This document shows, piece after piece, positions 1 to 64,000 of a DNA stretch of 64,000 nucleotides. Both the position numbers and the translations under genes were made by a program. The stretch lies in NCBI RefSeq assembly GCF_003061515.1, contig NZ_CP028924.1, positions 2,666,001 to 2,730,000 of the forward strand. Reading direction: 5' to 3'. Source of the stretch: Colwellia sp. Arc7-D (GTDB lineage: Bacteria > Pseudomonadota > Gammaproteobacteria > Enterobacterales > Alteromonadaceae). Every line of letters starts with the position of its first letter. Within the stretch, counting starts at the first letter, position 1. A model generated the notes under the pieces. That model was not told the origin of the DNA. It was given only the letters and a program-made list of their open reading frames with translations, and ran no database searches.

Positions 1-1035
1 AGTGAAAGCTTTTATCCTCAAGCTATCGTACTAGCTGAACAAATTTCAGGTTTATTAAAAAAGCTAAGAAGGTACACTCCACCTGATAAAAAATTAAGCC
101 CTTTTTTTGAAAATGCTGATAATTATCTTAGCTGGCAAGTAGAGCAGTCTTTTTTAAGGCTATTATCTCGTGGCCCTAAAAGTAGCGACTTTACCACTGA
201 GAGAAACTTTTTATTTGCTCTTTGCCGCAGTGAGAATGAGTACCGAGAAACAAACCAATATAACTCGCAAACAACCTTAGATGATCCTAATCGTATTACC
301 AATAAAATGCGTTTGCTACAAAGGCTAATTGAATACGGCGTAGTATTGCAGCAAGAAGTTAAAAGCCTTAATCAAAATTTAAAACGTATTGTTAGTGGCT
401 CAGTAACGACCATTATTATGGCTTTTGTCATGATGTTAGTGCTCAATGCGCGTGCTAACTTTACTGAAGTCACTATTGCTCTAGTGGGCATGTTAGGTTT
501 TATTTATGGATTAAGGGAAATATTTAAAGATGATATTACCCGAGTCATTTGGCGAAGCATTCAAAGAGGCTTACCCAAGTGGAGAAATATATACACCAAC
601 AGTGTTAATAAAACTCGCATTGCAAGCCAAACCATTTGGCTAGAATACATACGAGATAAAGATTTACCCAAACAAGTTAATAAGTTATTTCAAAATAGGC
701 GTCATCAAAACAAACAGGCAGCGCAATTACTGCATTTTAGAAGTGACACTAAGGTAAATGCAAAAAGCTTTATGCCCGGCTACGATGAAATCCAACAACG
801 TATATTTTTTAACCTTACCCCCTTTATTCGTTTTCTAAAAAAAGGTGAAGGTCGCTTATATTCGCTCGATGGCAGTAAAATAACAAAACAAGCGGTTGAG
901 CGTCGCTACCAAATAAACGTGGTATTAATGCAAACAGATAAACAAGATTTGCAACGTATGCAAAGATATAAAATAACCTTGAACCGTTCAACTATTGTTA
1001 ATATTGAAGCAATGAAAGCCGATGACGATGATTAA
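1..1035 (+). CDS. Hypothetical membrane protein (5' end outside window)
   Basis: The reading frame is open from the first base of the window, so the start lies upstream; 344 residues are visible. I do not recognise the family. Two adjacent hydrophobic segments lie at about residues 135-153 and 157-172 of the visible part. They are followed by a long basic, arginine- and lysine-rich region and an acidic tail (DDDD). This suggests two membrane passes with large soluble domains on the same side. An ATG at 307 is in frame, but the coding character upstream (charged and aromatic residues, no stops) argues that it is internal. The next gene, fdhD, is convergent. Confidence 0.7.
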   Translation, partial: SESFYPQAIVLAEQISGLLKKLRRYTPPDKKLSPFFENADNYLSWQVEQSFLRLLSRGPKSSDFTTERNFLFALCRSENEYRETNQYNSQTTLDDPNRITNKMRLLQRLIEYGVVLQQEVKSLNQNLKRIVSGSVTTIIMAFVMMLVLNARANFTEVTIALVGMLGFIYGLREIFKDDITRVIWRSIQRGLPKWRNIYTNSVNKTRIASQTIWLEYIRDKDLPKQVNKLFQNRRHQNKQAAQLLHFRSDTKVNAKSFMPGYDEIQQRIFFNLTPFIRFLKKGEGRLYSLDGSKITKQAVERRYQINVVLMQTDKQDLQRMQRYKITLNRSTIVNIEAMKADDDD

Positions 1036-1070
1036 CACTAAGGTAAATGCTATTAGGGTCGTTATTGCCT

Positions 1071-1982
1071 TTAACCTTTTTCGACCAAAGGCATCAAACG
1101 CCAATCGCCGTGATAAAGGTTAAAACTACTGTTTTTAGTGAAACCAATTAACGTTAAATTAAATCTTTTAGCGGCTAAAATTGCTAATTCAGAAGGTGCG
1201 CCAACCGCAATTAACACAGCAACGCCAGCCATAACCGTTTTTTGTACGATCTCAAAGCTTATACGGCCACTCACTAAAATACTGTATTGAGACTGACTAA
1301 TATGGCGATGCATTAAGCTCGCGCCAAGTAATTTATCTAATGCATTGTGACGACCAATGTCTTCCTTTATATCGACCAGCACTCCTTGCTTATTAAATAA
1401 AGCTGCAGCATGAGAGCCACCCGTTTGTACAAATTGAGACTGCGCTGCTCGCATAATTTTTGGCATAGCAGAAATAACCTCAAACGCTAACCAATGTTGG
1501 TTTTCATCTAAGCTTGGTGGGGTTTTCATTTCCAATGACTTCAACGAGGTAGTACCACACAAGCCACAACTACTATAAGTTACTTGAAAACGCTCAAGTG
1601 ATTTAATATCCGGTATAACCCCAGCTTTTAGTTTAACTTCCCATTGATTTTCAATACTGACTTCACTTGAAGCTTGATCATCTAGCTGTTCAGGTAAAAT
1701 ACTGTCAATTTGTTGAAAGTGCTGAATAACGGCTTCTGATTGTAACAAACCGATGATCAGAGATTTATCGTCACCCGGCGTGCGCATAGTAATGGAAAAT
1801 ATTTGGCTTTGATAAGGTTCGTCATTACCTAGCTGCCATTTCAAACGTATTTGTAACGGTTGCTCTATTATGACTTGATCTAGCTGCAGAGTTTTACCTT
1901 CTGCACTATATCGAAACTTGGTCAGTTCTTTTGTCGCAAGACTTGCTGGAGGGTGTTGCTGTTTAGTAATGTTTTTGCCCAT
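1071..1982 (-). CDS. fdhD: FdhD, formate dehydrogenase accessory sulfurtransferase
   Basis: FdhD carries sulfur from the cysteine desulfurase IscS to the molybdenum cofactor, which is needed for active formate dehydrogenase. The 303-residue protein shows the family's paired cysteines in SSCGLCGTTS (C139 and C142). Downstream are the conserved TGGSHAAALF segment and the DIGRHNALDKLLG segment, which belong to the cofactor-binding fold. Length fits the family. No formate dehydrogenase or molybdenum-cofactor gene is visible nearby, so its client enzyme must be encoded elsewhere. The upstream gap is AT-rich and no operon partner is evident. Confidence 0.95.
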   Translation of the reverse strand: MGKNITKQQHPPASLATKELTKFRYSAEGKTLQLDQVIIEQPLQIRLKWQLGNDEPYQSQIFSITMRTPGDDKSLIIGLLQSEAVIQHFQQIDSILPEQLDDQASSEVSIENQWEVKLKAGVIPDIKSLERFQVTYSSCGLCGTTSLKSLEMKTPPSLDENQHWLAFEVISAMPKIMRAAQSQFVQTGGSHAAALFNKQGVLVDIKEDIGRHNALDKLLGASLMHRHISQSQYSILVSGRISFEIVQKTVMAGVAVLIAVGAPSELAILAAKRFNLTLIGFTKNSSFNLYHGDWRLMPLVEKG

Positions 1983-2102
1983 AGCAAAATAAAACCTTTA
2001 TTGAATATAGTTTTCAGCAAATAATACAAAATAGTAACTTACCATTTTTGACTTTTACATAGTAAAAATACTACTTAAATTTATTGAATTAATTAATTTT
2101 AT

Positions 2103-2726
2103 TTACGTAATTTTATTTATGTAATTTGTTAAGAGCTTATCTATTTGTGCTTTTGGCGTTTTAGACAGTCGCTTAATTAAACTAAAAGGAATGTGCTCTA
2201 ATTCATAGCGTGTTTTTATATCGTCTAACATGATAATCCATAATTCAGCGGTCATTTCAGCATCAAATAACGCACGGTGAAAACTGCCAGTGGCGACGAT
2301 ATTTTTATAATTAATTAAAGTGCCTAACTTATGGTTTGGCGCATCCTGATAAATACGACGTGAGATTAATAACGAGCAAGTAAACTCGCCCAAAACTGAA
2401 CGACCTAATCGTGCTAACTCAGCACCCAAAAATCGAGAATCAAATGAAGCGTTATGAGCTAGTAAATTACTATCGCCGATAAAGTCTGCAAAATCAGTCA
2501 TTACATTTGCACAAGTGGGTGCTACCGCCAACATTCTATTACTGATACCAGTATAATTTTCAATAAAACTATTAATACGTCGACCTGGATTCATCAAGGC
2601 TTGAAATCTATCTATAATTATTCCATTTTCAAGCTTCACTGCTCCAATTTCAATCGCCCGATCACCCTGATCAGGCGATAAACCTGTGGTTTCAAAATCG
2701 AGCACAACAATAGAATTAGCTAACAC
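2103..2726 (-). CDS. 3'-5' exonuclease, DnaQ/DEDDh family
   Basis: A 207-residue protein with the DEDDh exonuclease motifs: Exo I as D10 and E12 in LDFETTG, Exo II as D96 in HNASFD, and Exo III as H150-x4-D155 in HRALFDAE. It is much like the catalytic part of DNA polymerase III epsilon but has no polymerase-binding tail. It therefore probably acts as a free proofreading or repair exonuclease using two metal ions. The gene stands alone between fdhD (same strand, 120 bp away) and a gap. The precise substrate cannot be told from sequence. Confidence 0.9.
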   Translation of the reverse strand: MLANSIVVLDFETTGLSPDQGDRAIEIGAVKLENGIIIDRFQALMNPGRRINSFIENYTGISNRMLAVAPTCANVMTDFADFIGDSNLLAHNASFDSRFLGAELARLGRSVLGEFTCSLLISRRIYQDAPNHKLGTLINYKNIVATGSFHRALFDAEMTAELWIIMLDDIKTRYELEHIPFSLIKRLSKTPKAQIDKLLTNYINKIT

Positions 2727-3170
2727 TAATGCATCCTTTAAGGATTGATAGAATAAAGAGGGCGAAATTATCTCATAATTTTATAGATTACACATCACGC
2801 CTAGTGCTGAATAGCCAATATTAGCATTGGCTACTTTTCATAATAAATAACGATAGAATGAAAGTTTTAAAAATAAAAACTGGAGTTATACTGAGTGTTA
2901 ACCTATTAAGTTAAAAAGTTATCGCTAAAGAGCTTATTAGCAATGAAGCTTGTCTTGAATTTGAACAGGCAGAAGTAGGTATTTCTTACACACCAGATTA
3001 ACGATTTATAATCACTTATCATACTTATTATTAATGCCTAAATTATTATGAATTTAGTTTTTAATGCCGTAAATTATCTTGATTTAAAGGCTGAAATTCA
3101 TTAATTTTAGGATACGTTATCAAGAGTCTTGATAAATAAGACAGCCTCTATCGTATTAAAAGGAAGTAAA
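2727..3170. other. Intergenic gap with a hairpin and a degenerate reading frame
   Basis: No convincing gene. A hairpin with 8-bp arms (2812-2819 and 2826-2833) is followed by a short T run. From about 2858 an ATG frame runs 18 codons to a TAA, and the same frame then stays open for 28 more codons to about 3001. This could be the decayed start of a lost gene. The end of the gap carries the AGGAAG ribosome-binding site of the channel gene. Confidence 0.4.
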
Positions 3171-4052
3171 ATGGAACCCCTTAATATTTTAGTAACCCAA
3201 CTTCGTGAAATAGCTCGAGGTGCTATTGAAGTTATGCCTCAACTATTAATAGCATTAGTTATAATCTTACTAACTTACGCTTTCGCTAAATTAGCAAGAA
3301 ACATAGCGCAACGTATTTTGAAGAAAACTAAGCTGCGTAAGAGCTTAATCAATTTATTAATTTTATTCTCTTCGATTGCTATTTGGATTATTGGCATCAT
3401 GATTGCCGCTATTATAGCTTTCCCTGGGCTAACACCTACTAAAATGCTTGCTGGACTCGGTATTGGCTCTGTTGCGATTGGTTTTGCTTTTAAAGATATA
3501 TTTGAAAATTTTCTAGCGGGTATAATCATCTTACTTCGAAAAGAAATGCGCATTAATGATTTTATCGCCTGTGAAGGGTATGAAGGAACAGTTGAAGCCA
3601 TACTCGTTCGTGAAACACATATTCGCCAACCAGATGGCGAGTTAGTAATACTGCCTAATAGTATATTATTTAAGAACCCACTCACAATTCGTACAGATCT
3701 TGATCAGCGTAGAACCACTATTATTTGTGGTGTTGGTTATGGTGAAAATGTTGACGAAGCAAGATCAGTTATAAAACAAGCCGTTACCGATTGTAAAACT
3801 GTTATCAGTGATTCTCGACCAGTACAAATATTTGCTAACGAGTTTGCAGACTCATCTATAAACTTTGAAGTGACTTGGTGGACTGGCTCAAAACCAGTAA
3901 ACATTAGAGAGTCGAGAGACGAAGTTGTCGCAGCAGTAAAATCAGCACTTGATAAATCAGGAATTGAAATACCTTTTCCTTATCGTACCCTCACTTTTAA
4001 TCAGCCTATTAGTGTTAATACTGATCAGAAGCAAGATGATACAACAGAATAG
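3171..4052 (+). CDS. Small-conductance mechanosensitive channel, MscS family
   Basis: MscS channels open under membrane tension and release solutes during hypo-osmotic shock. This 293-residue protein has three hydrophobic segments. The third, glycine- and alanine-rich, carries the pore signature LAGLGIGSVAIGFAFKD, followed by the MscS beta domain with PNS (residues about 160-165) and a C-terminal alpha/beta domain. I chose the ATG at 3171 because AGGAAG lies just upstream; an in-frame TTG at 3129 would add 14 residues but has no such site. The size matches short MscS proteins. It stands alone and is followed by a long hairpin. Confidence 0.92.
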   Translation: MEPLNILVTQLREIARGAIEVMPQLLIALVIILLTYAFAKLARNIAQRILKKTKLRKSLINLLILFSSIAIWIIGIMIAAIIAFPGLTPTKMLAGLGIGSVAIGFAFKDIFENFLAGIIILLRKEMRINDFIACEGYEGTVEAILVRETHIRQPDGELVILPNSILFKNPLTIRTDLDQRRTTIICGVGYGENVDEARSVIKQAVTDCKTVISDSRPVQIFANEFADSSINFEVTWWTGSKPVNIRESRDEVVAAVKSALDKSGIEIPFPYRTLTFNQPISVNTDQKQDDTTE

Positions 4053-4072
4053 TTTAATGTAACCCTCGATAG

Positions 4073-4122
4073 AGTGAAGTGTTATCTCAGCGAAATAAGA
4101 CTAAGCTGAGATAACAACACTC
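4073..4122 (+). terminator. Long hairpin after mscS
   Basis: Inverted repeat with 11-bp arms (4081-4091 and 4105-4115), extended outward by further GTG/CAC-type pairing. It lies about 20 bp past the mscS stop. There is no T run, so it may stabilise the transcript end rather than act as a classic intrinsic terminator. Confidence 0.5.
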
Positions 4123-4192
4123 ATTAACAAGCTTTTGTAGACTATCTTTCATCACTAAACGCTGAATTTTGCCTAATCATATTTTGATATAT

Positions 4193-4372
4193 TCAAGATT
4201 TTTTCGAAACTTCTAGTGCTTTTATTTGCACTGCTATTTCTTCCGCTTCAGCAGTGATCATTGAATAACCTTTAATATCGCCGTTTCTCTGGGCATGCAT
4301 AGCGAGCTCTAACTTAGCTTCGTAACGTTTATTTAATTTTTTTAATGGGTCTGACTTAAAGATTGAAAACAT
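4193..4372 (-). CDS. Small DUF6435-type protein
   Basis: A 59-residue reading frame on the minus strand that is easily missed. It begins MFSIFKSDPLKKLNKRY and continues with an alanine- and glutamate-rich helix (AQRNGDIKGYS, then TAEAEEIAVQIKALE). This layout matches my memory of the small DUF6435 proteins of marine gammaproteobacteria: a short hydrophobic start, a DPLKKL turn and a helical hairpin. The function is unknown. It sits alone between convergent mscS and the divergent endonuclease/phosphatase-like gene. Family assignment is from pattern memory only. Confidence 0.7.
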   Translation of the reverse strand: MFSIFKSDPLKKLNKRYEAKLELAMHAQRNGDIKGYSMITAEAEEIAVQIKALEVSKKS

Positions 4373-4573
4373 AATAAATTGCTCATTAATGAGTAAGTGC
4401 GTTAAAAAAGATTATACGGTGTAAAATGCTTTTTAGTTTTAATTTAGAATACTTTTTATAAAAACAATTGATTCGTTGGTTATTTTCAATAAAATATTTA
4501 AATTCACCTAGATAGCACAATTATTTAGTCCTATAGGTATAATACAAAACTCACTATTTAAGACAAAATCTAT

Positions 4574-5656
4574 ATGTTACTAATACTCTGCCTTTGTACA
4601 CTGCTCATTCTCGTGCTTACCTTGTTGCCATTATCACGACATCCACATTGGTTTATCAGAGGCATGGACTTCCCGCGTTTACAATTTATGATATTTGCTG
4701 CGGCATTGTTAATTGGGCACCTGCTGCTATTAGACCGAGAAACAATAACCGCTCAAATCTTAATTTTTGCTACTGCAAGCTGTTTACTATGGCAATTGTG
4801 GTGGATATTGCCTTTTACGCCTTTATGGCGAAAAGAGGTAATATCTTCAAGTGACAACACAGCTAAAAGACAGCTCAGCATACTAACATCAAATGTATTT
4901 ACCCCTAATCGTAACGCCAAAGCCTTAATTGATTTAGTCAAACAACATAAACCCGATGTACTAGTTACATTAGAGTCAGACCAGTGGTGGCAAGATCAGC
5001 TTCAAGTACTAGAAGCTGACATGCCTTATAGTGTGAAATGCCCGCTCGACAATCTTTATGGTATGCACGTTTATTCTCGACTACCGTTAGACGAACAAGA
5101 AATATGCTATTTAGTTGAACAAGACGTGCCTTCGATACATGTATGCTTAACGCTTCGAACCGGTGATAAAGTGCGTGCTCATTTTCTCCACCCTGCACCA
5201 CCTAGCCCAACAGAGAATGAAGAATCAACAGAGCGAGATGCGGAATTAGTCATGGTAGCGAAAAGCGTTGCTAAAAGTCATCAACCGGTGATAGTAACTG
5301 GCGATCTTAATGATGTAGCATGGTCTGCAACCACACGATTGTTTCGCAAAATTAGCGGTTTGTTAGACCCTAGAGTAGGTCGTGGCGCATTTAACACCTT
5401 TCACGCAGGTTATCCCATTGCTCGCTGGCCATTAGACCATTTATTTCACAGTTCGCATTTTACGCTACGCGATATTCAACGTATGCCGTCTATCGACTCA
5501 GATCATTTTCCTTTACTAACAAGGTTGGTATTTACTTCACCGTTAGGTAATCAACAAGAAGGCATAAAACCTGAGAAAGAAGAAGTAAAATGGTCAGAAA
5601 AAATCACTGATGAACAACAAGTGAGTAAAAATGATGTACCAACGCCAGCAGAGTGA
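4574..5656 (+). CDS. Membrane-anchored endonuclease/exonuclease/phosphatase family protein
   Basis: A 360-residue protein with three N-terminal hydrophobic segments (about residues 1-20, 34-53 and 58-78), then an EEP (DNase I-like) domain. Visible EEP motifs are SNVFTPNRN and LESDQWW (metal-binding Asn and Glu), TGDLND (catalytic Asp and Asn), WPLDHLF, and the terminal SDHFPLL His. These metal-dependent enzymes cut phosphodiester or phosphomonoester bonds in nucleic acids, phospholipids or inositol phosphates; which one applies here cannot be told. The last 40 residues are charged and look disordered. It is monocistronic. Confidence 0.88.
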   Translation: MLLILCLCTLLILVLTLLPLSRHPHWFIRGMDFPRLQFMIFAAALLIGHLLLLDRETITAQILIFATASCLLWQLWWILPFTPLWRKEVISSSDNTAKRQLSILTSNVFTPNRNAKALIDLVKQHKPDVLVTLESDQWWQDQLQVLEADMPYSVKCPLDNLYGMHVYSRLPLDEQEICYLVEQDVPSIHVCLTLRTGDKVRAHFLHPAPPSPTENEESTERDAELVMVAKSVAKSHQPVIVTGDLNDVAWSATTRLFRKISGLLDPRVGRGAFNTFHAGYPIARWPLDHLFHSSHFTLRDIQRMPSIDSDHFPLLTRLVFTSPLGNQQEGIKPEKEEVKWSEKITDEQQVSKNDVPTPAE

Positions 5657-5844
5657 AGTGAATGGTGATTACTATTTTGATGGTGTAAATTGATTTTTAC
5701 TACATAGCAGTTTTAATACACAACTGACTTATTAATCATTAACTTGGGTAGCATACACCTTAATAAGTAATAATTTAAAACATATCAAGCAACGTAAGCA
5801 TTTAAACTTTACAGAATAAATCTATGCGAATTACATAACATTTC

Positions 5845-5885
5845 TAAAAAAATGGCTAAGTATTACTACTCAGCCATTTTACTAT
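5845..5885. terminator. Bidirectional intrinsic terminator
   Basis: Hairpin with arms AAAATGGCT (5849-5857) and AGCCATTTT (5872-5880), an A run on the left and T-rich sequence on the right. It sits between two convergent genes and can serve both. Confidence 0.75.
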
Positions 5886-5914
5886 CATTAATTTTCACTT
5901 AGGTTCTGAAATAT

Positions 5915-6379
5915 TTACATTTGTTTATCAATACGTACTGTGCCATTGGCGAGATAAACCATCCTAACCGCATCTTTTCGCTCGAAGAGCATACGGTGAT
6001 CTAAGTCTTGTATCACCATATATTCATCGCCATTATCTACCTTTATCATTAATTCAACTAAAAGCAGCGTTTTCTCTTGATATATAGGGTTGCGATCATG
6101 CGCTATAGAGCCGCCAATAACTGCGCCTAATATAGTGGCTATACTCCGACCACTACCGCTACCAAATTGATTTCCTATTGCGCCACCAATAAGTGCACCA
6201 CCAAAAGTTTTCCAGCCTTGATTTTTATCTTGTATCAGCTCTTGTTCAGTAATATTACGAACTGACAACACCTGACCAAATAATACCTTTTCGACTGGCA
6301 CAGCTTTATTGCGTTCATAATCTGCATTTGCAAAGGGAATAGCCAACAAAAAAATTATCGATATATAAATTGCTTTCAT
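5915..6379 (-). CDS. Glycine-zipper (SlyB-like) envelope protein
   Basis: A 154-residue exported protein: signal peptide (about residues 1-19, ending FANA), then a glycine-zipper two-helix segment (GGALIGGAIGNQFG and ILGAVIGGSIAHD) and a C-terminal beta-rich part. Glycine-zipper proteins of the SlyB/17-kDa group insert in or across the outer membrane. No lipobox cysteine is seen, unlike SlyB. I chose the ATG at 6379 because AGGTGGG lies just upstream. It is 69 bp downstream of lpoB on the same strand, so it is probably the last gene of that envelope operon. Confidence 0.82.
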   Translation of the reverse strand: MKAIYISIIFLLAIPFANADYERNKAVPVEKVLFGQVLSVRNITEQELIQDKNQGWKTFGGALIGGAIGNQFGSGSGRSIATILGAVIGGSIAHDRNPIYQEKTLLLVELMIKVDNGDEYMVIQDLDHRMLFERKDAVRMVYLANGTVRIDKQM

Positions 6380-6448
6380 TTTTCCCACCTTTTATTTAAT
6401 AAATTTTAGTAGAAAGATAGCGTTGATAAAAACGTTCAACCTTAAAAT

Positions 6449-7051
6449 TTACCAGCCTACAGATTCTTTAGCTTTAGTTTTACGAATTTCGGTTTCGTCG
6501 GCCCATTCAACTAAGCCACTTTCAAGGTCCATTAAACGAAGCGTGAATTTGTAGTAAACATCAGTTTTATCTTGGTTACTTTTTACTATACTCGATAAGT
6601 TACCGTATAACATGTACTGAGCACCAATTTGGCGACCAAACTGTGTGGCTTTGCTTGGGTCAACCATACCGCCGTCATGTTGAAACTTAAGTTGCTCTCG
6701 AGCAGCTTCTACTCGTCCCATATCAACAAAGCGGAACTTGCCTGAACGTAAAAGCTTAGTAGAAATAGAGTCTGTGATTGACTCAGTGTCAATATGCTCG
6801 CTGGTTTTGTTTTTTAAGCGTTCAACAAACATTACCGGGCGCGTATTTTGCGTTAACGTGCCAACAACGGGTGACAACAATAACGAGTCGGTCATTTGGG
6901 CGGCAACTTTTTGTAAATCTGTAGAGCCAAAATTAATATCAGTAGTTTCAACTGCGGTAGCATCACCGTAGCGAACAACTGATTTATTAGCACAACCCGC
7001 TGCAAATACTAGGGTCAAGCCGAGAGTGGTTACTAGTGCTAATTTATTCAT
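6449..7051 (-). CDS. lpoB: LpoB-type penicillin-binding protein activator
   Basis: LpoB is an outer-membrane lipoprotein that reaches through the peptidoglycan to stimulate PBP1b. This 200-residue protein has a lipoprotein signal with lipobox FAAGC (Cys near residue 20). It continues with the family fold: FGSTDLQKVA, RLKNKTSEHIDT, FRFVDMGRVEAAREQL, GAQYMLYGNLSSI and LMDLESGLVEWADE. The start is the ATG at 7051, behind AAGGAAC; an upstream in-frame start has no such site. It follows ycfL by 18 bp, the arrangement also seen in other gammaproteobacteria. Confidence 0.93.
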   Translation of the reverse strand: MNKLALVTTLGLTLVFAAGCANKSVVRYGDATAVETTDINFGSTDLQKVAAQMTDSLLLSPVVGTLTQNTRPVMFVERLKNKTSEHIDTESITDSISTKLLRSGKFRFVDMGRVEAAREQLKFQHDGGMVDPSKATQFGRQIGAQYMLYGNLSSIVKSNQDKTDVYYKFTLRLMDLESGLVEWADETEIRKTKAKESVGW

Positions 7052-7069
7052 AATACAGTTCCTTAACAA

Positions 7070-7546
7070 TTAATATTTGTATGCTTTTTCCGGGATTTCG
7101 CGAACATAAACACTAAATGTGCTGACATTAATGTTCGGAGCTAACCCTCGTAAAGTTGTTGATTGTTTGCCATGAAGCTCCAAAGGAACCCAAGGTGTTT
7201 TTCCAGCCTCAATAACAAAGCCGGCTTCGTCAAACCAGTTGAAATGATATTGTAATTTTTGTGATTTCTCATAACGACTGGTTAGTGTTAAATTTATTTC
7301 CATTAAGTCATTAATTTTACGAGATTTAACGTCGCTTATAAATAACCGCTTCGCTAAGTCGGTATTATGCACCTCTAAGTGTTTACTAAAGTCATCACCT
7401 TGTGTCATGGCACTAGTACCTGTACCAGCAGTGACAGGAGGTTGTTTATTGGCACAACCAGCTGTAACAATAGTACTAAGCAATATCACCGCTAAACTGC
7501 TGGTGATTTTTTGACCCGTACTCATAGTAATTTTGCTATTAAACAT
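7070..7546 (-). CDS. ycfL: YcfL-family lipoprotein (DUF1425)
   Basis: A 158-residue lipoprotein. The signal peptide ends in the lipobox TVTAGC (Cys about residue 31), followed by a low-complexity linker and the DUF1425/YcfL domain, visible as LTSRYEKSQKLQYHFNWFDE, GKTPWVPLELHGKQ and STFSVYVREI. YcfL is commonly encoded beside lpoB, and its exact job is unknown. A strong AGGAGG site precedes the ATG. It sits 33 bp downstream of the COG3014 gene and 18 bp upstream of lpoB, so co-transcription is very likely. Confidence 0.92.
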   Translation of the reverse strand: MFNSKITMSTGQKITSSLAVILLSTIVTAGCANKQPPVTAGTGTSAMTQGDDFSKHLEVHNTDLAKRLFISDVKSRKINDLMEINLTLTSRYEKSQKLQYHFNWFDEAGFVIEAGKTPWVPLELHGKQSTTLRGLAPNINVSTFSVYVREIPEKAYKY

Positions 7547-7579
7547 ATTACCTCCTGATTCATTATTATTTAACGTAAG

Positions 7580-9001
7580 TTATAAATTAACGGTTTGATA
7601 ACCAAAATGGCTACCAATAGCTGAAATATTGATTAAAGTAATTCTATTAGGTTGAACATCAATTTCAATCGATTTTTGTTGGCCATCTACCTGCATTTGC
7701 AATACTTGTTTACCTGAAGAGGTATCGAAACGAATGATATCAACTTGGTCAGGCAGCGTGCTCCAACTGCGAGTATCGGCCTTTTCAGAAGCAATATTAT
7801 AAATACTCGCTAAAATATTACCCACATTGCCAGCTTCACGGCTAAGTTTTTGGCGAACTTGTTCTTTGGCAACGACTCGCACGACTTGTCGGGTTAATAG
7901 TGACGGTAATTGATCTTTTAAATCTTTCGCCGCCAACGACTGAATTCGCACAATTTCATTCGTTTGATAACTTTGTCCCGCATTCTGTAGCGTAAGCTTA
8001 TTGTGTTGCGATAAAGCTCCTTCATAAACAGGTAAAGAAAAACTAAAGAACTTTAAGCCATAACTGCTGCTACCTACTGGTAAGTTTAAGCCGACATCTT
8101 GCTTACTGTTCACAATATCGCGCTCAACAAGCACTACGATTTTACCTTGTCCTGTTGACTCTTTTGATTGATATTTTCCAAAACGTTGTTGAAAGCTAAT
8201 TAAATCGTCTTGCATACCCAGTTTGCTGGCCAACCTTAAAACATCCTGTTGCAAGTAAGGGTTTTCTGGATAAATTTCTATCGCACGTTTAAAGTCTATA
8301 TATGCATCATTAAATTCACCACTGGCTTCATACAAAATCCCCGATAAATAAAAAGTGAAGGCATTTTGAAAGCCATTTTTTACTTTACCAATAGCCTTGT
8401 CCATATTCGGGTAACCACCTTGCAAACTGTCGGTGCTCATGCCTGAATTTTGCAGCTCATTTTGGGCTTTATAAATTTCGTCTTTATAGACTTTCAAAGC
8501 CGTTTCTTGCACTAAATTTGCGCGACGAATTTCAACTAACGCACCAGATAAATCATCTTGGAATAAGTAATTAAGTGCTTGATAACTGTGTAACATACCT
8601 TGTTCGTAATACGGAACTTGATAAGAGATAGCATTGTCGTTACTCACCACAGCGCCTAGTTTCTCAATACCTTTGCTAATTTGAATTTTAGCTTTATTGC
8701 GTTGTTCCTCAATCTCGATATACGCTTGGGCAAATGTTTGCTGGCTAGCTGACCAGTTATTAGCTAAAAATTCTAACCGCCCTCTTTCTAGCAAACCTAA
8801 TACATAGCTACCATTGCTAGCTGACCGCTCGTTCAATAGACTTTGCGCCATGACAAAGTTTCCTCGACGTTGCGCTGCTTTCACTGATTTCATTTGGCTA
8901 CTATAGCCTTGAAAAATATCAGCGAATTGCAAAGAGCTGCAACCAGGCAAAGCGATAAACATGACGGTTAAAAGAATGTACTTAGCAAGTGATTTGATCA
9001 T
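7580..9001 (-). CDS. COG3014-family TPR lipoprotein
   Basis: A 473-residue lipoprotein with signal peptide and lipobox (IALPGCSS), then tetratricopeptide-like helices (YLSGILYEASGEFNDAYIDFKRAIEIYP is the clearest TPR) and a C-terminal beta-rich domain. This matches the COG3014 proteins found next to ycfL/lpoB in Shewanella, Vibrio and relatives, where they are thought to belong to the LpoB envelope system. I chose the ATG at 9001, which begins a normal signal peptide; a longer frame would add 41 residues of non-signal sequence. It is the first gene of the operon. A degraded copy of its 5' end is found at about 10.37-10.5 kb. Confidence 0.88.
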   Translation of the reverse strand: MIKSLAKYILLTVMFIALPGCSSLQFADIFQGYSSQMKSVKAAQRRGNFVMAQSLLNERSASNGSYVLGLLERGRLEFLANNWSASQQTFAQAYIEIEEQRNKAKIQISKGIEKLGAVVSNDNAISYQVPYYEQGMLHSYQALNYLFQDDLSGALVEIRRANLVQETALKVYKDEIYKAQNELQNSGMSTDSLQGGYPNMDKAIGKVKNGFQNAFTFYLSGILYEASGEFNDAYIDFKRAIEIYPENPYLQQDVLRLASKLGMQDDLISFQQRFGKYQSKESTGQGKIVVLVERDIVNSKQDVGLNLPVGSSSYGLKFFSFSLPVYEGALSQHNKLTLQNAGQSYQTNEIVRIQSLAAKDLKDQLPSLLTRQVVRVVAKEQVRQKLSREAGNVGNILASIYNIASEKADTRSWSTLPDQVDIIRFDTSSGKQVLQMQVDGQQKSIEIDVQPNRITLINISAIGSHFGYQTVNL

Positions 9002-9435
9002 TTGAATTAATTTATTTCCGTAACATAATTCTGATGGATTATTGACCCTATTATGCATCAATCGCCTTACGTCATTAACTACTTTGTTATACACAAAAGT
9101 AATCTTATTTTTTACCAGTAGCAATAATTACTTTGTGGTTAAAATGTAAGAATAACTTTATATACCGCTTAACTTGAGCATGAATATGCTAATAGCTATC
9201 ATTGTCACACAACTAAAAAAAACATTAAACACTAAAATAAAGCACTACTTTTCAGAAACTTAATTATCACATAAGAAAATATTAACTTTTATCATTTCAA
9301 TTTCAACCGTTATTTTGCAAAGGTTGTGTTCAGGAAAACATAACGAGCACAGTTAATCCCTTGTGTTTGAACAATCTAGTTATGTCAAAACACTATCAAT
9401 AACATTACAAGCAACACTCAAAAGGAATTAATAAA
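9002..9435. promoter_or_regulatory. Divergent intergenic region, partly duplicated downstream
   Basis: 434 bp between the divergent COG3014 operon and the first SEL1 gene. The part nearest the SEL1 gene (about 9261-9438) is strongly conserved before the second SEL1 gene (about 10670-10850). That includes a block at 9269-9308 and the last 45 bp up to the start codon. This is likely the SEL1 promoter region. I see no clear sigma-70 hexamers that I would commit to. Confidence 0.5.
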
Positions 9436-10263
9436 ATGAAAAGTATAATTTTATGTACGGTATTTTGTTTAATTGCTTTTACTTCTTCGGCATACGCTAA
9501 TATTGAAATATCAAAAGATCAATCAAGCTCTTTGATTAAGTATTGCCAGCTCGATGAATGTAAAAGCTATTTAAAAATGTATAAAAAGGCAGCTAGCCGA
9601 GGGCACGCAGGCGCCATGGCGATTTTGGGTCAATTTTATTATATTGGCTATGGCACTGAGCCCAACGAGGAACAAGCCATTAGATTTCTCAAGCGCGCTG
9701 CAAGATATGCCGACACAAGTGCACAATATAAATTAGGCGTGATCTACTTAACCAGTAAAGAAAATTATGATTTTGATGCTGCGATTAAATTTTTAAATAA
9801 AGCCGCAAAAAAAGACGATGAAAGGGCCAACCTTTTATTAGGTATCATTTATTACAACAATCAATTTACACCACAAAATTTTGTATTAGCCGATAAGTAC
9901 TTAAGCAAATCATATCAACAGCGACACCTTAAAATTCCGGCGGTTATTGGTAATATTAAGGCCAACGTTTCGTTGGATAATAGTAATTTTCCTTTACTGT
10001 TTGAAGAGTTAAACAAAACCCCACTTTTAGTAGCAAACGATGGCGCGATTCAATGGCCAGAAGATGAAATTGAAGTAATAACCATTACCTCTCCACCTTT
10101 AACTAAGATCCTAACCGAGAATTTAATCGCTTATCGCAGAGCTATTACTACCACGGGCTCACGAATTCCAGGTAAGTCTTGCGGTGAGGTCATCGGTTGT
10201 TTACAGTCATTGGGCGGAAATTTATATGGCTTGGCACCCTTTATTAAGCTCGGTGGTCTTTGA
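9436..10263 (+). CDS. Secreted SEL1-repeat protein, paralog 1
   Basis: A 275-residue protein with a signal peptide (about 1-21, ending AYA) and SEL1-like repeats: AMAILGQFYYIGYGTEPNEE, AQYKLGVIYLTS and ANLLLGIIYYNNQF. The C-terminal tail has SPPLT near residue 218 and GSRIPGKSCGEVIGC. SEL1 repeats are helical pairs that usually mediate protein binding. The tail, with its two cysteines, is shared with both paralogs downstream and I do not recognise it. AAGGA lies 10 bp before the ATG. Probable location is the periplasm. Confidence 0.85.
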   Translation: MKSIILCTVFCLIAFTSSAYANIEISKDQSSSLIKYCQLDECKSYLKMYKKAASRGHAGAMAILGQFYYIGYGTEPNEEQAIRFLKRAARYADTSAQYKLGVIYLTSKENYDFDAAIKFLNKAAKKDDERANLLLGIIYYNNQFTPQNFVLADKYLSKSYQQRHLKIPAVIGNIKANVSLDNSNFPLLFEELNKTPLLVANDGAIQWPEDEIEVITITSPPLTKILTENLIAYRRAITTTGSRIPGKSCGEVIGCLQSLGGNLYGLAPFIKLGGL

Positions 10264-10365
10264 TGTTTGATGCAACGCAGAAGTAATTAGCATACACAGT
10301 TGCGGTAATCGCTGAGCAATCTCGCACTAAGTTTTTTATTGAAACTGTATTGCTCTATCTCGTTC

Positions 10366-10500
10366 CATTTAGCTATCATAGCTTTAAAAATATCTACGAA
10401 TTGCCCAGCCAAAATGATGAACGTGATGAGTATAAAGATGTACTTAGCGAGTCATTAGAACCATTGAATAAGTTTATTTTAGGTCATGAAATTTTTTACT
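10366..10500 (-). pseudogene. Degraded copy of the 5' end of the COG3014 gene
   Basis: Read on the minus strand, this stretch aligns with the start of the COG3014 gene (about 8889-9001). The translated remnant QFVDIFKAMIAKW corresponds to QFADIFQGYSSQM, and further nucleotide matches run through the signal-peptide region. It has no intact frame. It shows that the duplication producing the second SEL1 gene started inside the COG3014 gene. Confidence 0.75.
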
Positions 10501-10669
10501 GCACAGACAAGTAATGTGGCTCATTAATAGCGCCATAGTTACAAGACTATAAAAATACAGAGCACCATAAAACAACGGAAAATCATCGTTTGGATCGAGG
10601 ATTTAATATTTATCACTCTTAAAAATGAAAACAAAACATAAAAATAAACTCATAATTTATAGCTACTTA

Positions 10670-10850
10670 ACTATTACATAAGAAAATATTAACTTTTATC
10701 ATTTCAATTTCAACCTTAATTTTGTAAAGGTTAGGTAGTGCTCATTAAAGCGTATAACGCACACGATTAATCACTAGTGTTTGAACTATTTATTTACATA
10801 AGCACTATCAATAACATTGCAAGCTACACTCAAATGGAATTAATAAAATG
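10670..10850 (+). repeat. Duplicated SEL1 promoter region (copy of 9261-9438)
   Basis: The blocks at 10675-10732 and 10802-10850 nearly match 9267-9325 and 9390-9438, while the DNA between them has drifted. Selective conservation right up to the start codon suggests retained control elements. Confidence 0.75.
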
Positions 10851-11711
10851 AAAAATATAATATTGGGTACCGTATTTTGTTTAATTGGCTTTACACCTTT
10901 TTCGTATGGTGATGGGCAAGTAACAAAAAGTCAGTCGAGTTCATCTATGGACTATTGCCAACTTGACGAATGTAAAAGTTATTTCAAGATGTATAAAAAG
11001 GCAGCCAAAAGAGGCCATTCAGGTGCCATGGCGATTTTAGGGCAATTTTATTATAATGGTTACGGAACAGAGCCCAATGAAGATCAAGCTATTAAGTACC
11101 TTAAGCGTGCCGCTCGATATGCAGATACAAATGCGCAATATAAATTAGGTTTAATTTACTTAACTAGTAAAAAAAATTATGATCTTGACGATGCCATTAA
11201 GTATTTAGAGAAAGCAGCTAATAAAGACGATGAAAATGCTAACATTTTACTCGCCACCATTTATTACAATAATCAATTTACACCACAGAACTTTGCATTA
11301 GCTGATAAATACTTGAGTAAATCATATCAACAGCGCCACCCCAAGATTCCAGCAGTCATTACTAATATTAAAGCTAAAGTTTCTTTAGATAACAGTAACT
11401 TTCCTTTATTGTTTCAAGAATTAGCTAAAACTCCGCTAGTGGTGACTAACAACGGCGCTATTGAATGGCCTGAAGAAGAAATTGAAGTTTTAACCATTAC
11501 ATCACCTCCTTTAACACAGATTTTGAATGAAAACTTAATCGCTTTTCGCAAGGCTATTACTACTACGGGCTCAAGAATCCCTGGTAAGTCATGTGGTGAA
11601 ATCATCGGTTGTAATCAGTCATTAGGTCGAGATTTAAGTGGTTTTTCTCCAGGAATGTTAATGATTGTTGATGCAACTGGCTCAGGTGGTGGTGGTATTT
11701 CCGCAAGATAA
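10848..11711 (+). CDS. Secreted SEL1-repeat protein, paralog 2
   Basis: A 287-residue near-copy of the preceding protein. It has the same signal peptide style, the same SEL1 repeats (AILGQFYYNGYGTEPNED, QYKLGLIYLTS, NILLATIYYNNQF) and the same C-terminal block SPPLTQIL and GSRIPGKSCGEIIGC. It differs by a longer glycine-rich end (GSGGGGISAR). The gene arose by tandem duplication of an interval that included the intergenic region. The ribosome-binding region is slightly weaker (TGGAA instead of AGGAA). It is followed by an intrinsic terminator. Confidence 0.85.
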   Translation: MKNIILGTVFCLIGFTPFSYGDGQVTKSQSSSSMDYCQLDECKSYFKMYKKAAKRGHSGAMAILGQFYYNGYGTEPNEDQAIKYLKRAARYADTNAQYKLGLIYLTSKKNYDLDDAIKYLEKAANKDDENANILLATIYYNNQFTPQNFALADKYLSKSYQQRHPKIPAVITNIKAKVSLDNSNFPLLFQELAKTPLVVTNNGAIEWPEEEIEVLTITSPPLTQILNENLIAFRKAITTTGSRIPGKSCGEIIGCNQSLGRDLSGFSPGMLMIVDATGSGGGGISAR

Positions 11712-11730
11712 TAATTAGCCTTAAAAAGTA

Positions 11731-11775
11731 AATATAATCAGCTAAGTATTTTTCCTTGGTTGATTATATTTTTGA
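11731..11775 (+). terminator. Intrinsic terminator after SEL1 paralog 2
   Basis: Inverted repeat AATATAATCA (from 11731) and TGATTATATT (11761-11770) followed by T-rich sequence, 20 bp past the stop. Confidence 0.65.
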
Positions 11776-12045
11776 TATTGAGAATGAGCCCTTTCATTTA
11801 ATCATCTTGAGATATATTGGCATTCAACATTTGTTAAATGCTATGATTTAGCCATTAATGATGATCTTAATACGTTATTGTTAAATCAATACAACAACAA
11901 AGCTTTACCTTGATATGATGTTACATCTTGTATAAAAAGTATCATTAGCAACGCTTATGTAATGTCTCATATTCTGTTCATAAATGAACAAGTGAACATT
12001 TATCCGAACGTCCAGTCATAGTAAGTTATTTAAAAGTGAAAATTA
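11776..12045. other. Intergenic region before SEL1 paralog 3
   Basis: AT-rich and non-coding in all frames that I could follow. It is not visibly similar to the promoter regions of paralogs 1 and 2, so paralog 3 is probably older or controlled differently. Confidence 0.4.
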
Positions 12046-12825
12046 ATGAATAAAACAATTCAATTATTATTTTTAACCATTACGCTTTTTATGGTGAATA
12101 GCCCTGCTACGGCTATGAAACTTACTCCATGTGATACCGACCAATGTGTCGATTATTTCAATAAATTTAAAGCAGGTGCTAAGCGAGGCCATATCAGTGC
12201 ATTAACTACTATGGGTGAGTTTTATTATCATGGCTTTGGCACCAATATTGATAAAGACAAAGGTTTTTTAAACCTTAGAAAAGCTGCCCGACATGGTAAT
12301 GTCAGAGCTTTATATAAAACGGGCTTGATCTATTTAAGCGATAAAAAATACAAAAATGTAAAAAAAGGTATGATCAATTTAGAAAAATCTGCACGAAAAG
12401 ATTTTCTGAACTCTACTTTCTTATTAGGGATAGTGTATTTAAATAAGAGCTTTGGTTTATACAATCAAGAAAAAGCAGACAAATATTTAGCAAAAGCTTA
12501 TCAAGATCTACATCCAGACCTACCAAAAGTTATTGATATAATTGAAGAGAAAGAAGATATAACGTCGGATAACTTTCCGTTGTTGCTGCAAGCAATGGCA
12601 AAAAAACCTGTGATAATAAATGCAAAACAAGAACGTGTGTGGCCAAAAAGCAACATCGAAGTTATTGTTATAGAATCACCATCTATTCAAGCTATTTTAA
12701 ATCAACAAATAATCTCAATTCGTCGACCAATAATATCATTAGGCTCGCGTATTCCAAGTTATTCATGCAAAAGCTGTTATAGCACTTGGGGCGTTGATGG
12801 TTTAAAAGACTTTACTTTCCTTTAG
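12046..12825 (+). CDS. Secreted SEL1-repeat protein, paralog 3 (divergent)
   Basis: A 259-residue relative of the two upstream proteins. It has a signal peptide (about 1-23, ending ATA), CDTDQCVDYFNKF matching the CQLDECKSYLKMY block of the others, SEL1 repeats (LTTMGEFYYHGFGTN, ALYKTGLIYLS) and the tail GSRIPSYSCKSCYSTWG. The tail keeps the GSRIP signature but the cysteine spacing changed. Its 3' end overlaps the convergent CadC-like regulator gene by 14 bp, which allows antisense interference between the two. Confidence 0.83.
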   Translation: MNKTIQLLFLTITLFMVNSPATAMKLTPCDTDQCVDYFNKFKAGAKRGHISALTTMGEFYYHGFGTNIDKDKGFLNLRKAARHGNVRALYKTGLIYLSDKKYKNVKKGMINLEKSARKDFLNSTFLLGIVYLNKSFGLYNQEKADKYLAKAYQDLHPDLPKVIDIIEEKEDITSDNFPLLLQAMAKKPVIINAKQERVWPKSNIEVIVIESPSIQAILNQQIISIRRPIISLGSRIPSYSCKSCYSTWGVDGLKDFTFL

Positions 12826-14836
12826 GCAGACGTTTTTTAGATATTTTTATAATTCTGTTGGCTCGTGGCGCGTCCTGAATATTTATACAAGAGTTCGTTC
12901 TCCATACCTCTGGCTCACTGCATTGTGTATTTTCAAACGACTGTAGTGTTTGCTGCTCCAAGTTATATTTAATCATCTGGCTTTCATTTAACAAGTAAAG
13001 TTCACCATTTTTTATATACCATTGTTCTAACGTTAAACTCTCAAGTGGCGTTTCAAAGAAATGATTTTTGTCATTAATGCTAACGCGCCAAATGCCAGGC
13101 TGAAAGTACTTTATATAATAAAAATATCCTGCATCTTGCACCAGTTTATAACCGTCTTTAATATAGAGTTGCTCAACTTGTGTTAACAGATCATATTGAT
13201 AGATATCCGTGCCATCAGATCGGATTTTCGTATAAAAGAGTAAACCTTCATATATCACTGGATCTTGAGCATCAGGGATAGATGTTAATACTTTATATTG
13301 GCCATTATTCTCTTTATTTAGCACTAATACCCCAAATTGTGTTGTCATGGCAATACGGTTTAATAAGCCATCAACGTCATACGAACTGATGTTATAGGAA
13401 CGATCTAAAACGGTAAGTTGTTTAGCTTCTCCACTATCGATACTGGCTAACCACAGTTGGTTTTTTCCCGATTGATTGGAAACAAATAAAAACTTTTTAT
13501 TATTAACTTGTTTTGGCAAAGTCATATTGGCACCGTTGAAGTGACTGATGTCTTTAACTTTGTTGGTAAGGAAATTAACCAGTGTTAGGTTAGTTGAAGC
13601 GTACAAACCTTCCAATAAAAAAATATTATTTTCATGGGCCATTGGGCTATAGACCTTAGACGTAAAAATAGCATTTAATGACTCAACTTGGTTGCTGTTG
13701 AAATAGCTCACACTAACACCACCATATTCGTTGATGTAGGTTAATTTTTCATTGGTTAGCGCTACAGTGTAAAGAATATTTTTTATTTCTTTACGCCAAA
13801 TTTCATTTTTAAAATCATCAATATCATAGAGTTTAATCGTCGTACTAAACCAATTAGCGGTGCTCAACGTCACCAAATGCTTTCTATCAGGGCTGGTCTG
13901 AAGAAAATAAATTTCGCTATCATCATTTTCACTTTGTTCAATAACGCTTTTTTTCCCCGATGCAATATCTAACAAGTGTATTAATGATCTACCATTCAGT
14001 GGCGATACTTCAGCAACTAAGACTGAACTGTTGGTGAGTGCTGCCATGGTTTGGCTTGCACTATTTCTATTACATGACGTTATGTTACTTACGTCGGATA
14101 ATTGTCCTGTCGGTAGTAAAGATATTTCTTTTATCAAGCACTCATTTTCTGATTTATGCTGAAATACCAGTGTGTTGTCATCAAGCCAAATGGGGTGAAA
14201 AGTATTTACATCGTCAATCTTGTGATCAATAACGCTATTAGTACGTAAACTTTTCACTCTTAAAAACCAATATTCTTGACCCAAAGTTCTTGCCGAATAT
14301 GCCAAATGGCTGCCACTTTGATTAATGCTCAAGTCTTGTTTTTGGGTGTCAGGGTCTACAATAATTTCTGTTTGGTAAATAAATTGCTCATTCGGACGAC
14401 TGTCTGACGAGAAATACCAAATTGTCGATAATAGTAACAATAGGCTAACGGCAAAAATTATCGGCAATATTGGGATGCTACGTTTAATTTTTTCGCTGGC
14501 TATTTGCGTGTCAGTAACCGCTGAGTTTAGGCCGATATAGAGATAACCTTGACGATTAAGGGTTTTAATAAATGTAGGATTTTTAGAAGAGTCACCTAAT
14601 TTTTTGCGCAAAATAGACATTACGCGAGCAAGAGAGTGATCCATGACGACGCGTGATGGCCATAGCGCCAGCAATTCGTCTTTAGTTACAACAACTTCTT
14701 TGTGTTCAACGAGGTATTTTAATACTTGAAATTCTAGGTTATCAAGCGGAACTATATTTTGAGCATTATTGTCAATAATTAAAGCACTACTCAAGCAATC
14801 TAATACTATGTTTTTTGACAGTCTAATTTTATCCAT
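12812..14836 (-). CDS. CadC/ToxR-type membrane transcriptional regulator with beta-propeller sensor
   Basis: A 674-residue one-component regulator. Residues about 5-105 form an OmpR-type winged helix (LEFQVLKYLVEHKEVVVTKDEL, then SRVVMDHSLARVMSILRKKLGD and LNRQGYLYIG). A single transmembrane helix lies at about 128-148. The remainder is periplasmic, with repeated beta strands ending in short YDxxD-like motifs, as in TolB/WD40-like propellers. Such proteins bind DNA in the cytoplasm and sense signals outside. The neighbouring SEL1 genes are candidate targets, but this is inference from position only. Confidence 0.85.
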   Translation of the reverse strand: MDKIRLSKNIVLDCLSSALIIDNNAQNIVPLDNLEFQVLKYLVEHKEVVVTKDELLALWPSRVVMDHSLARVMSILRKKLGDSSKNPTFIKTLNRQGYLYIGLNSAVTDTQIASEKIKRSIPILPIIFAVSLLLLLSTIWYFSSDSRPNEQFIYQTEIIVDPDTQKQDLSINQSGSHLAYSARTLGQEYWFLRVKSLRTNSVIDHKIDDVNTFHPIWLDDNTLVFQHKSENECLIKEISLLPTGQLSDVSNITSCNRNSASQTMAALTNSSVLVAEVSPLNGRSLIHLLDIASGKKSVIEQSENDDSEIYFLQTSPDRKHLVTLSTANWFSTTIKLYDIDDFKNEIWRKEIKNILYTVALTNEKLTYINEYGGVSVSYFNSNQVESLNAIFTSKVYSPMAHENNIFLLEGLYASTNLTLVNFLTNKVKDISHFNGANMTLPKQVNNKKFLFVSNQSGKNQLWLASIDSGEAKQLTVLDRSYNISSYDVDGLLNRIAMTTQFGVLVLNKENNGQYKVLTSIPDAQDPVIYEGLLFYTKIRSDGTDIYQYDLLTQVEQLYIKDGYKLVQDAGYFYYIKYFQPGIWRVSINDKNHFFETPLESLTLEQWYIKNGELYLLNESQMIKYNLEQQTLQSFENTQCSEPEVWRTNSCINIQDAPRANRIIKISKKRLPKGK

Positions 14837-15042
14837 AGTTCACCAGACAGTCACTCCTCATAGTAGTAATAAATTACTGTTTTCATAATATTACCGTAAT
14901 TATTTAAATAATACTAAAGGTATATTAATGAGAAGTTTGTCTGAAGTAACCTTAGGTTAAAATGATGAGAAAGCCAAAACTCAATCAAGCCTGCTATAGT
15001 GATTTTCTCGCTATTAATAACCTTACTTAGGAACTTAGAAAA

Positions 15043-15882
<840 letters not shown>

Positions 15883-15892
15883 TCGTATAAGA

Positions 15893-16789
15893 TTATCTTA
15901 ACGAGCCTAACGTTTTCGTGGCAATATTGCGCGCAGTTTCCACTTCTGCTAATAATTCCGCTAGCGGTGGAATATTATCATCTCGTTCGATCATGGTACT
16001 TATCCAACCGAAACGTTGTAGTGCTTTTTCGTAGAGCTGCCAGACAGGATCGGCCACAGGGTGATCATGTGTGTCAATAACATAGTCGCCATAATCACTG
16101 TGACCGGCTAAATGAAACTGTTTAACTTTATCTTTTGAAATACCATTTAGATAATCTTGTGGATTAAAATCATGATTACGAGCACTGACATAAATATTAT
16201 TAATATCGAGTAATATTTCGCACCCAGAGCGACGCGCTACTTCATTAAAGAATTGCCACTCGGTCATTTCTGAATTTTTATAGGTTAAATAACTTGAAAC
16301 ATTTTCCAGCAGTATCGGCCGTCCAAGAAATTCTTGTACTTGCTCAACCCGCTGACAAACATGGTTTAATGCTTCATCATTGTATGGCAAAGGTAATAAA
16401 TCATGACTGTTTTTTTCGTGCGCCCCTGTCCAACATAAATGATCTGAAATCCATTCAGGCTGTAATTCATTAGTCAGTACTTTTAACTTACGTAAATAGT
16501 CAAAGTTTAGCGGATCGGTTGAGCCTATAGATAAAGACACACCGTGCATCACCATAGGGTAAAGTTCACGAATACTGTGCAGATAATGCTTAGGTTTACC
16601 GCCATCTACCATAAAATTTTCTGAGACAACTTCAAACCAATCAATATTAATTTTATCATTAAGAACATCTTGAAAGTGCTCGGTTCTTAGGCCAAGACCA
16701 AAGCCAAGAAAATGTTCTGGCACGGGGACATTAGACAAGGAGAGCGAGCGCTCTCCTGTCATATTGTCAATAGGTTGATTATTCGCCAA
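15893..16789 (-). CDS. bufB: BufB-type MNIO family RiPP oxidase (DUF692)
   Basis: A multinuclear non-heme iron oxidase with a TIM-barrel fold that modifies cysteines of its precursor peptide. Metal-ligand motifs are visible in order: [57 protein letters not shown] and [10 protein letters not shown] chose a TTG start at 16789 because GGAGGT lies 4 bp upstream; this gives 298 residues and an 11-bp overlap with bufA. Alternatives are the ATGs at 16804 and 16762, neither with a good ribosome site. It is translationally coupled to bufA. Confidence 0.9.
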
Positions 16790-17237
16790 CCGTACCTCCA
16801 ACATCGTCACATGTTTGTGCCGCAAGTGCTACAAAACCATGACCTTTACATGATGCTTGACCTTTACAGGCATTTTCAGCCGTTTTGCAATCATTATGAC
16901 CTTTACAAACATTTACACCGTAACAATGCGTTAGCTCAGCAGTATTAACTTCACCACGCCAATCATCTTTAACCGTGCCGCCAATATCGCCACAGGTTTT
17001 TTCAGACATAGCTACAAAGCCGTGACCTTTACATGAAGCTTGACCTTTACAGGCATTTTCAGCCGTTTTACAGTCGTTATGACCATTACATTTATTCACG
17101 CCGTAACAATGCGCCATTTCAGCAGTGTTGCCTTTTGCTGTTTTGTTAGCTGGTTCTGCTGATACTGCTGAAGCGCCCATTAAACCTGCAACAGCAAGTG
17201 CAACTGCCGCGCCTTGAAATTTAGTTTTAGTGTTCAT
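16779..17237 (-). CDS. bufA: BufA-type bufferin precursor with two core domains
   Basis: A 152-residue exported, cysteine-rich RiPP precursor. The signal peptide covers residues 1-27 (cut after AVSA). Two near-identical 54-residue units follow, at 37-90 and 98-151. Each starts NTAE, carries HCYGVN, then [14 protein letters not shown] and SCKGHGFVA, and ends with TC.D.GGTV. Each has six cysteines (44, 50, 56, 63, 69, 82 and 105, 111, 117, 124, 130, 143). Bufferins bind copper or other metals in the periplasm after oxidation of cysteines by BufB. As I know the family, precursors usually have one core. The ATG at 17237 follows GGAG. Confidence 0.9.
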
Positions 17238-17281
17238 ATTATTCTCCATTTATTGTGTTGTATTAAGTATGTAAAAATTAT

Positions 17282-17884
17282 TTATGCGTTAGGTAATACT
17301 TTTCGTTTGAACCAGTAATCAAGACTGACATAACGGCCACCACCGATAAAAAATAGTGCTAATAGCATAATGAAATATGTTGCAGCAAACTCAATACCGT
17401 TATTTAAAATGGTGATATTTCCGCTGCTGGTAAGCCACTCGTAGTTACCGTGTTCTTGCAAGATAGAAATTATCATCTCTTTCTTTTCAACTGTTGCCTC
17501 TACTCGTTCGTTAGCAAACGGCGCATTAGCATCTGCGATCGCTTGCCAACCATATTGTCCGTGTACAGATGTCATGGCTATGATCATGGTAAACATCATA
17601 GGAACAGCCATTAAGCGCACGCCTAAACCTAGCAACAAAGCAATAGCACCGATAACTTCAGCGCCTATAGCTAATATCGCAAGAATAAATGGAAATGGTA
17701 AACCTAATCCCCAATCATCATTACCAAACCATTGCACAATATTGTCAAAACCATCTATTTTATGCGTACCCGCCATCCAAAAAATAGGCACTAAATATAA
17801 ACGCATTAAAAGAGGCGCAATGAAGTCCATTTTTTTAGTCGCATTTAAAATGCTGTAACCTTTTTCCAATATTGTTTTCACCAT
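17282..17884 (-). CDS. DoxX-family membrane protein of the bufferin operon
   Basis: A 200-residue protein with four predicted membrane helices (about 22-40, 62-85, 90-108 and 160-180) and the DoxX family pattern GAEVIGAIALLLGLGVRLMA. DoxX-like proteins accompany many MNIO RiPP operons (HvfX type), with a suggested but unproven redox or quinone-linked role in the membrane. Here it is the first gene, 44 bp ahead of bufA; more often it lies after the precursor. AGGAAA lies ahead of the ATG. A loop of about 45 residues between helices three and four is rich in acidic residues. Confidence 0.85.
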   Translation of the reverse strand: MVKTILEKGYSILNATKKMDFIAPLLMRLYLVPIFWMAGTHKIDGFDNIVQWFGNDDWGLGLPFPFILAILAIGAEVIGAIALLLGLGVRLMAVPMMFTMIIAMTSVHGQYGWQAIADANAPFANERVEATVEKKEMIISILQEHGNYEWLTSSGNITILNNGIEFAATYFIMLLALFFIGGGRYVSLDYWFKRKVLPNA

Positions 17885-18562
17885 GTTATTTTCCTATTCG
17901 CTTAAATGTAATGTTTAATGTTTAATGTTTAATTCTAGTTCAAATCTAATTCAAAATTGCCTTGCCCAAATAATTGGATTAAATCGAAGTATGGGACACT
18001 GCTTAATTTGACCTTGTAAGTTCTATAACCATTTCATTATTTTTTAGCCTTAAACACACTGAAAAAAATCAATGATTTTTTTGAAATATAAATACGGTTT
18101 GTCAGTTCAACGTGATAAAAATTAATAAAATAGCGATAAAAAGTAACACTAGCATCATGTAACTTTATGTAAACACATGAAACTAAATGTAAAAAATATT
18201 ATTTTGAATTTATGGGATATATTTTGATATGAGGCAGTAAACACTTAAATAATAATGAAATTATGTATAACTGAATAAAAATCGTTAAAAAAAAATAATT
18301 ATTTATTTTTTTATTTAATCAAAAAATTCATTATTTACATGTTAATACGTATAAGAAATAGTTTTCTAACAATAAGTAGAGTGTAAAAAGTGCGTCAATG
18401 GGAGGGGTAAATGAGTGCTATTCAACAAATACTTTGAGAGTACAACATTGTTGCACTCTCAAAACATTTAGATAACTAAAGCTAATAAATAGCCGAATCT
18501 GACCAATAAATACGTGTTAATTTTTGTATTTTTTTAAACTAGCATAGGTTTTACGTTAAGGA
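17885..18562. other. Long AT-rich intergenic region upstream of the bufferin operon
   Basis: 678 bp with no open frame worth calling. It holds a short tandem repeat of TAATGTT (17909-17933, about 3.6 copies) close to the doxX start, and a 31-bp inverted repeat at 18433-18463. The bufferin operon promoter should be here, but I cannot assign hexamers or a metal-regulator box. Confidence 0.5.
18433..18463. promoter_or_regulatory. 31-bp inverted repeat
   Basis: Arms TTTGAGAGTACAACA and TGTTGCACTCTCAAA around a single central T, with one mismatched pair. There is no T run on either side, so it is more like an operator or a cruciform than a terminator. It lies 100 bp beyond the DUF2750 stop. Confidence 0.55.
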
Positions 18563-18919
18563 CTATAAGGTTTCCACTTCTGCTAATGCTTGAGTAAACT
18601 CAGGAAGCTCTAATTCAAAACATGCTTCATTTTCTTGCCAATTAAGGCCAATAATAACGCCATCTTCGAGTAAGTCTTCAACCCAAAACTCCATCCATTC
18701 AGCAACAGATATAGCAGCAGGAACATAATCTGCCCACTCTTGTACACAATGACTTTTAGCCAGTGCCTCGGTTGACCATAGAGGCATAACCTCAGTGTTT
18801 TCAAAATTTACTGAATCAAGTACCACCCAGTCTTGGCTATCTTTATCTTGCAGGGCCCAAATTTCTTGAGTGTCTTTAACTTGATTTAAAAATGACTTTA
18901 AAGTTGTTTCTGTGCTCAT
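18563..18919 (-). CDS. DUF2750 domain protein
   Basis: A 118-residue acidic cytoplasmic protein. The DUF2750 pattern is visible as EIWALQDKDSQDWV, MPLWSTEALAKSHC, WMEFWVEDLLEDG and IGLNWQENEACFELE. The family is widespread in gammaproteobacteria and has no established function. AAGG lies about 10 bp before the ATG. It lies 57 bp downstream of the SRAP gene on the same strand and could share its transcript. Confidence 0.88.
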   Translation of the reverse strand: MSTETTLKSFLNQVKDTQEIWALQDKDSQDWVVLDSVNFENTEVMPLWSTEALAKSHCVQEWADYVPAAISVAEWMEFWVEDLLEDGVIIGLNWQENEACFELELPEFTQALAEVETL

Positions 18920-18976
18920 TGGTTTTAATACCTTAATAACGTTTTATATATTATACGTGAATTTTAATGCTAGCTG

Positions 18977-19555
18977 CTAGCTTGTTGTGACACAGAGATT
19001 TTCATCGGAAATTGCTGACATTAATGATGATAAATTCGCTTGCGAGTTTTCCGGCGCTAACCATGCGTTAATATGCTCAGGTAAAACAAGCACGGGCATA
19101 CGATGATGGAACTGTTCACACAATGGATTTGGCTTAGTGGTTAGTGTTACCACTTGAGGTTGTGTGTTATTGCCATAATAACTTATACCTGCCATATATA
19201 AGGGTAACGCTTGCCCATGACTAAAATAATATTTTTGCTTTTTAGCGCCCTCTTTTCGCCATTCGTACCAACCACTAATAGGGATTAAACAACGATTTGC
19301 AGCAAAAGCCTGACTAAATGTTGGCTTAGTGGCTACCGTTTCACTTTGAGCATTTATTAATAAACGCTTTGACCATGAAGGCTGAATACCCCAACGCATA
19401 TTTACTTGGCTCAAGTGTTGGTTCGACTCAACAATGGTGGCTATTGTCTCACTTGGACACAAATTATCATTACTGTCGCTGTAAAAGTTAAACCCTACAG
19501 TGTCACTGACAATTTTACATAATGAATGGTTAATAATATTAAGTCTGCCACACAT
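18977..19555 (-). CDS. SOS response-associated peptidase (SRAP, YedK/HMCES type)
   Basis: A 192-residue SRAP protein. These proteins form a thiazolidine cross-link between the N-terminal cysteine and abasic sites in single-stranded DNA, protecting them. Key residues are present: C2 (MCGR), N68 (NAQSET), E98 (GWYEW) and H151 (HHRMP). It is slightly shorter than E. coli YedK. No LexA box is evident in the upstream gap by eye. Confidence 0.93.
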   Translation of the reverse strand: MCGRLNIINHSLCKIVSDTVGFNFYSDSNDNLCPSETIATIVESNQHLSQVNMRWGIQPSWSKRLLINAQSETVATKPTFSQAFAANRCLIPISGWYEWRKEGAKKQKYYFSHGQALPLYMAGISYYGNNTQPQVVTLTTKPNPLCEQFHHRMPVLVLPEHINAWLAPENSQANLSSLMSAISDENLCVTTS

Positions 19556-19732
19556 GATATTCTCTTAATCTCTTGGGTATATTCTGCTGTATTTGTCTAA
19601 ACGTTAAGGCTAAAGTTTAATGATTTACTAGGGTCTTAAACAAATACTGTGTCTCGTATAAAATAGAGTATACCTATTAAATTAGCCATCTGTTAAGCTT
19701 CATCTATACATAAATAACAAACAGAATAATCA

Positions 19733-20860
19733 TTGAAAATTGAAATTTTAAATAATATTTCAGACATTGCTGAACAAGACTGGCAGCGACTAAATACTGA
19801 GTCGTCGGTATTTTCAAATTATCAATTGTTTCAATGTTTAGAAGACAGTGGCTCAGTGTCTGATACCCAAGGTTGGCAACCTCATCATTTACAGTTACGT
19901 AATAACGATGAGAGTGAAATTAACGCTATATTACCGATGTACATTAAATCTCATTCATGGGGAGAGTATGTTTTTGACTGGGCTTGGGCCGATGCATACC
20001 AGCAACATAATATTCCCTACTATCCAAAACTAGTGGCTACTACCCCTTTTACTCCAGTAACCAGCAATAAGTTGTTATCCAGTGAGGTTGTACTTGCTGA
20101 CATTTTTAACGTGTTAACTCATCATTGCCAACATCAACAATTAAATAGCTGGCACTTATTGTATTGCTCACCAACGCAGCACCAAGCTAAAGATGTTTAT
20201 CAACGAAACACCGTTCAATTTCATTGGCTTAATCATAACTACCGAGATTTTGACGATTTTTTATCACGTTTTACGGCAAGAAAAAGAAAAAACACCCGCA
20301 AAGAGCGCCTTTCAATAATACAACAACACATTGAAGTAAGGCGCATAATTGGCAAAGACATTAGTAAAGAAGAGTTAGACTTTTTCTATTTAACGTATCA
20401 ACTAACTTATCTAAAGCGCGGACACACACCACATTTATCGTTTGAGTTTTTTCGATCGGCAATAGAAAAATTACCTGAACATATTTTACTGATTATCGCT
20501 AATTGTAATGGTGAAGACGTTGCCTGTGCTTGGTTCTTTTTTGACGACAACAACTTATATGGTCGCTACTGGGGTTGCACTAAATCCTTTAATAATTTGC
20601 ACTTTGAATTATGCTATTACCAAGGTATCGAGTTTTGTATTGAGCATAAATTAAGCTTGTTCCACCCGGGTACGCAAGGCGAGCATAAAATACAACGTGG
20701 TTTTGAACCAAAACTAACCACGTCATACCATTGGATTAAACATGCGGGTTTTAGACCAGCAATTAAAGCTTTTTGTTTACAAGAACAACAGCAAATGCGG
20801 ACTTATCAAGCACAGTGCCAACAGCTATTACCGTTTAATTCGAACGATGAAAATCGTTAA
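19733..20860 (+). CDS. GNAT-superfamily N-acyltransferase (COG3146 type)
   Basis: A 375-residue protein like the COG3146 group, a GNAT/FemABX-related fold often called a peptidogalycan biosynthesis protein. Visible blocks are LYCSPTQHQ, FHWLNHNYRDFDDFLSRFTARKRKNTRKER (the basic signature) and GRYWGCTKSFNNLHFELCYYQGIEFCIEH, then PGTQGEHKIQRGFEP. The substrate is unknown. The frame begins with TTG, which aligns with the expected N-terminus; no nearby ATG or good ribosome site is seen. The DUF938 gene follows 78 bp later and could be co-transcribed. Confidence 0.85.
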   Translation: MKIEILNNISDIAEQDWQRLNTESSVFSNYQLFQCLEDSGSVSDTQGWQPHHLQLRNNDESEINAILPMYIKSHSWGEYVFDWAWADAYQQHNIPYYPKLVATTPFTPVTSNKLLSSEVVLADIFNVLTHHCQHQQLNSWHLLYCSPTQHQAKDVYQRNTVQFHWLNHNYRDFDDFLSRFTARKRKNTRKERLSIIQQHIEVRRIIGKDISKEELDFFYLTYQLTYLKRGHTPHLSFEFFRSAIEKLPEHILLIIANCNGEDVACAWFFFDDNNLYGRYWGCTKSFNNLHFELCYYQGIEFCIEHKLSLFHPGTQGEHKIQRGFEPKLTTSYHWIKHAGFRPAIKAFCLQEQQQMRTYQAQCQQLLPFNSNDENR

Positions 20861-20938
20861 TTACACCCTAGATAAAATGAGTGAAATTTTGAACATTCAA
20901 TTCAACAGTAATTTAAGTCATAATTTGAGTAATAAATC

Positions 20939-21532
20939 ATGAACAAACCTTTCTCCCAAGCCTGTGAAAATAATAAATCACCTATATTCGCTTTGTTAAC
21001 CAAAGCCTTTAGTAAAAGTAAAAGCGTTTTAGAAGTTGGCTCAGGTACCGGACAACATGCGGTATATTTTGCACCAAACATGACGTGGTTAAGTTGGCAA
21101 ACCAGTGATATACGTTTAAATCATGAAGCTATCAAGCAATGGTTACAGGAGTATCCTGCAGGGAACTTGCTATATCCGATCGAGCTTGATCTTAACCACC
21201 CATGGCCAATTGAAAAAGTTGACGCCATTTACACCGCCAATACCTTACACATTGTTAGCTGGCCTTTAGTTCAAGCATTCTTTAGTGGGGTATCTCAACA
21301 TTTAAATCAACAAGGAAAGCTCTGTATTTATGGGCCCTTTAATTATCAAGGCAAGTACAGCAGTGATAGTAATGCCGATTTTGATATCTGGCTTAAAGAG
21401 CGTGATAGCCAAAGTGCTATTCGCGATTTTGAAGCTATAAAAGCATTAGCTGAACAAGCGGGTTTGTTTCTGGAACACGATCACGTCATGCCTGCTAATA
21501 ATCGTTTACTGGAATTTACAAAGATAAGCTAA
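20939..21532 (+). CDS. DUF938 SAM-dependent methyltransferase-like protein
   Basis: A 197-residue protein with a class I methyltransferase fold. SAM motif I is VLEVGSGTGQHAVYFA, followed by the DUF938 features WQTSDI, DAIYTANTLHIVSW, LCIYGPFNYQG and SNADFDIWLKERD. The substrate is unknown; the start PFSQACENNKSPI is typical of the family. It lies downstream of the acyltransferase and ends at a clear intrinsic terminator. Confidence 0.92.
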   Translation: MNKPFSQACENNKSPIFALLTKAFSKSKSVLEVGSGTGQHAVYFAPNMTWLSWQTSDIRLNHEAIKQWLQEYPAGNLLYPIELDLNHPWPIEKVDAIYTANTLHIVSWPLVQAFFSGVSQHLNQQGKLCIYGPFNYQGKYSSDSNADFDIWLKERDSQSAIRDFEAIKALAEQAGLFLEHDHVMPANNRLLEFTKIS

Positions 21533-21566
21533 GTGATAAATATATTGAAACTTCACTGTAGAAATG

Positions 21567-21599
21567 AAAATGCGCTAATAATAACTAGCGCATTTTTTT
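21567..21599 (+). terminator. Intrinsic terminator after DUF938 gene
   Basis: Perfect 9-bp stem AATGCGCTA (21569-21577) and TAGCGCATT (21586-21594) followed by TTTTT. Confidence 0.9.
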
Positions 21600-21708
21600 G
21601 CTTTATAGATAAGTCTGGTTAAAACGCATTAAAGCTGAGCGTTAAATTGAAGTATAAACCTCTTTTATTAAAACATGCCCCTGGGAATTAAAGCGTGAAC
21701 TTCAATGA

Positions 21709-21879
21709 CTAATCAGGGATCTTTACTGTAATTTCAATTGTTTTAGCATCACCCGCCAACCACTTCTGTAAATATACGCTGCCTACAGCTTCAGCTTTAC
21801 CAGGTTCTGGCACTTCCTTAAATCGGATACTATTTTTATTCTCTTTTTCAAAAGCGAGCTTCACGGTAACTTCTGGCAT
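21709..21879 (-). CDS. Small conserved-looking protein (56 residues)
   Basis: A short minus-strand frame starting MPEVTVKLAFEKENKN, continuing with SIRFKEVPEPGKAEAVGS and ending TIEITVKIPD. The alternating hydrophobic and charged strands suggest a small all-beta protein. An AGGATA site lies upstream of the ATG. It is 39 bp downstream of the esterase gene on the same strand, so co-transcription is plausible. I do not know a function. Frame quality and position argue that it is real. Confidence 0.65.
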   Translation of the reverse strand: MPEVTVKLAFEKENKNSIRFKEVPEPGKAEAVGSVYLQKWLAGDAKTIEITVKIPD

Positions 21880-21918
21880 TCTATTATCCTATAATTTAAA
21901 TTTGGCTATTAATGATTA

Positions 21919-22596
21919 TTAAACTAAATCTAAACGCGTAACTAACCATGAAGCAATGTCACGAATTTCAGTTGGATGAACACTATGAGCCATAGGATAA
22001 GTTTTCCAAGTAACCGGATAACCGTGCTCATTAAGTAATTTATTCGCCATTTTACCTGCGCTTAGTGGCACTACATCATCATTTTCACCATGCAGTTGTA
22101 AAATATCAGTCTCACGGTTAGCTTCACTAAGTTGCTCAGGCAAGGCGTCAGCATTAGGTAAGTAACATGACAACGCCATAACGCCAGCAAGCTTTTCAGG
22201 GTAACGTAAACCTGTAAACATACTTACCACACCACCTTGACTAAAGCCGGCTAAAACAATATTACTTGCTGGAATGCCTGCAGAAATTTGCTCAGAAATT
22301 AATGCTCTTACTTTAACTTCAGATTCAAGTACACCTTGCATATCAGCACGGTTATGTAAATCCATACTTTTAATGTCGTACCATGAACGCATAACATAAC
22401 CTTGGTTAATCGTTACGGGTTGCTCTGGCGCATGTGGGAAAACAAAACGTACCGGATGGTTTTTAGGTAAGCCTAACTCTGGCACAATAGGTGAAAATCC
22501 TGCACCTGAGTCGCCTAAGCCATGTAACCAAATAACACAAGCGGTAGCAGGTAAAGTAGGTTCGATGGTAATTCGTTCTAATGGGGCAGCAGACAT
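21919..22596 (-). CDS. Carboxylesterase / phospholipase, alpha/beta hydrolase (YpfH/EstB type)
   Basis: A 225-residue cytoplasmic esterase. The oxyanion block LHGLGDSG is at about 25-31, the nucleophile elbow GFSQGG has S119, the acid is D173 or D174 in HGENDDVV, and the histidine is in AHSVHP (about 204-207). The family cleaves short-chain carboxylic esters and sometimes acyl thioesters on proteins. Length and motif order fit well. The ATG is preceded by AGAGAG. Confidence 0.93.
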   Translation of the reverse strand: MSAAPLERITIEPTLPATACVIWLHGLGDSGAGFSPIVPELGLPKNHPVRFVFPHAPEQPVTINQGYVMRSWYDIKSMDLHNRADMQGVLESEVKVRALISEQISAGIPASNIVLAGFSQGGVVSMFTGLRYPEKLAGVMALSCYLPNADALPEQLSEANRETDILQLHGENDDVVPLSAGKMANKLLNEHGYPVTWKTYPMAHSVHPTEIRDIASWLVTRLDLV

Positions 22597-22836
22597 ACTT
22601 CTCTCTTTATAATTGTTACTGTAAAAATGTCGATATCATAACGTGTCTTCGGTGCAATTAAAATATCCACTGACTAGGTAAAACAACAAAGTTAACCTGC
22701 GCTATTTTCAACCCTGTATTTAAATCAATGGCTTTGATTGATACTATCAGTTAACAGCAATAAAGTAGTTTGTATAAAGTTGATTAAAAATGGATTTAAA
22801 CGGGCTTAACCCTGTTAGAAGGACTGAACTAAACTA

Positions 22837-25668
22837 ATGACATTAGCCAAAAAAAGCTTACTCGCCTTTACCTTTATTATTAGCGTAATTTTTCTCTTTA
22901 TTGTGCTCGCTTACTTATCACGCGTAGCCATCATAAAAAGCTTAAGCGAAGAAAAACTTAAGCCTTACAACACCAGTATCGACTGTATAGATTTTACAAT
23001 AAGCATAGATTTATCGGTAAAAATAAACCGTTTATGCCTGCAAACGCCACAAGCAGATCTTAAGTTCGAAGATATCAGCCTAACACTTGACTTAGCCGCT
23101 CAACAAAAAATTAAGCATATCAACATCTCTTCCATGTCAATTCAGGGTACAACGACCCTTTTTAATACGTTAAAAGAGCCCTCACTGGACAATCAAGACC
23201 TTACAGCTAAGCAGCAACTGAAAGCTTATTTAACGCAACTTTCTGAGATTAATTTACCTTTTAGCATTAATGTTAAAGAATTTACTTATTTACCTTTTGC
23301 ACCTGAAAGCGTCACAGGCATCCAGAGTCAAACTAAGAGTCAAACTAAGAGTCAACACTCATCAATACAAAAATACTATATCGGAAAATTTTCAGCGATA
23401 AATAATACGCTAAAGTTTTCAATCGCAGATCATCAACAAAATACCGTAATAAAAGCTAATATTTCTATTAACCAATCAATAGCAGCTAAACTTGCAAGAA
23501 ATCAACTTCAGGTTGGCTTTGTAAGTCAGTTAGCCCCCTTAAAACAATTTTTATTAGCACATGAACTTCCCTTACCACCTGCAACATTAGAGACATTAGA
23601 ATCAATAGCTGTTAATGGCGATTTTGAAAGTGAACTACATTATCAAGCAGAGCAATTATCTTTATCGAGTCAATTAAAAGCATTATCGATATCATCAATT
23701 GAGGGTGTTAAAAACAGTGGCCCATTTGCACTAACTGGCGCACTTAACCTAAATAGCAAAATAAATTTAGCGTCAGATAATACATCGACTGAACCATCGA
23801 CTAATCCAGCAACAATACTTGATATTGAATTTCAAAAAGAAAACAGTTTACAGGCAAAATTTAGTCATCAACATTTACTTAATTACCTTAGCAAAACATC
23901 ACTTTCTCCAGAACTTATTACGCTTTTAAACGACAACGTTATTCAGCAAGTCATAGTGAATCCATATGGTAATTTATCCTATGATTTAAATGACAAGAGG
24001 CTTTCATTAACCGGCGTAACGTTCAACTTAGCGATTAAAAATAATGAAACTAAGGTTAATCAGCTTGCCTTAAGTAATATTAATATAAACTTAAATCATT
24101 ATTTACAAAGCGAGAACAGCCTCCTTCCTCAGAGCTTATCCACCCAAGTAAAAGCCAATAAATCACAACAAAATCAATTGAGCAGTACAGGCAATGATAA
24201 TAACCAGCAAAAAAAATTAGATGAAATATTGCCAACGGCTGAATTAGATTTTAAGTTTGAAATGCCCTTACTTGTTTCAGCACTGAAAGGCTTTACTCAT
24301 TCGCCAGTAATACTAAATCTCCAAGGTGTTATGCACCAAGAACAAACAAAAATCATCGTAAGCTTTGACGACAGTTCAACACTAACTAGCAACAAAATAT
24401 CAATACCTGCAAACCAAATAGCAACAAATAATAAACAGCTGACAATCAAACAAGTTGCTATGCAAATACAGGGGAACATCGCAACAAGCATGCCTGGGCA
24501 AGTAAAAAAGAGCGTTCTGAGCAATGACCAATTAGAAGTAAAACAGACCATTGATGTTAATCTACATTTGAATAGTCAGGTTAATAAATTACGCTATGCA
24601 AATGTGGTTGAAATCAACTCATTGTCTATTAATAGCAATATTATCGGTAATATCGATGATATTAAAATACATGCTGCTGTTATTGCCGACAACTTACCTC
24701 TGGGGAACCTAGTGGTATCCGGTGCAGTCAACAAACCTAAACTGGAATTAACAGCAAAACAATTGCCACTTAACGACCTACTCGCGCTCAATATTAAATT
24801 ACCCACAGATGTAAAATTAGTTGAAGGTACATTAAGTTACCGTGTGAAAGGTCAAATAACGGATTTAAATAATGTTCAAAACTCAACTTTAGATTTATCT
24901 GTTGATGTGGCGTCACTCAGTGGTGAAATAGCCAATATTTGGGTACAAGAGTTAAATTGGCAGCAAAATTTTCAACTTTTAAATGGTGTGTTAACTTCAC
25001 TGAGCGAACAAAACTCTCCCGCTCAAGAGAATCTTACGGTTGCATTAATAGATACGCCGACACCAATCTCAAAGCTTTCAATTAATACCCGTTGGCATTA
25101 TGAAAGAGAATTTAAAATTTCAGCCACCAAACTCAGTGGTGATATTTTAGGCGGTAGTTTCGCTATTCCCAAAATTCAATGGCCTCTCGATTATAAACAT
25201 TCAGTTGACGTTCAGCTTACTCATATAGACTTAGCACAAGTATTGGCGTTAGACGAAAAGCAAGGTATTGTAGTTACAGGCAATATTTCAGGGCATTTAC
25301 CTATTTTTTATGATGGCGAAAAGTACACTATGGAAAATGGAGAACTACATAATGTCAGTAATGGCCTAATACAAATAATGAATAATCCGGCGGTATCGAA
25401 ACTTAAGGCCAGTAATACCCAATTGCAGTTAGCTTTTGATGCGTTACAGAATTTACATTACAACCAACTATCCTCTGATGTTTCGATGGCAGACGATGGC
25501 TATATGTTATTGGAAACCGTTATTAAAGGTCGCAACCCTGACATCGATAATGATGTAAACCTCAACTTAAATTTAAGTTATGACTTAATAGGCTTGCTGG
25601 AATCAATGTCAATTACCAAGCAATTTGAAGAGAAAATCATCAAAGGTTTACAAATAAATAAGGAGTAA
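22837..25668 (+). CDS. ydbH: YdbH-family AsmA-like envelope protein
   Basis: A 943-residue protein with one N-terminal membrane anchor (about 5-28) and a very long periplasmic beta-rich region, as in AsmA-like proteins that bridge inner and outer membranes and move phospholipids. In E. coli YdbH works with YnbE, and here ynbE and ydbL follow directly (2-bp and 10-bp gaps), which confirms the assignment. A glutamine- and serine-rich insert near residues 166-178 is built from about 2.7 copies of a 12-bp repeat. The C-terminal YdbH domain (LEDGYMLL-like, NPDIDNDVNLNLNLSYDL) is conserved. Confidence 0.92.
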   Translation: MTLAKKSLLAFTFIISVIFLFIVLAYLSRVAIIKSLSEEKLKPYNTSIDCIDFTISIDLSVKINRLCLQTPQADLKFEDISLTLDLAAQQKIKHINISSMSIQGTTTLFNTLKEPSLDNQDLTAKQQLKAYLTQLSEINLPFSINVKEFTYLPFAPESVTGIQSQTKSQTKSQHSSIQKYYIGKFSAINNTLKFSIADHQQNTVIKANISINQSIAAKLARNQLQVGFVSQLAPLKQFLLAHELPLPPATLETLESIAVNGDFESELHYQAEQLSLSSQLKALSISSIEGVKNSGPFALTGALNLNSKINLASDNTSTEPSTNPATILDIEFQKENSLQAKFSHQHLLNYLSKTSLSPELITLLNDNVIQQVIVNPYGNLSYDLNDKRLSLTGVTFNLAIKNNETKVNQLALSNININLNHYLQSENSLLPQSLSTQVKANKSQQNQLSSTGNDNNQQKKLDEILPTAELDFKFEMPLLVSALKGFTHSPVILNLQGVMHQEQTKIIVSFDDSSTLTSNKISIPANQIATNNKQLTIKQVAMQIQGNIATSMPGQVKKSVLSNDQLEVKQTIDVNLHLNSQVNKLRYANVVEINSLSINSNIIGNIDDIKIHAAVIADNLPLGNLVVSGAVNKPKLELTAKQLPLNDLLALNIKLPTDVKLVEGTLSYRVKGQITDLNNVQNSTLDLSVDVASLSGEIANIWVQELNWQQNFQLLNGVLTSLSEQNSPAQENLTVALIDTPTPISKLSINTRWHYEREFKISATKLSGDILGGSFAIPKIQWPLDYKHSVDVQLTHIDLAQVLALDEKQGIVVTGNISGHLPIFYDGEKYTMENGELHNVSNGLIQIMNNPAVSKLKASNTQLQLAFDALQNLHYNQLSSDVSMADDGYMLLETVIKGRNPDIDNDVNLNLNLSYDLIGLLESMSITKQFEEKIIKGLQINKE

Positions 25669-25670
25669 AT

Positions 25671-25853
25671 ATGAATAAAATACTAACCACATTTTTAGCT
25701 ATGGTTATAATCAGTGGCTGTACTCACCGGGTAGAAGTTAGCGCCAAAGAACCCATCACGATTAATTTAAATTTAAAAATTGATCATGAGATCAAAGTGA
25801 AAGTTGATAGACAACTTGATGACATTTTTAGTGACAATAGCGACGTATTTTAA
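25671..25853 (+). CDS. ynbE: YnbE-family outer-membrane lipoprotein
   Basis: A 60-residue lipoprotein with lipobox (ISGCTH, Cys about residue 17) and the short YnbE beta segment PITINLNLKIDHEIKVKVDRQLD. YnbE is the outer-membrane partner that extends the YdbH beta bridge. It starts 2 bp after ydbH, with GGAGTAAAT overlapping the ydbH end, so translation is coupled. Confidence 0.93.
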   Translation: MNKILTTFLAMVIISGCTHRVEVSAKEPITINLNLKIDHEIKVKVDRQLDDIFSDNSDVF

Positions 25854-25863
25854 GGAGTAATTA

Positions 25864-26217
25864 ATGAGCAAACTTATAAGTAACATAACCATGAACATAG
25901 CCAAAAAGTTTATTTTTACACTATTTTCCACCACAATGGCTTTTTCTGCTTGGGCTGTTTCACTTGACGATGCTAAACAACAAGGCCTCATTGGCGAAAT
26001 GAAAAATGGATACTTAGGTGTAGTGGTCAACAGTACTGAAACACAAAGCTTAGTTAATGATATTAACGAAAAACGTAAAAATATTTATCTAAATTTAGCA
26101 CGTAAAAATGAAATCACAATGGAGCAAGTAATGGCATTAGCAGGAGAGAAAGCCATTAGTAAAACTCAATCAGGTCATTTTATTCAAAATTCGGCAGGAC
26201 AATGGGTTAAGAAGTAA
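25864..26217 (+). CDS. ydbL: YdbL-family periplasmic protein (DUF1318)
   Basis: A 117-residue exported protein. The signal peptide (about 1-36, with a long n-region) is followed by the DUF1318 pattern: SLDDAKQQGLIGEMKNGYLG, VNDINEKRKNIYLNLARKN and VMALAGEKAISKT, ending GQWVKK. YdbL modulates the YdbH-YnbE bridge in enterobacteria. AAGGAG lies 6 bp before the ATG. It is the last gene of the operon, followed by a terminator. Confidence 0.93.
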   Translation: MSKLISNITMNIAKKFIFTLFSTTMAFSAWAVSLDDAKQQGLIGEMKNGYLGVVVNSTETQSLVNDINEKRKNIYLNLARKNEITMEQVMALAGEKAISKTQSGHFIQNSAGQWVKK

Positions 26218-26235
26218 TAGACTTTTAACCTTATC

Positions 26236-26262
26236 AAGGGGTGAATCTGCCCCCTTTTTATT
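26236..26262 (+). terminator. Intrinsic terminator after ydbL
   Basis: Stem AAGGGG (26236-26241) and CCCCTT (26251-26256) followed by a T run, 18 bp after the stop. Confidence 0.85.
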
Positions 26263-26373
26263 TAACTCTACCCGATTCAACGTGCTTTTAATCAAAATGT
26301 ACGCCAATTAATATCTATCACTGCATTTATTAACTCAATTACTTTAATCGACTGAGTAAGCTTGGCATTGATG

Positions 26374-26910
26374 TTAATCAGAATTCATATGATCAGTCAA
26401 AAATTCAAGAACCCTTTTGTGACGCATTTTAACTGCTGAGAGTTTCATCTCACAAATATCAGCAATTTCCTGAAAATCTAAACCCGTACGGTAACGTAAC
26501 AACATAATATTACGATCATCAAAAGATAGACTCTCTAACATTGTTGAAATTAACGTGGTTATGTCGTTTTCTTCAGGTTGTTTAGCTTCCAGGCTGTCGA
26601 GGTAATCATCATCGTATTGCATTATATCCCAACGACGTTCTCTCATTTTATTTATGCATTCATGATGTGCAATTTTAAATAGCCAAGATTGAAATGACAC
26701 TAACCACTTAAACCCTTTCAAATTTGTCAGAGCCTTAATGATAGTTTCTTGTACTGCTTCTTCAGCATCAGACTGATTACCAAGCACCTTAATACAATAA
26801 CCTTTTAATTTAGGCAAGTATGGTGTGACCAGCTGTTGAAAAAACTGCGTGTCATAAGGTAACCCCTCTTGCACTAAAGCAACGAGTTGGCGTTCGTTAA
26901 ACGAATTCAA
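26374..26910 (-). CDS. sigX: ECF sigma factor, SigX-like
   Basis: A 178-residue extracytoplasmic-function sigma-70 factor. Region 2 includes LKGYCIKVLGNQSDAEEAVQETIIKAL and FKWLVSFQSWLFKIAHHECINKMRERR; region 4 is LSFDDRNIMLLRYRTGLDFQEIADICEMKLSAVKMRHKR. It starts with TTG, 8 bp after an AGG, right behind the cmpX stop. The cluster of small membrane protein, MscS channel, ECF sigma and OprF-like porin is the arrangement known as crfX-cmpX-sigX-oprF in Pseudomonas, where SigX responds to envelope stress and drives oprF. Confidence 0.9.
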   Translation of the reverse strand: MNSFNERQLVALVQEGLPYDTQFFQQLVTPYLPKLKGYCIKVLGNQSDAEEAVQETIIKALTNLKGFKWLVSFQSWLFKIAHHECINKMRERRWDIMQYDDDYLDSLEAKQPEENDITTLISTMLESLSFDDRNIMLLRYRTGLDFQEIADICEMKLSAVKMRHKRVLEFLTDHMNSD

Positions 26911-26922
26911 ATCAACAGTTAC

Positions 26923-27747
26923 CTATTGCTTAGTAACTTTGTTCGCTAATAAAAAAGTATTAGGTATGGTAATGATCGTTTCGTTTTCCCCTATAACCTT
27001 AGTAGCAACACTGCCAATAGAAACAAGTGCGCCTTTTACTTCCTGTACTTCAATATTATCGCCTGTTTGATACATATCCCTAAGATAAACGCCCGCAACA
27101 ATCTCTTGTGCCATAGACTTTGTACCTATACCTAAAGAAATGGCAGCAGCTAAACCAACACTGGCAATTATTACTGAAATAATACTATTTAATAGCCATA
27201 CATCTACATCAAGTTGTGTGATAGAAAGTGATACCGTTATGATGATAATTATTCCACGACAAACCTCCGCCACAGAACGACCATAGTCAACACCCGTATT
27301 TTTTGAGGCGATTTTCACCGCGTTATAAACAATTTGCGCGGCAAAAAAACCACAAAGTAAAACGGCTAATGCCGCGAGTAGCTTGGGTAAAAACAATACA
27401 AGTGTATCAATTAAGCCCGACAACATATCAAGGCCGACTATATCTAACGCAGCTAATAAAAATATTAGAAAAATAAAGAAAGAAATAAGACTGGCTACAA
27501 CTTGGCTACCTTGAACTTTTAAATCCATTTTTTTTAGCAAAGCTTCTAAACCGAGTTTGTCTAAAAAGGTATTAAAACCAATTTTGATTAATGACTTATT
27601 CAGCAAGCCTTTAATTATGTTTGCAATAACCCAACCAACCAGCAAAAATAAAAGTGCTACAATTAAGTCCGGCATAAAGGTAACAATTTTATGCCATATG
27701 GCGATAAGCCCATTATAAGTTTTATCGGTAATGTTTTCAGTGTCCAT
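26923..27747 (-). CDS. cmpX: MscS-family channel, CmpX-like
   Basis: A 274-residue MscS-type protein with four to five hydrophobic segments, then a short MscS beta domain (GIGTKSMAQEIVAGVYLRDMYQTGDNIEVQEVKGALVSIGSVATKV, ending TIPNTFLLANKV). It lacks the large C-terminal vestibule of E. coli MscS. CmpX of Pseudomonas is a channel-like protein whose loss activates SigX; the gene order here is the same. GAGGGAAA precedes the ATG. It overlaps the upstream small gene by 11 bp. Confidence 0.9.
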   Translation of the reverse strand: MDTENITDKTYNGLIAIWHKIVTFMPDLIVALLFLLVGWVIANIIKGLLNKSLIKIGFNTFLDKLGLEALLKKMDLKVQGSQVVASLISFFIFLIFLLAALDIVGLDMLSGLIDTLVLFLPKLLAALAVLLCGFFAAQIVYNAVKIASKNTGVDYGRSVAEVCRGIIIIITVSLSITQLDVDVWLLNSIISVIIASVGLAAAISLGIGTKSMAQEIVAGVYLRDMYQTGDNIEVQEVKGALVSIGSVATKVIGENETIITIPNTFLLANKVTKQ

Positions 27748-27982
27748 TACTTTTCCCTCTAGTATCAGCCTTATTATTTAATGTTGGCTTTAATACATTG
27801 ATAAATAAACCAGCAAATACCACCCAAATAGAGGCCATACCCAGCGAAATTAAATCTTTACTGCCCTGTTGCACATTGGCTGAAGACTCAGCACGTTTAA
27901 ATAATTCTTCATCTGACGTAACAAAAGAAATATCATCTTCACATTGAAGCGCTTCTGTCAGATTTTGTTCTATGTTGTTCAT
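27737..27982 (-). CDS. Small single-pass membrane protein, CrfX position
   Basis: An 81-residue protein: acidic N-terminal half (about 1-44), one hydrophobic helix (about 46-64, LGMASIWVVFAGLFINVL), then a short basic tail. It occupies the place of crfX, the first gene of the Pseudomonas crfX-cmpX-sigX operon. CrfX there has been suggested as a regulator. I assign by position and size, not by recognised homology. GGGGAAAA precedes the ATG. An ECF-type promoter lies 39 bp upstream. Confidence 0.75.
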   Translation of the reverse strand: MNNIEQNLTEALQCEDDISFVTSDEELFKRAESSANVQQGSKDLISLGMASIWVVFAGLFINVLKPTLNNKADTRGKSNGH

Positions 27983-28020
27983 CTTTTTCCCCTAGCTATA
28001 ACTTTGCTGCCATTAATAAC

Positions 28021-28047
28021 AACGATTTTTAAAGTAAAAAGTCACAA
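28021..28047 (-). promoter_or_regulatory. ECF-type promoter of the crfX-cmpX-sigX operon
   Basis: Read on the minus strand: GTGAC (28041-28045), 16 bp, then CGTT (28021-28024), with a T run directly after GTGAC. The same two elements at the same spacing precede the divergent oprF-like gene. This suggests autoregulation by the ECF sigma encoded in the operon. Confidence 0.7.
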
Positions 28048-28260
28048 TAATTTTATTTTTTTTAGTGACAAAAATAAGCACAACATGCCTTGAAACGGAT
28101 TCTACGCTAGTTATTAAAAAGTTTGTCAGTAATTAATTGAAAATTTTCTATTTTAATATGATCTTTTTCAAAAGTAGTAACGTACTGGCAGCCGTTGTAT
28201 ATAACATTATTGTTAATACATACTTTTAAAAGATGATTAAATTAAAAAAATTAAATTAAT

Positions 28261-28290
28261 TTGTGACTTTTTTCAGACTCACTCGTTATA
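28261..28290 (+). promoter_or_regulatory. ECF-type promoter of the oprF-like gene
   Basis: GTGAC (28263-28267), TTTTTT-rich 16-bp spacer, CGTT (28284-28287), 52 bp upstream of the start codon. It matches the promoter on the other strand of this intergenic region in motif and spacing, and the general ECF layout AAC-N16-CGT. Confidence 0.7.
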
Positions 28291-28339
28291 CAAGACAGAA
28301 ATTAATTAAATTTATGTAGACTTAAACAAGGAATTACCA

Positions 28340-29392
28340 ATGAAAGCATTTAAAATCTCTCTACTTGCAGCACTTATCAGTTCACCATTAGCTGCCGAAA
28401 ACATTGATAAAACATGGGAATTCGGTGTGTTTGGCGAATATATGAAGTCGAGCACTAACAAAGAAGCAAACTTGGATTGGGACCGAATTGAAGCCGGTAA
28501 ATCAATTGGTATTGACTTACAAAAAGTTATCAATGATTACTGGGATGTTCGTGTTGAAATTGCTAAAACTCGTTACGACGTAAATAACGGTGGCGATAAA
28601 GACTACGGCATTCGTGGTGGTATCGACGCTATTTACAAATTAGAAGACAGCAATATTTATATGTTTGCTGGTGTAAAACGTTTCAGTAACGTAAGAAGCT
28701 ACAATGCATTAAATGTTGGTGCAGGCTATAACTTCCCAGTTAATGACCGTTTATCATTTTATACCGAAGCCGCTGTATACAAAGATGTTGACTATGGTTT
28801 TATCGACCAAGGTTTAAAACTAGGTGTTAAATATGCATTTGGTGATGTTAAGCAAGCTCCAGTAATGAGCAAGCCTGAAACTGTAGCTCAACCTGTTGCT
28901 CCAAAAGCGGTAGTTAAAGTTTTAGATGCTGACAACGATGGTGTTGCTGACAACATGGACCGCTGTGCTAATACCCCAGCAACAGTTAAAGTAGACTCTA
29001 AAGGTTGTACTTTATATTCTGAGCATGCAGTTGAAATTAAGCTTAACATCGCTTTTGCTAATAACAGTTCAGTAATTCAACCGGCGTTAGTTGATGATAT
29101 TAGACGCTTAGCTGATTTCATGAATGAGTACACGCGTACTTCAGTTGAAATAGAAGGCCATAGTTCAGCGCCAGGTGATAGCAACTATAACTTAATGCTT
29201 TCACAGAAGCGTGCAGACGCAGTTAAAAGCGTTCTAATTAACAAGTTTAACATTGAAGCTAGTCGACTAACATCTAAAGGCTACGGTGAGTCTCAGTTGT
29301 TATCAACAGAAAATACTCGTACGGCTAACCAGTTGAACCGTCGCGTAGTAGCTAAAATTGAAACAAGCGCTAAAAAAGTAGTAACTAAATAG
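28340..29392 (+). CDS. OprF/OmpA-family outer-membrane protein
   Basis: A 350-residue protein: signal peptide (about 1-19), N-terminal eight-stranded beta-barrel region (about 22-172), a proline- and alanine-rich linker, a TSP3-like calcium motif (DADNDGVADNMDRC), then a C-terminal OmpA peptidoglycan-binding domain (IAFANNSSVIQP, VEIEGHSSAPGDSNYNLMLSQKRADAVK, LTSKGYGES, NRRVVAKIE). It links the outer membrane to the cell wall. AAGGA lies before the ATG. It is divergent from the sigX operon, whereas in Pseudomonas oprF is downstream of sigX in the same direction. Confidence 0.93.
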   Translation: MKAFKISLLAALISSPLAAENIDKTWEFGVFGEYMKSSTNKEANLDWDRIEAGKSIGIDLQKVINDYWDVRVEIAKTRYDVNNGGDKDYGIRGGIDAIYKLEDSNIYMFAGVKRFSNVRSYNALNVGAGYNFPVNDRLSFYTEAAVYKDVDYGFIDQGLKLGVKYAFGDVKQAPVMSKPETVAQPVAPKAVVKVLDADNDGVADNMDRCANTPATVKVDSKGCTLYSEHAVEIKLNIAFANNSSVIQPALVDDIRRLADFMNEYTRTSVEIEGHSSAPGDSNYNLMLSQKRADAVKSVLINKFNIEASRLTSKGYGESQLLSTENTRTANQLNRRVVAKIETSAKKVVTK

Positions 29393-29404
29393 TCTTTACT
29401 GACT

Positions 29405-29450
29405 TGTTATTCAGAACGAAGTGAATTAATCCACTGCGTTCTGAATAAAC
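29405..29450 (+). terminator. Long hairpin after the oprF-like gene
   Basis: Arms TTATTCAGAACG (29407-29418) and CGTTCTGAATAA (29437-29448), extended inward by AGTG/CACT, 15 bp past the stop. There is no T run, so it may protect the 3' end. Confidence 0.6.
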
Positions 29451-29464
29451 GAAAATCTAAATAC

Positions 29465-29520
29465 ATACCCAACCGACTTACTTTGCAGAATTTACTGCCC
29501 GTAACAAGTTGGGTATTTTT
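29465..29520 (+). terminator. Intrinsic terminator
   Basis: Arms ATACCCAAC (29465-29473) and GTTGGGTAT (29508-29516) followed by TTTT. Wide loop of 34 bases. Confidence 0.7.
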
Positions 29521-29537
29521 ATAAATTTAAAAGGATT

Positions 29538-29747
29538 ATGATGAGAAAAGTAAGTAAATCTACATTAGACTTTATTAATAAAAATATTAATATTAATGAG
29601 CAAGCATCTTCATATCCATTGCGCACTCAACAAAACATTAATACCACTTCGCCAGAAGTAAAAAAACCTGAAATAACGTTAAAACAGCTAAACTCTTCTC
29701 CTGTTAATTCAGCCACATTAAAAATGACTAAAAACTTCAATTACTAG
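29538..29747 (+). CDS. Small hypothetical protein
   Basis: A 69-residue polar protein beginning MMRKVSKSTLDFINKN, rich in asparagine, serine and threonine and without hydrophobic helices, so probably cytoplasmic or disordered. AAGGAT lies just before the ATG pair, which supports translation. I do not recognise a family. It lies just after the oprF terminator and would need its own promoter or read-through. Confidence 0.5.
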   Translation: MMRKVSKSTLDFINKNININEQASSYPLRTQQNINTTSPEVKKPEITLKQLNSSPVNSATLKMTKNFNY

Positions 29748-30107
29748 GTTAACCCATTAAAATAAGTGGATACCGACAGAAATTAAACTTTAGAATATAA
29801 AAATCCAATCACTTTAAAATGCAATTTCATCAAATTGTTCTATATTTAGTTTAATTAAAACTAATAAAATTTTAAGTCCCTTCCTTCTTTTTTACATAGT
29901 AAACATCACGGTCCCCCTTTGTCTGGGTCTTTATTTTAGAAACCTGCGACGGCTATATTTAATCATTTCAGTGAACTAAAATTAAGTTTAACCGTAATGT
30001 AATTAAATGTACTTGAAATTTATTAGTTTTAGTTCAGGTCTAGTCTCTCATAGCAATTATAAATTGATTTTCAATCCATGGTTAATGACAACAAATTAGG
30101 TAGACAA
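29748..30107. other. Intergenic region before the TonB-dependent receptor
   Basis: 360 bp, AT-rich, with no gene. A short GC-richer patch (about 29908-29950) can form a weak hairpin. I looked for a Fur box and for a riboswitch core and could not support either. Confidence 0.4.
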
Positions 30108-32453
30108 ATGAAGTACAGTTTAATCGCCCTTAGTATTCACTTTATCTTTCAAACTCAAACAGCCATTGCTCAAGAAGTTGAAAAAACGGGTGTTGAAGTA
30201 ATTGAAGTCTCAGGTGAACGTATTATAAATCATGGCTTTTCACCCAAAAATACTGCGATTAATGGTCCGTTCGGTGATGACTTAGGTTTAGCTGATATTG
30301 CACGTTCAATGACACCAATCACTAGTGCCATGATGGAACAATTAAATATAACTGACTTACAAGATATATTAGCAATCACACCAAGCAGTTATTCAGCAAG
30401 TGGTTTTGGTGCACCGAGCCTACCAACGTTACGTGGGCAACTTGGCGAACTATTTCAAGATGGAATGCGTCGTCAAGCAGGTAATAATGGCTTTGGTGTG
30501 CCACTTTCTTTTAATTCTGTTGAGCAGCTTGATGTTATAAAAGGTGCGCCACCCGTGTTATTTGGTAGTAGCCAACGTAATGGCGGTTTTGTTAATTTAC
30601 AATCTAAACGAGCTTCAACGCAAGAAAGTGCAGCAAAAGTAAAGTTTACTGCTGGTCGTTGGGACCAATACAGTGCACAACTTGATATATCGGCTCCTAT
30701 TGTTAAAGGTGAAAGTGGCTTTAGGATCAGCGCTGAGCATATTGATAATGGCAGCTTTTACGATCATTCAAGTTTCGAAAGTGACAGTCTTTATGCCGCA
30801 TTTAGGTTTCTACCAGATGATAAAAGCACTTGGGATATAAACTTTGAATTTTACCAAGTTGAATTTACTGACAATGCTGGTATCAACCGACCTACGCAAG
30901 CACTTATCGATAATGGCTTATATATAACGGGCCAAGGCGTGCAGCCTAACGGCAGCCTTATACCCGGTGCTGGTGCCATCATATCACCTACTGGACAGGT
31001 GCAAATCAGTCGCAGTACTGTATTAACAGACCCTGATAACGCAAACGAAGCCGAAACATTTTTACTTCACAGTATATATACGCGCGAATTAAGTGGACAA
31101 ACACGACTAAAAAACAGCACTTATTATCAACATTTAACCCGTGATGAAATTGCTCAAAATAGCTTTGTGGAAATTATAGATGCCGCAGATACTGCACAAA
31201 ATAGACTAGAACTAAGTCATGATTGGAACAACCAACAACAAACCATTTTCGCCTTTGATGTTCGTTACAATAAAGTACGCGGTTATAGCCAATTTACTAC
31301 CGAGGCTGACGACCCTATCGATTTAACAGGGCCCATTGAAAACCGACGCATTCCACTTACACCTGAACAACAAGCTAGACTTGTAGAACTCAGCCCCGGT
31401 GTGTTTGTTTCACCTGGTGGACAATATGATATAAATAATGACAACGTAGGTGATTTTTCATTATCTGATACTACCGACTCTACCAGCTGGCAGACAGGCT
31501 TTGCTATTCAACAAGACAGTCAATGGAGCGAACGTTTAAGAACAAACTTTGGTTACCGTATCGACTTTTATGACGTAGAAGCCAGAGATCCCATTGCACC
31601 TGTAGGTCAAGTAGCAGCCCAAGATAGCATTAATAAAATATTACACTCAGGACAAGCTAGTATTAATTATAAGCTTGATACTGATTTAACTATTTATGCG
31701 GCAACTAGCTACAACGAAGCAACATCAAACAGTATGGCCGGTGGTAATTCACTTGGCGCTGACAATTTAATTAGTGAGCAGAACTTTGCCACTGAAAACA
31801 CCCTCAATGAAATCGGTATTAAATATATCCCAGACAATAGTGCTTGGTATGTTGATGGTTCAATATTTAATCAACGCCGTAGTCTACGTAATCGCGACGG
31901 TAGTAACACAGGTATAAAAACCAAAGGTGTTGAACTGCAAGTTTTTTATGACGCTGCACCGTACTGGTTTAACGTTAGTTACAGCTATCTTGATGCTCGA
32001 TATGATAACTCAGCTAGCAGTCAAAGCTCATCACAAATAGCCGATGCCTTTGATAATTCACGCCCTGATATTATTCAAGGTACCAGTGTTGGTGCGCCAA
32101 GCTTTACTGCATTCGCTCCATCAACTAGACGTGTACAAGGTATTCCAGAGCAATCTTTAAGTATTAATGGTGGCATTTATCTAACCGAATTTTGGCAAGC
32201 AGGTTTTGCCGCGTTATATACTTCTAGTTACCCGCTAGATTATTTGGCAACGGTGAACATACGCGATCAATACACCTTAGGTCTTAATACCAGTTATACC
32301 ATAGCCGAAAACACTAAAGTGCGTTTCGATATTAATAACGTCACTAATCAAAAAAATTGGCGCCCCGTGTTTGAAGGGGGATATTTTGGCTCAACATTAG
32401 TTTTCCCTGAATTGCCTATCAATGCCAAACTCACTTTAACGCACAGTTTTTAA
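30108..32453 (+). CDS. TonB-dependent outer-membrane receptor
   Basis: A 781-residue receptor: signal peptide (about 1-22, ending AIAQ), a plug domain (TDLQDILAITPSSYSASGFGAPSLPTLRG, VEQLDVIKGAPPVLFGSSQRNGGFVNLQSK) and a 22-strand barrel ending in the terminal aromatic TLTHSF. It imports a bound ligand using TonB energy. The plug resembles siderophore-type receptors, but the operon carries an ABC system of the YnjBCD type rather than known siderophore genes, so the ligand is open. I chose the ATG at 30108, with TTAGGT upstream and a clean signal peptide. It is first in a run of eight co-directional genes. Confidence 0.92.
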   Translation: MKYSLIALSIHFIFQTQTAIAQEVEKTGVEVIEVSGERIINHGFSPKNTAINGPFGDDLGLADIARSMTPITSAMMEQLNITDLQDILAITPSSYSASGFGAPSLPTLRGQLGELFQDGMRRQAGNNGFGVPLSFNSVEQLDVIKGAPPVLFGSSQRNGGFVNLQSKRASTQESAAKVKFTAGRWDQYSAQLDISAPIVKGESGFRISAEHIDNGSFYDHSSFESDSLYAAFRFLPDDKSTWDINFEFYQVEFTDNAGINRPTQALIDNGLYITGQGVQPNGSLIPGAGAIISPTGQVQISRSTVLTDPDNANEAETFLLHSIYTRELSGQTRLKNSTYYQHLTRDEIAQNSFVEIIDAADTAQNRLELSHDWNNQQQTIFAFDVRYNKVRGYSQFTTEADDPIDLTGPIENRRIPLTPEQQARLVELSPGVFVSPGGQYDINNDNVGDFSLSDTTDSTSWQTGFAIQQDSQWSERLRTNFGYRIDFYDVEARDPIAPVGQVAAQDSINKILHSGQASINYKLDTDLTIYAATSYNEATSNSMAGGNSLGADNLISEQNFATENTLNEIGIKYIPDNSAWYVDGSIFNQRRSLRNRDGSNTGIKTKGVELQVFYDAAPYWFNVSYSYLDARYDNSASSQSSSQIADAFDNSRPDIIQGTSVGAPSFTAFAPSTRRVQGIPEQSLSINGGIYLTEFWQAGFAALYTSSYPLDYLATVNIRDQYTLGLNTSYTIAENTKVRFDINNVTNQKNWRPVFEGGYFGSTLVFPELPINAKLTLTHSF

Positions 32454-32464
32454 GGACACCTTTC

Positions 32465-34642
32465 ATGTTTAAGAAAGTATTATTATTAGTTATCGCCATA
32501 TCGCTGATGGCATTGTTTTTTCATTACGATTTAAACCAATTACTTACGCTAGAAGGCCTAAAAGGCTCAATGGATCAATTTGGCGAGTGGCGTGAACAAT
32601 CTCCAATATTAATCATTGGTGGTTTCTTTGCCTTGTACGTTTTAGTCGCTGCACTTTCGTTACCTGGCGCGGCCATTTTAACCTTGGCTGCAGGTGCTTT
32701 ATTTGGTTTGGTTGAAGGCTTTATTATTGTTTCATTCGCCTCAAGCATTGGCGCACTATTAGCCTTTTTAGTCTCACGCTATTTATTACGTGAAAGCATT
32801 AAAAAGAAATTTCCTGAACGCTTAAAAGCCATTGATGAAGGCGTTCAAAGAGAAGGCGCATTTTACTTATTTACATTGCGCTTAGTACCTGTTTTTCCAT
32901 TCTTTTTAGTCAATTTATTAATGGGCGTTACTGGCATAAAAGCTTGGACGTTTTATTGGGTAAGCCAACTAGGTATGCTTGCCGGAACTGTAGTTTATGT
33001 TAACGCGGGTACTCAGCTGGCTGACATAGAAAGCTTGTCGGGTATATTATCGCCTAAGCTTATCTTCTCTTTTGTTTTATTAGGGCTTTTACCTTTAATT
33101 GGCAAAGCGGTTGTTAATAAAATAAAGCAACGTAAAGTTTATAAAAAGTGGCAAAAACCAAAAAGTTTTGACCGCAACTTATTAGTTATCGGCGCTGGTG
33201 CTGGTGGTTTAGTAACGAGTTATATTGCAGCAGCAGTAAAAGCAAAAGTTACGTTAATTGAAGCGGGTGAAATGGGTGGCGACTGCTTAAACTATGGTTG
33301 CGTACCCAGTAAAGCGATCATTAAAAGTGCAAAAATTGTCGATCAAATTAAACATGGTGAACACTACGGTTTAGAAAATGCTACACCACAATTTTCTTTC
33401 AAGAAAGTCATGGCTCGTGTTCATCAAGTTATCGCTGATATTGCCCCGCATGACAGTGTTGAACGCTACACTGACTTAGGTGTAGAAGTTATTAAAGGCT
33501 ACGGAAAGTTAATTAACCCATGGACGGTAGAAATTAAACTTAACGATGGCACCATGCAAACACTTACTGCTCGCAGTATTGTTATTGCAACAGGCGCTCG
33601 TCCATTTGTACCGCCATTGCCAGGTATTGAAGACAGTGGTTACGTTACCAGTGATACTTTATGGACAGAATTTGCCAAACTCGATACCGCGCCGAAAAAA
33701 TTAGTCGTCTTAGGCGGCGGACCTATAGGCAGTGAACTTGCACAAAGTTTCGCTCGTTTAGGTTCACAAGTCATACAAATTGAAATGGCTGAGCGCATAA
33801 TGATCAGAGAAGACTTGGAAGTCTCTGAATTTGCTAGTCAGTCTTTACAAAAAAGTGGTGTTAATATCCTGACCTCACATCAAGCTTTACGTTGTGAGCA
33901 ACGCGATGGTAAAAAATTCATCATTGTTAAAAACCTTAAGCACGAGCAAGGTTCAGAGCAAGAAGAAGAAATGGCTATTGAATACGACGAGTTATTGTGT
34001 GCTGTTGGCCGCTCTGCCCGCTTGAAAGGTTACGGTCTTGAAGAATTAGGTATCGAAACAAATCGTACTATTCAAACTAATGACTACTTAGAAACGTTAT
34101 ACCCTAATATATTTGCGGCGGGCGATATTGTTGGTCCTTATCAGTTTACTCATGTTGCCGCTCATCAGGGTTGGTATGCTGCAGTTAATGCATTATTTGG
34201 CACTTTTAAGAAGTTTAAAGTCGATTATCGTGTTATCCCATGGGCGACATTTATTGACCCGGAAGTAGCGCGAGTTGGTATAAATGAGCAAGAAGCGATA
34301 GAGCAAGGTATTGACTACGAAATAACCCGCTTTGACTTTGAAGAGTTAGACAGAGCTATTACTGACAGTGCAGCTAACGGTTTTATCAAAGTTATTACAC
34401 CAAAAGGTAAAGATAAAATACTCGGCGTCACTATTGTTTCTGAGCATGCAGGTGATTTAATTGCAGAATTTGTTTTAGCGATGAAACATGGTTTAGGATT
34501 AAACAAAATATTAGGCACCATTCACAGTTACCCAACATGGGCTGAAGGTAATAAATACGCCGCTGGCGAATGGAAACGTAACCATGCACCTGAAACTGTT
34601 TTAAGCTGGTTAGAGAAGTTTCATACGTGGAGAAGAGGTTAA
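32465..34642 (+). CDS. TVP38/TMEM64 membrane domain fused to a disulfide oxidoreductase
   Basis: A 725-residue fusion. Residues about 1-225 form a TVP38/DedA-like membrane domain (LSLPGAAILTLAAGALFG, LRLVPVFPFFLVNLLMG). Residues about 236-715 form an FAD pyridine-nucleotide disulfide oxidoreductase like mercuric or dihydrolipoyl reductase. FAD motif GAGAGG, redox pair GGDCLNYGCVPSK, NAD motif GGGPIGSE, FAD site FAAGDIVG and C-terminal HSYPTWAE are all present. There is no N-terminal HMA domain and no C-terminal vicinal cysteines, so mercury reduction is unlikely. AAGGA precedes the ATG, 11 bp after the receptor stop. Confidence 0.93.
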   Translation: MFKKVLLLVIAISLMALFFHYDLNQLLTLEGLKGSMDQFGEWREQSPILIIGGFFALYVLVAALSLPGAAILTLAAGALFGLVEGFIIVSFASSIGALLAFLVSRYLLRESIKKKFPERLKAIDEGVQREGAFYLFTLRLVPVFPFFLVNLLMGVTGIKAWTFYWVSQLGMLAGTVVYVNAGTQLADIESLSGILSPKLIFSFVLLGLLPLIGKAVVNKIKQRKVYKKWQKPKSFDRNLLVIGAGAGGLVTSYIAAAVKAKVTLIEAGEMGGDCLNYGCVPSKAIIKSAKIVDQIKHGEHYGLENATPQFSFKKVMARVHQVIADIAPHDSVERYTDLGVEVIKGYGKLINPWTVEIKLNDGTMQTLTARSIVIATGARPFVPPLPGIEDSGYVTSDTLWTEFAKLDTAPKKLVVLGGGPIGSELAQSFARLGSQVIQIEMAERIMIREDLEVSEFASQSLQKSGVNILTSHQALRCEQRDGKKFIIVKNLKHEQGSEQEEEMAIEYDELLCAVGRSARLKGYGLEELGIETNRTIQTNDYLETLYPNIFAAGDIVGPYQFTHVAAHQGWYAAVNALFGTFKKFKVDYRVIPWATFIDPEVARVGINEQEAIEQGIDYEITRFDFEELDRAITDSAANGFIKVITPKGKDKILGVTIVSEHAGDLIAEFVLAMKHGLGLNKILGTIHSYPTWAEGNKYAAGEWKRNHAPETVLSWLEKFHTWRRG

Positions 34643-34647
34643 TACTC

Positions 34648-35481
34648 ATGGTTAACTTAAACAAAGCCCTGTTAAGGGCTAAATCTTTACCGTTAGCTTT
34701 ATTGTTACTGCTAAGCACAGTTTATAGCGCTGTTAGTGTGGCGCAAGAAACCTTGCATCAACCATGGCAGACGTTATTAGCTCAGCATGTAAAGCCGATA
34801 AATAATGGCCATTCAAGCCAAGTAGATTATGCGGGCATGAAAATGGAACGAGCGCAGTTAAAAACTTATTTAGCTGCTCTTAGTTCAGTTGATAAAGGCG
34901 TGTTTGATCAATGGTCAGCACCTAAGCAATTGGCTTTTTTAATCAACGCCTATAATGCTTGGACCGTTGAGTTTATTTTAACCGCATATCCAGACTTAGC
35001 ATCAATTAAAGATTTGGGTAGCTTTTTTAGTTCACCATGGAGTAAAAAGTTTATTCCATTACTGGGTGAAACACGCAGCTTAGATAATATTGAACACCAA
35101 TTAATTCGTGGCGATAATAAATATGGTGACCCACGTATTCATTTTGCCGTTAATTGTGCCAGTATTGGTTGTCCTGCTTTGCGTGAAGAAGCTTATAGTG
35201 CAGAAAAATTAGAGCAACAGTTAAACGAACAAACGGTGCGTTTTTTAACAGATACAAGCCGTAACCGTTTTAACGACAGTTCAATGGAGCTTTCTGCTAT
35301 TTTTAAATGGTATGGGGATGACTTCACTTTAGGTTTTCGTGGCAGTAACTCTTTACCGACTTTTATTTTGCTTTATCATCAAGCATTAAATTTAACACCT
35401 GCTCAACAAGCATTATTAAAGTCTGAAAATATGGATAATAACTTTTTAAATTATGACTGGGCACTCAATGCAGCTAGGTAA
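34648..35481 (+). CDS. DUF547 domain exported protein
   Basis: A 277-residue protein with a signal peptide (about 1-32) and the DUF547 domain: QLAFLINAYNAWTVEFIL, GSFFSSPWSKKFI, LDNIEHQLIRG, DPRIHFAVNCASIGCPAL and FKWYGDDF. The family has conserved His, Asn and Cys residues resembling a cysteine-peptidase-like site, but no proven activity. I chose the ATG at 34648, behind GAGG; the frame reaches back to overlap the previous gene. A terminator-like hairpin lies 22 bp after the stop. Confidence 0.9.
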   Translation: MVNLNKALLRAKSLPLALLLLLSTVYSAVSVAQETLHQPWQTLLAQHVKPINNGHSSQVDYAGMKMERAQLKTYLAALSSVDKGVFDQWSAPKQLAFLINAYNAWTVEFILTAYPDLASIKDLGSFFSSPWSKKFIPLLGETRSLDNIEHQLIRGDNKYGDPRIHFAVNCASIGCPALREEAYSAEKLEQQLNEQTVRFLTDTSRNRFNDSSMELSAIFKWYGDDFTLGFRGSNSLPTFILLYHQALNLTPAQQALLKSENMDNNFLNYDWALNAAR

Positions 35482-35494
35482 GCTACAGCATTTA

Positions 35495-37015
35495 ATGAGT
35501 AGTAAAAAGAGTCGTTTAACGACTCTTTTTACTTATGTTTGTCTGAATAAATTTATTATTTCATTAACCAGTAAACAAACATCTGGCTTAAAAGAACAAC
35601 GTCCTACAACCTCAAAAATAAAAGCCTTTATTGAGAGATTTTGGCAGTTAACCATTATATTAGTCGCCCTACTATCCTTATCATCATTAAGTTATGCCGA
35701 AATCTCTTCAGCTGTAATCACTGATCAAACCGCTATATCAGATGAATTATCTGGTGAAATGCCTGGTGAAAAATCAACAGTAAAATCGCCTGAAGTATTA
35801 ACCCACAAAACAACCTTAAAAACTCGTTGGAATACCATTGAGTTATCAGGTAAAAATCATTCCGTATATTTTCACGCTTGGGGCGGTGACCCACAAATTA
35901 ATAGTTATATTCAGTGGTTAGCAAAGCGAGTAAAACAATTACATAATATCGACTTACACCATGTAAAACTAACCGACACTAGTGAAGCTGTTAGCCGTGT
36001 GTTAGCAGAAAAATCGGCAGAAAATCATCAGCAAGGACAAGTTGATTTAGTCTGGATCAACGGCGAAAATTTTGCATCAATGGCTCAATATCAACTTTTA
36101 GCCAAAGACTGGGTTGCACAATTACCTAATTTTTCGTTAACTAATCCGCATGAAAACGAGGCCATGACCCGAGATTTTGGCTTACCAACACAAGGTATGG
36201 AAGCTCCTTGGGGGCAAGCATCGCTGACTTTTTATTACACGCCGACGCATCAAAGCAATGAATTTAATTTTGCACAGCGTACCTATCAAGAGAGTATTCA
36301 ACATGCGCCTAAAGATATAAACCAGCTACTCATTTGGGCTGAGCAAAATCCTGGGCGTTTTACTTACCCCAAACCGCCTGATTTTTTATCGTTAAGTTTT
36401 CTTAAGTATGCGCTTATCGCATTAAACCAATTTCAACCAGAGCAAATAAAATCAGGTTTGTATCAAGCAGTAACACCACTAAGCCAAGCTGCGTTGTTAC
36501 CCGTTTTATGGCACTACTTAGATAAGTTACACCCTAACTTATGGCACCAAGGACAATACTTTGTTGCCAGTGGCACTGCACTGCAAAGGCTTGTGGGTGA
36601 TGGTGAAATAAATCTTGGCTTCACCTTTTCTGCGGCGCAAATTCCAGCGTCTGTCGCGCGATATAACTTACCCGAAAACACCCGAAGTTTTGTTATGCAA
36701 GATGGCAGCTTAAGTAATATACATTTTGTTGCTATTCCTTATAATGCAGCGAATAGTAACTCAGCAAAAATAGTTGCTAATTTTATGCTCAGCGTTGAAG
36801 CACAAGCTAAAAAACAACAAGCTGAAGTTTGGGGCGATAGTACCGTTATCGATGTTTCACAATTACCGTCACCGCAACAATTATTGTTTAGTACAAATAA
36901 GCAGTCTCCAAGTGCATTACCAATCAGCAGTAAAATAAAAGCATTAAGTGAACCTCACCCTAGCTGGTCTAAACTCATCAGCCGTGAATGGCTGAAACGC
37001 TATGGGGCGCAATAA
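35495..37015 (+). CDS. ynjB: YnjB-type ABC transporter substrate-binding protein
   Basis: A solute-binding protein of the YnjB family. Blocks seen: SVYFHAWGGDPQINSYIQW, VDLVWINGENFASM, TQGMEAPWGQASLTFYYTP, DINQLLIWAEQNPGRFTYPKPPDFLSLSFLKYAL and GEINLGFTFSAAQI. The signal helix WQLTIILVALLSLSSLSYAE lies about 50 residues into the frame. That is unusually deep, so the true start is probably later than any ATG; an ATT codon just before the helix would give a normal signal peptide. I list the ATG at 35495. The ligand is unknown. Confidence 0.85.
   Translation: MSSKKSRLTTLFTYVCLNKFIISLTSKQTSGLKEQRPTTSKIKAFIERFWQLTIILVALLSLSSLSYAEISSAVITDQTAISDELSGEMPGEKSTVKSPEVLTHKTTLKTRWNTIELSGKNHSVYFHAWGGDPQINSYIQWLAKRVKQLHNIDLHHVKLTDTSEAVSRVLAEKSAENHQQGQVDLVWINGENFASMAQYQLLAKDWVAQLPNFSLTNPHENEAMTRDFGLPTQGMEAPWGQASLTFYYTPTHQSNEFNFAQRTYQESIQHAPKDINQLLIWAEQNPGRFTYPKPPDFLSLSFLKYALIALNQFQPEQIKSGLYQAVTPLSQAALLPVLWHYLDKLHPNLWHQGQYFVASGTALQRLVGDGEINLGFTFSAAQIPASVARYNLPENTRSFVMQDGSLSNIHFVAIPYNAANSNSAKIVANFMLSVEAQAKKQQAEVWGDSTVIDVSQLPSPQQLLFSTNKQSPSALPISSKIKALSEPHPSWSKLISREWLKRYGAQ
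35504..35530 (+). terminator. Terminator-like hairpin between DUF547 gene and ynjB-like gene
   Basis: Perfect 13-bp stem AAAAAGAGTCGTT (35504-35516) and AACGACTCTTTTT (35518-35530), ending in five T. It lies inside the predicted N-terminal coding region of the next gene and may act as an attenuator or define a later start. Confidence 0.75.
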
Positions 37016-37018
37016 TTT

Positions 37019-38776
37019 ATGAGCAATTCATTGATCACTAAAACTAAAACGCGTGATAGCTTTTTTAGCACGATAGTTAAAATTAGCCCTAAACTGTTAA
37101 TGGCCATATTAATTTTGCCAGTACTTGGCGGCTTACTCGGCGTAATTTTACCCGCGTTTGGCTGGCTTCCTGCTTTGGATAAAACCCAATTCAACCTACA
37201 AGGGTTTGAGCAATTAATGCAAACACCCGGCATAGTGCAGATGATAGGCTTGAGCTTTTTCAGCAGTATTGTCAGTGGCTTGCTAGCGTTTATTATCACA
37301 TTATTATTAATCGCAACATATTTCGATAGCCCTTGGTTAGCGCGCATCCAGCGTTTACTAGGGCCCATTTTAGTTATTCCACATGCGGCAGCTGCAATAG
37401 CCATTGCATTTTTAATTACGCCATCGGGTATGATCGCCCGTTTACTTTCGCCATGGATAACCGGATGGCAAAGCCCAATTGACTGGTTACTGCCTCACGA
37501 CCCATACGGTATAAGCATTATCATGGGGTTAACACTAAAAGAACTGCCCTTTTTATTATTAATGACGTTAAGCGCTATTGCTCAACCAGCGCTCAATATT
37601 AAGTTGCGCGCTCAATATCGTCTCGCCCTTAGCTTAGGTTATTACCCAATGACCGCGTTTTTCAAAGCGGTATTGCCAAACATATATCCATTAATGCGCT
37701 TACCCATATTAGCCATACTCGCCTACGCGAGTGCTAGTGTAGAAATGCCATTAATACTAGGCCCAAATACACCACCAACATTAGCTGTTGCGATAATGAA
37801 TTGGTTTCATGATGTTGATTTAAGTTTGCGAATAAAAGCATCTGCGGGAGCTTTATTGCAGCTACTGATTACCGTTGCAGTACTCATTACATGGTGGATA
37901 TTAGAAAGGTTAACACTGGCTATAACCTGCAAAAGCCTCAGCAATGGTCAACGCCAGTACGGCGATATTGTGTGGGCTAAAGTCATCAGTGTTTTTACCG
38001 CTTTGTTGATCAGCTCTATCGCGTTAGCATTACTTGGTATGGTGTTTTGGTCGTTTGCTGGCTACTGGCAGTTTCCGCTAGCCTTACCTGAGCAATGGGT
38101 GCTACTGCATTGGAAATCTGCTCTACTTCAAGTGCAAACACCTATAATAAACTCGCTCAGTATCGGTTTTGTATCAACAAGTGTTGCGGTCATTTTAACT
38201 TTATTAACCTTAGAGTATGAAAAACAAAATGGTGCTCAACTTTCAAATTACAGTAGTTTGATTATATATTTACCGCTGATGATCCCTAGCATTGCTTTTT
38301 TATTTGGTTTAGTTTGGTTGCAAGAAGCCTTGCACAGTAAAACAACCTTTATAAATGTCGCCTTGGCACATCTATTGTTCGTTTTACCCTACGTATTTTT
38401 ATCTTTAGCGACTAGTTACCGTAAACTTGATCCTCGTTATGCCCAAGTTGCTGCAAGCCTAGGTGCCTCACCATTAAAAATATTTTTACAGGTGAGTTTA
38501 CCGCAACTACTTATGCCTATTTTAATGGCGAGTGCTTTAGGACTTGCCATTAGCTTTAGTCAATATTTACCCACGTTACTTGTGGGCGGTGGTCGATTGA
38601 ATACGGTGACAACTGAAGCTGTAAGTTTAGCCAATGGCGCTAGTCGTCGCACCAGTGCCGTATATGCACTCATACAAATGCTATTACCCGCCATTGCTTT
38701 TTCAATGATATGGCTAGTATCGACACGACAAAACAAACAAAGAACGCACAAGATGAAAAACGAGGTTACCTTATGA
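37019..38776 (+). CDS. ynjC: YnjC-type ABC transporter permease (double-length)
   Basis: A 585-residue integral membrane protein with two binding-protein-dependent permease halves (about 60-290 and 330-575), about twelve helices. Each half has the cytoplasmic EAA-like loop (ASLGASPLKIFLQVSLPQL in the second half; LSLGYYPMTAFFKAVLPNI in the first). As in YnjC and ThiP, one polypeptide supplies both permease domains. It starts 3 bp after ynjB and overlaps ynjD by 4 bp (ATGA). Confidence 0.93.
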   Translation: MSNSLITKTKTRDSFFSTIVKISPKLLMAILILPVLGGLLGVILPAFGWLPALDKTQFNLQGFEQLMQTPGIVQMIGLSFFSSIVSGLLAFIITLLLIATYFDSPWLARIQRLLGPILVIPHAAAAIAIAFLITPSGMIARLLSPWITGWQSPIDWLLPHDPYGISIIMGLTLKELPFLLLMTLSAIAQPALNIKLRAQYRLALSLGYYPMTAFFKAVLPNIYPLMRLPILAILAYASASVEMPLILGPNTPPTLAVAIMNWFHDVDLSLRIKASAGALLQLLITVAVLITWWILERLTLAITCKSLSNGQRQYGDIVWAKVISVFTALLISSIALALLGMVFWSFAGYWQFPLALPEQWVLLHWKSALLQVQTPIINSLSIGFVSTSVAVILTLLTLEYEKQNGAQLSNYSSLIIYLPLMIPSIAFLFGLVWLQEALHSKTTFINVALAHLLFVLPYVFLSLATSYRKLDPRYAQVAASLGASPLKIFLQVSLPQLLMPILMASALGLAISFSQYLPTLLVGGGRLNTVTTEAVSLANGASRRTSAVYALIQMLLPAIAFSMIWLVSTRQNKQRTHKMKNEVTL

Positions 38777-39423
38777 ACCCCACTGGTGAGAACAACAGTT
38801 TACAGATCGAAAATTTGACCATATCACGAGATAAAGCCCCGCTATTATCACTTAATGAAACAATAAAAGGTGGTGAAGTATTAACCATTATGGGCCCTTC
38901 TGGCAGTGGTAAGTCAACCTTATTGAACTGGCTAACGGGAATGTTACCTAAAGGATTTAATGCTGATGGTAACGTACATTTAAATGGCGCTAATATTACC
39001 CACACAGCAAGTTATCAACGCCATATGGGTTTGCTGTATCAAGACGCATTGTTGTTTCCGCACTTATCAGTTGCTGATAACATTGCTTTTGCCATGCCAA
39101 AAGGTGATAAAAAAGCTCGGGCAACAAAAATTAGCTTCGCCCTCGCTGAAGTTGGTTTAGCAGGTTTAGATCATCGTCATCCCGACAGTTTATCAGGCGG
39201 GCAACAAGCACGAGTGGCACTTTTAAGGGTGTTATTAAGTCAACCTAAAGCTATATTATTAGATGAGCCGTTCAGTAAGTTAGATAGCCAATTACGCCAA
39301 GAAACCCGACAGTTAGTTTTTGAACAAATAAAGCAACACAAGTTACCCGCTATAATGGTGACCCATGATGAGTCTGATGCGATTGCCGCTAACGGTAAAA
39401 TTATTCACTTGTCGATGAACTAG
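38773..39423 (+). CDS. ynjD: YnjD-type ABC transporter ATP-binding protein
   Basis: A 216-residue ATPase: Walker A GPSGSGKST (residues 41-49), Q-loop QDALLFPHLS, signature LSGGQQARVALLR, Walker B AILLDEPFSKLD and H-loop MVTHDE. The start is the ATG at 38773 in an ATGA overlap with ynjC, behind GAGGT. It powers the YnjBCD importer. Confidence 0.95.
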   Translation: MNPTGENNSLQIENLTISRDKAPLLSLNETIKGGEVLTIMGPSGSGKSTLLNWLTGMLPKGFNADGNVHLNGANITHTASYQRHMGLLYQDALLFPHLSVADNIAFAMPKGDKKARATKISFALAEVGLAGLDHRHPDSLSGGQQARVALLRVLLSQPKAILLDEPFSKLDSQLRQETRQLVFEQIKQHKLPAIMVTHDESDAIAANGKIIHLSMN

Positions 39424-39499
39424 TCGATAAATTAGTCAGCGAATGAGCTAATATCAACGCAGATGACCATAAACATTAAAGTAGTTAAGAAGAAATTTC

Positions 39500-40177
39500 A
39501 TGTTAGATAAATATATTACACCTGTGATAAAACCCTTATTACATCCAGTAGTGAGTCTTTTAGATAAAAAAAACGTAACGGCTGATCAACTCACCGTTAT
39601 TGGTTTTATCATCGGTTTATTTGCCGTGCCTTTATTGGCTTTTAATTTGTGGGATCTTGCCTTAGCAGCCATTATTTTAAATCGAATATTTGACGGTTTA
39701 GATGGTGCACTAGCGCGGCACCAAAATAGCAGCACAAGTGCTGGCGGCTTTTTAGATATTTGCCTCGACTTTTTGTTTTATGCCGCTATACCTTTAGGCT
39801 TTGCTCTAGCCAATCCTGAACATAATGCATTAGCTGCTGCGGTTTTATTAGCGGTATTTATTGGTACAGGTTCTAGTTTTTTAGCTTTTGCTATTCCGGC
39901 AGAAAAATTCAACTTAGAAAAACCCCAATTTGCTTACAAAAGTTTTTATTATTTAAACGGCTTAACCGAAGGCACCGAAACCATTGCCATCTTCGTTGCA
40001 TTTTGTTTATGGCCGCAATATTTTGCTGAACTCGCCTATGGTTTTGCTTTTTTAGCGGGTATAACAATAGTTACAAGGGTGTATGGTGGTTATCATACCT
40101 TGAAATTACAGACGATAAATATTCAAGCCTCTGCTAAAGAAAATGCAGATACAAACAATATAAAAACGGATAACTAA
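39500..40177 (+). CDS. ynjF: CDP-alcohol phosphatidyltransferase family protein (YnjF-like)
   Basis: A 225-residue membrane enzyme with six predicted helices and the CDP-alcohol motif: DGLDGALARHQN, then GGFLDICLDF, supplying the aspartates that bind metal and CDP-diacylglycerol. It joins an alcohol to a CDP-linked lipid; the alcohol is unknown. E. coli ynjF lies in the same ynjBCD neighbourhood, so linkage of this enzyme with the transporter is conserved across distant species. AAGAAG precedes the ATG; the next gene begins at the very next base after its stop. Confidence 0.9.
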   Translation: MLDKYITPVIKPLLHPVVSLLDKKNVTADQLTVIGFIIGLFAVPLLAFNLWDLALAAIILNRIFDGLDGALARHQNSSTSAGGFLDICLDFLFYAAIPLGFALANPEHNALAAAVLLAVFIGTGSSFLAFAIPAEKFNLEKPQFAYKSFYYLNGLTEGTETIAIFVAFCLWPQYFAELAYGFAFLAGITIVTRVYGGYHTLKLQTINIQASAKENADTNNIKTDN

Positions 40178-40966
40178 ATGACCGATGCCAGTATACGATT
40201 AAGTATATTTTTTACTGTTTTACTCGCTATGCTCGTGCTAGAAAGTTGTTTTCCTGCACGAAAAAGCAAACTGACTAAGCGCGTACGTTGGTTAGGTAAC
40301 TTTTCACTTTTAATTATATCGTCAGTCGTCGCTAGATTATTAGTGCCTATTGGTGTTACCGGCATTGCCCTATACGCTTCATCACAAGGGTTAGGGCTAT
40401 TCAATAATATTAACTTACCAAACTGGCTGATCATCACCTTAAGCGTATTGTTATTAGATTTAATGATTTACTGGCAGCATCGAATATTTCACCTTGTGCC
40501 CATGTTATGGCGTTTTCATAAAGTACATCATGCTGATAGTCATATCGATGCCAGTACAGGTTTGCGCTTTCATCCTATTGAAATTTTGTTAAGCATATTA
40601 CTCAAAGGCTTAGCTGTGCTATTACTCGGAGTACCTGCTATTGCTGTGATTATTTTTGAAGTAGCCCTTAATGGTTTTGCATTATTTAATCATGCAAATA
40701 TTCGACTACCTCGTTGGTTAGAGTACCCATTACGCGCCATACTGATAACGCAAGTATTACACCGTATCCATCATAGCCAAGTGGTTGAAGAAACTAATAG
40801 TAATTATGGTTTTAGTGTCAGTTGGTGGGACAGGTTATTTGGGAGTTATAAATCACAAGCTAAGAAGCCTGATGAAGATTTAGATATCGGCCTTAACAGC
40901 TATAAGGCCGATAATAAAACTGCGACGTTGTTGTCATTACTAAAAATGCCTTTTGACAAAAATTAG
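40178..40966 (+). CDS. Sterol desaturase / fatty acid hydroxylase family protein
   Basis: A 262-residue membrane di-iron enzyme with the histidine boxes HRIFH, HKVHH, HPIE and HRIHHSQ, plus four hydrophobic segments. The family hydroxylates or desaturates lipid chains or related substrates. It starts directly after the ynjF-like stop, so it belongs to the same transcript. A role in modifying a membrane lipid is likely, but the substrate is unknown. Confidence 0.9.
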   Translation: MTDASIRLSIFFTVLLAMLVLESCFPARKSKLTKRVRWLGNFSLLIISSVVARLLVPIGVTGIALYASSQGLGLFNNINLPNWLIITLSVLLLDLMIYWQHRIFHLVPMLWRFHKVHHADSHIDASTGLRFHPIEILLSILLKGLAVLLLGVPAIAVIIFEVALNGFALFNHANIRLPRWLEYPLRAILITQVLHRIHHSQVVEETNSNYGFSVSWWDRLFGSYKSQAKKPDEDLDIGLNSYKADNKTATLLSLLKMPFDKN

Positions 40967-41031
40967 CCAACAATTTAGTCACTAACCTGGGCACAACGCC
41001 AAAAGTTAACGTTAAGCTTGATACACTAGAC

Positions 41032-41739
41032 TTATTTAATTAGATCGTATTGTTTTTGAGCCGTATATGTTTGCAAGCCAAAATGATCTAAATTATAACT
41101 ATAGGTCGCATTTTCATTATCAATTTGGCTAGAATGAATACCACCAACACGACATGTGCCACTGCCACAAACTATTTGATCACTCCAACTCTTGATAGAA
41201 TAAACTCGGCTTGCAATTGTTTTCCCCTCTAACCAATCTAAAAATGGGCTCGACACAGATAAACCACTAGCACCACAAGTAGGTGTCCAGACATTCCAAG
41301 GATAAGCGCCACAGGTCCATAATCCGCGATATGCACCAGCTACACCAACAAAGGCATCTACCTTATTACTTTTGCCCAATTTTATAACTTGTTGCGCGGC
41401 TAGAGTAACGCCCATTGAATGACCAATGATATCAATTTTACCTGTACAAGAACTGGCTATTGCACTGTTAATCGCATTGTTAACGGGCGTTTCTTCTGAG
41501 CCACTATGATTGTTATAACTAGCTGAAGACCCGCCCCAAGATGGCCGAAAAACCTCGCTGTCTTTATAATTTTTTGCCTTAAGTAAATCATAGGTGTTAT
41601 CCCAGTCAGATGGTGTACCGGTATTACCATGCACTAACACCACACTGTCAACACAGGCGGCATAAACATTTTGAGTTGCAAAAGTCAGTAATAGAGAAAG
41701 TAGTATTTTGCTTGATGCTTTTAAGGGTATTGATTTCAT
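41032..41739 (-). CDS. Secreted lipase-like alpha/beta hydrolase
   Basis: A 235-residue exported enzyme: signal peptide (about 1-27, ending VYAA), oxyanion segment VLVHGNTGTPSDW, nucleophile elbow GHSMG (Ser about 107), acid in SWSDQIV, and HFGLQ for the histidine. It matches the lipase class 2 type. Several cysteine pairs fit an extracellular, disulfide-stabilised enzyme. It is convergent with the fatty acid hydroxylase gene. AAGCGAG precedes the ATG. Confidence 0.85.
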   Translation of the reverse strand: MKSIPLKASSKILLSLLLTFATQNVYAACVDSVVLVHGNTGTPSDWDNTYDLLKAKNYKDSEVFRPSWGGSSASYNNHSGSEETPVNNAINSAIASSCTGKIDIIGHSMGVTLAAQQVIKLGKSNKVDAFVGVAGAYRGLWTCGAYPWNVWTPTCGASGLSVSSPFLDWLEGKTIASRVYSIKSWSDQIVCGSGTCRVGGIHSSQIDNENATYSYNLDHFGLQTYTAQKQYDLIK

Positions 41740-42116
41740 GTTTGGCTCGCTTATTAATTATAGTTATTTCGAATGTTCATTTAATGAACAAGGTTAACTG
41801 TAATAAACAATGCATCTAAAAGAAGTGCTACCTTAGTACTAGTTAAATAAGTGCATGTGCAAAAAAACAAAAAACGCATTATGAGTGATTTAACTGTAAC
41901 TAACTTTATTGCTATTGTGTTGGATGCAAGAAGCACTAGAGTCTAATACTAAGCAAGACTATTACACCAACTGGTATAACCACTATGATTTTATTTATTA
42001 TTGCGCTATAATTGACCGAAATATGGAAATAGAAAGTGTCAGAATAATTTACAATAGTACTTAAAAATAAACAATTAATTACTAGTAACTTATTGTATAA
42101 AAATGAATTAATTTAT
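41740..42116. other. Divergent intergenic region
   Basis: AT-rich, no gene seen. It holds the lipase promoter on one side and, at its right end, the sigma-54 promoter of the PEP-CTERM gene. Binding sites for an enhancer-binding protein would be expected within this stretch, but I could not pick out a clear dyad. Confidence 0.4.
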
Positions 42117-42133
42117 TTGGCGCGCTATTTGCT
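42117..42133 (+). promoter_or_regulatory. Sigma-54 (RpoN) promoter of the PEP-CTERM gene
   Basis: TGGCGCG (42118-42124), four bases, TTGCT (42129-42133). The invariant GG (42119-42120) and GC (42131-42132) are exactly 10 bp apart, and only one position differs from the usual consensus TGGCACG-N4-TTGCW. It lies 84 bp before the start codon. Confidence 0.8.
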
Positions 42134-42216
42134 TATAAGTACAATATATAATTTTATCTCTATGTTAGGTTTAAATAAATCTAAATAGTAGTCTTAGTAA
42201 GGTAAATGGAGTTTAT

Positions 42217-43113
42217 ATGTTAAATAACATAAAAAATATAAGTTTGATCGCTGCGTTATTAGTATCATCGTCAGCTATGGCAAGTGTAACAACTACATCA
42301 GGTCATTTTGGTGGCGTTTCTGATACTGGTAACAACTTCAATCAATTTGAAGTTAATTTCGGTGGCGTCGATGTTAAAGTTTCTGGTTGGTCTGACACCG
42401 GCAATGTTTCATCTAACCCATCAAACAGCAATGACTTAGATCCAATTATCGAGCGGGCCGTAGATTTCGAAAAATATGGCAACGGTTGGTCAATGAAAAA
42501 TACTGATGAATCGAGCTCAGGTAACTGCGGTTACTCTCATTCAGCAGATAACCTTGGTTCTGGATGTGATTACCAAGATTACGATTTTTTCCTATTAGAG
42601 TTTTCAGAGGCTGTGACACTAAATAGTGCAGATTATAGTTGGAGACACAGAGATTACACACACACCTCAAATGGTTATGTATATACAGAAACTAAATCAG
42701 AAGCAACCGCGTCTAACCAAGTTAGTGTAGCTGCATTACGCTCAGGTTCACTTGACCAAAGTACTTGGCAAGATGTTAAAGACAATCAGACAATCGCTTC
42801 AAACTGGTCTCAAATGCGTTATTCTGGCACTGATAAGCAAGCTTACTATACTAACTTTGGTCAAACAGGTAGTGGTAACGCTTCAAACTTAGCGAATACA
42901 AGCTCAAATTTCTGGTTGATTGGTGCATTAAATGCCGCAGTATTTGGTGGTAATACAAGTTGGGAAGGTGATGACGGCATGAAGTTAGCTGGCATTACTT
43001 TTACTACAAGTTCACAATCTCCAGCAACCAGCGTACCTGAGCCGAGCTCAATTGCTTTGTTTGGTTTAGCTATTGCAGGCTTATTTGCCTCTAGTCGTAA
43101 GAAGCTAAAGTAA
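42217..43113 (+). CDS. PEP-CTERM sorting-domain protein
   Basis: A 298-residue exported protein: signal peptide (about 1-22, ending AMA), a serine-, asparagine- and glycine-rich central region of unknown family, and a C-terminal PEP-CTERM tag (VPEPSSIALFGLAIAGLFASSRKKLK: VPEP, hydrophobic helix, basic end). Exosortase recognises this tag and processes the protein at the membrane. No exosortase is in the window. GGAG precedes the ATG. A sigma-54 promoter is upstream and prsT is downstream on the same strand, separated by a terminator. Confidence 0.92.
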   Translation: MLNNIKNISLIAALLVSSSAMASVTTTSGHFGGVSDTGNNFNQFEVNFGGVDVKVSGWSDTGNVSSNPSNSNDLDPIIERAVDFEKYGNGWSMKNTDESSSGNCGYSHSADNLGSGCDYQDYDFFLLEFSEAVTLNSADYSWRHRDYTHTSNGYVYTETKSEATASNQVSVAALRSGSLDQSTWQDVKDNQTIASNWSQMRYSGTDKQAYYTNFGQTGSGNASNLANTSSNFWLIGALNAAVFGGNTSWEGDDGMKLAGITFTTSSQSPATSVPEPSSIALFGLAIAGLFASSRKKLK

Positions 43114-43128
43114 TAAATATTTCTTAAG

Positions 43129-43157
43129 AAAAAAGATGGCTAAGCCATCTTTTTTTA
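43129..43157 (+). terminator. Intrinsic terminator after the PEP-CTERM gene
   Basis: AAAAAAGATGGC, loop TAA, GCCATCTTTTTTT. Strong bidirectional-looking terminator 16 bp after the stop. Confidence 0.92.
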
Positions 43158-43281
43158 TGCCCAAAGCTTTATAATTACTCTTCTCATCACGTTAATTTAA
43201 CTTATTATTCCTTTTAGAATAGGCTAGATTAAGCAATAATTACTTATGTTAGTTTATTCACTCTTTATATTTTGGATTGCC

Positions 43282-46047
43282 ATGCGATTATTTTTATTCA
43301 GTATTTTTCTTATCAGCTCTATTACAGCTGCTGCCAACAACTTTGAAAAAGCCCTCACCGCTTATAATAGTAATCAAATTGAAGAAGCTTATATTCATTT
43401 AAAGAATGTTATGCAAGACGAACCTGAAAACCTTTCGGCTAAAGTATTAATGGGTAAAGTATTAATGCATAAACAATATTTTGGTGACGGCATCGCGATA
43501 CTCGATGAAGCATTAATTGAAGGCGCTGATATTAACTTATTCTTAAATGAGTTAGGCAGTGCCTTGATTATCGCTCGAGAGTATCAACAAGTCATTGATT
43601 TAGGGAAAAGTAAATCGTTAAATACCGAAAATAAACTTACATGGTATCTATTGTCGGCTAACGCTTATCGTGCGCTAGACAACATAGAGGAGACTCGTAA
43701 ATATTTTAAACTTGCGCTAAGCCTAGCACCAACAAATGATCGAGCGCTGGGTTCTCTCGCCGCATTTGAATTAAACCAAAAAAATTACAGCTCAGCAGAA
43801 AAATTAATTGATCAAGTCATTACTTTATATCCTGAACAAAGCAGAATTTGGCATCTTAAAGGTCAGCTATACATAAGTAAAAAAGATAATAAAAGTGCTT
43901 TAAATGCCTTCGAAACTGCCTATAACATTGATAATAACGACCCTATTGTGCAGCGCTCACTCGCCAATGCCTACACTAATGCTGGCAAGTTTGAAGAAGC
44001 ACTCTTATTGGTTAATAAAATTTTAATTAATACACCTGATGATCCTATGGCAAAATTACTTCAAAGCGAACTCTTAGCCAATACAGCTAAGTTTGAAGAA
44101 GCTAAAGCCGTGCTTATAGACATCAGCCAAAAATTATCCTTATATACCGACGAGCAAAAAAGTACTAACGCCTCACTAACCTATGTTGCTGGTGCTGCGG
44201 CATATTTACAAAATGACTTTGAAGTGGCTCAAAAAGAACTACTCGCCTATTTAAGAGATGTACCACAAGACTTTGCCGCTATAAAAATGTTAGTTGACAT
44301 ATATTTACGCCAAAACCAACAAGATAAAGCCTTAGATTTACTTGAAGCGAAAGAAAAACTGATTGTTAACAACTTACCGTTAGCAACAAAACTAATAGAT
44401 TTATATTTAAACAATCAAAAAATTTATAAAGCTGAGCGATTAATAACAACCTTAGAAGACGAATTTAAAAACAGCCAGGCGTTAATATTTGCGAAAGTGA
44501 ATTACTTATCAAAAATAGAGCAATTTGATAACGCAATTACCTTACTTGACCAACATCAACCAAAAGAATTTAATGGTATATTTTTGCTTACTAAGGGTCT
44601 TGTCTACCGTGCCAATAAAAAAATAGCAGAAGCAAATGAAATTGCCGACACTCTCTTAGAAGCACAACCATTAAATTCCGATTTTTTAACCTTTAAAGGT
44701 GTGTTGTTGTTACAACAGCAGCAATGGAACCCCGCGGTTAAAACATTTGAGCAAGTTTTATCTATTAAACCTGGAGACTTTAACAGCCTTTTTAATATTG
44801 CTAACGCTAAAGCGGCATTAGGTGAATTTGGGGATGCTAAAGTTATAACAACAAAACTTTTAGAAACACAGTCAGCATTTGCTCCCTTAATTATTTTAGA
44901 CGCCAAGCTAGATCGAGACATGGACAATACCGCCCTTGCTCTTGAGAAACTGACAAAATTAACCAGTGCGAGTAAAACTAACATCAAAGCCTCTGAGGTT
45001 TTAGTCGATATCTATATGCAACAAGGTGACTATGAATCAGCACTAAACGAATTAGACAACCTCAATAAGTTAGTGTTTTTAAACCCTGAATATATAAAGC
45101 AAAGAATTGAAATCTATATAGCTATTAAAGATACAAAGCAAGCTATAAAGCAAATTGAAATACTTGAAGGAATAGTAGAAGGTCCAAGAGCATTTTATGA
45201 ACTAAGCCAATTATATTCCAAGACTAATGAGCCTTTAAAAGCGCAAGCAGTATTAAAAAGAGCACTTATATTAGCCCCTGAAAACTTACTGATACAATTA
45301 CAAATAGTTAGGTTAGATATTCAATTAAATTCGCTAGAACTAGCCGACAGCAAGCTTGTTGCTATCGAAAAAGCCTATACAAATAACCCTAATGTTCTTT
45401 TAGTTCGTGGTGATTTACTAGCAAAACAAGAAAAGTTAACTCTGGCCAGTGAAAAATATGCAGCAGCGCTTTCATTAGACCACAATTTTATTCAAGCATT
45501 AGTAAAATTGTACCAAATGACAACATTAGGCTTTGGTCATGAAGCATTTCAAAGTCTCACCAATGAAATTTTGAGCAAAAACGAAAATTTTCATTTTATG
45601 CGTAACCTTTTAGCAGATCATTACTTAAATATCGGTGATACAGTAAATACTAAAGTTCACTATGAAATTTTAAAAGAAGTCGAAGAACTGCCAAATAAAG
45701 CGCAAGTGTTAAATAACTTAGCAAATATTTTATTAAAGGAAGATCTAACTTTAGCTGAACAATATGCCCTCAACGCATTAGCACTAGATGATACATCTTC
45801 TGCTATATTAGATACTTACGGATGGATAAAAGCTTTACGAGGAGAGTTTGAAGAAAGCTTAACCTTACTTAGAAGAGCCTATACCATGAACTCTAATGAT
45901 CCCGCAATTAACTACCATTTAGGCTACACATTAATGAAACTTAATCGAGTTGAGGAAGCAAAAAGAGAATTAGGCCGTGCGCTTTCTAGCGATATTAATT
46001 TTTCCGAACGAGATGAAGCTAAAGCGTTATTAGAAAGCATTAAATAA
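43282..46047 (+). CDS. prsT: PrsT-type PEP-CTERM system TPR protein
   Basis: A 921-residue protein: signal peptide (about 1-18), then more than 20 tetratricopeptide-like helical pairs along the full length (for example FEKALTAYNSNQIEEAYIHLKNV near the start and YHLGYTLMKLNRVEEAKRELGRAL at the end). Length and start match PrsT, which accompanies PEP-CTERM/exosortase systems and is thought to help surface assembly or polysaccharide export. I prefer the ATG at 43282, which begins the signal peptide; one at 43246 is in frame but lacks support. No lipobox cysteine is seen. Confidence 0.88.
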   Translation: MRLFLFSIFLISSITAAANNFEKALTAYNSNQIEEAYIHLKNVMQDEPENLSAKVLMGKVLMHKQYFGDGIAILDEALIEGADINLFLNELGSALIIAREYQQVIDLGKSKSLNTENKLTWYLLSANAYRALDNIEETRKYFKLALSLAPTNDRALGSLAAFELNQKNYSSAEKLIDQVITLYPEQSRIWHLKGQLYISKKDNKSALNAFETAYNIDNNDPIVQRSLANAYTNAGKFEEALLLVNKILINTPDDPMAKLLQSELLANTAKFEEAKAVLIDISQKLSLYTDEQKSTNASLTYVAGAAAYLQNDFEVAQKELLAYLRDVPQDFAAIKMLVDIYLRQNQQDKALDLLEAKEKLIVNNLPLATKLIDLYLNNQKIYKAERLITTLEDEFKNSQALIFAKVNYLSKIEQFDNAITLLDQHQPKEFNGIFLLTKGLVYRANKKIAEANEIADTLLEAQPLNSDFLTFKGVLLLQQQQWNPAVKTFEQVLSIKPGDFNSLFNIANAKAALGEFGDAKVITTKLLETQSAFAPLIILDAKLDRDMDNTALALEKLTKLTSASKTNIKASEVLVDIYMQQGDYESALNELDNLNKLVFLNPEYIKQRIEIYIAIKDTKQAIKQIEILEGIVEGPRAFYELSQLYSKTNEPLKAQAVLKRALILAPENLLIQLQIVRLDIQLNSLELADSKLVAIEKAYTNNPNVLLVRGDLLAKQEKLTLASEKYAAALSLDHNFIQALVKLYQMTTLGFGHEAFQSLTNEILSKNENFHFMRNLLADHYLNIGDTVNTKVHYEILKEVEELPNKAQVLNNLANILLKEDLTLAEQYALNALALDDTSSAILDTYGWIKALRGEFEESLTLLRRAYTMNSNDPAINYHLGYTLMKLNRVEEAKRELGRALSSDINFSERDEAKALLESIK

Positions 46048-46900
46048 CGAATATAGTTAGTTGTGTAAGATGGCGCTCATAAAACGAAGTGTAATAGGTA
46101 TTTCGTTTTATGAGGCTTTATATGAGCGAGGCTTCTAGTACAAATAAAGTATATCTCGACCAAGTTTTCCTTTCTTTAGTATCAATTACAAACCCCATAA
46201 TTTCTCATCAGCTTAAAAGTACGTTTATCAATACGTTCGCCTTTGAGCAATTTCAGTTCAGTTTTATCTGTAATCCAAAAGATTAATCACCTTAGTTGGC
46301 ATTATATAAAGAGTATTATTAAATTTGACATGCCTAATGTGTAATTTTTCAGTAAAGTGTTCCATAAATATAAACAATCATAAATCATACTCGTTATAAA
46401 AAAGCATAACGAGGCAAACTAGAAGCCAATTTTAAGCCATTAAACACCTTCGCTTATACAGCGCCCAGCAATTCATTAATAAACTGTGTTGGCAGCGATT
46501 TAAAGCCCTTAAGCCGTAACGTCAACATATCAATTGTTATGATTATTAATAAAAGTAAATCTAGTAGAGGTATTTAGCGCTAGGTTAAAACAACTTAATA
46601 TTTGTCTATTGATAGGCTCTTTACTCATACTTATTATCATTGCAGAGCGTAAAGCATTTAGCACTTAATTATTGGGGCAAAATGTTTATGAAGAAGTAAC
46701 ACAATTTGATGCGGAAATTTATAAAAACGTACTTTAACGCAAGCCAACGTTAACATCCATTTACAGCGCATAGCCTTACCTATCAAGTTAATAAAGTACA
46801 TTCTTCAGTTATCATTAACTCTCACATTTATATTACTTAAGGTGTTATTAAATAAGATAAGTTGATTTTTGTATACTACGCCATGACCCTGACACAGGTT
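46048..46900. other. Non-coding, decayed region after prsT
   Basis: No intact gene. A hairpin with 13-bp arms (46076-46088 and 46102-46114) lies just after prsT and may end its transcript. On the minus strand two short open stretches look like remnants: about 46175-46290 (ITDKTELKLLKGERID) and about 46430-46520 (LKGFKSLPTQFINELLGAV). Both are interrupted by stops. I cannot name the original genes. Confidence 0.4.
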
Positions 46901-46906
46901 ATGTCA

Positions 46907-47035
46907 TGAATTACAGCTTGATTGAACCGAGCGTTAGCTTGTTAATACCATTTATAATGTATATATTTTTAGTGATAATTGCTCAATGGCTTCATGCATA
47001 TCCAAAAAGTAAAAAAGCAGTTATAGCGCTATAAA
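46907..47035 (+). CDS. Possible small membrane protein (42 residues)
   Basis: An ATG frame MNYSLIEPSVSLLIPF followed by a hydrophobic helix and a basic tail (YPKSKKAVIAL). It has the shape of a single-pass micropeptide. An AGG lies 9 bp upstream. Support is weak because no family is recognised and the surrounding region is decayed. Confidence 0.3.
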
Positions 47036-47080
47036 GTTACTTTGCACACTAGGTTACTTTTTGTAAGAATATTAAGACAT

Positions 47081-47120
47081 AAAAAAACCGGAACACCTTA
47101 TTATATAGGTTATTCCGGTC
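47081..47120 (-). terminator. Strong intrinsic terminator on the minus strand
   Basis: On the minus strand ACCGGAA (plus 47113-47119 complement) pairs with TTCCGGT (plus 47087-47093 complement) and is followed by seven T. It lies about 30 bp beyond the 3' end of the tRNA fragment and looks like the original terminator of that tRNA gene. Confidence 0.85.
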
Positions 47121-47147
47121 TTTATCGGTTCTAATCGAACCTGTATT

Positions 47148-47170
47148 TGGTGCAGATAGAGAGACTCGAA
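47148..47170 (-). other. 3' fragment of a tRNA gene, likely attachment-site core
   Basis: On the minus strand the sequence reads TTCGAGT (T-loop), CTCTC (T-stem 3' arm), TATCTGC (acceptor 3' strand), A, CCA. The T-stem 5' arm is missing, so the tRNA is cut at the T-loop. An acceptor starting GCAGATA would fit some leucine tRNAs, but identity is not certain. Integrative elements that use tRNA 3' ends leave exactly such a duplicate. The terminator on the left indicates that chromosome lies left and the element lies right. Confidence 0.7.
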
Positions 47171-47334
47171 AAAGGCATATAAGCAACTGTTTTACAATTA
47201 AAATAATAAAATACAACTACGAGAGTGTTACTTGCAGTGTTACTAAAATATAAAGTCATTGATGAAATATCTATATAACGAAAACATTTTATATAATCTT
47301 TTATATAGCAAAATTTTATAATGATTATGGAATA

Positions 47335-48592
47335 TTAACAACTGATCTTCGGTATATCTCGCCACTTACTCGTATAACTTGGTGAGAGAAACTCACGACG
47401 CATCCGCCACTTCTCAGCTCTACCCTGCGCAGCTAATTGCAAAGTATCATTACCGTATATGTTATTGATGCCGTCATAACATTGCATCAACTCTGGCTTA
47501 TCATCGTTAATTGAAAATAAGTCGTGTTGTTGAAATTGCTGGTTTACAAGTTCAATAGCACCAATGCCACAACGATAAAAATTTACGCCGTTTATAAAAA
47601 TACAATCAAATGCAGCCGATATAGCGTTAGCAATGCTTAAAGTATTGTCTGTGGCAACGGGAAACTCATAAACAATCGACTTGCTATAATAGTTATCATC
47701 ATGAGGCGAGCTAGCAGCGAAAATAACCAACCTTTTTATTAGCGACTGCTGTTTCCTAGCTTTACGTCCAACAATAACACCATGACAAACAAGCGCCGTT
47801 TTAAGTGAATGCTTGTCACTCACTCGCTGACCAAAAACTTCTTGTTGAGTATATCTCTTTTTTAGCCTGCTTAATTTCGTCCCAATTTAAACAAACGATA
47901 CCATTAAGTTCATTCACTGTTCGTTCAACCAAAACACTAAATTGGCTACGCATAACTTTAGGTGACTGGTTAGCTAAATCCCAAGCGTTACTGATACCCA
48001 TAACATTTAATCGCTTACCAAGACGATTACCTATACCCCACACGTCAGTTACAGACATTTGAGATAATACCTCTTTACGAGAAGCTTTATCGACAACTAC
48101 AGCTACACCGTTATAACCTGGTAATTTTTTAGCCGCATGATTGGCCGCTTTTGCTAATGTAGGCGTAGAGCCAAAACCCACACCAACAGGTAAGCGTGTT
48201 TCTTTCCAAACTGCACGGCGTATTTCAGCACCATAACTATGCCAGTCCTTAATTACCTCTTGGTAATTTTTAAACTGTAAAAACGACTCGTCAATCGAAT
48301 AGACATATTGGTTATCGCAATATCTCCCGATAACGTTCATCATCTGTTCACTTAGACTGGCATAAAGTTCATAGTTAGAAGAACGCACAATCACATTATG
48401 CTTTGCTAGAAAATTTTTTATTTGAAAATACGGCTTAAACTTAGGCACGCCTAAACGACGGGCAATAGGACACACGGCACAAATACAGCCATCGTTATTA
48501 GTCATAACAACAACGGGTTTACTTCTAATTGACGGATCGAACACCTTTTCACAAGAAGCATAAAAAGACACCGCGTCAACTAACGCATACAT
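47335..48592 (-). pseudogene. umuC: umuC, Y-family polymerase, frameshifted
   Basis: UmuC is the catalytic subunit of translesion polymerase V. The first part (48592 to 47816) holds the polymerase core: MYALVDAVSFYASCE with metal-binding Asp, NNDGCICAVCPIARRLG, YSIDESFLQF and helix-hairpin-helix DVWGIGNRLGKRL. The frame then reads STRSFW and soon stops. One base fewer in a run of five T (plus-strand A run 47833-47837) restores STRSFGQRVSDKHSL and the second part, which ends with the DUF4113-like tail SPSYTSKWRDIPKISC. So the gene is broken by a single-base insertion, or the base is a sequencing error. It overlaps umuD. Confidence 0.9.
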
Positions 48593-49002
48593 GCACTTAG
48601 CTCCTTTACCGGTCTATGTAACCTAATTGACCGAGTTACAACGCCCTCTATTTGAAACTCATCCTCTGGTGTAATACTAACGGGTTTATGTAATACAGAA
48701 GCAGATAGAAGCCTAGCATGCGTTTTATCAATAAATTTACACGTAAAGCAACCATTGTAATTTGCTACGATCACATCACCATCTTTTACCTGTTCACTAC
48801 GATCAACCAGTAATAAATCACCATCGAATATACCAATACCTTGCATAGACTGCCCTTGTGCTAAGCCAATAAAGGTAGCATCTGGGTGAGCAATTAAAAG
48901 CTCATCAAGTGACAAACCTAATTCTTTATATTCAGCCGCAGGAGATTCAAAGCCAGAGATACCAGCTTCAATGTAAACAGGAATAACTTTCATTTCAGCC
49001 AT
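48580..49002 (-). CDS. umuD: UmuD, self-cleaving polymerase V subunit
   Basis: A LexA-like peptidase S24 protein of 136-140 residues depending on start. The cleavage region is near AAGISGFESPAAEY (preceded by Ile-Glu rather than Cys-Gly). The catalytic serine lies in GQSMQGIGIFDGDLLLVDRS, and the lysine is in the NGCFTCKFI segment. After RecA-stimulated cleavage it would pair with UmuC. ATGs lie at 49002 and 48993; the family start favours 48993 (MKVIPVYIEAG). A LexA box overlaps the promoter region. It overlaps umuC by 13 bp. Confidence 0.92.
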   Translation of the reverse strand: MAEMKVIPVYIEAGISGFESPAAEYKELGLSLDELLIAHPDATFIGLAQGQSMQGIGIFDGDLLLVDRSEQVKDGDVIVANYNGCFTCKFIDKTHARLLSASVLHKPVSITPEDEFQIEGVVTRSIRLHRPVKELSACMR

Positions 49003-49006
49003 CAAC

Positions 49007-49026
49007 CACTGTAAATAAAAACAGTA
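49007..49026 (-). promoter_or_regulatory. LexA (SOS) box of umuDC
   Basis: CTGT-N8-ACAG (49009-49024) with T-A flanks, fitting the gammaproteobacterial LexA operator TACTGTATATATATACAGTA. It lies only 6-15 bp upstream of the candidate umuD starts, so the leader must be very short. Confidence 0.88.
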
Positions 49027-49093
49027 TAACTCATAAGTATATTAACTGTTATAAACTTAACTCCACATTCAGAACCACTGCTATTTACTTACA

Positions 49094-49114
49094 TTATGTA
49101 CACACTTATGTACA
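49094..49114. repeat. Paired direct repeat TTATGTACA
   Basis: Two copies of TTATGTACA separated by CAC (12-bp period), each containing the palindrome TGTACA. This could be an operator for a dimeric regulator bound on one face of the helix. Confidence 0.5.
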
Positions 49115-49208
49115 AAAAATAATTATTCAAACACACTCCCAAGCCTTGACGGTCTTTGTATTCATGTGATACTTTTGTCGGACGAGACAAAGGGAAGGAA
49201 CTTCCAAT

Positions 49209-49274
49209 ATGTCACGCCGAACAAGCCGCAAGCGGCTCAAAAGTAATCCCACAAAGTATACCGCGCAGAACTAA
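49209..49274 (+). CDS. Tiny arginine-rich ORF (21 residues)
   Basis: Reads MSRRTSRKRLKSNPTKYTAQ then N and stop. Upstream are GGAAGGAA (about 10 bp before the ATG), a small hairpin (TTTGTC/GACAAA, 49174-49191) and a plausible promoter (TTGACG at about 49146 with TGATAC/TACTTT 15-18 bp later). Small basic proteins of this style occur in single-stranded DNA phages, but similarity here is only general. Short length keeps confidence low. Confidence 0.4.
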   Translation: MSRRTSRKRLKSNPTKYTAQN

Positions 49275-49881
49275 CGAACCCCTAGAAACTAAACCCAAAC
49301 CCTTATATACACTGGTCTGTAGCCCTGTTTGAAGTATATACTCTAAAATATTAAAATCATAAATAACTAAAAACAAGTGTAACACGCTGAACACCGCGCG
49401 CTTACTAGCCTATAGCCAATCACTAACAAAACTGACAGCAAGTGAAACACCTTAAATTGCGCCCAAGTTACGGGTTTTAATCATCTTAAATTGCGGTTTT
49501 GTCACGGTTATCATGCTTAAATTATTGGCTTTTCTATGCACGTTCTATTTTCATGTATATAAAATGGCATTTCGTGTACACGTATTTCAGGCATAAAAAA
49601 ACGACCATATAGGCCGTTTAATTTACTCACTGTTCGTTATCACTTAACAACCCAATCAACCTTGCCAACTGCTTGGCTTTCATCATCTTGATAGACTAAC
49701 TTCTAGCACTTTGCAGGCCTCGTATTAAAACTAGAAAGCAACCTAAAGCAGACGACATAGTGGCGTTTTGGAGTCATTTTCAACTGGTTAACCCTTATGT
49801 CCGCTTCAGAAGGATAGAGAACTGAACAAAAGAAGACAATTGTAAATGGTTCTTATCTAAGTACTCATACCATAAATAATA
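49275..49881. other. Gap between the tiny ORF and the HNH gene
   Basis: No gene seen. It holds the CTTAAATT repeats (49451-49523). A weak hairpin AACGACC/GGCCGTT lies around 49600-49620, with A and T runs outside. Sequence right of it shows no coding character. Confidence 0.4.
49451..49523. repeat. Iteron-like imperfect repeats (about 32-bp period)
   Basis: CTTAAATTGCG at 49451 and 49485 and CTTAAATT at 49516, each of the first two followed by a GTYACGG-rich stretch and a TTATCAT or TTAATCAT segment. Period is 34 and then 31 bp. Such spaced repeats occur at replication or partition origins and operators. Confidence 0.55.
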
Positions 49882-50979
49882 TCACCCGTAGTGCTCTTGT
49901 CTATGGCAGTTAGGGCAAAGTGCTATCGCATTGTTTACCGTATCGTCACCATCATCTGCTAACTTAATTTTATGGTGAACCTCTAAGTAAGGCGTATCAT
50001 CTTTTCTACGTATAAAAGGCGCCTTTCTATTAGGTGTTTTGCAATTTTCAGCCTCACAAAAACCATTAGCCCTTTCCAGTACATCTGCCACTACATCAGG
50101 GTTACGGTCATAAACAGTTGTAGTCACTACCCTAGCTTTTGGCTTAGGCTTCTTAGCCGCCTTTTTAAGGCGTTTTTTTCGCTCTACAGATGAATCAACT
50201 AAAGATTGCTTTACTTGATCTTGAAAGCTTTTCTGGTAGCTTATAATCGACATAGCTGCATCTGTATCAGCGCCAGCTAATTGAAACCACATTTTCCCAT
50301 CTGTATCTGTTATATGACCTAAAGACTTAAAAACACCTTTGTAGGTAAATGGCCCGCTATCAGTATTTCTTACAAATGTATAAATAGGGATATTGGCTGA
50401 GTTAATTATGGCAGCGTTATCTTCGAATGACTCTTTAAATACATCCTGCTTTTCTTCAAACCCCTCGACTTTTTGCTTCATGCTTTTTAAATAGTACTTT
50501 AGTAATTTATTTTCAGATAACCACTGATTAGGATACTTCCCATTATTCAAAGTCGCTTTAATAACGATTTCAGTAACTAAGCCGTTTACTTTATTAAGCT
50601 GGATTCCACCTAAACGAGTATCATACTTACCCAAAGGTGATAATAACTCTCTAGCTGAATACTCATTATTTATAAGGAAGTCTTTAATTAAGGTTTTATC
50701 ATTTAAGTGAACATTAAAACGCTTTCTAAATTCACCTAATACGCTTTCATATGTATCAAGTCCTAACCCAGTTAATTGTTGATATGCTTCGTTTTCATAA
50801 CCTTTTAAGGCTGTGTGTTCAAGATATTGATATAGGTCTCCCACCTTAGCAAAGCTATTTACCCAGGGCCGTTGATTGTTAATTACATTCTTTATTTTTC
50901 CTGAAACTTTGTCGGAACTAAGCCCTGGTTCAAACACCCTGTTAATTATAAAATCCTTCGCTTCTTGTAGTACGCTCAT
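49882..50979 (-). CDS. HNH endonuclease domain protein (possible McrA-like restriction enzyme)
   Basis: A 365-residue protein. The N-terminal two thirds are of unknown family. A strand-rich block at about 205-240 (YTFVRNTDSGPFTYKGVF ... MWFQL) resembles the modified-base or specificity modules that precede HNH domains. A lysine-rich linker (KKRLKKAAKKPKPKAR) follows. The C-terminus is an HNH nuclease: CEAENC, LEVHHKI, NAIALCPNCHRQEH. A type IV (modified-DNA) restriction role is likely but not proven. GGAAG precedes the ATG. Confidence 0.8.
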   Translation of the reverse strand: MSVLQEAKDFIINRVFEPGLSSDKVSGKIKNVINNQRPWVNSFAKVGDLYQYLEHTALKGYENEAYQQLTGLGLDTYESVLGEFRKRFNVHLNDKTLIKDFLINNEYSARELLSPLGKYDTRLGGIQLNKVNGLVTEIVIKATLNNGKYPNQWLSENKLLKYYLKSMKQKVEGFEEKQDVFKESFEDNAAIINSANIPIYTFVRNTDSGPFTYKGVFKSLGHITDTDGKMWFQLAGADTDAAMSIISYQKSFQDQVKQSLVDSSVERKKRLKKAAKKPKPKARVVTTTVYDRNPDVVADVLERANGFCEAENCKTPNRKAPFIRRKDDTPYLEVHHKIKLADDGDDTVNNAIALCPNCHRQEHYG

Positions 50980-51287
50980 GAATTACTTCCAATGTTATAT
51001 ATGAGCCTAATACTACAAATAATTTCAGCCGGTTAATACTTAAAATTGATGCTACACGCTATTATTCTTACTGCTACTGTGAATCCCAGAAATGTGACTT
51101 TGACGACTGTTACTGAAAAGCAGCTAATGTCTTCTTTGTCGAATAAATCGCCTTTAAATCCTTAAGTTTGAACGTCTGCAATGGTGCTATTTACTTTGAG
51201 AAATTTGCGCCTAAATTAGGTCGGCTTTGTGGCAATTACAGTCTTAAAATCATCTACCTTGAACGACCGCTATGCCAGAGAAAGTAG
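50980..51287. other. Intergenic gap
   Basis: 308 bp without a gene. It has the short GACNGCT/GAACGnC-type words common between accessory genes in this window, but nothing I can name. Confidence 0.3.
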
Positions 51288-51992
51288 TTAATCATAAAAC
51301 ATATCCACGAAAACATTAGAGTTACCTTGGATCTCTTTAATCCTAGCATTCCTAATAAATTCCCATTCACTAGGCGGATCTATGCGTGACCACTTAAGGA
51401 ACATTAATAGTTCATCCTCAGAGATAGCTACATTGTGCTTATGATTCATATATAGCCACACCCTCGCTAGGTCACCCCGAATAACATCAGAAGGCTCTAC
51501 GATCTCGTTAGTCCATTCAAAATCACAGGTCCCAAGCTGCCTTTCTTCACCTTGGATTATTCCATAGCGAGAGTCAGACCTTATACGGTTAGCTTGTCCT
51601 ACTGCTGGCACAAGGTTATGCAAATCAAAGATGATATTCTTGGCTTCTTGTGAAGTTCTTTCGCATTGATTGCGGTTGCCATTAACCCAACAGTCCATTT
51701 GTCGAGCAGGCGTTAATGAAGCTGGTACTACATGCTCCCAATCGAGGACGTTAATAGCATTCTTATATTTTGCCTGAGAGCCTTCATAACCGCAGGTTTC
51801 AGTATCGACAACACCGCCGCTAGTGCCTTTAGATTCATAAGGACAACTGCAATATTTGGTGACTGAATGATCGAAGTACACTTTATCCCTCGCGGTCTGC
51901 TTGGTCTTAGTCCATGAGCTAGGGACATTATGAGCATTTGCCGAGTTAATTAATAAAGTTGTTACCAATAGAAGAAAATAGAATGATTTCAA
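51288..51992 (-). CDS. endA: Endonuclease I (EndA/Vvn family), secreted nuclease
   Basis: A 234-residue non-specific periplasmic or secreted nuclease. Signal peptide about 1-20 (ending NANA or ANAH). The beta-beta-alpha-metal active site is WEHVVPAS (catalytic His), followed by the conserved DLHNLVPAVGQANRIRSD and metal-binding Asn. Eight cysteines, as in the Vibrio and Shewanella enzymes, form disulfides. The start is TTG, behind GAGG 8 bp upstream. Such enzymes limit DNA uptake or use DNA as nutrient. Confidence 0.93.
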   Translation of the reverse strand: MKSFYFLLLVTTLLINSANAHNVPSSWTKTKQTARDKVYFDHSVTKYCSCPYESKGTSGGVVDTETCGYEGSQAKYKNAINVLDWEHVVPASLTPARQMDCWVNGNRNQCERTSQEAKNIIFDLHNLVPAVGQANRIRSDSRYGIIQGEERQLGTCDFEWTNEIVEPSDVIRGDLARVWLYMNHKHNVAISEDELLMFLKWSRIDPPSEWEFIRNARIKEIQGNSNVFVDMFYD

Positions 51993-52088
51993 TGTTCATG
52001 CCTCGGAGCTAGTAGTTTTTATCACTATTGCAGAAACGAAAAATGTTTACTACTTTTTATGTATGGACTCTCAATAAATGGAATTATC

Positions 52089-52277
52089 ATGAGTAATCAT
52101 ATCGAGGTTAAAAAACAACAGTTAAATCCCCCTAACGTATTAATTAAAACTTGGTGCACTCTGGCTAGAGATGAAGACGAGCAAGTAAGGACGCACGCAA
52201 TGAAAATGCTTTTAGACACTTTTGGTGACTTGGAGTCAATAGTTAAGTTTGTTAAGAGCAATAATATTAAAGTTTAG
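52089..52277 (+). CDS. Small hypothetical protein
   Basis: A 62-residue protein, MSNHIEVKKQQLNPPNVLIK, then TLARDEDEQVRTHAMKMLLD and a helical end. The middle resembles a single HEAT-like helix pair (residues DEDEQVRTHAMKML). It is probably cytoplasmic. I chose the ATG at 52089, near GGAA; an ATG at 52059 would add 10 residues. No family recognised. Confidence 0.5.
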   Translation: MSNHIEVKKQQLNPPNVLIKTWCTLARDEDEQVRTHAMKMLLDTFGDLESIVKFVKSNNIKV

Positions 52278-52408
52278 TATACCGTCAAGTCGCCTTTATT
52301 TTTTGCCTTATATTCTGTGCTAGACAAAAATGAGTCAGAGAAATGATATGGCTTGAATATAAATTTGTGGCCAAAAAGAGTTGGCCACTACATAAAACCG
52401 TTAAACCG
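52278..52408. repeat. Gap with a short tandem repeat
   Basis: Nothing coding. At 52395-52419 the 8-bp word AACCGTTA is repeated about three times, overlapping the end of the broken frame that follows. Confidence 0.4.
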
Positions 52409-52668
52409 TTAAACCGTTAAACTTTTAGACTTAATATCTAAATACTCCAAAATGCTACTCGTCACTTTTGTAAAAATATAAAGGTAAGTAGCGCTTTGCG
52501 GGAACAATGACGAACCTTTAACACTCAAGCCGTTAGTATGATCTTTATGCCACCAACTTAACTGTCCGTATCTTGAAATTCTTTCATGGCTGTGCGGATC
52601 AAAGCTAAGTCTTTATAACAATACCACTGTTCGTAGCCACTAAATGTTGAATGAAAAGCTGTTGACAT
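52409..52668 (-). pseudogene. Possible small frameshifted gene
   Basis: From an ATG at 52668 (GGAAAAGG just upstream) the frame reads MSTAFHSTFSGYEQWYCYKD and stops after 36 codons. A different frame then reads LSFDPHSHERISRYG and QLSWWHKDHTNGLSVKGSS to a stop at 52409. The two halves join into one plausible protein of about 85 residues if one frameshift is removed. No family recognised. Confidence 0.35.
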
Positions 52669-52740
52669 CCTTTTCCAAATGTATGAAAGTTATCTGCTTA
52701 ATATATAGGATATTATTTATAATAATCACAAGGAATAAGT

Positions 52741-52995
52741 ATGAAAAAAATCTTAATTGGGTTAGTTGCTATTGTACTTTTAACTAGTCAAGCATCAGCA
52801 CATAGTGGTAGAACGGATAAAAACGGCGGTCATAACTGTAGTAAGAAGTCAGTTGAAAAGGGCTTATGCGAAGGTTATCACTATCATAATGGACAACCTT
52901 TCGCTAACAATGCTAAAGGCCATGAAGAGCATAAAAGTGCACATGAACACCAGCATGAACATCAACCTACTCCAATAGTAAGTACTAAAGTTTAG
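52741..52995 (+). CDS. YHYH-motif exported protein
   Basis: An 84-residue exported protein. Signal peptide about 1-20 (ending ASA), then AHSGRTDKNGGHNCSKK and GLCEGYHYHNG, the short YHYH domain, and a histidine-rich tail (HEEHKSAHEHQHEHQ). The histidines and two cysteines suggest metal binding, but no function is proven. AAGGAA lies before the ATG. Confidence 0.8.
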   Translation: MKKILIGLVAIVLLTSQASAHSGRTDKNGGHNCSKKSVEKGLCEGYHYHNGQPFANNAKGHEEHKSAHEHQHEHQPTPIVSTKV

Positions 52996-53391
52996 CTAAA
53001 CGTACACATTCAAAATTAGCTAACTTAAACATAAAGTTGATTAGGTTAGCTCTATCATTTCTCTGTCTAATTTAGACGCCAATTTATTTGTTATAGCTCA
53101 GACTTAAATAGATATTTTTTAATATCAAGCTAACCAAGCTGACCCTCAGCAATAAGATCAATGCCGCCTTTGGCAAGACATTTTGAAACACTAACTTTTG
53201 CCAATTTGCAAAACAGAAGCAGCGTAGAGAAGACTGTTTTGTGCGCATTGAAGAAGTTACAAGTGACTAAATCAATACTTCAGCTCCTTGCCAATTGCAG
53301 ACATTAAGACTTAGTTTGAAAGGATAACTACTGCCACAAAGCGGTCATTAGCACTTACTGGCTAGAATTGAATTCAGATTAGTTTTTGTAT
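52996..53391. other. Intergenic gap before the cassette array
   Basis: No gene. About 53310-53345 (GACTTAGTTTGAAAGGATAA and on to GCGGTC) recurs with few changes at about 63136-63171. It forms the left flank of the integron cassette array. Confidence 0.45.
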
Positions 53392-53488
53392 CGATAACGC
53401 CTCATTAAGAGGAAATTTATAGTTGGCTATAATGTTGAACGCAGTGAAAACAGCCAACTGCAAATTTTCCTGCTTTAATGACTTATAA
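53392..53488 (-). repeat. Integron attC site 5 (array end)
   Basis: R' core GTTATCG (plus 53392-53398), followed outward by the GCCTCATTAAGAGG L-box region, a central AGTTGGCT/AGCCAACT stem, and a weakened R'' (53482-53488). The R'' supplies the stop of the neighbouring gene. The architecture matches the other attC sites, with a degenerate core. Confidence 0.7.
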
Positions 53489-54025
53489 GCCGGAGTATGC
53501 TGACTGTATTTGTTGACTATAAATTTTTACAGCATCTTTAGAACGTTGTCCGCTGACTTTTACAGCTAAACCGTCATTTTGTTTTAATTGTAATAACTTC
53601 ATTAGCCAATCACGATACAAATAGCAACAATGCATGGCGATTGTTAAGTTGGGAAGTTGCTTGATAGACTTTGCTACATTTAAATGTGCTACACGCGTAT
53701 TACGTGTATTTACCATTTCTTTATGGTAAGCAGCCCATTCGGACTCTGTAATATTTAGATAAGAAATAAGCATTTCTTTATCAAATAATTTTAATTTTTT
53801 GCTTTCATTTAAAGTTATTTGACCAACAAAGTTTTTCCAATGTGTTTCTTGGCTGTTTTGACCAAATAGACTATTCCAACTTATGACTAGGTCGGCATAG
53901 CACATATCAGCAATACTCAACCAAGCACTATCTTCTGAAGGACTTTGTCTCCAGATAAAGTCAGAGTAGACACAAGCTCTGAGACAGTCATCTACAAGTC
54001 CTATTTGTTGACTAAATAAATCCAT
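53483..54025 (-). CDS. HEPN-like cassette protein
   Basis: A 180-residue, all-helical cytoplasmic protein. An R-x5-H motif (R108 to H114 in RNTRVAH), preceded by NTRN, resembles the HEPN RNase-type signature and AbiU2-like proteins. In such proteins the pair forms an RNA-cutting site, often in toxins. No antitoxin partner is visible. The gene is carried in an integron cassette, with its TAA stop inside the attC R'' core. GGAG lies before the ATG. Confidence 0.7.
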   Translation of the reverse strand: MDLFSQQIGLVDDCLRACVYSDFIWRQSPSEDSAWLSIADMCYADLVISWNSLFGQNSQETHWKNFVGQITLNESKKLKLFDKEMLISYLNITESEWAAYHKEMVNTRNTRVAHLNVAKSIKQLPNLTIAMHCCYLYRDWLMKLLQLKQNDGLAVKVSGQRSKDAVKIYSQQIQSAYSGL

Positions 54026-54048
54026 GTTACTCCAAACTATAACTAGGC

Positions 54049-54145
54049 TTAGAACTCCTCCATAAGAGGCTAAAAGTTGTGGGCTAAATTACGAGCGAAG
54101 CTAGATATCCCGAGGTTTTCAGCCCTTTTAATTGACTTGTTAGAA
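54049..54145 (-). repeat. Integron attC site 4
   Basis: R'' core 54139-54145 (TTCTAAC on the minus strand) and R' near 54049-54055 (GTTCTAA), with inner L boxes (CTCCTCCATAAGAGG region) and a GGGCT/AGCCC stem. The neighbouring gene ends within the R'' core. Confidence 0.75.
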
Positions 54146-54865
54146 CACATTTTTAGTAACCCAATTCACACCGTCAATTAACTCTCTAACTTGCTCTTTT
54201 GTAGGCTCGTCATCTTTTTTGTGAGAACATAAATTTCTAATATCTGCTAGGTAGCTGACTTTACGCCATGTAGGAATATCGTATATATCCTCTTTTTTTA
54301 GCGGATCATTTAAATCAGCTACCGTTGGTGACTTTTTCTTAATTACTACATTATGATTTTCCGCAACTTTTTGGAGGTAGCCTTCCAGCACAACTCCAGC
54401 TAGGGCGCCAGCAGCTCTAGGGCTGATTTTTATCAACTGATTACATGACGATAACTCGGCATCTTTAATTTCTGCATAAATGCTTAATTCTGCATTTGCC
54501 AAAACCCCATCGATTCTTGAATTTAGTGACTGCAATAATGAGTGTTGATTAAACAAACAGCTACCAGCCTGTTCTGCTGAATCAAACCCATTAAGAATTG
54601 GAGCGACTCCTTTGACATAATCTTGAATTACCCATGTCCCCCAAGACAAGGATTTTCTTTTAGGATCAATTTCATAATATGATTTAAATTCTGAGGCGCG
54701 ATCAGGAGCAAGAAATGAGACTAACCCAATAGCTTTGGTATACCACTTTTGATATTCAATTTTAAAACTCTTATCTGTTATTTTACCTTTCAATATATCA
54801 GATATATCTTTCGCATCAGTACCAAGCTTATTTAACTCATATTTAATCGATTCTTTGGAGTTCAT
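54140..54865 (-). CDS. HEPN-like cassette protein (DUF4145-like)
   Basis: A 241-residue helical cytoplasmic protein. The C-terminal region (about 145-241) has ISPRAAGALAGVVLEGYLQK, then R-x4-H (R210 to H215 in RNLCSHKKD), typical of HEPN/DUF4145 families often linked to defence. The N-terminal half is of unknown family. I chose the ATG at 54865, behind AAGG; a TTG at 54871 is in frame. Integron cassette gene. Confidence 0.72.
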   Translation of the reverse strand: MNSKESIKYELNKLGTDAKDISDILKGKITDKSFKIEYQKWYTKAIGLVSFLAPDRASEFKSYYEIDPKRKSLSWGTWVIQDYVKGVAPILNGFDSAEQAGSCLFNQHSLLQSLNSRIDGVLANAELSIYAEIKDAELSSCNQLIKISPRAAGALAGVVLEGYLQKVAENHNVVIKKKSPTVADLNDPLKKEDIYDIPTWRKVSYLADIRNLCSHKKDDEPTKEQVRELIDGVNWVTKNVF

Positions 54866-54878
54866 ATTCAACCTTGTG

Positions 54879-54991
54879 TTCTAACGCTTTGCTAAGGGGC
54901 AACTGGCTGTTGGCTATACTTGCGCGAAGCGCAAAGCCAACTGTTAATTGTCCCAGTGAGTTTTCGAACGAACTTGAGCAACTTGTTATAA
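54879..54991 (-). repeat. Integron attC site 3
   Basis: R'' at 54985-54991 (TTATAAC) and R' at 54879-54885 (GTTAGAA), with inner boxes and a stem TGGCTGTTGGCT/AGCCAACTGTTA around a GCGCGAAGCGC tip. It is the 3' end of the SLATT cassette. Confidence 0.85.
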
Positions 54992-54995
54992 AGCA

Positions 54996-55391
54996 TTACT
55001 CAAGCCCAAACATTAATGTATCAATTTTGTGTTCCAAGTCTTTATATATTGGCCAGAACTCATTATCTGTAAGTTTAGGATTTCCACGTATTTTACCCAA
55101 TAAATCTGATACTTCTGAGTGCAGTTCGATAGCTTTTTGGCGCTTTTTATTCACTCCTGAAGAGTACATATACAAAGTTAACCCTGTCGTTAAAGTGCTA
55201 AATATAGCTCCAAGCCACATTAATACTTGAGGCAAAACTTGAGCCACCAAGAGCCAAAGTCCCCCAGATGTTAGAACACCAATAACTAATAAAGTGTTCT
55301 GTATAGCATTTCCTCGATTTGCGAAATATTTTAACTGAAGTTCTATTTTTGCATAAAGGCTGATAGTACTATCAAGATATTGTTGACTCAT
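54996..55391 (-). CDS. SLATT-type two-helix membrane protein
   Basis: A 131-residue protein with two adjacent membrane helices (about 30-50 and 54-74), flanked by helical cytoplasmic arms. It fits the SLATT group (SMODS-associated two-transmembrane), thought to form pores in nucleotide-signalled abortive infection. Here there is no nucleotidyltransferase next to it, so it is a solitary effector or a relative. GGAG lies before the ATG. Carried in an integron cassette. Confidence 0.72.
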   Translation of the reverse strand: MSQQYLDSTISLYAKIELQLKYFANRGNAIQNTLLVIGVLTSGGLWLLVAQVLPQVLMWLGAIFSTLTTGLTLYMYSSGVNKKRQKAIELHSEVSDLLGKIRGNPKLTDNEFWPIYKDLEHKIDTLMFGLE

Positions 55392-55409
55392 GCACGATCT
55401 CCATTTGCT

Positions 55410-55507
55410 TTATAACGCCGCATTAAGCGGACAAAAATGGTGGGTTAAAATGTGTAGCGAAGCGAAACTTAACCCACTGTTTTTGTTCCGTTTAAATGTT
55501 GTTATGT
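55410..55507 (-). repeat. Integron attC site 2
   Basis: R'' 55501-55507 (ACATAAC) and R' 55410-55416 (GTTATAA), L boxes CCGCATTAAGCGG type, and an extended stem GTGGGTTAA/TTAACCCAC around GCGAAGCG. The stem is almost identical to attC site 1. Confidence 0.9.
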
Positions 55508-55771
55508 TTATCTTATACGAGCTTTCAATTCAATACTGCCTGCGCATTCCTTGTATAGTTTTTTTAGCTCTGGTTCAATACGACCTACTTCGGCTAAAGC
55601 GTAACCTAAAAAGCCTGATTGAGTAATGTCCGATGGGAATGGCTCATAATTATCCTTTGCCTGTAATCCTTTAATAATGCTTGAATATAGATGTTCCAAT
55701 TCAGTAACATATTTATAGCCATTCTTAACTTTAAAGTAAAAATCCTCATCAAGTTCAGCAATACTCACCAA
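55508..55771 (-). CDS. Small hypothetical cassette protein
   Basis: An 87-residue helical, acidic protein (SIAELDEDFYFKVKNGYKYV, ELEHLYSSIIKGLQ, EPELKKLYKECAGSIELK). The start is TTG at 55771 or GTG at 55768, within 15 bp of the upstream stop, so translation is probably coupled. It is the second gene in a two-gene cassette. No family recognised. Confidence 0.55.
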   Translation of the reverse strand: MVSIAELDEDFYFKVKNGYKYVTELEHLYSSIIKGLQAKDNYEPFPSDITQSGFLGYALAEVGRIEPELKKLYKECAGSIELKARIR

Positions 55772-55783
55772 TAGTTTGTCATA

Positions 55784-56254
55784 TTACTGCATCCTGACTT
55801 TACGTACAGGGTTGCAAAGTACTAAATCGCCATTGTAGGTAGCATGAACATACAAACTGTCTGACTCTTTAAACTTTGCTTCGTATGTTGCCCCTCGCCA
55901 TTCATCTTTATTACTTTCTAGCTCGCTACAAGTTCCATCTATAGATTTTAAAGCCCCAAAGTTTAATTCTAATTCTTCTGCAAGTAACATCCTATAAGCA
56001 TTTAATTTCCGACTATTTGCTTTTTCTTTACGGTTATATTCAAGTACTTCCTTAACCATGAACAAAGTAACAGCAACAATAACTGTAATTGGTATCAGGC
56101 TCTCCTTTCCATCCAAAAGGCGAGTAATGTAATCATCTAGCATAGGGTGATTAATTATTTTTTCAGATAACTGCATAAGAAAAACAAAAAGGACAACAAC
56201 AAAAACACCAAATGTAATTCCGTACACTTCTGGTTTTATTTCTCGAAACTTCAA
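55784..56254 (-). CDS. Hypothetical two-helix membrane protein in an integron cassette
   Basis: A 156-residue protein: hydrophobic helices at about 9-28 and 53-70, then a cytoplasmic C-terminal half (KEVLEYNRKEKANSRKLNAY; LHATYNGDLVLCNPV-like end). The start is TTG at 56254, behind GGAG 6 bp upstream. It resembles small membrane effectors in layout only; no family recognised. It is transcribed with the following 87-residue gene. Confidence 0.6.
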   Translation of the reverse strand: MKFREIKPEVYGITFGVFVVVLFVFLMQLSEKIINHPMLDDYITRLLDGKESLIPITVIVAVTLFMVKEVLEYNRKEKANSRKLNAYRMLLAEELELNFGALKSIDGTCSELESNKDEWRGATYEAKFKESDSLYVHATYNGDLVLCNPVRKVRMQ

Positions 56255-56278
56255 GACTTACTCCACTATGATGGATAA

Positions 56279-56378
56279 ACCTAACGCCGCACTAAGCGGA
56301 CTAAAACAGTGGGTTAAAATGTGTAGCGCAGCGAAACGTAACCCACTGTTTTAGTTTCGTTTAAGTGCCTTGTTAGGC
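56279..56378 (-). repeat. Integron attC site 1
   Basis: R'' GCCTAAC (plus 56372-56378) and R' GTTAGGT (plus 56279-56285), perfect cores. Inner boxes CCGCACTAAGCGG and ACTTAAACG, long stem ACAGTGGGTTA/TAACCCACTGT around GCGCAGCG. It is 100 bp long and the clearest attC in the window. Confidence 0.93.
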
Positions 56379-56387
56379 ATACTATGC

Positions 56388-56906
56388 TCAACCTTTTAAT
56401 TTTTTCAAATCAATATTGAATCCAGCTACACCAGGTTTCGCTTCAATTGCGTCATATAGTTTTTTAAAGAATGATTTTTGAGCTTCTACGGGCTTGTTAT
56501 TATGTTCCCAAGCCAATTGTTCATTCGCTAACTTTCGAACTTCTTGAAGAGTTTCCGCGGCTTTATAAGGAGATGTACTCTCGAATGAAGCAAAATAATA
56601 GTTACCTATACTTTCTTTAAACTCGGACAATGGCTTAGTTGAAACTAACAAGCCCGGAAGTTTTCCTGATAAAGACCACCAGAGTTTTTCTATACTGCGG
56701 ACTTCTGCCTCGATACGCGCAGCGTACCTTGGATTAGGCATAAGTAATGAAACATTAGATTCATGTACAGCCCCAATTTTCTCTAATTCAATTTGAACTG
56801 CATTAGTAAAGTCTGATTGATCGGTGTTGTAGTCTTCAAAAAGATAATAAACAAAAACTTTCGCTTCTGGCTCAACAGTTCCTAAATACGTTTGAGTTAC
56901 CCACAT
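56388..56906 (-). CDS. Hypothetical cassette protein
   Basis: A 172-residue soluble protein starting MWVTQTYLGTVEPEAKVFVYYLFEDY, with alternating strand and helix segments (alpha/beta), LLVSTKPLSEFKE and a helical C-terminal half. I do not recognise the family. An AAGGAG site lies 9 bp before the ATG, and the cassette boundary GTTAGGC lies just upstream. It is the first cassette in the array. Confidence 0.6.
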   Translation of the reverse strand: MWVTQTYLGTVEPEAKVFVYYLFEDYNTDQSDFTNAVQIELEKIGAVHESNVSLLMPNPRYAARIEAEVRSIEKLWWSLSGKLPGLLVSTKPLSEFKESIGNYYFASFESTSPYKAAETLQEVRKLANEQLAWEHNNKPVEAQKSFFKKLYDAIEAKPGVAGFNIDLKKLKG

Positions 56907-56925
56907 TCTCTGATACTCCTTGTAT

Positions 56926-56932
56926 GCCTAAC
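56926..56932 (-). other. Integron core site, attI-like or truncated attC
   Basis: GTTAGGC on the minus strand, 19 bp before the start of the first cassette gene. Flanking DNA beyond it lacks the attC L-box pattern, so it is an attI-like or disrupted site. No integrase gene is seen next to it. Confidence 0.6.
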
Positions 56933-56936
56933 AGCT

Positions 56937-57081
56937 TATTACGTATACGGCTCAGTAATATCCGTTTCATAATTTTTTATTTAATTCACATTAATATCCC
57001 ATAACTTCAAAGCATTAGAAACCATTGTAATCAACTTTTTTATCAAAAATAGTGGATTACTAAGCCCGCGCAGTAATATCC
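56937..57081. repeat. Two decayed dyad copies
   Basis: 56937-56963 (TATTACGTATACGGCTCAGTAA region) and 57054-57081 (GGATTACTAAGC, CCGCGCAGTAATATCC). Both share ATTACTRAGCC/CAGTAATAtcc with the 40-bp palindrome at 57141. Confidence 0.6.
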
Positions 57082-57140
57082 CTCATAGAAAAATGTATTA
57101 ATTACAATAAGATCAATAAAATAGACGTTTGTTGTCGTGT

Positions 57141-57180
57141 TTTAGGTCTATTACTGAGCCGGCTTAGTAATAGACCTAAA
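57141..57180. repeat. 40-bp near-perfect palindrome
   Basis: Two 20-bp arms meeting without a loop (centre GCCGGC), with 19 of 20 pairs matching. It could form a cruciform or bind a dimeric protein or recombinase. No T run, so not an ordinary terminator. Confidence 0.9.
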
Positions 57181-57315
57181 AGATCCATGAGAAAATATAT
57201 GGCAAATACTTTTGGGCTAATGTCTTCAATGCGCACAGAGAAGTCATAAAACCGAAATAGTGAAATGTCAGCAAAGTGTGCTAAGGGGACATTGTTCAAA
57301 AATTTTTACCATATA

Positions 57316-58047
57316 TTACTCACCTTTTAAATATGGCTTAATACAATTAACAACATTATTAATGCAGTACTCTAAGTTGTCACAATCTGGCTTATCCCTC
57401 ATATAACCATCAGTGTGACGAATATGACTACTTGTATCAAAACCCAACTCCAAGTTAATATGCCTTCTTCTTAAGGAGTCTAAGGTAACCATAGACTCCT
57501 TAAGTTTCTTAGAGCAAACGGCTTTCCTTTCATCGTCAGTAGCTTCTTCTAGATTCTGCTTTATCTTATCTGAATAGGCGGCAACAGATAAACAGCGATC
57601 CAAACTACTAATAACTTGGTCTGCTAGAAAGGTTAATTCCCTCATATCTTTGGCTTTACCATCAACTAGTAATGCTTCGACTTGTAAACTTAAGGATTGG
57701 TAATGTTGCATTGTGTCTTTGATTGGTTCGATAACCTTGGTATATCTTTCTGATGCTATATTTTCTGGGTTGTAATGGCTATAACCCACACCGGATATAC
57801 ATTTTCTAAATAACCAGTTAGGTGTTTTAATCTCTAACAGGTGGTCACGTATCTTATAAGTATTTTCAATAACTTCTTTAGCTAACTCAAACTTAGCCTT
57901 GAAAGTAGTTTCATCTCTCCACCTATTGAAACTTTTGATAGCAACAACACCTGCTGTAACTCCCGCAAATAGTAAGCCTAGGTCTTTAGCTATTCCTATA
58001 TAGGAAGCTGCTAACTGTATATTTGTTGGTTCTACGGGAGAAAGCAT
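57316..58047 (-). CDS. Hypothetical protein with an N-terminal membrane helix
   Basis: A 243-residue protein: one hydrophobic helix at about 22-41 (LGLLFAGVTAGVVAIKSF), then a long helical cytoplasmic region with several charged heptad-like stretches (ELAKEVIENTYKIRDHLLEI, EEATDDERKAVCSKKLKESM) and a C-terminal CDNLEYCINNVVNC. I do not recognise the family. AAGGA precedes the ATG. It stands alone between the dyad repeats and the terminator of the PEP-CTERM gene. Confidence 0.6.
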   Translation of the reverse strand: MLSPVEPTNIQLAASYIGIAKDLGLLFAGVTAGVVAIKSFNRWRDETTFKAKFELAKEVIENTYKIRDHLLEIKTPNWLFRKCISGVGYSHYNPENIASERYTKVIEPIKDTMQHYQSLSLQVEALLVDGKAKDMRELTFLADQVISSLDRCLSVAAYSDKIKQNLEEATDDERKAVCSKKLKESMVTLDSLRRRHINLELGFDTSSHIRHTDGYMRDKPDCDNLEYCINNVVNCIKPYLKGE

Positions 58048-58482
58048 AGGTAGTCCTTTACAAGATAAAATAATTATTAAAAAACAACTTTAACATATGA
58101 GAAAATAAATGAATTAAAAAAGCCATGAACACTAGTCAGTAATAGAAAATATAATCGAAAACTTCATTTCAATATTAATTCCTAATGTCAGCAAAGTGGC
58201 ATAAGTGAGCGTTTAGAGGTAAAGATTAGTTGCAGCTTTGAGCTTACTACGAAAGTCAGGTTTAGCCTCGATATTTAAGCGTTAAATAAGGTTTGTTCTA
58301 GTTCAGATATAGACAGTTATTCAACTCTGCCAATGACAACTTATCTTATGCAACACTCAGGAGTCCCTTTAAGGTCTGTACATGCCTAACGTAATCATAT
58401 TAACACCTCATAAAATAAAACTGTTTAGTTAAACTTGCTAAGCGGTCACCCGCCCCTTTTTCATATAATAGAAGAGCACCAA
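58048..58482. other. Intergenic gap
   Basis: About 435 bp with no gene seen in any frame. It carries scattered words (TGTCAGCAAAGTGGCA) also found at about 57265-57275, pointing to repeated accessory sequence. Confidence 0.35.
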
Positions 58483-58507
58483 CAAAAAAGCACCGGTTAA
58501 GGTGCTT
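58483..58507 (-). terminator. Intrinsic terminator of the nuclease/cohesin unit
   Basis: On the minus strand AAGCACC, loop TTAACC, GGTGCTT, then T run. It lies 27 bp after the stop of the cohesin-like PEP-CTERM gene. Confidence 0.92.
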
Positions 58508-58533
58508 AAATGGCTCGCATGTAAAGCTATACG

Positions 58534-59124
58534 CTATTTTTTCTTAAAGCGACGTGATGCTAAGCCCATAATGCCTAATGCGAAGATAGCTAGTGTAGAT
58601 GGTTCTGGGACTGTCGGTGGTGCAGATGCTCGGGTTAAATCAATACTATTGAACGTCACAGGCATTGGACGAAACGTAACTGCACTTACAAAAGGCCCCA
58701 CAGGGAAGAGATTTTCTTGTGTCGATACGCTGGTGCTAGCCCCCATTGTTGAAAGCACTTGAAATGTAATACTTCCCAATACCGCAGAGCCTGTTAAGCC
58801 ATTAAAATCACCAAATGCCCACCCAGAAAGCAGCCCAGGAAAAAGATCAGGTGGACGAAAAAAAAGTGGATCAGCGAAGGGGGGTATGAGTAGGTTTTGA
58901 AAACCCAATGCCAAAGGGTCAAAGACAATATCAAAGCCTCCACCTATTGTCGGCTCAGCTGTAAAGTCTATCAAAATGTCCATAGTGATGAAATCACCAT
59001 CATTAAGGTTTGTCACTATTGTTGTCGGCGACAAGGTAATAAACCCTGCTTGCGCGGCAAACGGACTCATTAAAAGCGCCAATACTAGTACACTCGTTAT
59101 TTTTATTCGTTTTATAAACTTCAT
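58534..59124 (-). CDS. Cohesin-like PEP-CTERM membrane protein
   Basis: A 196-residue exported protein: signal peptide (about 1-26, ending AAQA), a single beta domain (about 30-165) and a PEP-CTERM tag (VPEPSTLAIFALGIMGLASRR). The beta domain resembles the cohesin-type domain seen in other PEP-CTERM proteins: GDFITMDILIDFT, GGGFDIVFDPLALGF, WAFGDFNGLTGSAVLGSITFQVLS. The tag would place it at the cell envelope. It follows the dockerin-bearing nuclease gene by 84 bp with no terminator between, so a tethering pair is likely. AAGGAAG lies before the ATG. Confidence 0.8.
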   Translation of the reverse strand: MKFIKRIKITSVLVLALLMSPFAAQAGFITLSPTTIVTNLNDGDFITMDILIDFTAEPTIGGGFDIVFDPLALGFQNLLIPPFADPLFFRPPDLFPGLLSGWAFGDFNGLTGSAVLGSITFQVLSTMGASTSVSTQENLFPVGPFVSAVTFRPMPVTFNSIDLTRASAPPTVPEPSTLAIFALGIMGLASRRFKKK

Positions 59125-59208
59125 TTCACTTCCTTACTTATTGTTTTTATATATTATTATTCAGCAATATACTGCTTTTCTTTTAAGCCTTTGTTCGACT
59201 AAGTAATG

Positions 59209-62200
59209 CTATGGCACCAATAAACTGGGGCCCGGTGGTTGGAAAAACAGTGATCTCATTATTCCAAGGTCAATAAAATTAACGACACCATCGCTATTCA
59301 AATCAGCATCAGGATCATTAGTAAAAAACACAGCTCGCATCATATTGAAGTCGGTAAAATTAACAATACTGTCATTATTTAAGTCTGGGTCACAAATGTT
59401 ACCGAAACCGTCGCCGTTGGTATCTTCTTGTGCAGGGTTCGGTTTTAGCGTGCAATTATCGAAGTTATCAGGTACACCATCACCGTCGGTATCAGGTTCC
59501 ACTACGATAGGAGCAAAATTAAACCCAATAATGATAGGATCGTGATCTGACATTCGATAAACATCTGGCGCGTAAAAGTTACTTTGCTGTGTTGGTGTTT
59601 GAAATTCAGTATTGTAATCAAGCGCCCGAGGTTCATCGGCATTAATATGCCATTCGGTAACGTCACTAACTTTGTCGGTTAAGCTTGCACTGGCAAGTGC
59701 GTGATCTAAATACCCCGCTTCAGCGCTAAATACAAAGGAATATGCTGTTGAACCAATAAACGCATCAACAAGATTAGTATAGCCATTATTAGTAATATTA
59801 GTTATAGCGTCTTCCATCGCGTAAGCATTTAAATCACCCAGTATTAAGAAATCAGGATCAGAACTCCCTGTTGGATCTGTTGCTAACCAGTTGACCAATG
59901 CCGTCGCTGCATTTGCACGAGTTCCAGCACAGTTGCCCTGCCCATCATTTATATTAACGTCTCCAATGGAGTCACAATTTGAACCCTTAGATTTAAAGTG
60001 ATTAACGGCTAAGGTTAAGTTTTCGCCACTAGGCAGACTAAATGTTTGCGCCAGTGCTGGTCTGTTTTTGGTATCAAGAAACAAGGGATCAACTGAGCTA
60101 TCTAGTATTGCAAACGCGCCACTTGGTGAAGTACTTGCTGGTTTATAAATAAACCCAACTTTTATCGCATCAGTTCCAATAGTACCGGTGTTTAAATAAG
60201 CATAAGTTCCAGCACCGGCAACCGCATTAAGGCCACTGACCAAATCAGCTAATGACGCAGTTGCGTTGTTTTCTAATTCGACCAGCCCTAAGATGTCTGC
60301 ATCAATGGTGTTAATAGCATTAATTATTTTGTCTCGTTGACGGGTAAATTCCAAAGCACTGTCTGCTCCTCTGCAACCTATAGAAGAAGGTCCACAAAGC
60401 GCGCCACCGGTATCTATCGTTGTAAAGTAGTTCAACACGTTTATACTTGCTATTTTGAAGTCTCCTCCTACGTCTTCTGGCATAGGAGTACGAGAATTAT
60501 CTGCACTAAAGTTAACAACTTCTGTCGGTTGAATCCGGTACTTACTAAATCCGTAACTCATTATCCCTGTTAAACTCGTGGTGTAACCACTGCGTAAAGT
60601 ATTGCTCGCACTCAAACCTGGGGCTGGATAAATAACGGGTTCTGGATTTTGAGATGTATTAGCGTCATCCAAAATCAATTGATTTAGCGACAGACTTGCA
60701 AGATGTGACGCATAGCCCGCAACATTAGGTAAACTGTTGTGAGTAAATTGATATGTTCTGCTGTCTGAAAGAGTTATTTCACCAAAACGCGCTAGATTAA
60801 AATTCTCATTTACCGTTAACGGTTGAGATAAAGAAACCAACATTCCTTCAACACTTTCAAGCTCATCGAGTGAAATCACAGGTAAAGTAATGGTAGACGC
60901 ACTCACGGCTCCATTACCGCAAACAGCTAATTGTGAAACATTATTAATCTCTGTTAGGCCAAAGCTTTCGTTCGCTGTACCTTGAACTCGAACAACATCG
61001 CCAACGTTTACCGCATTTGTAATATCAGATACAAAAAGTCCTTCAGAAGTAGTTGCGTCTGCATCAGCTTCAGTATCTTCTTCTTGAACATAAAACCCAC
61101 CTAACGAACCACTACTTTGGTAATTAGCTGTTACTACTGCCTCGATTATAACGCCTGTATTACCATTTAATGGACCAACTGTGCCTGCACCTTGAACATC
61201 ATGGATAAACGTTGCGATGTCATTACATACGCCAAAGTTATTCGTAGGAGGAGTAGTGCCACAGACATTTTCTGAACCAGGAGTAGGAGAGTGTTGCTCG
61301 TAAGTGTCTGAGTTACGCAAACCTCCCGAACCGTTTGCACAACGTTGACTCGAATTTGTATCCTTATTACCCGTCCCATCTTCATTAACTTGTGGTTGGC
61401 CTGGGTTAAGTAAAACCAGTAACCCAGTATCGTCCCTATCATTAGTATCGTAGACGAGAGCATCGAGGAGGTTGGTTGTTGATACGGGCGTATCATTAGG
61501 ATAATTAGCGGCATCTCCCGTGACTAATGCCACAGCATCGGCGCCGTTTTGAATAAGATTCGTTTCGGGTGAAACATCTAAATCACAATTTGGCGTAGTC
61601 GCGGCATTCGCACAAAGTACAAAATAGCCATTCGCATTAGTGTTTAAACCATCTAAATCAAATGCTAAATATGACGCATCATCAGAGCCGTTATATAGCA
61701 CGACAGACAAGCCGGTTAAGTCAGAGAATCCAACACCACCATCATAAAGTTCAATAAATTCAGCACTGTCACTACCCGTTTGGTCAGCATCAACTTCATT
61801 GATCAAAATATCAGTAACCCCGCATGTATTCGAAAACCCCGGTGTCGGTATATGTTGCTCGTAAGTGTCTGAGTTACGCAAACCTCCCGAACCGTTTGCA
61901 CAACGTTGACTCGAATTTGTATCCTTATTACCCGTCCCATCTTCATTAACTTGTGGTTGGCCTGGGTTAAGTAAAACCAGTAACCCAGTATCGTCCCTAT
62001 CATTAGTATCGTAGACGAGAGCATCGAGGAGGTTGGTTGTTGATACGGGCGTATCATTAGGATAATTAGCGGCATCTCCCGTGACTAATGCCACAGCATC
62101 GGCGCCGTTTTGAATAAGATTCGTTTCGGGTGAAACATCTAAATCACAATTGGCTGTATTGGCTGAATTACCACACAAAACAAAATAACCATCAGCGTTT

Positions 62201-62472
62201 GTACTAAAACCATCTAAATCAAATGCTAAATAAGAAGCATCATCAGAGCCATTGTATAGCACGATAGATAAGCCTGATAAGTCAGAAAATCCAACACCAC
62301 CATCATAAAGTTCAATAAATTCGGCGCTATCTGTGCCTGTTTGGTCGGCGTCAACTTCGTTGATTACAATCTCAGCTTTTGCCGGTGCCATTGCTAAAGT
62401 TAATGTAGCTAACACTAAAGCAATGATCTTAGTTTTAATTAGCTGTGGAGATGACAAGCGTATTTTATTCAT
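59209..62472 (-). CDS. exeM: ExeM-type extracellular nuclease with two LTD domains and a dockerin
   Basis: A 1087-residue secreted protein. Order: signal peptide (about 1-33); two lamin-tail domains (about 34-215 and 221-400, INEVDADQTGTDSAEFIELYDGG); an OB-like region (about 415-560); an EEP nuclease domain (about 665-985: ASINVLNYF, LVELENN, HFKSKG, LGDLNAY, LDHALAS, SDHDP); TSP3 calcium repeats (DTDGDGVPDNFDNC); and a type I dockerin (DLNNDSIVNFTDFNMMRAVFF and DLNSDGVVNFIDLGIMRSLFF). ExeM nucleases degrade extracellular DNA. The usual GlyGly-CTERM anchor is absent. Start at 62472, behind AAGGA. Confidence 0.92.
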   Translation of the reverse strand: MNKIRLSSPQLIKTKIIALVLATLTLAMAPAKAEIVINEVDADQTGTDSAEFIELYDGGVGFSDLSGLSIVLYNGSDDASYLAFDLDGFSTNADGYFVLCGNSANTANCDLDVSPETNLIQNGADAVALVTGDAANYPNDTPVSTTNLLDALVYDTNDRDDTGLLVLLNPGQPQVNEDGTGNKDTNSSQRCANGSGGLRNSDTYEQHIPTPGFSNTCGVTDILINEVDADQTGSDSAEFIELYDGGVGFSDLTGLSVVLYNGSDDASYLAFDLDGLNTNANGYFVLCANAATTPNCDLDVSPETNLIQNGADAVALVTGDAANYPNDTPVSTTNLLDALVYDTNDRDDTGLLVLLNPGQPQVNEDGTGNKDTNSSQRCANGSGGLRNSDTYEQHSPTPGSENVCGTTPPTNNFGVCNDIATFIHDVQGAGTVGPLNGNTGVIIEAVVTANYQSSGSLGGFYVQEEDTEADADATTSEGLFVSDITNAVNVGDVVRVQGTANESFGLTEINNVSQLAVCGNGAVSASTITLPVISLDELESVEGMLVSLSQPLTVNENFNLARFGEITLSDSRTYQFTHNSLPNVAGYASHLASLSLNQLILDDANTSQNPEPVIYPAPGLSASNTLRSGYTTSLTGIMSYGFSKYRIQPTEVVNFSADNSRTPMPEDVGGDFKIASINVLNYFTTIDTGGALCGPSSIGCRGADSALEFTRQRDKIINAINTIDADILGLVELENNATASLADLVSGLNAVAGAGTYAYLNTGTIGTDAIKVGFIYKPASTSPSGAFAILDSSVDPLFLDTKNRPALAQTFSLPSGENLTLAVNHFKSKGSNCDSIGDVNINDGQGNCAGTRANAATALVNWLATDPTGSSDPDFLILGDLNAYAMEDAITNITNNGYTNLVDAFIGSTAYSFVFSAEAGYLDHALASASLTDKVSDVTEWHINADEPRALDYNTEFQTPTQQSNFYAPDVYRMSDHDPIIIGFNFAPIVVEPDTDGDGVPDNFDNCTLKPNPAQEDTNGDGFGNICDPDLNNDSIVNFTDFNMMRAVFFTNDPDADLNSDGVVNFIDLGIMRSLFFQPPGPSLLVP
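59236..59400 (-). other. Dockerin type I region of the nuclease
   Basis: Two consecutive calcium-binding F-hand repeats, D-x-N-x-D-x-x-V-N-x-x-D, separated by about 24 residues, at the very C-terminus. This is the classic dockerin layout. Confidence 0.85.
61292..61590 (-). repeat. Identical 299-bp tract, copy in second LTD domain
   Basis: Appears identical base for base to 61853-62151 (offset 561 bp, 187 codons), while flanking parts of the two LTD domains differ clearly. Confidence 0.9.
61853..62151 (-). repeat. Identical 299-bp tract, copy in first LTD domain
   Basis: Partner of 61292-61590. The abrupt edges (next bases differ at once on both sides) suggest recent gene conversion within the gene. 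Confidence 0.9.
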
Positions 62473-63348
62473 GTGCATTCCTTTAGTTATATTCTCATAT
62501 TTCTAAATTTTTCATGCACACCTATATTAGGTTTTACTACTTAAATAACGTGAATGATAAATGTTAAATGTGTATTTAAAAGTACTGATTTTCTATTTAT
62601 TATTAAATTTTACTCTTTTAAATGAATTTGAAGTTTCGATGACATAATAATTTAATTCTGCAAAATAATATTCGTAATGTGGCTCTGTGTTAATTTTGAC
62701 TAAATAACATATAGGAGAAGATTACCAATTAATCAATTTTTAGCAGGGTATATTTAAATAAAGAAGAATTTCTTTCTAAATTTAAATTATTGTTCAATAA
62801 CGGAGAATAAAGCGCTTATTAAATCTTTATGTCAGAAATTGGCCTCCTGCCGGAAGTTCGGTCGAAATACTCCCTCCTACCCCTCAAACGATTGTCAGGC
62901 TGACCGTCTCTTGCGAAAACTGAGATCAGCCATGACCGAGGCCAAAATCCCCCGCTACTTTGACTTAGGTTGAGGTAGTGGGGGGCGGTTTCAGTTATTT
63001 TTCCCCCATGAAAATCTGTGAAACTAAGATTCTAAAATGGACGTTTGGCACTTTGGCTTCAAAGTGCGCATTGTTGACGTTAGCTGTTGGCTATTCTTTA
63101 GGTTAACTGATAGCCATAAGCTGACAGATACGGCTTAGTTTGAAAAGATAACTACTGCCACAAAACCGACTTAATTATTAAAGTAATCAACTCTATTTTT
63201 ATGTCAGCTATCTTCAGGGGGAGTTGACATAATAGGTGATTTTTCTATGGCGCTTTCGCCCCATTGCGACTTATAAACCACAAATTGAAGATTTTATTTC
63301 AAAATTAAAGACCTGCCCCGTTACACCATATATGAAAAATGTACAAAT
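62473..63348. other. Intergenic region with a GC-rich insert
   Basis: No gene seen. 62473-62830 is very AT-rich and should hold the nuclease promoter. 62840-62990 is notably GC-rich and contains a strong hairpin (CCCCCGCTAC at 62949-62958 with GTAGTGGGGG at 62975-62984). About 63136-63171 repeats a segment near 53.3 kb. The GC-rich part resembles a mobile-element end, but no transposase is present. Confidence 0.5.
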
Positions 63349-64000
63349 TTACTCCACAAGGTCTTTAATAGCATTGAGGTTGGTTTTTACATATTTTTTA
63401 TATGGCTTAAGTGATTCTTTACTGTCACCAATAATATGAAAATTGGCTTTTTTAGCCAGCTTGATGTTCATTTCTTCTACGTCATCAACCGATACTTGAA
63501 CTCTACCGCGTGGAAAACGATTCGATTTGTTAATCATATAAGCCACGTTTGGTGATATTGGGTAGTAGAAGTCGCACTCATGGTCTTCTGGTGCTTTAAT
63601 CTCGTCAGTCAATACTTGATGAATATTTACAATCGGCTGGTCAGAGGTAATAAACGGTGTATCTGTATCATTGATAAGCAAGCAATGAATATCGTCTTTT
63701 CTATCTAAGTACAGTGACCGCCCCATACTCATTCCAAACATATATCCAATGAACCACCAAGACTCTTGAGTCAGCTTCATTATATGGTTTACCTGTTCTT
63801 CCGTGGCTTTATCTAAACTAGGTCTAGATTTATCCAGTCCAGCACCTATCGAATCTTTAAAGTTCTTGGTTCTAGCAATCTGGTGACCGAAGAACTGCAA
63901 GAAATAAATCATATTCCGGTCGTTATCAAGTACAGATAAATCACGATTTGCCAGTGCTTTTAATACATCTTTAACCTCATCTTCATGAGCCGTGTGAAAA
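63349..64000 (-). CDS. DUF4238 domain protein (5' end outside window)
   Basis: The minus-strand frame stays open to the window edge, so the start is beyond 64000; about 216 residues are visible. The DUF4238 signature is clear: FLQFFGHQIARTKNF, LLINDTDTPFITSDQPIVN and DFYYPISPNVAYMI. The function of the family is unknown; it is frequent in accessory regions. An internal ATG at 63912 is not the likely start. Confidence 0.85.
   Translation of the reverse strand, partial: FHTAHEDEVKDVLKALANRDLSVLDNDRNMIYFLQFFGHQIARTKNFKDSIGAGLDKSRPSLDKATEEQVNHIMKLTQESWWFIGYMFGMSMGRSLYLDRKDDIHCLLINDTDTPFITSDQPIVNIHQVLTDEIKAPEDHECDFYYPISPNVAYMINKSNRFPRGRVQVSVDDVEEMNIKLAKKANFHIIGDSKESLKPYKKYVKTNLNAIKDLVE

Follow-up and report, generated by a model that had tools for sequence, protein, structure and literature searches.

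A dockerin-ended ExeM-type nuclease and a single-cohesin PEP-CTERM protein encoded as a probable docking pair in Colwellia sp. Arc7-D

Background

Cellulosomes are assembled on multi-cohesin scaffoldins, with SLH domains or sortases, and the cohesin fold itself is a jelly-roll beta sandwich. Outside the cellulosome, the role of dockerin and cohesin proteins is given as not known in the available part of PMC5244752. As far as the available parts of two reports go (PMC9012536, PMC5244752), ANME archaea resemble the case described here in that they encode numerous extracellular dockerins and cohesins unconnected with cellulose degradation, with their function left open; they differ in that the dockerins sit on transporter binding proteins and S-layer proteins, and those parts mention no nuclease gene pair.

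The "planctosome" of freshwater Planctomycetes, likewise proposed from genomes, is a non-cellulosomal cohesin-dockerin complex with LTD and TSP3 elements; however, the available text describes peptidases as its cargo and both anchor and adaptor proteins, and neither PEP-CTERM nor exosortase appears in its main text (PMC6461901). The ExeM nuclease of Shewanella oneidensis belongs to the same family as the nuclease analysed here, but it is described, in the accessible part of the report, with a GlyGly-CTERM tail and a rhombosortase site, and a dockerin is unmentioned there (PMC6085458).

The locus studied here lies in a 64,000-nucleotide window of the Colwellia sp. Arc7-D genome. Compared with the type I cohesin-dockerin system of cellulosomes (PF00963/PF00404), its gene pair has one cohesin per anchor protein, a DNase as cargo and a PEP-CTERM tail on the anchor. 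We read it as a variant of the cohesin-dockerin principle in which a one-cohesin anchor is encoded beside its presumed cargo. A literature search with most subscription papers and preprints outside its coverage found no publication that describes this pair, none joining dockerin, cohesin and PEP-CTERM or a cohesin domain with PEP-CTERM, and none joining a dockerin with an extracellular nuclease.

Results and discussion

The nuclease and its C-terminal dockerin

The features of the locus are collected in Table 1. The gene positions, the 84-bp gap and the terminator-free spacer of the preliminary description were confirmed by the minus-strand open reading frames and by a pattern search, which returned 5 terminator-like sites against 3.0 expected in shuffles and none in the minus-strand spacer between the two genes.

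Table 1. Features of the nuclease-cohesin locus, in window positions
Feature	Positions	Strand	Remarks
ExeM/NucH-family nuclease gene	59209..62478	-	1089 aa; an alternative ATG at 62472 is the start given in the preliminary description
C-terminal type-I-like dockerin	59212..59385	-	two F-hands, DLNNDSIVNFTD and DLNSDGVVNFID, and PGPS tail; Dockerin_1 and CelS matches
Spacer between nuclease and cohesin genes	59125..59208	-	84 bp; pattern search without a terminator-like match on the minus strand
Single-cohesin PEP-CTERM protein gene	58534..59124	-	196 aa; signal-peptide-like start, predicted cohesin fold at about residues 26-168, PEP-CTERM tail
PEP-CTERM tail	58534..58614	-	VPEPSTLAIFALGIMGLASRRFKKK; PF07589 31.4 bits, TIGR02595 24.8 bits
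Terminator-like stem-loop just 3' of the cohesin gene	58488..58507	-	pattern match only

From its N-terminus, the nuclease consists of a signal-peptide-like start, two LTD domains, the nuclease region, TSP3 repeats and a C-terminal dockerin. Its match to ExeM_NucH_DNase (NF033681) reaches 601.9 bits, above the curated cut-off of 300; two LTD stretches and Exo_endo_phos exceed their Pfam cut-offs, and TSP_3 falls slightly under its own (24.3 bits, cut-off 25). Within the gene, a 300-nt direct repeat (61277-61576 and 61838-62137) is 98% identical, which suggests that the two LTD domains arose by duplication, or were converted, recently.

The C-terminus carries two F-hand calcium-loop/helix repeats, which is the architecture of a type I dockerin, and the Dockerin_1 (PF00404) alignment spans both of them. 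The exact type I motif that had been claimed for this tail thus stands as regards two genuine F-hands, but the isolated 73-aa tail scores below the Pfam cut-off (E 2.5e-4; 21.6 against 22.9 bits), and the whole protein gives only E 0.16. Among solved sequences, the tail as such is best matched by thrombospondin TSP3 repeats and its F-hands by the CelS dockerin (E 3.6e-4), while the match to the GC-type dockerin domain NF041540 is weak (19.4 bits, below the cut-off of 29).

The cohesin-like partner

The protein encoded downstream has a single domain with a predicted cohesin fold, followed by a tail in which the PEP motif, the hydrophobic stretch and the basic end are all present. The PEP-CTERM tag attributed to it was borne out, with scores above the cut-offs of PF07589 (20.7 bits) and TIGR02595 (16 bits).

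The cohesin call is less direct. The Pfam Cohesin model PF00963 matches neither this protein nor any other sequence in the host genome; nevertheless, we retain the assignment because of the predicted structure and the relatives of the protein. Pfam Cohesin matches (E<=1) were obtained for 11 of 121 homologues and for 24 of 36 proteins adjoining dockerin-ended ExeM nucleases, the control being 108 other PEP-CTERM proteins and not a clean one. Two control proteins (P0013 and P0024) look cohesin-like by eye, yet have no listed Cohesin match.

One model of the window's cohesin and dockerin fused into a single chain reached a pTM of 0.58. The cohesin is good and the dockerin fair (block means of 70-88 for residues 11-60, helices at 25-35 and 52-62), with the relative placement of the two domains undefined, and the model thus argues neither way on an interface.

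Recurrence of the gene pair among ExeM nucleases

The NF033681 model matched 88 of the 118 genomes of the host family, with 108 hits, and all 107 besides that of the window were inspected (30 loci and 77 tails). By automated counting, 52 of the 107 have at least two F-hands in their last 90 aa. A partner was scored when the next gene had the same orientation, lay no more than 400 bp away and encoded 140-260 aa with a signal-like start and a sorting-like end; this held for 36 of the 52 nucleases with F-hands and for 1 of the 55 others (Fisher p 9.7e-15, a value that overstates independence, as the surveyed genomes are related). Inspection by eye showed that the one exception (L186) is itself dockerin-ended and that the regular expression had missed one partner (L207). 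After correction, a cohesin-like neighbour accompanies 38 of 53 dockerin-ended ExeM nucleases and none of the 54 others. The preliminary description had staked its proposal on conservation of the pair, as on the cohesin fold and a predicted interface, and the pair is conserved: it occurs in 38 of the 118 genomes, across 21 genera, the host's own being counted through a second pair described below. The two genes are 10-116 bp apart in 35 of the 38; the spacing is negative in three, owing to start-codon choice.

GlyGly-CTERM was rejected as the usual ExeM tail in the host family. The statement that relatives end in this way was only partly right, since 53 of the 107 are dockerin-ended and a regular expression for a hydrophobic/basic C-terminal anchor matched 5 of the 54 others and none of the 53.

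Based on these data, we propose, with a probability of roughly three in four, that the two genes form an operon-like pair by which a secreted DNase is docked on the cell envelope. In this scheme, the exported nuclease would end in a dockerin instead of a membrane anchor, and the next gene would supply a small exported protein made of a single cohesin domain and a PEP-CTERM tail. By plugging into the cohesin, presumably in a calcium-dependent manner as in cellulosomes, the dockerin would keep DNA cleavage close to the cell, where it would serve nutrient uptake or the turnover of matrix. The predicted fold and the gene pairing are well supported. It is very improbable that the F-hand tail is instead a calcium-stabilised module or a secretion/processing signal beside an independent beta-sandwich surface protein. 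Such a reading accords with the sub-threshold score of the window dockerin, with the fact that TSP3 repeats bind calcium too and with a fused model that gave no interface, but it leaves unexplained both the 38/53 versus 0/54 distribution and the predicted cohesin fold of the neighbour.

As the pair is found in 38 of the 118 family genomes and needs no more than two genes, one for an evident cargo and one for an anchor, the function of non-cellulosomal cohesins and dockerins becomes directly testable. If the docking proposal is true, it would follow that PEP-CTERM-type tails can act as sockets for further enzymes, and small docking pairs would be added to the means of surface display in Gram-negative hosts.

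Five dockerin-ended ExeM genes that are not followed by a cohesin gene (L178, L194, L199, L226 and L247) occupy an alternative location that is itself conserved: they share a similar opposite-strand neighbour of 586-614 aa with the motif MPQY.AP..D.

A second pair in the same genome and correlated divergence

Across the host genome, Dockerin_1 detected two credible dockerins and one chance-level match. The second credible dockerin ends another ExeM-type nuclease (L004, 1640-5665) and scores 27.5 bits, above the cut-off of 22.9. Its neighbour, 44 bp downstream (L004, 5710-6300), has a signal peptide, a beta domain and a PEP-CTERM tail. A profile of the partner proteins gave only two domain-covering matches in the genome, namely the two pair partners (E 2e-52 for that of the second pair, a member of the profile, and E 2e-19 for that of the window, a non-member), and ten further matches to the tail part alone. 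The two pairs are distinct subtypes, each nuclease lying beside its own partner, and all reading frames are open. A cellulosome proper, with a multi-cohesin scaffoldin and polysaccharide-degrading cargo, was rejected for this host as far as PF00963 recognises scaffoldins: the anchor has a single cohesin, PF00963 is unmatched and both credible dockerins are on ExeM nucleases.

The same profile was run against 30 chosen genomes, 15 with a neighbourless dockerin-ended ExeM and 15 in which no dockerin-ended ExeM was seen. Matches over the greater part of the model numbered 17, with loci for 16; ten of these 16 adjoin a dockerin-ended gene, and none of those ten genes lies at an NF033681 ExeM hit. 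Near-full matches occurred in 10 of the 15 genomes of the first group and in 2 of the 15 of the second.

These results bear on whether each dockerin binds its neighbour. With two dockerins and two cohesin-like proteins in the host, cross-docking is possible; furthermore, 15 of the 53 dockerin-ended ExeM nucleases have no adjoining cohesin, and ten of those 15 genomes hold near-full cohesin-like matches elsewhere. The neighbours might then be co-regulated members of a wider, loosely specific docking network, in which the dockerin binds another cohesin or the cohesin another dockerin. We regard this as distinctly unlikely, given that the host pairs fall into two subtypes whose members each adjoin their own partner, and given the correlated divergence of neighbours. 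From 39 pairs, one (L195) was dropped for lack of the motif used to cut out the catalytic piece. Among the remaining 38, dockerin distances correlate at 0.61 with those of the neighbouring cohesin and at 0.29 with those of a catalytic-domain piece of about 95 residues in the same polypeptide; the dockerin-cohesin partial correlation is 0.56 (p 0.0005, 2000 permutations). Within the Cys-tailed subtype, the partial correlation is 0.53 (31 pairs), or 0.48 without dockerins more than 80% alike (28 pairs), while the plain correlations lie closer together (0.67 with the cohesin, 0.52 with the catalytic piece).

Exosortase and anchoring

No exosortase was found in the host genome with PF09721, with TIGR04178 or by protein search, the last of which found one in all three congeners; the description of the anchor as exosortase-processed is therefore not supported for this strain. 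A PF09721 match is present in 92 of the 118 family genomes and in 37 of the 38 genomes with the pair, the host being the exception and the match in G467 lying below the cut-off. Thus, exosortase processing of the PEP-CTERM partners is likely in relatives, and in the host the tail may simply stay as a membrane helix.

Could the host pair be decaying, or recently acquired, so that the cohesin protein is poorly anchored and the nuclease simply released? Besides the missing exosortase, the uneven state of the congeners would fit: the single ExeM hit of G374 is paired in the manner of the host's second pair (L160), the one ExeM of G422 lacks a dockerin (L176) and G457 has none. Nevertheless, 10 PEP-CTERM matches persist in the host genome and both pairs retain open reading frames, and we consider this explanation unlikely. 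Regarding docking on the envelope, ExeM of S. oneidensis was recovered in the cytoplasmic membrane fraction and was absent from supernatants, and it stayed membrane-associated even with its C-terminal tail deleted, according to the available part of the report (PMC6085458); therefore, tethering may not depend on the dockerin alone.

Dockerins across the Gammaproteobacteria

A class-wide survey found dockerin matches in 58 of 369 genomes (112 rows). Besides the host genome, 98 regions were inspected; 8 hits with no dockerin ORF in the non-overlapping ORF set were excluded. The regular expression gave a PEP-tailed neighbour for 10 of the 44 terminal dockerins, for 2 of the 36 internal ones and for none of the 18 lying in between; among non-adjacent genes it matched 7 of 146. 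Inspection by eye showed that L050, L064, L087, L120 and L142 had been missed by the expression. L058, one of the two matches at "internal" dockerins, looks cohesin-like by eye, while both neighbours at L046 and the one at L068 have sorting tails and are not clearly cohesin-like. Many terminal dockerins of the class have other neighbours, so the pairing rule holds strongly within the family and less strongly across the class.

The named collection contains three relatives of the window's cohesin, of which L006 and L007 adjoin TSP3-dockerin proteins that are DUF11 repeat proteins. No dockerin gene was seen within the 10-kb flanks of the third (L005), nor within 1.5-kb flanks of the cohesin-like L010-L013, of which L010 lies close to a contig end.

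On balance, we lean towards one joint reading for the Gammaproteobacteria: a general plug-and-socket mode of surface display, in which small cohesins with PEP-CTERM-type tails are each encoded beside dockerin-ended cargo (ExeM DNases in the host family, repeat-rich secreted proteins elsewhere) and an exchangeable, non-covalent anchor replaces built-in membrane anchors. If true, this would partly answer what non-cellulosomal cohesins and dockerins are for.

Several further arrangements were observed. At L061, L066, L067, L068, L111, L122 and L124, the dockerin-ended protein is followed by an exported, often lipoprotein-like protein of about 300 aa, several of which contain an "A.AGDT"-like stretch; this is perhaps a second, lipid-anchored docking arrangement. 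The L005 gene reappears in the family genome G376 (L273). At L063, at least two dockerin-ended genes in a row follow one cohesin-like PEP-type gene, while at L120 (2310-3368) two tandem cohesin-like genes lie behind one dockerin-ended gene, with a sorting tail on the second only. Finally, on the metagenome contig L007 (7506-7905), the cohesin gene is followed by a sorting-tail sequence in another reading frame, perhaps through an error of assembly, perhaps through a genuine break.
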